This document shows positions 1 to 33,959 of a stretch of DNA of 33,959 nt, piece by piece (position 1 is the first letter of the stretch; each line of letters opens with the position of its first letter). This DNA is from a virus. The notes beneath the pieces are model-generated. The model saw only the letters and a program-made list of their open reading frames with translations, ran no database searches and was not told where the DNA came from. The DNA lies in IMG/VR virus record IMGVR_UViG_3300046683_000192, positions 1 through 33,959 of that record; one strand, written 5' to 3'. A program made the translations under genes and the position numbers.

Positions 1-246
1 ATGCCGCTTCAGTTCAATACACCAGGCGCCTTCGTACAGAACCCAGATGTCGGGCAGCCCTCGCTTCAGCCCCATCCGGCTATACCGCGCCGCTTGCGCT
101 GGTGACAGTTGCGCGCCACCCGCCGGATAGGTGAACCACATCGCGGGCGGCAGCAGCAGCTTGTCGAGCACCTCGGCGCAGCGCTCATGAATGTCGCGCT
201 CGAGCGGCTCGGGAGGCACCAGGCGAAAGGGCGCGGCAGCGGTCAT
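1..246 (-). CDS. VRR-NUC domain nuclease, 3' end cut by the window edge
   Basis: The visible 82 residues begin at an ATG at 246 and run off the left edge. Residues 62-81 contain RGLPDIWVLYEGAWCIELKR, the PD...ExK core (D66, E78, K80) of the VRR-NUC family of PD-(D/E)xK nucleases. Stand-alone phage members of this family are implicated in processing branched or replicative DNA. The start overlaps the stop of the 64-aa gene by one base (TGATG), so this is the last visible gene of the leftward early operon. The family call is strong because the motif is nearly textbook. The exact DNA substrate and the full length cannot be seen here. Confidence 0.82.
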   Translation of the reverse strand, partial: MTAAAPFRLVPPEPLERDIHERCAEVLDKLLLPPAMWFTYPAGGAQLSPAQAARYSRMGLKRGLPDIWVLYEGAWCIELKRH

Positions 247-440
247 CAGAGCTCGGCGCCAGATGGGGTAAACTTGACGCGAAAACCATATGACGCAAAA
301 ATCTCCTCAACCTGATCTAATGTGCGTGCCTCCTCAATCAGCGACATACACACCATCAACTTGCGCTTTCGGCGATCTCTGTCGAGATCATCTGAGTCAT
401 CGAAGACATAGACCTGATACTTGCAGAATAGATCGCTCAT
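246..440 (-). CDS. Small hypothetical protein, 64 aa
   Basis: This charged 64-residue protein has no motif I recognise. Its middle is strongly basic (DRDRRKRK) and its C-terminal half looks amphipathic (ARTLDQVEEIFASYGF). It shares ATGA with the end of the GapR-like gene (437-440) and TGATG with the VRR-NUC start, so it is almost certainly translated as part of the tightly packed leftward operon. The double overlap is the main reason to accept it. An accessory role to the neighbouring nuclease or DNA-binding protein is possible, but this is inference from position only. Confidence 0.6.
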   Translation of the reverse strand: MSDLFCKYQVYVFDDSDDLDRDRRKRKLMVCMSLIEEARTLDQVEEIFASYGFRVKFTPSGAEL

Positions 441-856
441 GCCGCCCCCGCCGGCTCTGTTCCGAACTCGAGGTCGATCGTCGGGTTCTTCCTTGGTCGA
501 CCGCGGCCCCGCCTGATTGGCTGCTCGGCGAAGGGTTTCGGGCGCCGAATCGGGATATCGCCACTCTCGGCGGCATGCATCGCAGCCTCGCCCAGCGGCG
601 TGCCGGCCAGCATCCCGAGCGCTTCGCGGTAAGCGTCGAGCAGTGCGTACCGCGACTGACGCGGCTCGGCATCGGTTCGGTACTCCCGCACAATCTCGCG
701 CAGCACCGTCGTATCGAAACCCGCTTCCTTGGATTCGCGATACACCTCCCTGATGCTCTCGTTGAGCTCGTCGCGCTCACCGTGCAACTGCGCTACGCGG
801 TGAACATAGTCTCGCAGCGCATCGCTATTGATGACACCGCCAGCGGTCGCGTCCAT
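437..856 (-). CDS. DUF2312/GapR-family DNA-binding protein with C-terminal AT-hook
   Basis: Residues 10-85 match the GapR (DUF2312) pattern: an N-terminal coiled coil rich in Glu and Arg (ELNESIREVYRESKEAGFDT), then basic helices and a conserved LLDAYREALGM segment. GapR is an alphaproteobacterial nucleoid protein that clamps AT-rich, overtwisted DNA ahead of forks and RNA polymerase. Cellular GapR is roughly 80-90 aa. This copy is 139 aa, and the extra tail carries a clear AT-hook (RRGRGRPRKNP, residues 116-125). The start is supported by AGGAGG a few bases upstream. It follows the methyltransferase by 18 bp. A likely role is organising phage or host DNA during early infection, which is inference. 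Confidence 0.8.
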   Translation of the reverse strand: MDATAGGVINSDALRDYVHRVAQLHGERDELNESIREVYRESKEAGFDTTVLREIVREYRTDAEPRQSRYALLDAYREALGMLAGTPLGEAAMHAAESGDIPIRRPKPFAEQPIRRGRGRPRKNPTIDLEFGTEPAGAA

Positions 857-874
857 TTGTCCTGTTCCTCCTGG

Positions 875-1894
875 TTAAGCGGCTTGCGATACTTCATTGC
901 CCCATACGTCCCAACCCGCGAAGCTCTCGCCGCGATGAAATAGCTCAACGCGCGGTAGTGTCGGGAACATGTCCTCGATGATTTCTCGGAAGTGAAACGG
1001 CTTTGCGCTGTGCTCGCCGACAGAAGCGGCAATCGCCGATTCGTATTGCTCTCCCGGCGCAGGCGCCGGAATATTGCCGCGCGTTCCGATCAGGAGTAGC
1101 TCGTGGCGGTTCCGGTTCCAGTAGCCGGTCCCGGCACGATCTTTTACCCAGGCGAAATTGCTTTTGTAGGTGAAGCCCCAGGCGGCCATCACCTCGACCG
1201 CTTGCGGTAGCATCGGCACGGTAGCCCACAGGAACAGCACGCAATCGGGGGCTGCTGGCACCGGCAGCGCCTTGATGCCATCGAGCGTCATCGTCGGGTA
1301 GTGATTGTCGGCGGCACGGTCCATTCCGGTGTCGCGGTTATAAGGCTCGAACCGCCAGGGCGGGTCGGCATAAATCACGCCATAGAGTTTGCTACCGAGC
1401 GCCTCCGAAACCTCGATGGTGGCGGCGGCAAGTTCAACCTCGCGATCGGCTCGGCGCTGCTGCTTTGCCGCTGCCGTATCGCGACCCGCAGTAACCGCGC
1501 GCCGCTTCGCCTTCGTCAGATGTTCCTCGAATTTATCGGCGGGCATACGCGCCTTGGTTTGCCAGCGCGAGGATTGCATGGGCGTGATGCCGAGATCGGC
1601 GAGTTTCGGAGCTAATGGTAACGCGTTGTTACCATTACCGCGACCTTGCGGATTGTCGCCCGCTTTCTGCCGCGCGCCCTGTTCTTTCATCTCCTGCAAT
1701 ACTTCGCCGGCCCGCCGTTCCGCGCGTTCGCGAAGTTCGGTGGCGTTGTTTATCATCTCGACATCTTGCGCCTGCTGCGCATAGACCTGCGCCGCGACGG
1801 CCAAATCGCGAATTTGCTTCACCTCGTCAATTCTTACTGCCTGCGCCAATGCAGTACGCGCCGCATCGTAGTGCGCGAGCGCAACTCCGGTCAT
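875..1894 (-). CDS. MT-A70 family adenine-N6 DNA methyltransferase
   Basis: The C-terminal half is an MT-A70-type SAM-dependent methyltransferase: the catalytic DPPW sits at residues 177-180 in VIYADPPWRF, followed by a DNHYPTMTLD segment and a terminal WDVWGNE, all typical of the family. Residues 1-140 form a separate helical region (DEVKQIRDLAVAAQVYAQQA, RERAERRAGEVL) seen in front of phage methyltransferases and probably used for DNA recognition. The product would put m6A on DNA. The start codon lies in a four-base ATGA overlap with the nuclease-like gene upstream, so the two are translationally coupled. It could protect phage DNA from host restriction, act as the modification half of a pair, or mark phage DNA for regulation. 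Confidence 0.87.
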   Translation of the reverse strand: MTGVALAHYDAARTALAQAVRIDEVKQIRDLAVAAQVYAQQAQDVEMINNATELRERAERRAGEVLQEMKEQGARQKAGDNPQGRGNGNNALPLAPKLADLGITPMQSSRWQTKARMPADKFEEHLTKAKRRAVTAGRDTAAAKQQRRADREVELAAATIEVSEALGSKLYGVIYADPPWRFEPYNRDTGMDRAADNHYPTMTLDGIKALPVPAAPDCVLFLWATVPMLPQAVEVMAAWGFTYKSNFAWVKDRAGTGYWNRNRHELLLIGTRGNIPAPAPGEQYESAIAASVGEHSAKPFHFREIIEDMFPTLPRVELFHRGESFAGWDVWGNEVSQAA

Positions 1895-2484
1895 AGGCCC
1901 CGCTCCCTCAGAACGTGTTTGATTGCTGCGGAATAACGTTGCCGTGCTGTAAGGATGTGCGACCGGATATTCAGCCCATAGAGTTGCGCTAAATCATCGG
2001 GTCGCAGTCCTTGCCGCAGCGGCGGCGCGCCGGTCATAAAGACGATATGAAAGCGCACATTCTCCGCCGGGAACAGCGGTAGAGCGGTTTTTAAAATCGG
2101 CGGGATCGCTTCGAGGTCAGCACGAAACTGGCGCACCTTCGAAGAGTCGTGTTGAGAGCTGCGTTTAATTTCCAGCGCGATCAGCCAGCCGGTCGAGATT
2201 AGTTCGAATTGAACATCGGGCACGCGCGCCAGCCGGCGATCTATCCCGTGCAATCGCAAATGTGTTGCCTGCTCGATGGCATCTTTAATCGCCGCTTCGA
2301 TGACCGCGCCCTCGCGCTTCACCGCCGAATTACAGAGCGATAGCCGGAACGAGTCAGCCGCATCGAATAGCGGGTCCTGCTCGAATTGGCTAACCCGCAA
2401 TGTCTCGACCGTTCGCCGGATTTGCTCGTCTGCGCGCGGTATGTCGGTGAGCATAACCGGCAAGAGGCGGGCGCGCGCACTCAT
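1891..2484 (-). CDS. Candidate PD-(D/E)xK endonuclease coupled to the methyltransferase
   Basis: I do not recognise this 197-aa protein by overall similarity. It does contain a credible PD-(D/E)xK nuclease core: P89-D90 in RVPDVQFEL, about 14 residues of strand, then E105-I-K107 in LIALEIKRSS, with an earlier helix glutamate (E63) placed where the family often has one. It overlaps both neighbours by four bases (DUF1376 gene before, MT-A70 gene after). A nuclease-fold protein directly coupled to an adenine methyltransferase suggests a restriction-modification-like pair, but it could also be a replication nuclease or a degenerate fold. The motif is seen; the function is inferred. Confidence 0.6.
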   Translation of the reverse strand: MSARARLLPVMLTDIPRADEQIRRTVETLRVSQFEQDPLFDAADSFRLSLCNSAVKREGAVIEAAIKDAIEQATHLRLHGIDRRLARVPDVQFELISTGWLIALEIKRSSQHDSSKVRQFRADLEAIPPILKTALPLFPAENVRFHIVFMTGAPPLRQGLRPDDLAQLYGLNIRSHILTARQRYSAAIKHVLRERGL

Positions 2485-3269
2485 GTTGCGTCATCCCATC
2501 GTGCTTTGCGCATGGCCTGGTCGAGCGTATCGAGCCACCATTGCGCGGAGTGATCTGCGTCTTCACCCAGGATGCCGATGAATGCGGCTTGTCGATCGTC
2601 GGCCTTCATCGTGGCGTGAGCGAAGCGCATGACCTTCTGGCGCAGCAGTTCCTTGCGGTGTTCCTTCAAAGGCGCCGAAGGCGCAAGGGGAGCGGAGCGA
2701 CCAACAGGATCATCTAATTGATTTTGAATATCTTTATCGTGGCCGTTCTCGCGCGCGCCCGCGTGCGTCACACGCGCGGCAGTAGACTCAGGCTTTTGAT
2801 ATTCGGTCCTGGTCCTGTTCTTGGTGGACCTCGTAACGTGAGGCTCACGTTGAACGTCGCGTTGAACGTAACGTTTGTCGCGACGTGCCGCCGAAGCGGC
2901 CTCCGTCCGACGACGGTTTGCTTGTTTTCGCTCCCAGGCCTCGAGTGCAATCTCGGCTACAATGGGATGGTATAGACGCCCGTCGTCGCAGAGTAACCAG
3001 CCGTGCAATGCCCATTTCTTCACCTTGCGCCAGTCGCGCAGATCGCGCCCGAGCTCGGCTAGTGCACAAAGCTCGCGGTCGTCGTTTGGTAAACTGCCGG
3101 CTGGCACCTCGTCCCATGATTTGAGCCAGAGGATAAATCCGGCGCGCCACTCGGAGGCCGAGGCGAGATGGTGGAACTTGCTGGCGAACAGGCGACGCCG
3201 AAAGATCGGGACGAAATCGAAGTCGCGCAAGTCGACCTCGGGCGCAACGAGCGGAGCGGCCGCGGTCAT
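2481..3269 (-). CDS. DUF1376 phage replication-type protein
   Basis: Residues 14-115 carry the DUF1376 (YdaU-like) pattern: RDFDFVPIFRRRLFA, then SEWRAGFILWLKSWDEVPAG, SLPNDDRELCALAELGRDL, and DGRLYHPIVAEIALEAWERK. Such proteins are common in phage early regions and usually occupy the place of a replication initiator or primosome-loading protein. A basic low-complexity linker (about 115-165) and a helical C-terminus follow. It is the first gene of the leftward operon and starts six bases after the stop of an upstream frame. Its last bases overlap the nuclease-like gene (ATGA, 2481-2484). Confidence 0.8.
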   Translation of the reverse strand: MTAAAPLVAPEVDLRDFDFVPIFRRRLFASKFHHLASASEWRAGFILWLKSWDEVPAGSLPNDDRELCALAELGRDLRDWRKVKKWALHGWLLCDDGRLYHPIVAEIALEAWERKQANRRRTEAASAARRDKRYVQRDVQREPHVTRSTKNRTRTEYQKPESTAARVTHAGARENGHDKDIQNQLDDPVGRSAPLAPSAPLKEHRKELLRQKVMRFAHATMKADDRQAAFIGILGEDADHSAQWWLDTLDQAMRKARWDDAT

Positions 3270-3358
3270 CGCCGGCTAACCTGCACCAAAGGCCGCGGCA
3301 GGCTGTCCCATAGTTGAGGCGTTTGAACCGTTGGCATGGGCCAGGTGCCACCTCTGCA

Positions 3359-3393
3359 ACAAAAACAAAACGCCCGCGGCGAATACGCGGGCG
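3359..3393 (-). terminator. Rho-independent terminator in the leader of the leftward operon
   Basis: On the minus strand a perfect 8-bp GC stem (CGCCCGCG with CGCGGGCG, loop of 7) is followed directly by a T-rich run, TTTTGTTTTTGT. It lies about 90 bp upstream of the DUF1376 start and inside the presumed leader transcript. It would therefore stop leftward transcription before the operon unless it is overcome by antitermination or attenuation. Confidence 0.65.
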
Positions 3394-3408
3394 GGAACAG
3401 CGGAAGCT

Positions 3409-3438
3409 CTAAGAAAACGGGCGATGAGGGTGGGCCAT
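3409..3438 (-). other. Nine-codon leader peptide ORF ahead of the terminator
   Basis: An ATG at 3438 follows a perfect GGAGG (3445-3449, minus strand) at six bases' spacing. It opens a nine-codon frame (MAHPHRPFS) that stops about 16 bases before the terminator stem. A strong ribosome site on so short a frame directly ahead of a terminator is the geometry of a transcription attenuator. It could also be chance, or the ribosome site could serve the overlapping GTG frame that ends just before DUF1376. Confidence 0.35.
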
Positions 3439-3465
3439 TCGGTTCCTCCGGTTGTCACTGTTCTG

Positions 3466-3499
3466 CAATAAGTTGCTCCGGCCCTTTCGACGTTGTCAA
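3466..3499 (-). promoter_or_regulatory. Possible leftward early promoter
   Basis: A perfect -35 hexamer TTGACA lies on the minus strand at 3494-3499, about 55 bases upstream of the nine-codon leader. The -10 is poor: AACTTA at 19-bp spacing or TTATTG at 22 bp. The position suits a promoter for the leftward operon, but the -10 weakness keeps this tentative. Confidence 0.3.
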
Positions 3500-3807
3500 T
3501 ATCGTTTCAAGTGTTCGCCCGCTTGATTGCTGTTCTAAGGTGTTTCCAGGAGGCCGATTATTAGCCGCGTAAGGCTGATCAAAATATCCTGGCTCGATCG
3601 TGGCACGCGCCGGTTAGGTAAAATTTTGTCTGTTGCTTACAACCTGGCACTCCGTAACAAATTGGTAATGATTTCAACCACATTTCCCCACCCTTAAGCC
3701 ACCATTAGTGTTTCCTGTCAGGCAACAACCTAGTAATCCGCGAAATTAACGGTTGCAGGCCTATTTGGAGGCGCGTCTACTCGCAACCGGCGGCTGCGCG
3801 AGAGCCC

Positions 3808-3853
3808 AAAAAAAGTCGCCCTCATCGACGAAAACGCCCGCCGGGTTGCGGGC
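3808..3853 (-). terminator. Two adjacent leftward terminator-like hairpins
   Basis: On the minus strand a 6-bp stem GCCCGC/GCGGGC (3836-3853) is followed by GTTTTC. Next comes a 4-bp GTCG/CGAC stem followed by seven consecutive Ts (3808-3814). Both are weak to moderate. They would block antisense transcription leaving the Cro-like gene toward the control region. Confidence 0.4.
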
Positions 3854-3883
3854 CCCCGCGAACACGGGAGGATCCGGGAGGAT

Positions 3884-4123
3884 ATGGCTCACATGCAATT
3901 TGCCCGCTGGCGCGAGCGCCATTCAATGACACGCGCACAAGCTGCCGAACTTTTCCGGGTCAGCCGGGCCACGATCACTAAATGGGAGCGCGGAATAAAT
4001 TTTCCGTCACCCGTTAGCATCCGAAACGTTAAGCGAAGGACAAATGGCGAGGTGACAGAAACCGACTGGCACCGGCTGCACGATCGCACTCAGAAAAACC
4101 TGGCCGCCGCCGACGACGAATGA
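3884..4123 (+). CDS. Cro-like XRE-family helix-turn-helix regulator
   Basis: This 79-aa protein is little more than one HTH domain. Residues 9-42 (WRERHSMTRAQAAELFRVSR followed by ATITKWERG) form the classic XRE pattern with the recognition helix near SRATITKWE. It heads the rightward early operon, like Cro in lambda, and faces the control region it probably binds. Two GGGAGGAT ribosome-site copies precede the start; the second is very close to ATG 3884, so Met4 (3893) is a possible alternative start. The stop overlaps the next small gene (ATGA). No repressor partner with a peptidase domain is visible in the window. Confidence 0.82.
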   Translation: MAHMQFARWRERHSMTRAQAAELFRVSRATITKWERGINFPSPVSIRNVKRRTNGEVTETDWHRLHDRTQKNLAAADDE

Positions 4124-4230
4124 CCGCTACCGCCTACGCGCGCCGCCGGCAACGCATCAATCGGCGCCGGTGCGCGCGCCTCGGCCTCGCAATCATCATG
4201 CTTGTGGTGATTACACTATGGCTCACGTAA
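4120..4230 (+). CDS. Small single-pass membrane protein, 36 aa
   Basis: The frame starts inside an ATGA overlap with the Cro-like gene and ends within the start region of the next gene. The first 20 residues are very basic (YARRRQRINRRRCAR). The remainder is one hydrophobic helix (LGLAIIMLVVITLWLT), giving a positive-inside membrane anchor. Translational coupling on both sides supports it despite its size. Its function is unknown. Confidence 0.5.
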   Translation: MTATAYARRRQRINRRRCARLGLAIIMLVVITLWLT

Positions 4231-4430
4231 AACCGCATCGCCTTCACCTCGTTCGGCCGCCGATCCGACTCGTTATCGGAGCAACCGAACACCGCTATCT
4301 GCTCGCCGGCCGTGCGGTCGGTTTTCACGTCGACGGCCAAGAGATCCGGATCGAGCTCGAAAAGAATGAACGGCTCGACCCGCCCGAGGCGCGCGAGTTG
4401 GTGTGGAGCCGCCGCCGTGACCGAGGATGA
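4218..4430 (+). CDS. Small hypothetical protein, 70 aa
   Basis: The frame begins at ATG 4218, inside the end of the 36-aa gene, and reads MAHVKPHRLHLVRPPIRLVI. A longer upstream frame exists, but this start fits the tight gene packing. The sequence looks like a small beta-rich protein (GATEHRYLLAGRAVGFHVD) and has no recognised motif. Its stop lies inside the next small gene (14-base overlap). It belongs to the run of tiny genes between the Cro-like regulator and the exonuclease, where phages often carry host-takeover or anti-defence genes. That role is positional inference only. Confidence 0.5.
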   Translation: MAHVKPHRLHLVRPPIRLVIGATEHRYLLAGRAVGFHVDGQEIRIELEKNERLDPPEARELVWSRRRDRG

Positions 4431-4512
4431 CCTCTGGAGGCTGCTGATGATAGTCGGCCTCTCGGGTTTACTCTGGATGCTGATCGTCACTGCCTTGCGG
4501 GCGATCATATGA
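4417..4512 (+). CDS. Tiny single-pass membrane protein, 31 aa, GTG start
   Basis: A GTG at 4417 opens a 31-codon frame with an acidic N-terminus (TEDDLWR) and one hydrophobic helix (LLMIVGLSGLLWMLIVTALR). It overlaps the previous gene by 14 bases and the exonuclease start by four (ATGA at 4509-4512). The coupling to the exonuclease and the clean transmembrane segment argue that it is real. Its function is unknown. Confidence 0.45.
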   Translation: MTEDDLWRLLMIVGLSGLLWMLIVTALRAII

Positions 4513-5369
4513 CCGAACCCACCATCATCCGCTGCTCGGCGCTGACCGGCTGGCCCGATTGCCCGCGGCGCGGCGCCGCCCGGTTGTTCGGTCCAGAGGT
4601 TGAGGCGGCCGGGTATCGACTGCGCCACACGATACGCGGAATCGGCGCGGCGATCGGCACGGCGGTCCATTCGGGTGCCGCGATCGTGCTCGGTGAAAAG
4701 GCCCGCAGCGGCAAGCTGCCGCCCGAAAGCGTAGCAACCGATGCGGCGCAACAAACCATGCGCGATCAACTTATGGAGGGCGTCACCTACGAGGGCACCC
4801 GTGGCGTCACAATCAACCGAGCGCAGGCCGAACGCCAAGTTACCGGCATGACGCAGACCTATCACCGGGTCATCGCACCGCAGGTCGAACCGCTCATGAG
4901 CGAACAGAAGCTCGAGGCTGAGATCGAGCCAGGCTTAATTCTAAGCGGTCATCCCGACATTATTTGCCGGGAACCGGGAGCGGTACGCGATCTGAAGACC
5001 GGCGCGAGGCCGGGTGGTACGCATACCGGCCAGATCGGCGGTTATGCATTATTGGCGCGCTCCAACCACATCGACATCGAGGTCGCCGCGGTTGATTTTA
5101 TTCAGCGCGTACCAATCCACAAGCCGCAGCCTGATCCTGTAACAAAGCCGGTGTTGGTGGGGTTGGCCGAGAGCACGGCGGTAAACGTCATCAAACATGT
5201 TTGCTTCGCCCTCGCGATGTTCCGGCACGGTGATCCCGCGCGGCGCATTTCACCCGGTGACCCTGCGGCGTTTCTGGCAAACCCGAGCTCGATGTTGTGC
5301 AGTCCGAAGTATTGCCCGGCCTTCGGCACTGAGTTCTGTCATGAGGGCGACCCAGCGAAAGCAAGGTAA
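4509..5369 (+). CDS. Cas4/AddB-like PD-(D/E)xK exonuclease with probable Fe-S cluster
   Basis: The protein has the RecB-nuclease core: H54 (GTAVHSG), GHPD at 147-150, D161-L-K163 in VRDLKTGA, and the Q175...Y179 motif in GQIGGYALL. Cysteines at 9 and 18 near the N-terminus and at 264, 269 and 277 near the C-terminus bracket the nuclease domain. This is the arrangement that holds a 4Fe-4S cluster in Cas4 and AddB. It most likely resects DNA ends to give single strands for the RecT-like protein encoded downstream. The start sits in an ATGA overlap with the preceding small membrane gene. Confidence 0.85.
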   Translation: MTEPTIIRCSALTGWPDCPRRGAARLFGPEVEAAGYRLRHTIRGIGAAIGTAVHSGAAIVLGEKARSGKLPPESVATDAAQQTMRDQLMEGVTYEGTRGVTINRAQAERQVTGMTQTYHRVIAPQVEPLMSEQKLEAEIEPGLILSGHPDIICREPGAVRDLKTGARPGGTHTGQIGGYALLARSNHIDIEVAAVDFIQRVPIHKPQPDPVTKPVLVGLAESTAVNVIKHVCFALAMFRHGDPARRISPGDPAAFLANPSSMLCSPKYCPAFGTEFCHEGDPAKAR

Positions 5370-5374
5370 GATCG

Positions 5375-5848
5375 ATGACGATGCAGGAAGTAGCCGATCG
5401 ATTGGCTCAACTTGAGCAGGAGAGTGGAGACTTAAACCCGACCGATGTCGTGGAAGACGCTCGCGATCCGACATCCCCGTTGCACGACTTTTTTGAATGG
5501 GACGATAACCAAGCGGCGCACCAATGGCGGCTCAGTCAAGCCCGGCTGCTTATTCGTCGGGTAAAAATCCAAGTCACTGTCCGCGATATTCCAATGGATG
5601 TTGCCCGGTACGTCCGAAACCTCGACGAACCGGGGACCTATAGCGACATCGTGCGGGTGCGTAGCGATGCAGAGAGATCGCGGCGCACCGTCATCGATGA
5701 AATGCACCGCGTGGCGCAAGCCGCCAAACGGGCTCGCACTCTCGCAGCGGTCCTCGGAACGGTCGAGCAGGTGGATGAGATCATCCGCTTGGCTGAAATC
5801 GTGGTGCAACAAACCCGGATAACCGACACCGCAGCCGGTACAGGTTGA
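5375..5848 (+). CDS. Conserved phage hypothetical protein, 157 aa
   Basis: I recognise the pattern around residues 36-65 (PLHDFFEWDDNQAAHQWRLS then QARLLIRRVK) from phage early proteins of unknown function. The rest is largely helical with many Arg and Glu residues. It lies five bases after the exonuclease stop and 19 bases before the next gene, inside the recombination cluster. A role in recombination or DNA processing is plausible from position, but no catalytic motif is visible. Confidence 0.7.
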   Translation: MTMQEVADRLAQLEQESGDLNPTDVVEDARDPTSPLHDFFEWDDNQAAHQWRLSQARLLIRRVKIQVTVRDIPMDVARYVRNLDEPGTYSDIVRVRSDAERSRRTVIDEMHRVAQAAKRARTLAAVLGTVEQVDEIIRLAEIVVQQTRITDTAAGTG

Positions 5849-5867
5849 ACTAACAGGAGGACACGAA

Positions 5868-6764
5868 ATGGCCCGCTCTATCAAATCAGAACCGCCGGAA
5901 ATTGATGTCATCGAGCTAAAGCGCGGACACGGAACCTACTGGTTATTGGGTGAGTCGGCGTTTTTCTGCAACCGGATGGCCGCCAAAGCGAAGCGCTCGC
6001 TTTTATTGCCAAGCGGCCCGATGACCAAAACCCAAAAGGCAACAAAACTAAAACACGCGCCGTTTGCCGAATTTCGTGACTCGCCATACACGCGGCAAGG
6101 ACCGGGCGAGACGCTATTCGAGATGATCGGCAGCGCGCCGAAGATGTCGATTGCGTCGGCCGCGCTGAGAATGCCGACGACCGTCAGTAAAACCGAAATC
6201 AAACAACTGGTTCGCTGCCCCGCCGAGCGCGTGTCACTTTGGGGCATCCCGCGGTTGGATATGTCGGTGGTGCGGATGGCGGGGATCTCACGAACTCCCG
6301 ATATTCGGACGAGAGCCAAGATCGATCGCTGGGCAATGCGGGTTCCGATCGAGTGGGCCGAACCGATGCTTAATGCCCGAAAGGTTACTCAGCTAATGCA
6401 TTCCGCCGGTTTTATTTGCGGGCTGGGAGATTGGCGCATCGAAAAGGGCGGCGAGTATGGCGGCTTCCGTCTTGCCGAACCGGACGATTCCAGGCTCGTC
6501 GAGATCGTCAAGGAAGGCGGCTATCTGGCGCAGCAAGAAGCGCTACGCAATCCGGTTTGCGCCAACGCTGAAACCGAAGAGCTGCTGGCTTGGTATCTCG
6601 AAGAACTGGCGAGCCGGGGCGTCAATCCAGACGACGAGCGACCGGAAGATGTCGAAACCGACGCCGATGAATTTGTCTTCGGCGCTGGTGACGAAACGCT
6701 GGTCGCGCCTAACGGGCCGACATCCGCGCTTCCCGTGCAGAACACCGAGGATTTTCACCCGTAA
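5868..6764 (+). CDS. Conserved phage protein with GDWRxxKGG motif, function unknown
   Basis: This 298-aa protein starts after a strong AGGAGG. Its only distinctive element is FICGLGDWRIEKGGEYGGFR (about residues 182-201), a motif I recall from uncharacterised phage proteins encoded near recombination genes. The C-terminal quarter is acidic and low-complexity (DDERPEDVETDADEF), as in many single-strand-DNA-associated proteins, though no OB-fold signature is clear. It is followed immediately by the G-rich pentanucleotide array and then the RecT-like gene. A role in replication or recombination is inference. Confidence 0.65.
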   Translation: MARSIKSEPPEIDVIELKRGHGTYWLLGESAFFCNRMAAKAKRSLLLPSGPMTKTQKATKLKHAPFAEFRDSPYTRQGPGETLFEMIGSAPKMSIASAALRMPTTVSKTEIKQLVRCPAERVSLWGIPRLDMSVVRMAGISRTPDIRTRAKIDRWAMRVPIEWAEPMLNARKVTQLMHSAGFICGLGDWRIEKGGEYGGFRLAEPDDSRLVEIVKEGGYLAQQEALRNPVCANAETEELLAWYLEELASRGVNPDDERPEDVETDADEFVFGAGDETLVAPNGPTSALPVQNTEDFHP

Positions 6765-6774
6765 GTCGCCACGG

Positions 6775-7345
6775 TGGCGCGTCTTATGGCTGCGCTGGGC
6801 GTGCCGCGCCCGGTGCAGCGTCACGGTGCGGCGGTCAAGGTCAGGTCGGATGCGGTTAGGTCGGGAAAGACCGGGTCTGGTCGGGCGATCGGGGCAAGGC
6901 GCGGCATGTTTTGGATGGGCGAGGCGGTAGCGGTTTGGAGTGGCCGGCAGGTAGAGGACTGGACCGGCGCGTAGAGGACGGGAGTGGTCTTGCATGGACG
7001 GGAGCGTTGTGGCGTGGCGGTCGGGGCTTGGCGTGACGGGCAGAGGCGGGGCAGATCCCGGTATGGACCGATGTGGTTTGTTCAGGACGGGCGCGGCACG
7101 GCGGTCGAGGCGGGGCGTGACGCTGGCGAGGTGGGGCCAGGTTTGGCGGGGCGAGCTTTGGTGTGGCACGGCAAGGCGGTTACGGCGAGCCCTGGCGAGT
7201 CGCGGCCTGACGCGGCTTGGCGAGGCTGGGCAAGGCGCGAGCCTGGCGAGGCATGGCGAGGCGAGGACCTGGACAGGCAAGGCGGTCGAGGTGAGGTCGG
7301 GCGAGGGATGGCTAGGTGAGGTTGTCATAACGCGGCAAGGTTTGG
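6775..7345 (+). repeat. G-rich degenerate pentanucleotide (NNGGC) array
   Basis: Nearly the whole 614-bp gap between the 298-aa gene and recT is a G-rich, C-poor-skewed stretch in which GG or GGC recurs every five bases with drifting neighbours. Examples are CTGGCGAGGCATGGCGAGGC (about 7242-7261) and the TTGGCGAGGCTGGGCAAGGC region (about 7219-7238). The period of five is not a multiple of three, so the frames that happen to be open give only Gly/Arg/Trp/Ala-rich low-complexity products. I see no real gene. Possible roles are a recombination or replication start site, an R-loop or G-quadruplex former, or a structured RNA. Confidence 0.8.
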
Positions 7346-7378
7346 TGGGCGCATTTCTGAAAGGGAGGATTTTCGGCA

Positions 7379-8251
7379 ATGGCACAGAGCACAGGCGAAC
7401 GGCCGGCGCTGGTCGCGCCGCGCGAGGCAGCATCAATCCCGATCCGCTCGGCACCCGAAGGCGGCAAGGGGATCTTGCAGAACCCCGAGCGCTTCGAATT
7501 TATGCAGCGGGTTGCGCGGCTATATTCCGAAAGCCAGCTCGTGCCGCAGCACCTGCGCGGCAAGGTCGCGGATTGCTTCATCGCGCTGCAGATGGCCGAT
7601 GCGATGAACGAAGATCCGCTGATGGTGCTGCAGAATATCTATATCGTGGCCGGGCGGGCCGGATGGTCGGCGCAATACATGATTGCGCGCGCCAATCGCT
7701 CGGGCAAATTCCGCGGGCCTTTGCGGTGGCGCAGTACAGGCCAGGGGGATGCGCTGACGGTAACATGCTTTGCCGATCTGGCGCATGTCACCGAAGGCCA
7801 ACGGGTCGAGGTGACGCTCGACATGGCGACGGCTAAGTCCGACGGCTGGACGCGCAACGAAAAATACAAAAGCATTCCCGAAGCGATGCTGACCTGGCGC
7901 ACGGCCTCGTGGTTGGTGCGCCGCTATTGTCCCGAGGTGATGATGGGCCTGCCGACCGCCGACGAATTGGAGGATACGCGGCGGGCGGCTGCTTGGGATG
8001 ACGGCTTACAAGATGTAACGCCGGAGCATCGACCCGCCGAATTGGTCGCTGATGACACAGAGGCGAAATCTCCGGCGGAAGAATCGGCGCCGCGCCGCCG
8101 GGGAAGGCCGCCCGGTAGCCGGAACGCGCTGCCGGCTACTGCGGTAGCGGAAAGCGATGAACCCGCACCAGCGAGCCCGCCGCCGCCGCCAGCGGCATCG
8201 CCCGAGCCCGAGCCGCCGCCCGAGCAACAGCGGCGCGTTGTGTTTGATTGA
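7379..8251 (+). CDS. RecT-like single-strand annealing protein
   Basis: Residues 35-190 follow the phage RecT-family pattern: F(41)MQRVARLYSESQLVPQHLRG, an ADCFIALQMADAMNEDPLMV helix pair, then LQNIYIVAGRAGWSAQYMIA. RecT proteins coat and anneal single strands made by a partner exonuclease, here probably the gene at 4509. The C-terminal 80 residues are disordered and Pro/Glu-rich and include an AT-hook-like RRRGRPPGSRN (239-249), an unusual add-on. GGGAGG lies about 10 bases before the ATG. It is directly downstream of the G-rich array and eight bases upstream of the ATPase gene. Confidence 0.8.
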   Translation: MAQSTGERPALVAPREAASIPIRSAPEGGKGILQNPERFEFMQRVARLYSESQLVPQHLRGKVADCFIALQMADAMNEDPLMVLQNIYIVAGRAGWSAQYMIARANRSGKFRGPLRWRSTGQGDALTVTCFADLAHVTEGQRVEVTLDMATAKSDGWTRNEKYKSIPEAMLTWRTASWLVRRYCPEVMMGLPTADELEDTRRAAAWDDGLQDVTPEHRPAELVADDTEAKSPAEESAPRRRGRPPGSRNALPATAVAESDEPAPASPPPPPAASPEPEPPPEQQRRVVFD

Positions 8252-8258
8252 GGCAACC

Positions 8259-9950
8259 ATGACGATCGCCTTTCAAATTCGCGATTTCCGCGGGTGCATT
8301 CGCGCCGATATTGAATGCTCGCCGATCGCGATCATCGGCGGGCGAAACGGCGCCGGAAAAAGCTCGATCGCGCAGGGCGCGGGCGCGGTGCTGACCGGGC
8401 AGGCGCTTCCCTTCGCCGGCCTGGCTCGAGGATCGGCGGGCGTTCTAGTGCGCACCGGCGCCAGCGGGGCGAGCGTCACCGTTAAGACCGAATCGGGAAC
8501 AGCGCGGATCGATTGGCCGGCCGCGCAGCCCGTCAGCGAGGGCGAACCGCCCACCGCGAGCCCCTATGCGGCTGGGTTGGTGAGCGTTGCGACGATGCCG
8601 CCGACCGAGCGCGTTCGCGTTCTGTCCGAATATCTAAAAAGCGATCCGACTCGCGAAGATTTGCGCGCGGCGCTCGAGCGCACGCCCGGCCTCGCCGAGC
8701 ATACCGAGGCGATATGGCAGCTGATCCAGGCGAAGGGTTGGGACGGCGCCCATTCGATCCGCAAGGAAAAGGGCGCCGAGTTCAAGGGCGCGTGGCGCCA
8801 GGTCACGGGCATCAATTACGGCTCGCGCGTGGCGGCCAGTTGGCGGCCCGATTTGGCCGAGGAAACGCTCGCCGAGCCCGAGCTCGTGGCACTGGTCGAG
8901 CAGGCCGACCGGGAACGCAACCGAGCGGTTGCCGCTGCCGCGGTGTCGAGTGCCGAGCGCGAGCGGCTGACCGGCGAGGTGGCGGCACTCGATGGCGTAA
9001 CCGGCTATCTCGAAAAGGCCGAGGCCGAGGTTGCCCGGATCCAGGGCGAGATTGCCGCGGCACGCGAGCGGCGCGCGGCGCTGCCCTCGGGCGAGCAGCC
9101 GGTGACCATGCCCTGCCCGCATTGCGGCGGTGCGCTCATGCTGCGCCGGGTCAGCTTAGTCGAGACTCGCCTCGAAGCGGCCGGGCCAGGAATCGCTGGC
9201 GACGAATTACGCGCGAACCGGCGCGCGATCGCCGAGCTCGACGGCCAGCTTGAACGCCGCGCCGGTGACCTGGTGGCGGCGCAAGTGACGGCTGACCAAG
9301 CCCGAGTAGCGCTCGCGGCCGCGGTCACCGCGCGCCAGCGCCTCGCCGACATGCCCCAGGTGCCGACCGCCGAGGCGCCCGACCTCGAGGCGGCGCGTAC
9401 CGCGCTGACCCGCGCCGAACGGCGGCTGGCGCTGTTCCGGCAAAAGCGCGAGGCCGACGACCTCTATTCAAAGATCGCTGGCAACGAGCTCGTGCTCGAG
9501 CTCCTGGCGCCCGACGGGTTGCGCGCGAAACGCTTGTCGCAGGTGCTTGAGGTCTTTAATTCGCAGGTGCTCGGCGAGCTCGCTGCGTCGGCCGGCTGGC
9601 GTCCGGTCACAGTCGCGCCCGATTTGTCGGTGAGCTACGCCGGGCGCCCCTATGCGCTCTGCGCGACGTCGGAACAGTACCGGGCCCGCGCGGTGCTGCA
9701 ACTGGCTATGGCCCGCCTCGATGGGTCAAGCATGGTCGTGCTCGATGCGGCCGATGTGCTCGATGGCCCCACCCGTTCGGGCCTGTTCGGAATGCTCGAG
9801 GCGGCCGGCCTGCCGGCGCTCGTGGCGATGACCTTAAGCCGGCGCGAGCAGCTTCCCAATCTGGCGACCGCGGGCCTCGGCAAAAGTTTTTGGATCGAGG
9901 CCGGCATCGCCGAGCCTCTGCCGGCGGCCCCGCGCGAGGCCGCGGCATGA
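8259..9950 (+). CDS. Rad50/SbcC-like AAA ATPase with zinc-hook-like motif
   Basis: Starting at ATG 8259 gives 563 aa beginning MTIAFQIRDFRGC, the usual opening of SMC/RecF-like ATPases. Walker A is GGRNGAGKSS (27-36) and a Walker B-like strand is MVVLDAADVLDG (about 491-502). Between them is a long Ala/Glu/Arg-rich coiled coil broken by CPHCGG at 286-291, the position and form of a Rad50-type zinc hook. A longer upstream frame overlaps recT and is rejected. No SbcD/Mre11 nuclease is encoded nearby, so it may work with the phage exonuclease. It overlaps the next gene by ATGA. Confidence 0.83.
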   Translation: MTIAFQIRDFRGCIRADIECSPIAIIGGRNGAGKSSIAQGAGAVLTGQALPFAGLARGSAGVLVRTGASGASVTVKTESGTARIDWPAAQPVSEGEPPTASPYAAGLVSVATMPPTERVRVLSEYLKSDPTREDLRAALERTPGLAEHTEAIWQLIQAKGWDGAHSIRKEKGAEFKGAWRQVTGINYGSRVAASWRPDLAEETLAEPELVALVEQADRERNRAVAAAAVSSAERERLTGEVAALDGVTGYLEKAEAEVARIQGEIAAARERRAALPSGEQPVTMPCPHCGGALMLRRVSLVETRLEAAGPGIAGDELRANRRAIAELDGQLERRAGDLVAAQVTADQARVALAAAVTARQRLADMPQVPTAEAPDLEAARTALTRAERRLALFRQKREADDLYSKIAGNELVLELLAPDGLRAKRLSQVLEVFNSQVLGELAASAGWRPVTVAPDLSVSYAGRPYALCATSEQYRARAVLQLAMARLDGSSMVVLDAADVLDGPTRSGLFGMLEAAGLPALVAMTLSRREQLPNLATAGLGKSFWIEAGIAEPLPAAPREAAA

Positions 9951-10234
9951 GTGAACCGAGCTGCGGCAATTGCCGCTATATGGTAGACGCGGAATGCCAC
10001 CGACATGCGCCGCCGGCATATGATTTTTTGCGGTTCTATGAGCTTGAGCTCTTGCGAGACATAGCGTGGTCGGTGCTTTGCATCGCCCGCAGGCAACGGC
10101 CAGACGAACAAGATGATGTAGCCACATTATCAACCGAAGCTTTCCAGACTGCTGCTTGGCCGGATATCGAACCCAGCGACTGGTGCGGCGAGTTCGAGAA
10201 GAAACCCGAGGCACCACGGGAGGCGGCGGCATGA
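9947..10234 (+). CDS. Small four-cysteine phage protein, probable metal binder
   Basis: The 95-aa protein has C6-x2-C9 and C17 at its start (CGNCRYMVDAECHRHAPP) and C80 in a WPDIEPSDWCGEFE ending. This is a recurrent phage layout that would hold one zinc or Fe-S site. It overlaps the ATPase gene by ATGA and the next HTH gene by four bases, so it is part of the same operon. The acidic central part has no further motif. Its function is unknown; regulation or a structural partner of the recombination proteins is possible. Confidence 0.7.
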   Translation: MSEPSCGNCRYMVDAECHRHAPPAYDFLRFYELELLRDIAWSVLCIARRQRPDEQDDVATLSTEAFQTAAWPDIEPSDWCGEFEKKPEAPREAAA

Positions 10235-10587
10235 GCGAACCGCCGCTTGACCGTCGGATTTACACGATCGACGAGGTTGCGGCGTTGCTCGGGCTCTCGC
10301 GCAACAGCACCTTTGTCGCAGCGCGAGAAGGCCGGCTTCCCGTTCCCGTGATCAGGATCGGCCAAAGGATGATGGTCAGCCGCACCGCTTTAGACAGGTT
10401 TCTAGAAACGGGCGATGGCACGGTATGGCGCCGTCGCAAGTTGATTTACGCCGCGCGCGATCTGATCGCGTTGGCAAAGAATTGCCCCGAGTTGTTCGAG
10501 CGCGTCTTGCCGATCAGCGAGGAAAATATGCAGGAGCTATGCGAAATAGCCGGCGGCGACGATGATGCCGAGGCCGAGGAAAACTGA
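10231..10587 (+). CDS. Excisionase-like winged HTH protein
   Basis: Residues 9-57 (IYTIDEVAALLGLSRNSTFV, then PVIRIGQRMMVSRTALDRFL) match the HTH_17/excisionase pattern: helix-turn-helix, short wing, and a conserved R-x-ALDRFL end. A longer helical, acidic tail (RDLIALAKNCPELFER, ending DDDAEAEEN) follows. It lies two genes before the integrase, the usual site for xis. Either this gene or the next could be the directionality factor; the other may regulate. Its start is in an ATGA overlap with the Cys protein, and a longer upstream frame is not needed. Confidence 0.72.
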   Translation: MSEPPLDRRIYTIDEVAALLGLSRNSTFVAAREGRLPVPVIRIGQRMMVSRTALDRFLETGDGTVWRRRKLIYAARDLIALAKNCPELFERVLPISEENMQELCEIAGGDDDAEAEEN

Positions 10588-10841
10588 TGGCCCGCGAGCA
10601 TCATCAGAAACTACCGCCGGGCCTGGTGCCGCGCCTGCTGACGGCGGAACAGGCGGCGGCCTATTGCAATGTCGGACGGGAGAATTTCGAGGCCAGGGTC
10701 GGGGTGCCGCCGCTCAAACTATTCGGCAATCGCACCCTCTACGACCGGGTCGCGCTCGACCGCTGGCTCGACCAGCAATCCGGCATCGCCGCCGACGAGG
10801 CCGAGGATAAGCGGGTCGACTGGGAAACTGTGCTAAAGTAG
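10587..10841 (+). CDS. Second excisionase-like HTH protein
   Basis: This 84-aa protein is one small MerR/AlpA-type DNA-binding domain: LTAEQAAAYCNVGRENFEAR, then PPLKLFGNRTLYDRVALDRW. The layout (helix-turn-helix, FGNR wing, ALDRWLD) is common in phage proteins encoded just before integrases. It shares one base with the preceding HTH gene (TGATG). The compact size makes it a good excisionase candidate, and the pair of adjacent xis-like genes is noted separately. Confidence 0.75.
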   Translation: MAREHHQKLPPGLVPRLLTAEQAAAYCNVGRENFEARVGVPPLKLFGNRTLYDRVALDRWLDQQSGIAADEAEDKRVDWETVLK

Positions 10842-10842
10842 C

Positions 10843-10877
10843 GGGGCGGTAGGCGATGCGACTCACCTGACCGCCCC
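10843..10877. promoter_or_regulatory. Perfect 8-bp inverted repeat between xis-like gene and integrase
   Basis: GGGGCGGT (10843-10850) and ACCGCCCC (10870-10877) form an inverted repeat around 19 bases, just upstream of the integrase. There is no T-run on the plus strand, so it is not a standard terminator. It may be a regulator site or an RNA structure controlling integrase expression. Confidence 0.4.
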
Positions 10878-10908
10878 TGACCGAAGCATCGAGAATGAGG
10901 CTCGACAC

Positions 10909-11982
10909 ATGGCTATCAGCAACATACCACGCGGCAAATACCCAGGCGTCAAATTCACCACGAGCGACGATGGCGTTACTCGCGCCTATCACCGCAAGAC
11001 TAGAATCCGTCTGATCTTGCCGATCGGCTCGCCCGAATTTCAGGCCGAGCTTGATGCACTAAATGCCGCCGGGCGGGCAAGCGATAACCCACGCGCGGGA
11101 ACTCTTGCCCATCTGTTCGATGCGTATCGACAGAGCCCTGAGTTTCGCAGGCTGTCGATGCGGACCCGCAAGGATTACGAGAAGATCTTCCTGTTCCTGC
11201 GGCCAGGAGCCGAGCGCAAGTTACTGCTTAATTTCCGGGTCCGCGATGCTCTGGAGATCCGCAACGCCACAGAGAAGAAGCATAAGACGCACTTTGCCAA
11301 TTATTGCATCACCGTGCTGCGGCTGGTGCTGAACTGGGCCAAGCTCTACGGCTACGTCAAGGTCAACCCGCTCGCCGATCTGCGCCTCAAATTAAAACGC
11401 CCACACGGGATGCCAAAGGCAAACCGGCGCTGGGCCGCCTACGAATGCGATGAGGTGCTGCAGGCGGCGACCGGCGGCATCAAGGTGGCGATCGGGCTGG
11501 GCATGTTTCTCGGGATGCGCGAAGGCGATGCGCTGCGGGCGACTCGACTCCATTACGACGGCCAACGGATGACCTGGGTTCAGGGCAAGACGGGCGCGCC
11601 GATCCGGCTGCCCGTCGCGTCCCGGTTTAAGGCGATCCTCGACGAGGCGCTGGAGGCGCGCTCGCCCGATAATGTCGAACATCTCCAGCTCGTGCTGAAT
11701 AGCCGGGGCAAGCCGTATACAAACGATGGCTTTCGCACGATGCTGTGGAAGCTGATCCACAAGCTCGAGGTCGCGGGCAAGGTGATGCCGGGCCTGACCT
11801 TCCACGGGCTGCGCCACACCGCGGCGACGACCCTGGCTGAGCTCGGCGCGCCGCCGCATGAGATCGCGGCGCTGCTCGGGCATCGGACCCTCATCATGGC
11901 GGCGCACTACTCGGCCGAAGCCGATCGCGAGAAGCTCGGCGAGGCGGCGATCATCCGGCTCAATCCGAAATCGGAGGCGTAA
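10909..11982 (+). CDS. int: Tyrosine-family site-specific integrase
   Basis: All catalytic residues are visible: R204 (LGMREGDAL), K227 (VQGKTGAP), H299-x2-R302-H303 (FHGLRHTAATTL), H325 (LLGHRT) and Y334 (AAHYSAEA). An N-terminal arm-binding region (about 1-55) and a core-binding SAM-like domain (about 60-160, LAHLFDAYRQSPEFRR) precede the catalytic domain. At 357 aa it is the normal length for a phage integrase. It would recombine attP, which lies about 470 bp downstream, with a tRNA-Phe gene in the host. GAGG precedes the ATG. It follows the two excisionase-like genes in the same direction. Confidence 0.93.
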   Translation: MAISNIPRGKYPGVKFTTSDDGVTRAYHRKTRIRLILPIGSPEFQAELDALNAAGRASDNPRAGTLAHLFDAYRQSPEFRRLSMRTRKDYEKIFLFLRPGAERKLLLNFRVRDALEIRNATEKKHKTHFANYCITVLRLVLNWAKLYGYVKVNPLADLRLKLKRPHGMPKANRRWAAYECDEVLQAATGGIKVAIGLGMFLGMREGDALRATRLHYDGQRMTWVQGKTGAPIRLPVASRFKAILDEALEARSPDNVEHLQLVLNSRGKPYTNDGFRTMLWKLIHKLEVAGKVMPGLTFHGLRHTAATTLAELGAPPHEIAALLGHRTLIMAAHYSAEADREKLGEAAIIRLNPKSEA

Positions 11983-12007
11983 CATGGACCGTTACAATAT
12001 CTGTTAG

Positions 12008-12036
12008 TTGACAGGCTGCGGAAGGGTGTGTTCTAG
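12008..12036 (+). promoter_or_regulatory. Candidate promoter for the secreted Cys-rich gene
   Basis: A perfect TTGACA (12008-12013) is followed after 17 bp by TTCTAG (12031-12036), a fair -10. It lies in the 124-bp gap after the integrase and about 70 bp before the small secreted protein. That gene could thus be expressed in the lysogen independently of the early operon. Confidence 0.45.
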
Positions 12037-12106
12037 GACGGCTACCGGGACGAGGGTATAGCTCGCCCCGGCAACCTGACCACAACCGAGCGTTGGAGGC
12101 TCGATC

Positions 12107-12280
12107 ATGGCTCGTTACATTTTAGCAGCATTGTTGTTTACCTGCCTCACCGGCATCGCCGTCAATCCCGTCTACGCTGACAGCTATTCGTGCTACTGGA
12201 TCGGCAATATGTATACCTGCTACGGCGCGAGCTGGAGCACCACCTGCACCCAGGTCGGCGATACCATGATTTGCAATTAG
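12107..12280 (+). CDS. Small secreted Cys-rich protein, 57 aa
   Basis: The frame starts with a textbook signal peptide: MARYILAALLFTCLTGIAVN, with a likely cleavage after PVYA at about residue 24. The mature 33 residues are small and polar, with Cys in YSCYW, YTCYG, TTCTQ and MICN. Four cysteines in 33 residues are enough for two disulfides. GGAGG sits about eight bases upstream. It has its own candidate promoter and a strong terminator, and lies between integrase and attP, the classic place for a lysogenic-conversion (moron) gene. Its function is unknown; secretion to the periplasm or outside is inferred. Confidence 0.65.
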   Translation: MARYILAALLFTCLTGIAVNPVYADSYSCYWIGNMYTCYGASWSTTCTQVGDTMICN

Positions 12281-12303
12281 GGGAACGTCTTACCCTTCTC
12301 GCC

Positions 12304-12340
12304 GCCCGGCCGGGACATCCCGCGCCGGGCTGTTTATTTC
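12304..12340 (+). terminator. Strong Rho-independent terminator
   Basis: GCCCGGC pairs with GCCGGGC, with an inner CGGG/CCCG stem and an ACAT tetraloop (one bulged C), followed by TGTTTATTT. It ends transcription from the secreted protein gene and shields attP. Confidence 0.85.
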
Positions 12341-12371
12341 CCGCTGCGTTGAGAACGCCTCTAGAACAAAC

Positions 12372-12403
12372 TTGGCAAACGGTTTGGCAAACGATGGCAA
12401 ACA
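12372..12403 (+). repeat. Three direct arm-type repeats left of the core
   Basis: TTGGCAAACG at 12372-12381, the same at 12384-12393, and ATGGCAAACA at 12394-12403 form a tight direct-repeat cluster, like integrase arm-binding sites. A fourth copy lies right of the core. Confidence 0.75.
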
Positions 12404-12449
12404 AGGTCCGGAATAATACCTATTTCACCACCTAAGCCTTTGAAAAGAG

Positions 12450-12494
12450 TGGTGCCCAGGGGCGGAGTTGAACCACCGACACACGGATTTTCAG
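12450..12494 (-). other. attP core: 3' part of tRNA-Phe(GAA)
   Basis: Read on the minus strand, this begins with the anticodon loop CTGAAAA (anticodon GAA), then the 3' anticodon strand TCCGT, a variable loop, a perfect T arm (GGTGG TTCAACT CCGCC), the 3' acceptor strand CCTGGGC, A and CCA. The 5' half of the tRNA is absent: the sequence before the loop does not pair with TCCGT. This is a truncated copy that would restore the host tRNA after integration, not a working tRNA gene. Confidence 0.85.
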
Positions 12495-12537
12495 AAGTGG
12501 CTTTGACGCGCAATTTCAAAGACTTACGGAAAGAATT

Positions 12538-12547
12538 TTGGCAAACG
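12538..12547 (+). repeat. Fourth arm-type repeat right of the core
   Basis: TTGGCAAACG recurs here exactly, in the same orientation as the left cluster, 44 bp beyond the core. It is the likely arm site of the other attP arm. Confidence 0.7.
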
Positions 12548-12557
12548 AAAACGGTTT

Positions 12558-12869
12558 TCAGGTGTCCTCCGGGTCTTTGATCACGCGGCGGATTTCCCGC
12601 GCGACGATGCCTAGCTGCCGCGCCTTGTCCTCGGCAATTTGGACTTTCAGGAAATTAGCGGCGGTTCTGAGCTCGCGCTGCCTGGCAACCACGAGCGCGA
12701 GGATTTCGGGCCAGATGGTTGCCGGGATCCGGCCTTTGCCCGTCGCCAATCCTCGGAAAGTGCTCTGGTTAATTTTGAGCGCTTGACCGAGTGGGAAAAT
12801 CCACCGGCGCCCATAAAGAGCTCGCCCAGCGTGCGCGAGCAGATCCGCCCTGGTCTGTGCAGACTGCAT
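12558..12869 (-). CDS. Putative DNA-binding (HTH-like) protein, 103 aa
   Basis: The segment GRALYGRRWIFPLGQALKIN, followed by QSTFRGLATGKGRIPATIW, resembles a phage family whose members read LYGxRWxxxLAxxLGVSxRT...IPxxxW and bind DNA through a helix-turn-helix. The remaining C-terminal half is helical and basic. I chose ATG 12869 because the family-like region starts just after it; a TTG start at 12932 would add 21 residues. Its end lies next to attP. A role as lysogeny regulator, or as an accessory factor at attP, is inference. Confidence 0.55.
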   Translation of the reverse strand: MQSAQTRADLLAHAGRALYGRRWIFPLGQALKINQSTFRGLATGKGRIPATIWPEILALVVARQRELRTAANFLKVQIAEDKARQLGIVAREIRRVIKDPEDT

Positions 12870-12936
12870 TTTCCGAAACCCCGCCCGGCGAACAATACTG
12901 CGGGCCGTTTCCTGCGGGGAAACTAAAATCAAGTTT

Positions 12937-12967
12937 CTGGCCGGGACTATCCGGTGAGGGCGGCCAG
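12937..12967. promoter_or_regulatory. Possible operator in the divergent gap
   Basis: CTGGCCG and CGGCCAG form perfect 7-bp inverted arms 17 bases apart, in the 202-bp gap between the leftward HTH gene and the rightward pilus-domain gene. A site for the HTH protein is possible. Otherwise I see no clear promoter here. Confidence 0.3.
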
Positions 12968-13071
12968 CCGATAATTACATCTGTCGTCGCCGGGCAATTC
13001 GCCCGAGCGAGGCCCGCTGCCGCGGAACGGCAACGAGCCTCTAACCACCATCGCTTGCAAGGAGCGATCAA

Positions 13072-13548
13072 ATGGCTAAATTCAAATCTATCTCTATCCT
13101 TTCCAGCGCCGCAATCGCGCTAGCAATGCTCGGCGCGTTGACATCGGCTATGGCTGATGACGTCGTAATCCGTCCCAGCGGGCCGCCGCTTGTCATCTCG
13201 CGGGCTGGTACGGGGGTGCTAATCCAAGCATCCGTCCCGCTCGGGAACGTATTTGTCGCAGATCCTGCCGTGGCCGATGTTCAAATCCCGACGCAGGGCG
13301 GTCGGAATCTGATCTACGTTTTCGGCAAAAAAGCCGGCAGAACGTCTCTGTATGCTCTGGGTGATGATGGCCAGGTGGCATTGAGTCGCGTCGTTGACGT
13401 GTCTGGGCCCAAAACGGTTCGGGTGTTGCACGGCCAAAGGATGGAGATCTGGTCCGAGGCTCACGGCGAGCCGACGGGTTCGGGCGCGAATTTGGCCGAT
13501 CTGCCGGCCGGCTCGACGGTTAGCGTCCCTGTCGGAGGCCAACGCTAA
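13072..13548 (+). CDS. Secreted orphan CpaC-type pilus/secretin N-terminal domain protein
   Basis: A Sec signal peptide (ILSSAAIALAMLGALTSAMA, cleavage near residue 28) leads into a domain like the N-terminus of CpaC/RcpA secretins: SVPLGNVFVADPAVADVQIP, then LIYVFGKKAGRTSLYALGDD. In Flp/Tad pilus systems this domain is the periplasmic gate of the outer-membrane secretin. Here it stands alone (158 aa) with no secretin barrel and no other pilus gene. It starts after AAGGAGCG and ends at a strong terminator, so it is a self-contained cargo unit near attP. Interference with host pilus assembly or phage adsorption is a plausible role, but inferred. Confidence 0.75.
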   Translation: MAKFKSISILSSAAIALAMLGALTSAMADDVVIRPSGPPLVISRAGTGVLIQASVPLGNVFVADPAVADVQIPTQGGRNLIYVFGKKAGRTSLYALGDDGQVALSRVVDVSGPKTVRVLHGQRMEIWSEAHGEPTGSGANLADLPAGSTVSVPVGGQR

Positions 13549-13579
13549 AAAGAAACGCTACGGCGCTCCTACAACGACG

Positions 13580-13619
13580 AAAGGCGTCCCGGCTAGGAAG
13601 GAAGCTGGCGACGCCTTTT
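13580..13619 (+). terminator. Terminator between convergent transcripts
   Basis: AAAGGCGTC and GACGCCTTT pair perfectly over 9 bp, with a second imperfect CCGGCT/AGCTGG stem inside and TTTT after. The flanking A and T runs make it partly bidirectional. It separates the rightward pilus-domain gene from the end of the leftward late operon. Confidence 0.8.
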
Positions 13620-13662
13620 CCCTGTCCTGCGGACGTCCCAGCGGCTTAATCAGGGACATACC

Positions 13663-13824
13663 CTATCCCCGCAGCCCCGGCATGAAGATGAAGATGCCCA
13701 AGAGCAGCACGGCGATGAACGCCAGCCAGTTCCCAGCCCAGCCGAATTGCGCCGCCTGCGGCACGGGCAAGTTGGTCAAAAACCAAAGGAATAGCGTCAC
13801 CACAAAAAGAATCTCGACGATCAT
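13663..13824 (-). CDS. Small two-helix membrane protein, 53 aa
   Basis: The frame begins MIVEILFVVTLFLWFLTNLP and continues, after a short VPQAAQFGWAGN turn, with LAFIAVLLLGIFIFMPG. This gives two hydrophobic helices with a short loop. A strong GAGGGAGG precedes the ATG. It is the last gene of the late leftward operon, where lysis genes are often found, and its size and topology would suit a small holin. There is no charged C-terminal tail and no endolysin beside it, so holin is only a possibility. Confidence 0.6.
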   Translation of the reverse strand: MIVEILFVVTLFLWFLTNLPVPQAAQFGWAGNWLAFIAVLLLGIFIFMPGLRG

Positions 13825-13846
13825 AGCGAACCTCCCTCTTGAGATA

Positions 13847-14095
13847 TCACCTAGTCGTGCCTTCCAGCATCTGCTGCACGGTTCGGCACGTCTCGATGAC
13901 GGCGACGAATTTACCGTCAGTCAGGCCCACCACGCAGTGCGCCCCATGCGGCGCTAAATGATCCAGCGGACCAGCCGGCGCACGCAAACTCGTTACCTGC
14001 GGCGGATTGATCGCCACTTCCTGGCCGTCGGTTCGGTGCAGTACGACGAAATTGAGTAGCAGCGGCAGAGCGGCGACAACTAGGCAGATCGTCAT
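13847..14095 (-). CDS. Small exported or membrane-anchored protein, FlbD-like motif
   Basis: From ATG 14095 the protein starts MTICLVVAALPLLLNFVVLH, a signal peptide or membrane anchor. It continues with RTDGQEVAINPPQVTSLRAP and LTDGKFVAVIETCRTVQQML, the DG...NP..I / DG..V.V.E pattern seen in small phage proteins and in FlbD. AGGGTGG precedes this start; the longer frame back to 14206 overlaps the Pro-rich gene and is less likely. It has 82 residues with two cysteines (HCVV, ETCR). It lies at the downstream end of the tail operon. Its function is unknown. Confidence 0.6.
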   Translation of the reverse strand: MTICLVVAALPLLLNFVVLHRTDGQEVAINPPQVTSLRAPAGPLDHLAPHGAHCVVGLTDGKFVAVIETCRTVQQMLEGTTR

Positions 14096-14136
14096 CGCCA
14101 CCCTGCCACATCTCGGCGAGGGGGCTCGCCAAGCCC

Positions 14137-14523
14137 TTACGACGTTTTCGGCCCGGCGCCGCTCATTGGAAAGTAGCCCCAGCCGTAGTCGCTGCTGTAC
14201 CCCCATCCACCAGTCTCTGGTGGAGGCTTATTGCCTTCCGGCGGGTTCGGGAACGGGGGCGGCGGTTGTGGCACGGGGAAGCCGGCATCGACGTAAGGCG
14301 GGTTCGGCCCCGGCCAGATCGTGGGCGGACGGCCCGGGGGCAATCCCGTGTCCATGTAAGGCGGCGCACCGCCCCAGACACCAGGAGGCGCACCGGGCAT
14401 CGGCCCGCCGCCGACGCCAACGCCTGTTGTGTACATTTCGGCGACGATCGTCACCGGGGTTGGCGGGTTGCCGGTTTTGTCGGTGTACGCCACGCCAACG
14501 AGGGTCACAGGTACGCTAGCCAT
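14137..14523 (-). CDS. Pro/Gly-rich hypothetical protein, 128 aa
   Basis: After a short ordered start (MASVPVTLVGVAYTDKTGNP) the chain becomes Pro/Gly/Trp/Tyr-rich low complexity (GAPPGVWGGAPPYMDTGLPP, GWGYSSDYGWGYF). Such proteins are extended or disordered and occur downstream of tail-fibre genes in related phages, perhaps as virion surface or fibre-assembly components. AAAGGAAATGATGA precedes the ATG. It has no enzymatic motif. It is probably real because its position and codon use fit its neighbours. Confidence 0.55.
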   Translation of the reverse strand: MASVPVTLVGVAYTDKTGNPPTPVTIVAEMYTTGVGVGGGPMPGAPPGVWGGAPPYMDTGLPPGRPPTIWPGPNPPYVDAGFPVPQPPPPFPNPPEGNKPPPETGGWGYSSDYGWGYFPMSGAGPKTS

Positions 14524-14585
14524 TCATCATTTCCTTTCATGGTTGAGCGCCGGCCCGCGGCCGGCAGCGGTACAAAGTGCTCTCA

Positions 14586-15116
14586 TCATAAAGCATTGAT
14601 CGTCACGGCGCCCTGCCGGGTACGAACCGAGGCGATCACCGCGAACACCTCGGCATCGCTGGTCGCCTTGATCGCGGTCGTCAATGCGACCCTCGCCCCC
14701 GCGTCCCAGAGACTGGCGCCGCCGTCCCAGATACTGGCGCCGCCGTCCCAAATCGATTCTCTTGGTAGTGTGTTAAGCCATTCTGCCTTGGATTGAGCTG
14801 TGATCCGCCCAGCCAGTGCCCGAATCGTTGGCAGGCCCGCTCGAGCATTAGATGTGGCACTGACTCGGCCGGCAAGGTTGATATGCAACGCAACATGCGA
14901 TGCCGCTTGGCTGACCGTGGTTTTGACCGAGGCCGATAGCGTGACCCCGGCAGAGAGCGCTGTCGCCGTCCCAACGGCGGCGGCTTGGCTGGTGATCGTC
15001 GCGCTGAGACCGATCCCGGCAATGAGTGCTTCGCGAACGATGCCGCCGGCCCGAAGCTGCCCCGCTTCAGCGACGAGTGCTTCCCGGCCAAGGCCGCCTA
15101 AGCGGGCGTCAGTCAT
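14586..15116 (-). CDS. Late-region hypothetical protein with WDGGAS repeats
   Basis: This 176-aa protein is Ala/Thr/Ser-rich and beta-prone (SAGVTLSASVKTTVSQAASH). It carries 2.5 copies of a seven-residue unit, SIWDGGA SIWDGGA SLWDAGA, near residue 120, encoded by near-identical 21-bp DNA repeats. The last part (VFAVIASVRTRQGAVTINAL) resembles virion proteins. It lies just downstream of the tail-fibre gene, so it may be a fibre accessory or minor virion protein. No family is recognised. Confidence 0.55.
   Translation of the reverse strand: MTDARLGGLGREALVAEAGQLRAGGIVREALIAGIGLSATITSQAAAVGTATALSAGVTLSASVKTTVSQAASHVALHINLAGRVSATSNARAGLPTIRALAGRITAQSKAEWLNTLPRESIWDGGASIWDGGASLWDAGARVALTTAIKATSDAEVFAVIASVRTRQGAVTINAL
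14699..14760 (-). repeat. 21-bp tandem repeat inside the 176-aa gene
   Basis: CCGTCCCAGATACTGGCGCC-type units repeat at 21-bp spacing (about 2.5 copies, first unit slightly diverged). The repeat is in frame and encodes S(I/L)WDGGA, so copy-number change would keep the reading frame. Confidence 0.7.
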
Positions 15117-15153
15117 ACAGGCTCTTGGCTTTCACTTACGGCTGCGGACCCTG

Positions 15154-16419
15154 TCAGAGATCCGCCGATGCGGTGAAAGTACCAAGCCATGAAAATACAT
15201 TCGCGGCTGCACCATACGGCCTGATTTGCATGGCGCTATCTGCGACGATTCCGCGTGCCGCCATGTTCGTCGTTGATGACTCTGACACTACGACGCAAGT
15301 TGGTAGAGCACGCATTGCGACTTGCAATGGCTGGGTGTATGCCACCGTCATAGCGGTGGACGCGGCGAAACCTTGAAGCCCGAAAGTGCCAGTCTGATAA
15401 AACCGCTGGCAGTTCGCCAAATCGTAGCGCGCAGAATTAGCGGCCCACGCGGTAGCCACAGTGCCCACCTCGAACTTAACCTGCGAAAGGGTTCCGGCAT
15501 TGAACTCAACCGTGGTATTGGCGCCAGCGACGATCCCCGAAACCGCCACGGGGCTGGCGGCATAGGAACCACCACCGACCCGACCCTGCGCCGTTCCGAT
15601 CCATGACAACATATAATTGCCGCCAACAAGCGAAGCACCCTCGATAATTTGTTGCAGTGTCCCAGCCGTTATCGTGATCGTGGTGCTGGGTCCACTGGAC
15701 GCACTGAACGTGTAAGTGCAACCGCCCGCACCCGCTTTCCAGCGATCGTGTCCGTAGATCCCCGCCGCCAGCGCCGTACCGCTGACATAGCCGCGCTGAT
15801 TGACGCTGAAACCGCTGTCATCGGCGTAATTGAGATATCGAGCCGCCGCCTGCACAAAAGCCGTCGTCGCAAGGCTTGTGTCCGCATCACCAACAGCTTG
15901 TGTTGGTGCCGTCGGGTTGCCGGTAAACGCGGGCGAAGCAATCGGCGCCGCCCCGAGCGCCACTAGCGCCGCAGGCGCCGTCACCGCGCCGGTGCCGCCA
16001 TTGGCGATCGCGATCGGGACCGGGATCGTGCCGGCCGTCACCGCCGATGCGACAAAGGCCGTCGTCGCAAGCTGGGTTGTCTGCGTTGAAGGAGGCGCGG
16101 TCGGCGCCGTAGGGGTGCCGGTGAGGCCGGGTGAGAATAAAGGTGCCGCGCCAAGGTTCGCCAGTGCGGCGGGCGCGGTGATCGCGCCGGTGCCGCCATT
16201 GGAAACCAAAACGGGAACACCCAGCGTCACCGTCACATTGCCAGAAGTGCCGCCGCCAGTGAGGCCGGTCCCGGCATTGACGCCTGTTATCGTGCCGGCG
16301 CTACCAAGGCCGTTTTGCAAGGCGGTGATTTCCGCCGCCGCAGTGCTGAAATTGTCCCGGACACTCTGCGTCGTCGGATTGCCGAAAACAGGTTTGGTGG
16401 CATCAATGGCCGATGTCAT
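15154..16419 (-). CDS. Tail fibre / receptor-binding protein, 421 aa
   Basis: The N-terminal 190 residues are typical phage fibre sequence with two matched blocks: VSNGGTGAITAPAALANLGA / IANGGTGAVTAPAALVALGA and LTGTPTAPTA..QLATTAFV / FTGNPTAPTQ..SLATTAFV. From about residue 200 a globular beta-rich C-terminal domain starts (DSGFSVNQRGYVSGTALAAG). This opening is shared by many phage and prophage tail proteins and probably carries the receptor-binding part. AGGGGATAATGGA precedes the ATG. It follows the lectin-like tail gene in the late operon. Confidence 0.8.
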   Translation of the reverse strand: MTSAIDATKPVFGNPTTQSVRDNFSTAAAEITALQNGLGSAGTITGVNAGTGLTGGGTSGNVTVTLGVPVLVSNGGTGAITAPAALANLGAAPLFSPGLTGTPTAPTAPPSTQTTQLATTAFVASAVTAGTIPVPIAIANGGTGAVTAPAALVALGAAPIASPAFTGNPTAPTQAVGDADTSLATTAFVQAAARYLNYADDSGFSVNQRGYVSGTALAAGIYGHDRWKAGAGGCTYTFSASSGPSTTITITAGTLQQIIEGASLVGGNYMLSWIGTAQGRVGGGSYAASPVAVSGIVAGANTTVEFNAGTLSQVKFEVGTVATAWAANSARYDLANCQRFYQTGTFGLQGFAASTAMTVAYTQPLQVAMRALPTCVVVSESSTTNMAARGIVADSAMQIRPYGAAANVFSWLGTFTASADL

Positions 16420-16430
16420 TCCATTATCCC

Positions 16431-17927
16431 CTAGCTATCGACCTTGAAGCCGCTGGTGGCGGCGTTCAGGTTCGCCCCGGTCCAGGGGATGGAGCCGTTC
16501 GGATCGGTCGCGAAAGTCGAGGTCATCCAGCCGTAGGTCGTCCCCGGCGCCTGGCCGGTCAGGGAGCCGCCGCTGTCGGTGGCGCTGGATTTCGTCCGCA
16601 GGCTGATCGTCTTCGCGCCCGCGTCGGATTTCTGGATGTAGCCCTTCACCGCAACCGCGTAGACGAAGGCCGGCGAGGTGCTGAGCGCGGCGAAATTGTA
16701 GAGGTCTTCGTGGTTCACCGTCGCATCGAAAACGTAGCTCAGCGCGCCCGGCGGCGGCTGCTGGTTAACCTCGTTGTAGTTGGCCCCGCTGATGCCGGTC
16801 AGGTTGCCCCAAAGGAGCCAACTTGCCTGGCCGCTGGTCATTGCTGGCGCTGTTCCGGGTGCACCTGAGGCGTAAGTGTTTGCCGCCCGATAGCCGAGGG
16901 TGCCGCCGTCCGATTGCTGCAAGGTGACTGAGGTGTCGTTGATAAAGCCGATCCAGTATTGTGTGCCGGCCGAGAGGCTCTGCGGTGTCGTTAACGGTAG
17001 GGTTGCTGCCGTGCCAGCGGTGACGCCGGTCACCTGCGTTCCTGACGACATCAGCGTGCCGGGAGCCGTGCCGCCGCTGTCGGCATAGACAACGCCGCGA
17101 TAGTTCGCGGGGGCGCTGGTCGCGCCCGGCATGATCGTGACCGACGCCAGCGTGCCAGCGACGGCCGGCGTGAACCGGCGTAGCACCAGAGAGGCGGCGG
17201 CTGGCGCGTTCGTCGTGGTCACACGCGCGGCGTTCGAGCCAAGTATCCCCGCGCCGAATGCGAACTGAACCGCGCTGTCGGAAGTTGGGAATGTCGTCTC
17301 GACGCGCGGCGAGGTCAGCAAGACCGCGTTGTTGGTGGTGCCCGTGGTGTCAAACATATAGAGATCGTCAAGGGTCAGAATTCCCGTAGTGACAAAGGCT
17401 GAAATCGAATTTGCGTAGTTGTTGGCCGTGCCGCCCCGCGTGTTGCCGGTGCCGGAAAACAGCGACACGCCGTCGAGCCAGACTTGATAAGCACCCGTTG
17501 CGCTGAAAGTTATGTCCCATTCCAGATAGTGCGTGCTGTTGGCTGTAACCGCACCGCCACCGGCCAGGACGGTCCCGTTCTGGTTGGAGCTCCGAAGGTT
17601 GATGACGCCGGTTGTTTCCAGCGTAATCGTGCATTGCAGGTTGGCAACATCACGGAATTGCATCACGATCACTTGAGCACCGAGATTGCCGCTGAACCTC
17701 AGGCCGCCGATCAGCCGCGCATAGTTGGTTGCCAGCGTCTTCGTCACGGCGCAACTGGTGGCATTAAGCTGCAACGCACCTCCGGTGACGCTGAGCGGTG
17801 CGACGATGCTGTTGCCAGATCCAGTAGCCGTTGTCCACTCGCCCGCCGTCAGCAGCGCATTTACAATGGTCCCGTTGCTGTTGGCCGGGCCGTACTTGTC
17901 GAAACCCTCGATCAGAAGCAGCGCCAT
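16431..17927 (-). CDS. Tail protein with lectin-like N-terminal domain, 498 aa
   Basis: Residues 1-205 look like the concanavalin A/LamG-type jelly-roll often found in phage tails: MALLLIEGFDKYGPANSNGT at the start, HYLEWDITFSATGAYQVWLD in the middle, and the hallmark LTLDDLYMFDTTGTTNNAVL at the end. The C-terminal 290 residues form further beta-rich blocks (VVYADSGGTAPGTLMSSGTQ, SLSAGTQYWIGFINDTSVTL). Such proteins sit at the tail tip and may bind host glycans. The upstream gene ends two bases before this start. Binding specificity cannot be read from the sequence. Confidence 0.75.
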   Translation of the reverse strand: MALLLIEGFDKYGPANSNGTIVNALLTAGEWTTATGSGNSIVAPLSVTGGALQLNATSCAVTKTLATNYARLIGGLRFSGNLGAQVIVMQFRDVANLQCTITLETTGVINLRSSNQNGTVLAGGGAVTANSTHYLEWDITFSATGAYQVWLDGVSLFSGTGNTRGGTANNYANSISAFVTTGILTLDDLYMFDTTGTTNNAVLLTSPRVETTFPTSDSAVQFAFGAGILGSNAARVTTTNAPAAASLVLRRFTPAVAGTLASVTIMPGATSAPANYRGVVYADSGGTAPGTLMSSGTQVTGVTAGTAATLPLTTPQSLSAGTQYWIGFINDTSVTLQQSDGGTLGYRAANTYASGAPGTAPAMTSGQASWLLWGNLTGISGANYNEVNQQPPPGALSYVFDATVNHEDLYNFAALSTSPAFVYAVAVKGYIQKSDAGAKTISLRTKSSATDSGGSLTGQAPGTTYGWMTSTFATDPNGSIPWTGANLNAATSGFKVDS

Positions 17928-17928
17928 C

Positions 17929-18588
17929 TTACGACGACCGGATGATCAGCGAGCCAGCCGGGAATGCGGCCGAGGCACCGTTGTTGACGGATTGCGCGAC
18001 GAGCTTCCGCACCATGCCGTTGCCGGTCGCGCTGGTGTTGACCGCGGTCGCGGAATTGGTGACGGTGAAGGTGTCGGTGCTCGGCGAGGTCACGGTTAGC
18101 TGACCCGTAAAATTGCTCTGCGAAAAGGTCGGGTTGGTGCCGCCATACTCGATCGACCATTCAACGAGATCACTGGCCGAGAAACCGTGCCCCTTTGCGG
18201 TGATGACCGCAGGCGAGGCGGCGCTGACGGTCGCCGGCAGCCACGCATAGTTGCCGAAGAAGTCCCACGCCAGCAGATTGCCCGCGGTCGAGGCGTCGTA
18301 GAGCCCCATCGCAATGATCGAGCCCCAATCGGCCGTAGCGGTGGTGAAGGTCAGCGTGTTCGCATTGCTGATCTGGCTCGGCGCCGAGCCAGAGGCCGAA
18401 TTCCAATCGGCCGCCGCCGTCGCGACCCTCGCGTAGGCCCCGACCGATGGCTCGGTAAAGCCGGTCCCGGCATCAGTGCCGACCGCGGTGAACAGCGCGA
18501 CATAGGCGGTCGGGATCGTATAGATCGCGGTCTTGCCGGTGATGTGGTTCAGGATGCCCTGGCTGGTACGATCGGTAAATCCGGTCAT
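17929..18588 (-). CDS. Phage tail fibre-type protein, 219 aa
   Basis: The opening LNHITGKTAIYTIPTAYVAL, followed by FTAVGTDAGTGFTEPSVGAY and ADWGSIIAMGLYDASTAGNL, is the signature of a widespread phage tail-fibre family whose members begin LLNHxxGKTAYT...YVALFTA. A short insertion from about residue 125 (SPAVITAKGHGFSASDLVEW) is a small domain also found in other virion proteins. The start is coupled by ATGA to the 45-aa gene upstream. It is probably a structural part of the fibre or tail tip. Confidence 0.8.
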   Translation of the reverse strand: MTGFTDRTSQGILNHITGKTAIYTIPTAYVALFTAVGTDAGTGFTEPSVGAYARVATAAADWNSASGSAPSQISNANTLTFTTATADWGSIIAMGLYDASTAGNLLAWDFFGNYAWLPATVSAASPAVITAKGHGFSASDLVEWSIEYGGTNPTFSQSNFTGQLTVTSPSTDTFTVTNSATAVNTSATGNGMVRKLVAQSVNNGASAAFPAGSLIIRSS

Positions 18589-18722
18589 CGTTTCACACTC
18601 TTGTCAGACGGTGGCGGCGGCGGTCGCGGTCGGCGTGGCATAAACCGATTCGTAATGGTCCGCCGTGACGGAATAATGCGAACGGCGATGCCTCGCACTC
18701 GCCCGCAAAACCCGCAACTCAT
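18585..18722 (-). CDS. Coupled 45-aa CxxC, Pro-rich protein
   Basis: This frame starts in ATGA with the end of the long fibre gene and stops in ATGA with the start of the next fibre gene. It fills the 130-bp gap exactly. It begins MSCGFCGRVRGIAV (C3-x2-C6), is strongly basic, and has a run of Pro (RPRPPPPPSDK). The exact coupling at both ends is the main evidence. It could be a real microprotein or a translation bridge that carries ribosomes between two fibre genes. Confidence 0.5.
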   Translation of the reverse strand: MSCGFCGRVRGIAVRIIPSRRTITNRFMPRRPRPPPPPSDKSVKR

Positions 18723-20920
18723 GTCTCAAATCCTACGAGAGTCAGGTGGAAGTCGCTGAAGGTCGGATCGGGCGAGGCTGGGCCGCGCACCCGCAAGACG
18801 TCGCCTTGCGCGAAGCTGATCGCCGCCTGGGTGGACATCGAGCCGGTGACACTGCCGGCGGCGAATGTAATCGTCGCAACGGTCGCGAAGGTCGTCGGCG
18901 ATCCGGCCAGGGCGCGGGCCAGCGTGATCGCGGTCGAGGCCGTGGCGGGGACCGAGCCGCCGGCTTCGGTGGTATGCCCGAGATAAGCGCCGAGGTTCGC
19001 CGGCAGCGTGACCGCTTTGCTGAACTTGTGGAACAGCAGGTTTTGCGATGCCGCGATCATCGTCCCGCCCGCATGGGCGCCGATGACATAACGCGACCGT
19101 ACGTTCTCGAACTTGCCGCTCGACGTATTATAGCTGAGCGTGTCCTGCGCGTGCGGCGTGGTGATCGCCAGCAAGCCGCCGCCATTGGTTATCCAACTCG
19201 GATCGCCGCTCGACCCGCCAGTCGTCAGCACTTGGCCCGAGGTGCCCGGCGCCAGCCCGACCCAGCCGCTGTTGGTGCGATAGAGCAATGTGCCGCGCGC
19301 CGACGCGATGATCGCGTCGAGAATGTTGCTGAGCGTGTTGCCGCTCGGAACGGCGGTCGAGCCTGAGATGTTCGAGACGATCCGCAGGTTCGGCGTCGAG
19401 CTGCCGGCGATCGGTGCATTCTGCCAGGCCGGGTTCGCGGCGGCGCCCGCAGTCGTCAAAACCTGGCCGGCTGTGCCGGGCGTCAGCAACACCCAGGCGG
19501 AAGCCGAGCGGTAGAGAACCGCGCCCTGCGTCGTGCCGAAGATGTGATCGAAAATTAGCGTCAGTGTGTTGGCGGTCGGCGCGGCCGTGCTGCCGCTGAT
19601 GTTTGCCAGGATGCGGTCGCTGGCGATCGTGTCGAGCGATACCGTGCCCGTTGCGGTGATCGGCACGCCGCCGGTCGAGATGCCGGTGCCGGCGCTGATC
19701 GAGGTAACGGTACCTGAGCCCACCGGGGCGTCCCACATCACGTCGGCGCCCGCGCCCTGCGTTTTGAGGTAATAGCCGTTCGTCCCTGGCGAGAGCCCAA
19801 CCCAGCCGCTGATGTTGCGCGCTAGGATCGTGCCGCGCGCGTTGGTGAGTATGTGGTCGAGGATCGCCGATAAGGTCTGCGGCGTCGGCGCGGTCGAGCC
19901 GCCGCTGACATTGGCGAGGATACGGCTGTCCGCGACGGCCGCCAGCGACACCGTGCCCGTGCTGGTGATCGGCGCGCCGCCCGTATCAATCCCGGGGCCC
20001 GCGGTGATCGAGACGACACCAGCGGCGCCGACCTCCCAGGTCGGGTCGAAGCCGGCCGCGTGCGTTTGCAGGAACAATCCATTGGTGCCCGGCGGCAGCG
20101 CAATCCAGCCGGTGCCGCCACGATACATCAGTGTCCCGCGTATCGTCGTACCAAGTACATAATCGAGATAATCCGACAACTCGGTGCCGATGGCCGGGCC
20201 GGTCACGCCCAGGGTATTCGCCATCATCAGCCCGGTATCGATCATCATCCCGGCCGGGAGTGAATCGACATACGCCTTGTTGACCGCATCTCCTGGCAGC
20301 AGCGGGTTGGCGAGATTGTGAAACACCCCACCGGTTATGTTAACCGCGCTGGCGGCTTGTACCGCCATCGAGCCGAGGGCCGAGTTCGTCCATAAACTAG
20401 TGCCGGCAACCCAGCGCAGCACGTCCCCATCAGTCAACGGGTCGAGTATTTGAACATCGCCCATCGTGCCGAGGCTGTTGTCGGTCGAGCCGAATAGCTG
20501 TTTGTAGACGGGCTCCCCACCAACCATCTCGGTCTGGTCAAACAGCGAGTAGGTGCCGGCGATCTGCACCAGGTAGATGCCATAGGAGACAGTCGTCGGA
20601 TCGAGCACGTCGGTATTGCCGAGGCTGACCGTGAACACGTCCAGCACGGCATAGACGTTAGGCTCGAATTCGCCGCGCCAGCGGAAGGTGAGAACCGGCA
20701 GCGTGTACGGCCCGAGCACAGTGCCATCCGTCAAGGTGATGGTCATCTGCGTGCCGCTGACCTGGATCGAGTCGATCCCGTTCGGCTGCTCCGGGTTGTT
20801 GATCAAATCGACAATCGCCTGGGCCAGCGAATAGAAATTCGCATCGACCTCGCTGGGCTGAAGGTTCGCGCCTTTGCCCGAACCCCAAGGCCCTAACGTG
20901 CGATAGGTGATGTCCACCAT
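18719..20920 (-). CDS. Long tail fibre with internal repeats, 733 aa
   Basis: Residues 1-250 form a distinct N-terminal region (DITYRTLGPWGSGKGANLQP) that probably attaches to the tail. Residues 256-577 hold four related blocks with the pattern RGT-LYR-SGWV-L-PGT-GQ-L-T-GA-DP-W; three of them are preceded by ILAN(I/V)SGSTA-PT-NTLS-ILDHI. These are stacked fibre-shaft repeats. Residues 580-733 form a beta-rich distal domain (TLPANLGAYLGHTTEAGGSV). The gene ends in an ATGA overlap with a small gene and is the largest fibre of this phage. It probably contacts the host surface. Confidence 0.8.
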   Translation of the reverse strand: MVDITYRTLGPWGSGKGANLQPSEVDANFYSLAQAIVDLINNPEQPNGIDSIQVSGTQMTITLTDGTVLGPYTLPVLTFRWRGEFEPNVYAVLDVFTVSLGNTDVLDPTTVSYGIYLVQIAGTYSLFDQTEMVGGEPVYKQLFGSTDNSLGTMGDVQILDPLTDGDVLRWVAGTSLWTNSALGSMAVQAASAVNITGGVFHNLANPLLPGDAVNKAYVDSLPAGMMIDTGLMMANTLGVTGPAIGTELSDYLDYVLGTTIRGTLMYRGGTGWIALPPGTNGLFLQTHAAGFDPTWEVGAAGVVSITAGPGIDTGGAPITSTGTVSLAAVADSRILANVSGGSTAPTPQTLSAILDHILTNARGTILARNISGWVGLSPGTNGYYLKTQGAGADVMWDAPVGSGTVTSISAGTGISTGGVPITATGTVSLDTIASDRILANISGSTAAPTANTLTLIFDHIFGTTQGAVLYRSASAWVLLTPGTAGQVLTTAGAAANPAWQNAPIAGSSTPNLRIVSNISGSTAVPSGNTLSNILDAIIASARGTLLYRTNSGWVGLAPGTSGQVLTTGGSSGDPSWITNGGGLLAITTPHAQDTLSYNTSSGKFENVRSRYVIGAHAGGTMIAASQNLLFHKFSKAVTLPANLGAYLGHTTEAGGSVPATASTAITLARALAGSPTTFATVATITFAAGSVTGSMSTQAAISFAQGDVLRVRGPASPDPTFSDFHLTLVGFET
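19190..20155 (-). repeat. Diverged repeat blocks in the long fibre gene
   Basis: Four blocks of roughly 40-70 residues recur at the protein level (residues 256-295, 330-397, 433-499 and 512-577). At DNA level they share short identical stretches but are clearly diverged, so they look old rather than freshly duplicated. Confidence 0.7.
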
Positions 20921-20926
20921 CAGGCG

Positions 20927-21556
20927 TTACCCGCAGGCAAATTCAATGAGGACGGAACCATCACCCGGCTTAGACCCAACTGGCATAATGGTCGTTCCGC
21001 ATCCCTGGTGCGCCTCATGTTCCGGAAGCGACATTTCATCAATCGTGCAAGTTACTATACCGCCCCAAATCTCTGGCGCGTATAGGTTCCTTTGACTCGG
21101 ACAGGTTCGCGGCCATTTCTGAACGTAGTCAAGTGTCCCGGTAAAAGTGATCGTTACAGAAGCGGCATTTTGCCCAGGTATATAAGCGGCGCTGCCGGAA
21201 ACAACGGGTCCCGTTATCGCGCCCCAATCGATCTCACTACCATCTGGGTTCAGTATGTTAGGTGGGCAACACTGCGTTGGATTGATCCACAGAGCGTTGC
21301 CCACATAGTAAAGAAAGCCGGGTATCCCGAGCGGATTGCCGCGCGAGTCCGTCAAGACGCTCGAATCCCAGAAGGGCGTGCAGATGATCGGGGTGATCGG
21401 CGGCGGTTCCGCCGGGGGTGGCGGATCTTGCGTCGGGTCACGCTTTGTGTGCAGCTCAACGACGCGATCAAACAGGAACGGAAACTGATAAGCATAAGTC
21501 AGCCCCTCCGCGACTTGAGGAGCAATGACACCGCGCCGTTTAGGAACAGTTATCAT
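20927..21556 (-). CDS. Cys-rich virion-region protein, 209 aa
   Basis: The protein has an ordered start (RGVIAPQVAEGLTYAYQFPF), a Pro-rich linker (DPPPPAEPPPITPIICTPFW), and a beta-rich rest with at least eight cysteines (TQCCPPN, RTCPSQ, VTCTID, QGCGTT, FACG). I recognise no family. It shares one base with the third paralogue upstream, and the next gene is the long fibre. Many cysteines in adjacent genes hint that this group of tail proteins uses disulfides or metal sites. Its role at the tail tip is inferred from position only. Confidence 0.6.
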   Translation of the reverse strand: MITVPKRRGVIAPQVAEGLTYAYQFPFLFDRVVELHTKRDPTQDPPPPAEPPPITPIICTPFWDSSVLTDSRGNPLGIPGFLYYVGNALWINPTQCCPPNILNPDGSEIDWGAITGPVVSGSAAYIPGQNAASVTITFTGTLDYVQKWPRTCPSQRNLYAPEIWGGIVTCTIDEMSLPEHEAHQGCGTTIMPVGSKPGDGSVLIEFACG

Positions 21557-22029
21557 CAGGGGAGCCTCGGGTCCTTGCTCGCCTGCACCGTGTTCGGTTG
21601 CAATTGAAGCACCTGATGGCAGTGGTCGATCGTCGCCCCGGAACCCTCTGCCTCAATATCGGCTTCAAGGCTGGCGAAGGCGCCATTGATCGCTGATGCG
21701 ACGCCCGACATCTGGTTCCAATCGGCAGCGCATTTGTCCTCATGCTTTTTTCGCAGCTTCACGTTGGTTGCACGCTCGACAATCATATAATTCTCGGGCG
21801 AATTGACTTGATCGATTATCTTAACTCGCTCGGTCGTCCGTTCGACCTCATCCAAATGCTCACTACAACAATCGACGCTGGTGCCGGTTTTCTCCACCGC
21901 TGGCAGGCTGCTCGTTTTCGCGCCCCAGGTTAGTGTCGCTCGCTCGTGCCCCGAAGGCGTTGATGGGATAATAATTCGGCCCTGTGAGTCAGGCGCCTGA
22001 AAGGGTCGAACGAAATACTCAAACGGCAT
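21556..22029 (-). CDS. Tail-region paralogue 3 (MPFEYFVRPF family)
   Basis: This is the third of three tandem related genes. It begins MPFEYFVRPFQAPDSQGRII and contains SGHERATLTWGAKT, a Cys-Cys pair (VDCCSE), KCAADWNQMSGVASAINGAF and DHCHQV, all shared with its neighbours. I placed the start at 22029 because both paralogues begin MPFEY and because GGGGTG lies at a sensible distance; two further ATGs (22038, 22035) would add three residues. The family is unknown to me. Four conserved cysteines suggest a metal site or disulfides. It is probably a virion protein of the tail tip. Confidence 0.7.
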   Translation of the reverse strand: MPFEYFVRPFQAPDSQGRIIIPSTPSGHERATLTWGAKTSSLPAVEKTGTSVDCCSEHLDEVERTTERVKIIDQVNSPENYMIVERATNVKLRKKHEDKCAADWNQMSGVASAINGAFASLEADIEAEGSGATIDHCHQVLQLQPNTVQASKDPRLP

Positions 22030-22034
22030 TCCCA

Positions 22035-22472
22035 TCACCCCGGATTAAGATGTAGCACTTGGGTGCAGTGATCCACGTCCGCCCCGGCGCCTTGCGCTTC
22101 GATATCGGCTTCGAGGCTAGAGAAAGCGGTTTCAACGGCGGAGGCGACGCCCGACATCTGGTTCCAATCGGCAGCGCATTTGTCCTCATGCTTTTTTCGC
22201 AGCTTCACTTGCGTCGGGCGATGCTCAAGGATGAACAGGCCGGGCGATTCGACTGAGGTGATTTGATGAACCTCCCCGACCCGCTCAGCCTCATCCAGTT
22301 CCTCGCCGCAGCAATTCACATTCGTTCCGGTACGTTCCGGTTCTGGCAAGCTGGTCGTCTTCGCACCCCAGGTCAGGGTGGCCCTTTCATGCCCTGACGG
22401 TGTAGCCGGAATGATGACCCGGCCATTTGAATCAGGCGTTTGGAACGGGCGGATAAAATACTCGAACGGCAT
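22035..22472 (-). CDS. Tail-region paralogue 2
   Basis: This second tandem copy, 145 aa, shares MPFEYFIRPFQTPDSNGRVI, then ATPSGHERATLTWGAKT, the NVNCCGEE pair, DKCAADWNQMSGVASAVETA and VDHCTQ with copy 3, with which it is the closer pair. GAGGA precedes the ATG. It lies 12 bases after copy 1 and almost touches copy 3. High similarity outside the conserved motifs suggests copies 2 and 3 split later than copy 1. Function is unknown; a tail-tip structural part is inferred from its place between hub and fibres. Confidence 0.7.
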   Translation of the reverse strand: MPFEYFIRPFQTPDSNGRVIIPATPSGHERATLTWGAKTTSLPEPERTGTNVNCCGEELDEAERVGEVHQITSVESPGLFILEHRPTQVKLRKKHEDKCAADWNQMSGVASAVETAFSSLEADIEAQGAGADVDHCTQVLHLNPG

Positions 22473-22484
22473 GCTATTTCGTCC

Positions 22485-23102
22485 TCATGCCGGGGCCGTT
22501 GGTGGTTTCGATAGCAGCTCATCTGCGGGTACTTTGAGATCGGGCGGCGGGTAGGCGGGCACAGTTTGCGGAAAGGTTCCCGATGGATTACCGAGAAATT
22601 GACTACCACCAGAATAGAACGTGTTCACCCGCGCCTTGCAGTGATCGACAGTCTTGCCGGCGCCGCCTGCCTCAATGTCGGCTTCCAGACTAGCGAAGGC
22701 GCCGTTGACCGCCGAGGCAACGCCCGACATTTGGTTCCACTCCGCAGCGCACGAATCCTCCTGCTCTTTTCGATATAAGACGCTTACGCTTTGATCGACG
22801 AAGATTTCCGCGCCCCATTGCCCATGCGGCTCTGGCGGGCCGCCGGTCCCCGGCCCCCATACCTGTTGAATGAGTTTCCCTCTCGAACTCGTAAAGGCAC
22901 CGGCCGTGCCCGTTTCCTGTGTCCGGTTATCCTTGCAGCACTCAACGTCCCCGCCGGTTTTATCGAACTTGACCTGATTGACGCTGGTCTTCGCGCCCCA
23001 GGTCAGGGTTGCCCGGTCGTGGCCCGATGGCGTGGACGGGATGATGACCCGGCCCTGACTGTCACGGCTCTCGAACGGGCGGACAGCATATTCAAACGGC
23101 AT
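22485..23102 (-). CDS. Tail-region paralogue 1, longest copy
   Basis: The first tandem copy (205 aa) has the same frame of motifs (MPFEYAVRPFESRDSQGRVI, SGHDRATLTWGAKT, VECCKD, SCAAEWNQMSGVASAVNGAF, VDHCKA). It adds an insertion near residue 70-100 (GPGTGGPPEPHGQWGAEIF) and a Pro-rich C-terminal tail of about 45 residues (AYPPPDLKVPADELLSKPP). It follows the hub gene directly, with AGGGTG before the ATG. As the copy next to the hub it may be the ancestral form. No known family is recognised; a role in the tail tip is inferred. Confidence 0.7.
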   Translation of the reverse strand: MPFEYAVRPFESRDSQGRVIIPSTPSGHDRATLTWGAKTSVNQVKFDKTGGDVECCKDNRTQETGTAGAFTSSRGKLIQQVWGPGTGGPPEPHGQWGAEIFVDQSVSVLYRKEQEDSCAAEWNQMSGVASAVNGAFASLEADIEAGGAGKTVDHCKARVNTFYSGGSQFLGNPSGTFPQTVPAYPPPDLKVPADELLSKPPTAPA

Positions 23103-23106
23103 CAGA

Positions 23107-25797
23107 TCACCCTACCGATGCGGCGAGGTCGATGGTCTTCGGTAGCCATAGCTGAGAGACGGAAGGATAGAACGTCGTATGAAACGTGTTCCCGGCTACG
23201 GGCTTTAGGTCGAGCGTAACGGCCGTCGTCGCCGTCCGCATTGCGGTAATAGGGTCACCCGCGGTCGGGGTTACCGTGCGCTGGTAAGGGGACAGCGTGT
23301 CGAACTGTGTAGTCAGTCCGTTGATGACGACGCATTCGTTGACCGCGCGATCGATGGTCATGTTGGTGAGATCGAGGCCGTCATCATCGATGACGAAATC
23401 GTCGAGCGTCTGGTAGGCCAGCTCTTCATTGAGCAGCATCTTCTGCCCGCCTGAGATCACCTGATAGCCGGGGTCGACGTAACCCGCCGCGACATAAGAC
23501 GGGACGCCCTCGGCGGCGGACGAGAGGTCGTCGTTGCCGATCGAGCAGCCGATCGTGAACTCGCCGAACATGCCGGCCTCGCCGACCGTCAGCTTGTACG
23601 ACTTGACCTTGCCGGTTGCGGTGCCGCCGGGTAGCCGCCGGTCAAGATAGGTAATGCTATGACGCAGGGTGATGCCGAGCGCGGTCGGCCAATCGACGCC
23701 GAAGGTGATATCCACCGATCGCGCCCTGGCGCGCATCTTCGCCCGCGCCGTCAGCAACAAATTTTCGAACGACTGTGCCCCGCGATCGGTCTGGAAATAG
23801 GACCGGCGCGAGACGCTGCCGAGCGGCACCTCGTCGCCGAGATCGATCCCCTTGTCGATATATTCGGAACTGAGCGACACGTCTTCCCGATCGCTGTCGG
23901 CACTATCGGAAAGCTCGCGCTGTACATTCGCGGTCATCACCGCCGTCACTGTCTCGGTGCGGGTGCGGCTCGCCTTCCAATCGAGAACCATCTGGATCTT
24001 GTAGATATTGATCGGAAATCTTGCGGTGTACTGACCATAAGCGCCGGTCACGACCGCGACATCCGCCTGGTCGGACGTCATGCCCGTCGTGTCGGCCGTC
24101 GCTTGGCCGGCATATTTCACGTTATAGGTCTGGGCCGTCATCCAACCGTTGGGAAGCAAAGCGTCGATGCAATAACAAAGCGGCTTGCCGACACCATCGT
24201 TGTCGCTGCTGAGTGACCAGCCGCCACCGATGCTAGTGCCGGGCTTTGGCCAATCGGTTCGCAATCCATCGCCGCAGATGCAAGAGATCAGACCGCCGCC
24301 GCCAGCGCTGCTCCGTCGCCCGCGATAGTATGTGCCAAATGTTTTTTTGTAGGGCGAGCCGGCCTTTGCAAAGGCCCCGACGACCGTCTGCGTGATGTCG
24401 AGTTCGCCTTCGCCCTGCTGGTTCCAGTTAACCGTTCCCGATACCGTGACGGCGGTCAGCGGCGGCGAACCGTAGGCCAGCGAGAATGCGTCATAAAACG
24501 CCTTGTCCTCGCCGATCGTGACGATGCCCGCCTCGCCTTGCAGGATGTCGCTGGCCGTCAGCACGAGGCTGGTGCGGTCGATGTGCCAAAGCGATGAGTA
24601 GGTTTCGAGCACGGTATCCGGGTTGACGTTGCTTGCGAGCCAAACCGGGTCGTAATAGGGCAGGACGCTAAGGCCCGACACGATCGCCGCCTTCTGGCTG
24701 TTGAAATCATCAGGCCGCGCCAGGAACTGGACCTGCACGATCTCGCCGACCGAGAGCTTCGGAACCCCGATCAGCCTTCCATTGAACAGCGGCACCAATG
24801 TTCCGTCGCCCTGGTCCCAACTGAGCCAGCACCACAGGTTCCGGCCGAACGCCAGCAAACCGATGTTGGGGTTCTTGATGTCGATCGTCAGCGTGGCGAA
24901 ACCGCCTTCCTCCTGGCTGATCTCGAGGCTGACGATCTCCTCGTCCTCCCGGTTATGGACGGCAGGATCGAAATCAGCATTCGAGGTGCGCGGCCCGGTG
25001 ATCGTCAGGATGGCGGAAAACGCGGCCGAGCTCGCCGGCAGGTCTAATGTGATGGAGGTGGCGCTGCTGTCGGCGACAAACGTGCTGCCGACCTGAATGC
25101 CATTGCCGCTGATGTTGTACCTGAGGCCGGTCGTCAGCGTCGCCAACGCGCCCGCCGGAATGCCGGTGATGCTGTACCAATCGGCGCCGGGTGTTCCCTC
25201 GATCCGCAACGAATAAGTGCCGGTCGAGGTTGCCGTCACCGGCTGGTAGCCGATGATGCCGTCGATCGAGGAATGGATGAACATCTGGACGGCGGGGCTG
25301 CCGGTGTAGTCGAACCACGCCGACGAGACGAGCATGATCCCGCCGGCCGGCGCCGCTGTCTCACCGATGCTGGTGCCGGCGATCGAGTAGGTTCCCGGTT
25401 GAAGGTCGATGTCGTCGAGCAGTGTGATGGTGTTAGAGCCCTGCACCATCGAGCCGGCGACGGTCCCGAGCAAGATCGGCTTGGTGGCGACAAAGGTTGC
25501 GGAGCCTGCCGTCGCGGTCGAGGCCGCGCTAAGATTGATTGACCCCGGTTCGCTGAGAACGGAGTTGTCGTAGATGAAAAAGGCGTCATCGAGGCCGGGA
25601 CCGCTGATCCGGTAGAAGCCGCCTTCTTCCAACCCGGTAAAGCTCGCGACGTTGTCGAGCCGCGCGACACCGGCCGCGACATCGCCGACTACCGTAATCG
25701 TCTCGACGATGCCGCCATGCGTGTTGCCGTTGGTGATCAGCGTCTGCTGATCTTGGATCGTGCCGCCGGCCCACGCGAAGAAGAAGGGCCCCGGCAC
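23107..25797 (-). CDS. Tail hub / baseplate protein, 896 aa
   Basis: Residues about 285-370 (HNREDEEIVSLEISQEEGGF, ATLTIDIKNPNIG, LFNGRLIGVPKLSVGEIVQV) match the opening domain of tail-hub proteins that cap the tube. The rest contains further hub-like beta domains and a Cys cluster (GLISCICGDG, PLCYCIDAL). Residues 1-280 are three add-on beta modules ahead of the hub core, which is unusual. GTG is the start: GGAGG lies nine bases upstream and the previous gene ends just before. It is the largest protein in the window and probably anchors fibres and paralogues at the tail tip. Confidence 0.75.
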   Translation of the reverse strand: MPGPFFFAWAGGTIQDQQTLITNGNTHGGIVETITVVGDVAAGVARLDNVASFTGLEEGGFYRISGPGLDDAFFIYDNSVLSEPGSINLSAASTATAGSATFVATKPILLGTVAGSMVQGSNTITLLDDIDLQPGTYSIAGTSIGETAAPAGGIMLVSSAWFDYTGSPAVQMFIHSSIDGIIGYQPVTATSTGTYSLRIEGTPGADWYSITGIPAGALATLTTGLRYNISGNGIQVGSTFVADSSATSITLDLPASSAAFSAILTITGPRTSNADFDPAVHNREDEEIVSLEISQEEGGFATLTIDIKNPNIGLLAFGRNLWCWLSWDQGDGTLVPLFNGRLIGVPKLSVGEIVQVQFLARPDDFNSQKAAIVSGLSVLPYYDPVWLASNVNPDTVLETYSSLWHIDRTSLVLTASDILQGEAGIVTIGEDKAFYDAFSLAYGSPPLTAVTVSGTVNWNQQGEGELDITQTVVGAFAKAGSPYKKTFGTYYRGRRSSAGGGGLISCICGDGLRTDWPKPGTSIGGGWSLSSDNDGVGKPLCYCIDALLPNGWMTAQTYNVKYAGQATADTTGMTSDQADVAVVTGAYGQYTARFPINIYKIQMVLDWKASRTRTETVTAVMTANVQRELSDSADSDREDVSLSSEYIDKGIDLGDEVPLGSVSRRSYFQTDRGAQSFENLLLTARAKMRARARSVDITFGVDWPTALGITLRHSITYLDRRLPGGTATGKVKSYKLTVGEAGMFGEFTIGCSIGNDDLSSAAEGVPSYVAAGYVDPGYQVISGGQKMLLNEELAYQTLDDFVIDDDGLDLTNMTIDRAVNECVVINGLTTQFDTLSPYQRTVTPTAGDPITAMRTATTAVTLDLKPVAGNTFHTTFYPSVSQLWLPKTIDLAASVG

Positions 25798-25798
25798 C

Positions 25799-26266
25799 TC
25801 AGATTTCCTCCAAGCTCAGCGACCACGTGACGGCGGCGGCCCACTCGTCCCGCTCGATCTGAAGATCCACGATCCGCATGGTGAATTGCGGACAATAGTA
25901 GGTGAAATTGTCCTCAACGCGGACGCTGCCGGGGACCGGCGAGCGGCCCGCCGAGCCGCCCGCCGTCAGATAGGCGATCTCGACATGCGAGTTGACTAGC
26001 ACCTGCATCCCGACCCACAACCCATCGAGCGCAGGCGGCGCCTGGTCGCTGCCGTTGATCTCCAGCGAATACTTGCGCATCTGCGGCGCCGAGATGTCGA
26101 TCAGCGTGCCGTTGACGGTGCGCCGCAACTTGTCGTTGCCCTTGGCGGCATCGATCGGCGTCAGGGTGCCCTTCAGGGCGCGCGCGGAATAAGGCGCAAC
26201 GCCCGGCGCGGGATCACCCACTCCGAAGTGGATGTCGAAGACGGTCGGGCTGGTCGCGGTGATCAT
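25799..26266 (-). CDS. Distal tail / minor tail protein, 155 aa
   Basis: The protein lies between tape measure and hub, where siphophages encode the distal tail protein. It is beta-rich (MRKYSLEINGSDQAPPALDG, VGMQVLVNSHVEIAYLTAGG) and ends with a conserved-looking ERDEWAAAVTWSLSLEE. The start overlaps the tape-measure stop (ATGA). I cannot place it in a named family with confidence, so the call rests mainly on position and size. Confidence 0.65.
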   Translation of the reverse strand: MITATSPTVFDIHFGVGDPAPGVAPYSARALKGTLTPIDAAKGNDKLRRTVNGTLIDISAPQMRKYSLEINGSDQAPPALDGLWVGMQVLVNSHVEIAYLTAGGSAGRSPVPGSVRVEDNFTYYCPQFTMRIVDLQIERDEWAAAVTWSLSLEEI

Positions 26267-28011
26267 CGGCCAGGCGTGCCGCCGTACCAGCTCGGCTTGA
26301 CCCCGGCCGAACGGATCTTGTGCCGGTGCGCCTCGACGACCAAGGAACCGACTACGCTCTCGTTGCCCGACAGCGCGAAGCTATGGCCGCCGAGGTGGAG
26401 ATGTACGGGCGTACCGCCGCCGCCCACCAGGCCGCCCTCGGCGAAGCGCGGCAGCGGCGCGCCGATCAGGCCGCCGGCAGCGAACGAATTGAGCCCCTCA
26501 AGGAAACCGACGCCGAGGCGACGGACGGATCCGGCGTTCAGCACGAACTCGCCATTGCTGAGCCGCGCCAAGATGCTGTCGCTGGTGCCGCTGCCGGCCC
26601 CGCGCACCATGCCGCCGGTCGCAAACGGGACAGCCGCAACGCCCTGCGCTGATGGTAGCGGTGCCAGGGATTTTATCATCGCGTTCCAAGTGGCACTTAA
26701 CGATGCCGTCATGGCCGCCCAATTCGTTGTCAGGCTGGACATGACGCCATTGAAGTTGGCCGCGAAGTTTTGAATCGCACTAATGTTTTCCGCATTGTTG
26801 TCGTTGAAATTCTTCCCGGCTTGCTTAGCCATTTCCGTGAATGCCGGAAAAGACTCCGCTTGAAACTTGTTAAAAGCGGTTTGCCACGGCTGGAGGATAT
26901 TCGCGATCGTGGCACCCAGCTCCTGCCATGCTGTTTTCGCCTCGCCGGCCGCCGCTTTCGACTCCTGATTCTCTTTCAGCCGCGCGTCAGTCGCGCCGCG
27001 CTCCGATTTCTCAAGCTCTGCTATTTGCTTGTCGAGTTGATCGATCAGTTTTGGCGCGAGTTCCAGCGCCGCATCCGCCGGCATACCCTGAAACAAGGCT
27101 TTGGACAGCGCATTTAGTCTTTGCGGGTCTAAGACCCCTTGCATCCTCAGAAAACCTTGCTCGATGGCTTTCTGAGCTTCTGCGGTGCCCTTGGCGTCGG
27201 CTGTAAACCGCTGAAGCTTGACCCCGATTATGTCGAGCGGCTTGGAAAAATCTAAGGCCATCGGCGCGCCGCCGCGGCCGACGATGATGCCCTTCTCTAT
27301 TGTGGATCGGACATCTGCAATCTTTTTTCCGGCCTCGTCAGCGGCTTGTCCGGTTTCGTGCATTCCGCCGACAAAAACCTTAACCGCTCCCGGCGTTTGG
27401 TTTAGCGCTACGCGGGCTTTCTCGATGAGCTCGCCCATGCCCGAGAGCATCTTAGAAGCATCCTCGGCCGCCGCGCCGGTCTTCTGCGCAATCTCCTGCG
27501 CGGCTTGCGTGAGGATCGGCTTATTGCCCGCTTGCCTGGCCTGTTCCTGAAGATCGGTTAAGCGTTTTGATGACTCTTCAAGCAGAGTCACCAACCCAGA
27601 AAATGCGGATTGAATGCCTCTTGCGATAAGGCCGCCGGTAAAGCCGCCAAAGGCGCCGCCGACAATAACTCCGAAGACCTCCGCCGATTTGTTGAGGTTG
27701 CCAAAGCTGCGCGATAGCTTGACCAGTTCCCGATTGCTGACATCGGCGAAGATCCCGACGCTCCGGGTTGCGGTGTTGACCGACGGCGCAACCGCCTTCC
27801 AAGCCGTGTTGAGTCTGACGACCTCCTTTTGCGCCGCGATGATCTTAGGCGCCATCGCATCGACGGCCGTCCTGTCACCGGATTGCTGCGCCGTCTTCGT
27901 GAGAGCGTTCATCTCGGCGTTGAGCGACTTCAGCGCCGCTTGGGCGAGCTTCAGGTCAGCCAGCAGCTTGGAGCTATCGGCGCCGATCGTGACGGTTAGA
28001 TTATCGGGCAT
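26263..28011 (-). CDS. Tail tape measure protein, 582 aa
   Basis: The N-terminus (DSSKLLADLKLAQAALKSLN, AEMNALTKTAQQSGD) is coiled coil, followed by Gly-rich hydrophobic stretches (VIVGGAFGGFTGGLIARGI) and long helices, the usual tape-measure architecture. The C-terminal part (GGMVRGAGSGTSDSILARLS, NGEFVLNAGSVRRLGVGF) is the conserved end of many tape-measure proteins. Using the family rule of about 1.5 Angstrom per residue, the tail would be around 90 nm, or slightly less. Its start overlaps the end of the frameshifted chaperone by 11 bases, as is typical. Confidence 0.88.
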   Translation of the reverse strand: MPDNLTVTIGADSSKLLADLKLAQAALKSLNAEMNALTKTAQQSGDRTAVDAMAPKIIAAQKEVVRLNTAWKAVAPSVNTATRSVGIFADVSNRELVKLSRSFGNLNKSAEVFGVIVGGAFGGFTGGLIARGIQSAFSGLVTLLEESSKRLTDLQEQARQAGNKPILTQAAQEIAQKTGAAAEDASKMLSGMGELIEKARVALNQTPGAVKVFVGGMHETGQAADEAGKKIADVRSTIEKGIIVGRGGAPMALDFSKPLDIIGVKLQRFTADAKGTAEAQKAIEQGFLRMQGVLDPQRLNALSKALFQGMPADAALELAPKLIDQLDKQIAELEKSERGATDARLKENQESKAAAGEAKTAWQELGATIANILQPWQTAFNKFQAESFPAFTEMAKQAGKNFNDNNAENISAIQNFAANFNGVMSSLTTNWAAMTASLSATWNAMIKSLAPLPSAQGVAAVPFATGGMVRGAGSGTSDSILARLSNGEFVLNAGSVRRLGVGFLEGLNSFAAGGLIGAPLPRFAEGGLVGGGGTPVHLHLGGHSFALSGNESVVGSLVVEAHRHKIRSAGVKPSWYGGTPGR

Positions 28012-28291
28012 CGTCTGTCAGCTTTCGCATCACGTCCTTGATTGCCTTTGAATCGCCTTGCGCTGCCAGCGCGCCGATGTGCAGTTGCTCGGCGAGCTCG
28101 TGCTGTTTGCGGTGCGCCACGATGACGAGGAACGCCTGCAATTGCCGCGGCGTGTAGTCCATCACTTCGCGGGCAGCATGTCCGCAGGCAATGAGCCGTT
28201 CGGCACCGGCTGCGAGATCGTATCCTGCGCCCTGCCAGCGGGACTGTCGGCGCCGGTGCCGAGTAGTTTCGTCAACACCCCGAGAAAAGGG
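28001..28291 (-). CDS. Tail chaperone C-terminal part, read by -1 frameshift
   Basis: This frame carries GAERLIACGHAAREVMDYTP then RQLQAFLVIVAHRKQHELAE, a pattern I know from tail assembly chaperones. The conserved part begins before the only internal ATG (28162), so independent initiation there would cut it in half. Entry by -1 slippage at 28285-28291 from the upstream frame gives a fused product of about 205 aa, as for lambda gpG-T. I list the extent from the slip site to the TAA at 28001. A separate 53-aa product from ATG 28162 remains possible. Confidence 0.65.
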   Translation of the reverse strand, partial: PFSRGVDETTRHRRRQSRWQGAGYDLAAGAERLIACGHAAREVMDYTPRQLQAFLVIVAHRKQHELAEQLHIGALAAQGDSKAIKDVMRKLTDDAR

Positions 28292-28617
28292 GATGGGCCA
28301 TTCGGCATCGTCAGGTCGAGCACCGTAAGCAGACACTCGGCGATGTCATTGAGCGGCAACCCCTCCGCGACGCTCTCGGCCGCTTCGGGTTGGCCGGCGG
28401 CTTCGGCGACGATCGCACCGATCGCATCAGGAGCAACGCGGATCAACGTATCGACATCGAGAGCAAGGGCGCCGTCAAAAACGAAGAGATTGCGCAGCGT
28501 CGGGAAACGTACCAGCAGATCGGCGATCTGACGCAGACCCAAGCCCCGCAGCGTCAGGTCGCCGCTGGCGATCTGCACGGTGCGCGTCTGCGGAACGATG
28601 TCGATGAGTGAAACCAT
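28162..28617 (-). CDS. Tail assembly chaperone (gpG-like), 151 aa
   Basis: This protein sits between tail tube and tape measure, the fixed place of tail chaperones, and is largely helical (LRGLGLRQIADLLVRFPTLR, APDAIGAIVAEAAGQPEAAE). The zero-frame tail (GTGADSPAGRAQDTISQPV) is low-complexity, typical for the unshifted form. A slippery heptamer in its second half leads to the overlapping frame. The start overlaps the tube stop by one base (TGATG). Confidence 0.75.
   Translation of the reverse strand: MVSLIDIVPQTRTVQIASGDLTLRGLGLRQIADLLVRFPTLRNLFVFDGALALDVDTLIRVAPDAIGAIVAEAAGQPEAAESVAEGLPLNDIAECLLTVLDLTMPNGPSPFLGVLTKLLGTGADSPAGRAQDTISQPVPNGSLPADMLPAK
28285..28291 (-). promoter_or_regulatory. 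Slippery heptamer CCCTTTT for -1 frameshifting
   Basis: On the minus strand the bases read C CCT TTT in the chaperone frame, a canonical X-XXY-YYZ site. After slipping -1 the frame continues as SRGVDETT and reaches the conserved chaperone C-terminus. Confidence 0.65.
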
Positions 28618-29156
28618 CAGACGCCCATCAGGACCAGCTTGAGGTTATGGTATGTGAACTCATCCATGATGATGTTCAGCGTTGCCGCCTTCTCGTGGAT
28701 GATTTCAAGGTCTTTGATCCGAACGCCGTGCCGCGAAGAATAGTGCGGCAACGTGGTGATGGCGGGCACGAATTCAAATGTCGGCACATTGCCAACATCT
28801 ACATAGGCGACATCGCCTGAGGCCTGGACGCTGAGAACGCCCTTGCCGAGATAATAGGCTGTGACGACCGGCGAAACCAACCCTGTGTCGGGATGGGTAA
28901 ACGTGCCGAAGCTGCCGGTCTGATCGGCCAGTACCTCGCCGGTCAGATGGAGTTCACCCCAGGCATCGCCGATGAAAGCCACCGGATTTGCCGCGCGCAA
29001 GAGGACGTTTAACAGTTCAATCGTCACCGCCGGGCCGACTGAGTTGGCGCCGACGAATTTGACCTTTGCCGGAAACTGATCGGCCTGGAACACATTGAAG
29101 GTGCCTGGCGTAGCCACTTGCGGCGTTACCTGCGGCCGACCGTTTGAGTCTGACAT
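28617..29156 (-). CDS. Major tail tube protein
   Basis: The 179-aa protein has the expected size and beta-rich content of a siphophage tube subunit (VTIELLNVLLRAANPVAFIG, ELHLTGEVLADQTGSFGTFT, RHGVRIKDLEIIHEKAATLN). It lies directly upstream of the chaperone pair and downstream of the tail terminator, the standard order. It starts 15 bases after the terminator stop, with a good ribosome site (AGGAAGGAGCC). Confidence 0.75.
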   Translation of the reverse strand: MSDSNGRPQVTPQVATPGTFNVFQADQFPAKVKFVGANSVGPAVTIELLNVLLRAANPVAFIGDAWGELHLTGEVLADQTGSFGTFTHPDTGLVSPVVTAYYLGKGVLSVQASGDVAYVDVGNVPTFEFVPAITTLPHYSSRHGVRIKDLEIIHEKAATLNIIMDEFTYHNLKLVLMGV

Positions 29157-29171
29157 GCTGGTGGCTCCTTC

Positions 29172-29819
29172 CTAGAGAATAAAGCTCGGTTCGTGCTGGG
29201 CGGCGACGACGACTAACGGGATGATGGCACCGGCGATCTGGCCGTTGTGGCCGGGATCTTTCTGGACTTCTCCCTCGATCCGGCAATAGCTGACGCCGTT
29301 GACGCCGAGGTTCTGACGGATCGTGCGCGGCGTCGGATAGAGCGCCGCCTCGATGCCGTCGATCAGCGTGTTGAGAGTCGAAACCGGGATGGCGTTCTGG
29401 TCGGCGCCGGCTCGGGTGAAGATCCACGCTTCGCAATGAAGCGCGATCAACTCTCCTGCCGTCGAACCGCGCGGCGGGTGCAATTCGGAATGCTCCACCA
29501 GATAGAGTGAGGGCATGTCCTGCTCGGCGCTCGGATCGGCGAGGCGCCGTGATGCCGTCTGGAAGCCCTGCGTCATTGGCGAAGCGGTGCGGTCGGCGAT
29601 TGCCGGCAGCGAAACCGTGACGGCCGGCGCAATCGTCGCGATCGTCGCGTCCGCCGGCAACCCGTCGCCCATGACCGGCATCCCGACCATCAGCCCGGTC
29701 GTGTCGCTGACATTGGCGAGGGTTACGTCGCCGGTCGTCGTATCGGCGGTGAAGCCGTACACCAGCGGCGGCGAGGTCAGCCTGTCGAACAGCGCGGCCA
29801 TGATGATTTCGCGGTTCAT
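29172..29819 (-). CDS. Tail terminator protein with inserted beta domain
   Basis: Residues 1-20 (MNREIIMAALFDRLTSPPLV) and 80-215 (QGFQTASRRLADPSAEQDMP, SLYLVEH, then LHCEAWIFTRAGADQNAIPV) fit the siphophage tail-terminator family, usually about 140 aa. Between them is an extra module (about 23-78: GDVTLANVSDTTGLMVGMPV, then MGDGLPADATIATI). This module resembles the small decoration domains common in fibres and also seen in the hub here. It lies between the connector and tube genes as expected. The start overlaps the previous gene by ATGA. Confidence 0.72.
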   Translation of the reverse strand: MNREIIMAALFDRLTSPPLVYGFTADTTTGDVTLANVSDTTGLMVGMPVMGDGLPADATIATIAPAVTVSLPAIADRTASPMTQGFQTASRRLADPSAEQDMPSLYLVEHSELHPPRGSTAGELIALHCEAWIFTRAGADQNAIPVSTLNTLIDGIEAALYPTPRTIRQNLGVNGVSYCRIEGEVQKDPGHNGQIAGAIIPLVVVAAQHEPSFIL

Positions 29820-30298
29820 GGTTTGCTCGACTGCTCGACCGACGCGGCAACCGCTGCTTCGAGTGCCGCAAGCGCCTGCGGGCGTATGGCCTCGGCTGGG
29901 CCGCGCAGGAAGCGTAGAGCGCGGAGCCGCGCGGTGCGGTGATAGGCGCCGACGATGCCCGACCGCCGCGTGTAGGCTCGCACCTCGAACCGGCCACGCC
30001 GGCCTGGTGCGCCATACTCGAGCGCGCCAAATGCGGCGCCGACCCGCCGCGCGCCGCCGGTAGCAGCGATCCGCACCCGACCTCGGACAAAATCCGGCCC
30101 TTCATCAACATACGCGCGTGTTTGGGATAGCAAGTAGCCGGTGCGCACTGGCTCGGCGGCGCGCACTTGCGCCAGCAGTTCGTTCGTCAGTTTGGTGATC
30201 GTGGCGTGCAGATTGGTTTTTAGCGCCATCGGTAGGCGCTCGAACTGGAGGGTCAGTTGCCGGTCGTCAACCTCGACGTTAAAGACCGGCGGGATCAT
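29816..30298 (-). CDS. HK97 gp10-like head-tail joining protein
   Basis: The 160-aa protein begins with a beta strand and an amphipathic helix (DDRQLTLQFERLPMALKTNL), then AAEPVRTGYLLSQTRAYVDE, GALEYGAPGRRGRFEVRAYT and a C-terminal helix. The P-V-R-T-G-x-L motif followed by a Y-G-A segment is the hallmark of gp10/minor tail Z-type neck proteins. It overlaps both neighbours by four bases and lies between the gp6-like connector and the tail terminator. Confidence 0.78.
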   Translation of the reverse strand: MIPPVFNVEVDDRQLTLQFERLPMALKTNLHATITKLTNELLAQVRAAEPVRTGYLLSQTRAYVDEGPDFVRGRVRIAATGGARRVGAAFGALEYGAPGRRGRFEVRAYTRRSGIVGAYHRTARLRALRFLRGPAEAIRPQALAALEAAVAASVEQSSKP

Positions 30299-30918
30299 CC
30301 GATCAGCCCTCGGCGGTACGGGTTGAGCAGGCTGGCAATGTCCTGTGGGATCAGGGCGCCGCCCGGCAGCCCGCCGACCCAGAACTCTTGCCGGCCGAGC
30401 CCCGGCGTTTCCATCGCGCGCAGCATCGGGTCACGGCCTCGGCCGGAATTTTCCATTGTGCAGAGATCGAGCACCGCCTGTTGCACGTCGTCCGGGATCA
30501 CGGCAAAGCCAGCGGTGTATTGCACGACGAGCGAGATGCTGCTCGTCCAGCGCACGGGCTCGCTCAGCCGATAAACCAGGCCGGCATATTGATCGAGCCC
30601 GTAATCGGTCGTCACGAGCAGCGCACCGTCGATGGTAATCGTGAAGGTCGCCGGGTCGACCGGGGCTTGCGACAGGATCAGCGGCTCGCCGTTCTCAGCG
30701 GTGGTGTTGCCGGTGAATGTGTCGCTGTAGCTCTGCAATACAAAGACCCGGTTGCAATAGCGCTCGGCTTGCCGCGAGGTGCGCCCGATCACCTTCGTGA
30801 GCCAGGAATCGTTGGCCGTATCGTTCGGCTTTATCCGCAACTGCTCGCGCAGATCGTCGAGTATCACGAGCGCGCGATCGGTCGCAGGAGTAACGACGGT
30901 AGTGAATAGCGGTCTCAT
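30295..30918 (-). CDS. Head-tail connector protein (gp6-like)
   Basis: From ATG 30918 the 207-aa protein reads [20 protein letters not shown], followed by [20 protein letters not shown]. This is the gp6-like connector pattern with a helical bundle, and the C-terminal half has the usual [20 protein letters not shown] helix. The longer frame to 31038 overlaps the collagen-like gene and is rejected. It forms the ring below the portal in related phages. Its start sits in ATGA with the collagen-like gene. Confidence 0.8.
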
Positions 30919-31856
30919 CGCCGCCGGCTGCTGGCCGCCTCGCCGTGGTAGAGCTCGAAAAAGCCCCGCACATCGAGCACGGGTCCGATCGAGCCATCGC
31001 TCATGATCGGCGCCGCGCGATATTCCTCGATCGCCCAATCGACGATCCTCGGGCCGGGCGGTCCAGCGGGTCCAACCGGCCCCCGTTCACCGGGCTTACC
31101 GCGGCCGCCGACCTGGCCGGATAATGCCCAGCCGTCGCCAGGCAGCGGGCCCGGATCGTCTTGCTTGGCCCGCCATTCCGAACCGTGGAAGGTGACCAGA
31201 TCGAAGCGGCGATAAGCGCGGGTCCGCTCGTAGAGGCCGCAGACCTCGCCGACCGGCGCGTCTAATCCGCGCTCGCCCGAGTTCGCCAGCAGAATCCAAT
31301 CGTCGCCGGGGGGCCTCGAGGCGGTGTCTCGGCAAGCGTAATAGGTCGAGCCTCGGTGGGCGATTACCTGGTGCCCGTAATGCACGGCGCCCTCGGCCCA
31401 CTCGCGCACCTCGGGAAACGCCCCAGGAGGCCCAGGAGGCCCCGTTTCGCCGGCAGGGCCTATGATAGCCTCGCCGGGTAAACCCTGCTCTCCACGCTCG
31501 CCCTGCGGGCCTACAATGCCTTCGCCGGGCGGGCCGGGCGGCCCCGGCGGCCCAAGCGAACCGATAACGCTTTCCCCCGGATCGCCCTTTTCGCCCTTTT
31601 CGCCCTTTTCACCTTTTTCGCCGGCCGGCAGGTCGTTCAATCGCGCGGCGACGAGCTCGCTTAACTGCAACTTGAATTGCGCCGCCTCGGCCTGCAGTTC
31701 AGCGACGATGCGGCGATGGTCCGCGGTTGCGAGCTCGCGCTCCCGCTGCCACTCGCGCCGCTCGCCGGCCAGCACGCGGCCGAGCGCATCGGCCCAGCCT
31801 TCATGCAGCGTATCGGGCAGCGGCTCGGGTGATGCTATCGGCGAGTTGGTTTGCAT
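30915..31856 (-). CDS. Collagen-like protein with carbohydrate-binding-like modules
   Basis: Starting at ATG 31856 (GGGAAA upstream) gives 313 aa. An N-terminal coiled coil (about 30-75) is followed by Gly-X-Y repeats ([47 protein letters not shown]) that should form a trimeric collagen-like rod. Two CBM5/12-like modules follow ([40 protein letters not shown]), the second leading into a further short collagen block ([17 protein letters not shown]). It overlaps the portal by 56 bases and the connector by ATGA. A capsid- or neck-attached fibre that binds glycans is the likely role; the location between portal and connector is odd. Confidence 0.75.
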
Positions 31857-33213
31857 TCGGTTTCCCATCGGGCGGCGGCGTGTTGCCGGATGGCGGTGCA
31901 GGCGGCGCGGCTGGTGCGGCCGGTGTCGATGGCGGCGCGGACGCCCAAGCGCTGAGCGGGACAACTTGCTGCTGCACCCTCGGCTCGTCGCCTTCCTTGG
32001 CCGGTGGCAAATCCTCGAGCTGGCGTGCCTCGTTCGGCGCGTAGATCCCGCCCTGCACGCCTTGCGCCAGCGCGGCAATCCGGTCCTTCAGGTTGGAACG
32101 CTCTAGCGCTGCGGTGTCGAGCTCGAGGTATTCATCGGGATAGCCGGCGAGGTTAAAAAACCGTCCGAACGCCTCCTCGATGTGGTTGAGGCAGAACCCC
32201 AATCCGCTCGCGATCCAGAACCGCATCATATCCTCGACCGCGGTGCCCCCGCCGGCTCGCACGCCGAACAGGCTCAGCAATTCGAGCGGCACGCGAAACA
32301 CCGAGGCGATGCGCCCATCGGTGATCTGTAGCATTTCGGCCAGTTGAGCATCGCGGCTGGTCGTAGAGGTCGGTTGCCATTTCAGGCCGCGCGTCAATAT
32401 CGGCGTGCCGCCGCTGCCCGCGCCTTTGGTGACCTCATCCCAGCGCGCTCGCGCAGCCCGAAATTCGTCGTCGGAATAGGCTTCATCGGTCGTCAGCACG
32501 CCACTCGGCCGGGCTTGGTTCGCCGAAAAGTTAAGCGCTTGCTGCACCATATTGTTTGATGCGGCGACGTCGACCAACGCCGCGGTTAACGGCGGCTGGC
32601 CGATCAAGGGGCGAGAGCGATTGTTGTGGGTATCGAGCCGAACGTGCAGCACATCGCGAGCCGGCACGGCGCCGAGCAATTCCTTCGGAATGCTGTTATC
32701 GACGATCGGATTGCCGGCGAGGTGATAGAAAATGTCCCCCGTCGTCGCGATCCGCGGCGCCGAGATCCGCGAATCCATCAGGTGCAATTCCGTGACCTCA
32801 AACCGATTGTTGCGGATCGCTAGTGCGTAAGCGTTGCCATCTTCATAGAGCGACCCGGTCAAGTTCAGGAAAAAGTCGGAAATTGACTGATAGCTGTTGG
32901 GCTGCTTCAAGATCCGGCTCAGCGCGGAATTCGTCACCCGCTGGCGCCCGCCCTTATTGGTGCCGCTCCAGTGCGTGCCAGGGCACATCGCCGTCGTCTG
33001 CGCATAGGCCGAAATGCAAGCAAACACGATGGCGCCGCCGGTGATCGGCAGTGGGTTGTAGCCCAATTGCCAAAAATTCCACGGCCAGCTCGTCGGAATA
33101 ATCCCGCCGCCGAGCGGCAGCACGTAGGCATCGCCAATCTGCTGCTTGGTGAGCGGGTGAAAGATGCGACTGACCGCAGCCGCCACCCGCGCCAGAGCCG
33201 TTGCTTCCGCCAC
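31801..33213 (-). CDS. HK97-family portal protein
   Basis: The sequence follows the HK97 portal pattern: [20 protein letters not shown], then [60 protein letters not shown], and [20 protein letters not shown] near residue 310-330. The 470-aa length is normal, apart from a Pro-rich C-terminal tail ([20 protein letters not shown]). The start is a GTG with only a weak ribosome site (AAGGCG, 14 bases away), so another nearby start is possible. The portal forms the dodecameric ring through which DNA is packaged. Here it is encoded after, not before, the major capsid protein. Confidence 0.9.
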
Positions 33214-33230
33214 GGTGGGGTTCCGCGCCT

Positions 33231-33731
33231 TTAACGTCCGTGCCGCCCGGCGCTTGCGCCTTCTTTGGTCGCAGCGGCGCTGGCGTCAACCATAACTGCA
33301 TTCGACGGCGGTGCCGCGGTGCTGCCATTGTCATTAGTTGCGGTGACGACGCAGGCCATACTATGCCCGGCATCGCCGGCAGCGATTACATATGAGGCCG
33401 CATCACTGCCGACGTTCGCCTCATCGCTGGTCCATTGGTAGGCATATTCTGTCGGTTCGCCCGTCCAATTGCCCATTGTGCAGGTTAGGGTCGCGCCCAC
33501 GGTCCCCGTCCCGTCAACATACGGCATATCGATGACAAAGGGCGGCAGCGTCTCGGGTGCCGGTCCCGCTGCAATCAATACCGCCACGTCATTTTGTGCT
33601 TGGGTCAGTGTCGGCGTCAGGTCTTCGCCCTCGCGCGGGCTCGGTTGACCCAGCGGCACGGATCCGCCGGTCGCGGCGAGCACCATTTCGTCGCTCTCCG
33701 CCTGGGTCGGGGTTGGCGTCTCGTCCGCCAT
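33231..33731 (-). CDS. Ig-like domain virion protein, probable capsid decoration
   Basis: Residues 70-155 form an Ig-like sandwich (GATLTCTMGNWTGEPTEYAY, QWTSDEANVG, SMACVVTATNDNGS). Before it are two related short units, TPTPTQAESDEMVLAATGG and TPTLTQAQNDVAVLIAAGP. I chose ATG 33731 (MADETPTP) because AAAGGAG lies seven bases upstream of it; the ATG two codons earlier would be one base from the ribosome site. It lies between major capsid and portal, where decoration proteins are often encoded. Such Ig modules are thought to bind host surfaces or particles weakly. Confidence 0.72.
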   Translation of the reverse strand: MADETPTPTQAESDEMVLAATGGSVPLGQPSPREGEDLTPTLTQAQNDVAVLIAAGPAPETLPPFVIDMPYVDGTGTVGATLTCTMGNWTGEPTEYAYQWTSDEANVGSDAASYVIAAGDAGHSMACVVTATNDNGSTAAPPSNAVMVDASAAATKEGASAGRHGR

Positions 33732-33800
33732 GCTCATTCTCCTTTGTGACGATCCGGCGCAGCAACCACTGCGCCGGAATGCGCCAAGTGTAACGACGTG

Positions 33801-33959
33801 CTACCAAGTGACCGCCGCAACCCAGGCGATGACGCCGGTGCGGCGCATTGCCCAGTTCATCGGCAGGATCATCCGCAGCGCCAGGCTGTCGGTTTGAAAC
33901 ATCGACCGCGACGGCGTTGCCACGACGCCCGACCCTTGCACGCCGGTCGTTAACTGGAG
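33801..33959 (-). CDS. Major capsid protein (HK97 fold), C-terminal end only
   Basis: The last 52 residues are visible: FQTDSLALRMILPMNWAMRR, then TGVIAWVAAVTW and the stop at 33801. The Q-T-D-x-L-A-L-R...N-W-x-x-R pattern and a terminal aromatic are the standard end of HK97-fold major capsid proteins. The start lies beyond the right edge. It is the first late gene seen in the leftward order of this window. Confidence 0.82.
   Translation of the reverse strand, partial: LQLTTGVQGSGVVATPSRSMFQTDSLALRMILPMNWAMRRTGVIAWVAAVTW

Follow-up and report, generated by a model that had tools for sequence, protein, structure and literature searches.

A GGY/NN repeat array beside a RAMP-fold gene points to a VIPR guide locus in a temperate phage

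The window analysed here, the whole 33,959-nucleotide stretch of viral DNA, very probably carries a temperate-phage VIPR locus, in which a repeat array would give rise to guide RNAs that are coated by the protein Vipr and silence rival phages, with one guide directed at a capsid gene and with Vap as the partner protein. VIPR is a phage-encoded RAMP/CRISPR-like system described in the main text of a 2026 preprint (PMC13142463), with Escherichia phage SUSP1 as its model phage. There it comprises the RAMP protein Vipr, an accessory gene named vap, and vrRNAs in which GGY and NN alternate and the NN pairs read DNA while skipping one base, and it is proposed to be ancestral to CRISPR (PMC13142463). 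The window holds a GGY/NN array, a neighbouring protein with the fold and homology of Vipr, and a guide that matches a capsid motif, and arrays of this type co-occur with Vipr across viral contigs. The locus is laid out as follows.

5375-5848, + strand: putative Vap-like accessory protein, 157 aa (homology to vipr-adjacent genes)
5868-6764, + strand: Vipr homologue, RAMP (Cas7-like) protein, 298 aa (AlphaFold model, homology)
6765-6829, + strand: leader between vipr and array, ~65 nt, conserved among four sequences
~6830-7348, + strand: candidate vrRNA array of GGY/NN tracts (lag-5 identity, phase model, tract decoding)
6830, 6923, 7016, 7100, 7175 and 7281, + strand: GGCGGT phase resets, the commonest reset site (tract decoding)

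Results and Discussion

Periodicity and layout of the array

An earlier note on this DNA had described a five-base array with a GGC core, about 570 bp long and confined to one strand. Across 6764-7355 the lag-5 identity was 0.45 (z = 7.2 against 500 dinucleotide shuffles), and the recurrence of GG was in excess at lag 5 (z = 6.7), lag 10 (z = 6.5), lag 15 (z = 4.9) and also lag 20, the lags from 5 to 20 spanning z of ~5-6.7. GC skew over the same interval was +0.37, the DNA being G-rich on one strand, and the strongest windows of the 34 kb for both lag-5 identity and GC skew fell in the array region. The period and its strand bias, for which autocorrelation and G-skew against shuffles had been proposed as the check, were thus in clear excess, and the expectation of a G-rich transcript agrees with the strand-specific G-richness of the array. 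Under a five-phase GGYNN model the array scored 146.5, where shuffles averaged -22.9 ± 11.2 (z = 15.1). G made up 95% of phase 0; the other phases were 76% G (phase 1), 57% C plus 25% T (phase 2) and variable (phases 3 and 4); these percentages lean towards the GGYNN model since the model picks the phases, a bias from which the z-score is free as the shuffles were treated alike.

The description of the repeat can be refined. The five-base core stands, but it is GGY and not GGC alone, and the array proper runs from about 6830 to 7348, with 6765-6829 forming a separate leader. The period holds within about a dozen in-phase tracts that are split by 1-nt phase resets, and is not one unbroken run. 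The distance from the vipr stop to the array start is 66 nt, and the leader shows 82-90% identity among the window and its relatives L151, L155 and L156; a long GC hairpin (~6788-6819 in the window) is predicted in each of these, the comparison covering these four sequences only. No repeated 3' tail between array units was recognised in the window or in the relatives' arrays inspected. A Rfam scan at the locus gave sub-threshold matches only, which were judged chance; a CRISPR repeat match lay at 6789-6819 with 16.5 bits against a gathering score of 39 bits, and a type III CRISPR direct-repeat array is in this sense absent at the locus.

Vipr, Vap and the phage context

The protein encoded directly upstream of the leader is well supported, by homology and structure prediction, as a single-RRM RAMP-fold Vipr homologue. 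Its AlphaFold model (pLDDT 86.9) found its best PDB matches among CRISPR Csm3/Cas7-type RAMPs (Foldseek E ~1e-4), and VIA-align against these gave Z up to 9.6 over ~156 residues, the fold being common to both at 8-14% identity in the top matches. The RAMP core covers approximately residues 16-206 and the C-terminal extension beyond it is predicted to be helical and disordered, while G181, G185, R190 and G198 are invariant in 44 sequences. Homologues include gp19 of Gordonia phage ODay (3e-15) and P21_9 of Pseudomonas phage LESphi2 (2.7e-9). Direct comparison with SUSP1 agp039 gave only 0.005, and the LESphi2 homologue, which matches agp039 at 8e-49, bridges the window protein to SUSP1. We took agp039 as the SUSP1 Vipr on the strength of its size, the accessory gene next to it and the GGY arrays on its flanks, the preprint main text giving no locus tag. 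PADLOC returned no match for Vipr and, weak AAA matches aside, no Cas proteins among five neighbouring proteins. Genome matches of the Vipr clade numbered five, mostly MAGs of mixed phyla.

The putative Vap has homologues beside vipr in Quico (gp58), UmaThurman (gp41) and ODay (gp20), with E values of 1e-10 to 1e-12, and its family comprises 34 ORFs among the viral loci collected. Its model is of high confidence (pLDDT 92.5), a fold search of the PDB gave no confident match that would bear on the DNA-binding role predicted for Vap, and PADLOC gave a weak AbiEii-like match (4e-4); by BLASTP the window Vap had no detectable similarity to that of SUSP1. The virus record carries further phage genes, namely integrase, portal, tape measure and head-tail adaptor. 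An MT-A70 family DNA methyltransferase is encoded at 875-1894 on the minus strand (Pfam 2e-20), and a 21-bp tandem repeat occurs at 14702-14750 (2.3 copies, 96%).

Guides and the one-base-skip code

Decoding of the in-phase tracts gave the following candidate guides in the window.

6834-6889, + strand: guide tract, 11 dinucleotides, no target in the in-frame scan
6946-7019, + strand: guide tract, 14 dinucleotides, no target in the viral records searched
7020-7103, + strand: guide tract, 16 dinucleotides, capsid-motif match through dinucleotides 2-11
7123-7178, + strand: guide tract, 11 dinucleotides, no target in the in-frame scan
7179-7239, + strand: guide tract, 12 dinucleotides, no target in the viral records searched
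7285-7323, + strand: guide tract, 7 dinucleotides, from tract decoding, too short for a target search

The code was examined on 863 unique tracts decoded from the collected viral loci. With eight exact dinucleotides, a 1-nt skip gave 46 matches from 19 guides, against 12 at a 0-nt skip, 3 at a 2-nt skip and 8-16 once the dinucleotides had been shuffled; the count at a 3-nt skip was inflated by matches to array-like sequence. Reversed order gave 29 matches from 11 guides, and because reversed-order guides outscore shuffled ones, part of the excess is compositional. Among the matches of ten or more exact dinucleotides, a guide of L182 matched the prohead protease gene of L172 (identity by Pfam) and a guide of L218 the terminase genes of L206 and L228 (L206 by Pfam), and in all of these NN occupied codon positions 1-2, so that the wobble base was the one skipped. 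A guide shared by L155 and L154 matched two capsid genes of L039 (Pfam Phage_capsid). L039 has two tandem major capsid genes, at 200-1333 and 5051-6496, both matched by the same L155 guide; it also bears an array of its own, from which one guide matches a capsid-like gene in L311. A second set of 119 loci, searched with ten dinucleotides and up to one mismatch allowed, gave 10 matches at a 1-nt skip, one of them from a low-complexity guide, against none at skip 0 or skip 2, none in either of two shuffles and 4 in reversed order; as this set was chosen with the window capsid guide, its independence extends only to the other guides for which it was used. Judged by these matches, the 1-nt-skip target code appears well supported computationally for guides of the clade and, through an inexact match, for one window guide.

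That window guide is the tract at 7020-7103, whose dinucleotides 2-11, read with the 1-nt skip, correspond to F-V-G-E-G-[S/R]-P-I-P-V, where F-V-G-E-G-x-P-I-P-V is a motif conserved in the major capsid proteins of phages. Against the L039 capsid gene (Phage_capsid by Pfam; motif FVGEGQPIPV) it agrees at 18/20 bases across these ten dinucleotides, in register with the codons and with the skipped base at the wobble position, and when it was scored in-frame along eleven capsid homologues, the corresponding motif came out best in nine. The exact ten-dinucleotide pattern had no match in viral_contigs. With dinucleotide 7 left open it occurred in at least 120 viral contigs, always in codon register and inside a long ORF, and the same dinucleotides in reversed order in none; as the open dinucleotide was picked after seeing L039, this count gauges conservation of the motif and not aim. 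The evidence that the tract aims at capsid is the 18-base agreement together with the codon register. We estimate that an L039-like match for the window guides would arise by chance in about 1 in 8 such scans, and the match is convincing through its codon register and the capsid identity of the gene, not through the score alone. Dinucleotides 12-16 agree poorly with capsid genes, which fits an effective guide of ~10 dinucleotides, as in the L155 and L182 matches. An 8-dinucleotide sub-pattern of this guide gave unrelated matches only, none extending past the searched stretch. The guides at 6946-7019 and 7179-7239 found no target in 49 whole viral records at up to three mismatches, and in-frame scans of the other window guides gave at best 15-17 of 20 bases, judged chance. 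Contig 3300046543_000437 carries a near-cognate capsid together with a 70%-identical Vipr relative (L156/L314).

As several window tracts are short and irregular, with several phase shifts, and only one guide has a recognisable target, and that an inexact one, the array could be VIPR-derived and since decayed, or used otherwise, as in regulation of the phage's own genes and not in attack on rivals. We regard this as unlikely, as the Vipr and Vap ORFs are intact, the GGY phase is as strong as in the Quico array (z of 15.1 versus 14.3), and within the window the capsid guide comes no closer to a self-match than 6 mismatches in 20, a partial test given that no capsid gene is identified on the contig.

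The array pairs with Vipr and not with recT

The gene that follows the array is recT (identified by PHROG 561), and the earlier note had linked the array to it, suggesting a cis-acting function or a structured RNA. A DNA-only search of viral contigs for seven consecutive GGCNN units returned 120 loci, which were scanned with a Vipr HMM built from six Viprs from outside the searched contigs. Vipr was present in 79/120, in 78 of them on the same strand as the array, at a median distance of 50 nt. In the other 41/120 (among L004-L123; e.g. L052, L063 and L095) no Vipr was detected; some of these are cut by contig or locus ends, and others may have divergent Viprs or be stand-alone arrays. The reverse search gave 85 loci from the Vipr alignment, most with a same-strand array close to vipr. 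Among 13 RecT relatives, on the other hand, none had Vipr and none had a period-5 array on the recT strand, the single weak call (L130) being on the opposite strand, and L155, a close relative, has a helicase gene following its array. Adjacency to recT is thus incidental: the partner of the array is Vipr and recT is a bystander. The VIPR genes and recT are flanked by a PD-(D/E)XK exonuclease-like gene (4509-5369) and an AAA/SbcC-like ATPase gene (8157-9950), which places the VIPR module inside a recombination cluster.

A cis-acting recombination element serving recT, whether an origin, a Chi-like site, an R-loop or a G-quadruplex, would suit an array that lies directly before recT and is G-rich on one strand. 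It is nevertheless highly improbable in view of the RecT relatives and L155, and also because G-quadruplex motifs are at the shuffle level (1 versus 0.9, no enrichment) and the variable bases encode a capsid motif. From the functions suggested earlier, that of a functional RNA remains, with a guide array as its best-supported form, while origin, recombination site and G-quadruplex find no support.

Coding content

The view that the array holds no protein gene was borne out, as a Pfam search of the long ORFs spanning it (6994-7836 on the plus and 6543-7454 on the minus strand) matched no family. A neutral microsatellite-like expansion or a misread coding repeat is scarcely credible: Tandem Repeats Finder does find weak arrays at 7185-7291, long ORFs do overlap the array and annotators have called such arrays genes, but conservation is confined to the GGY positions, the NN bases being variable and informative, a 5-nt period is unfit for codons, and placement beside vipr on the same strand is consistent across 78 loci. 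Hypothetical genes are annotated on the GGC arrays of UmaThurman (gp40, L139:3583-3906) and Florinda (gp59, L003:4029-4271); the translation of gp40 is a repetitive R/G/A-rich peptide, and gp40 is probably a mis-annotated guide array.

Comparison with known VIPR loci

The locus resembles SUSP1 VIPR in its RAMP-fold Vipr, adjacent accessory gene, same-strand GGY/NN guides, phage-encoded nature and skip-1 reading that passes over the wobble base. It differs in gene order (vap-vipr-array, against vipr-vap in SUSP1), in the ~90-aa C-terminal extension of its Vipr, which at 298 aa exceeds the ~20 kDa type that the preprint describes (PMC13142463), and in its units, which are split by GGCGGT resets with no per-unit tail seen, whereas a structured 3' tail after the repeat tract is described for the SUSP1 clade, type II (PMC13142463). 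As the preprint main text describes several array architectures, staggered arrays with overlapping vrRNAs included, we did not treat this tail as defining for VIPR (PMC13142463). The targets here are capsid, protease and terminase genes, while those in the preprint main text are satellites and lysogeny regulators (PMC13142463).

Likeness is also found in Mycobacterium phages Quico and Florinda and Gordonia phages ODay and UmaThurman, all of which have a homologous Vap and, as in the window, a same-strand array beside the Vipr-Vap pair. The Gordonia phage Viprs match the window Vipr directly and that of Quico through them, and the Quico array was found by blastn. Their Vipr-Vap order is reversed relative to the window and their Viprs are ~200 aa without the extension. 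The locus is very probably a new member of the known, very recently described VIPR kind, and its array style may be a variant.

Mechanism and array architecture

By analogy with the preprint's experiments on relatives (PMC13142463), the array would be transcribed into G-rich guide RNAs (vrRNAs) and these would be coated by Vipr, a minimal Cas7-like RAMP, the protein holding each GGY. The two N bases would then pair with two out of each three positions of double-stranded DNA, leaving a 1-nt skip, and the bound complexes would most likely repress, and so silence, genes of rival phages. One guide would read the conserved major capsid motif with its skipped base on the codon wobble position, and the 157-aa neighbour would act as the accessory Vap.

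The nearest relatives of the window have 70-72% Vipr identity, a shared leader and mostly different guides, and in close relatives the unit separator is the GGCGGT phase reset. Their arrays can be large, with ~50 anchors over 2.6 kb in L155 and ~37 in L151/L152, and ~46 in the more distant L162/L163; very long arrays lie at L155:4738-7330, L162:6389-8890 and L151:5979-8101. L155 and L156 have 72 nt of units in common, at 94% identity, and differ in the units around them, which is consistent with guide turnover. It is possible, though somewhat short of probable, that these loci represent a distinct high-capacity VIPR architecture, in which a single hairpin leader is followed by an uninterrupted run of up to ~50 tail-less guides, each bounded by a -1 reset at GGCGGTC, close relatives gain and lose guides, and the targets are the most conserved codons in structural genes of rivals (capsid, prohead protease and terminase). 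If true, a phase-coded repeat alone would make up a CRISPR-like memory of multiple targets.

The findings provide independent sequence support for the pairing of array and protein in VIPR and for the skip-1 code outside the phages of the preprint main text, and they name capsid and packaging genes as VIPR targets. The GGC-repeat regions and hypothetical neighbours in phage records such as those of Quico, Florinda and UmaThurman are open to re-annotation, and the relatives' arrays, with their dozens of guides, offer a place to study how guides turn over.
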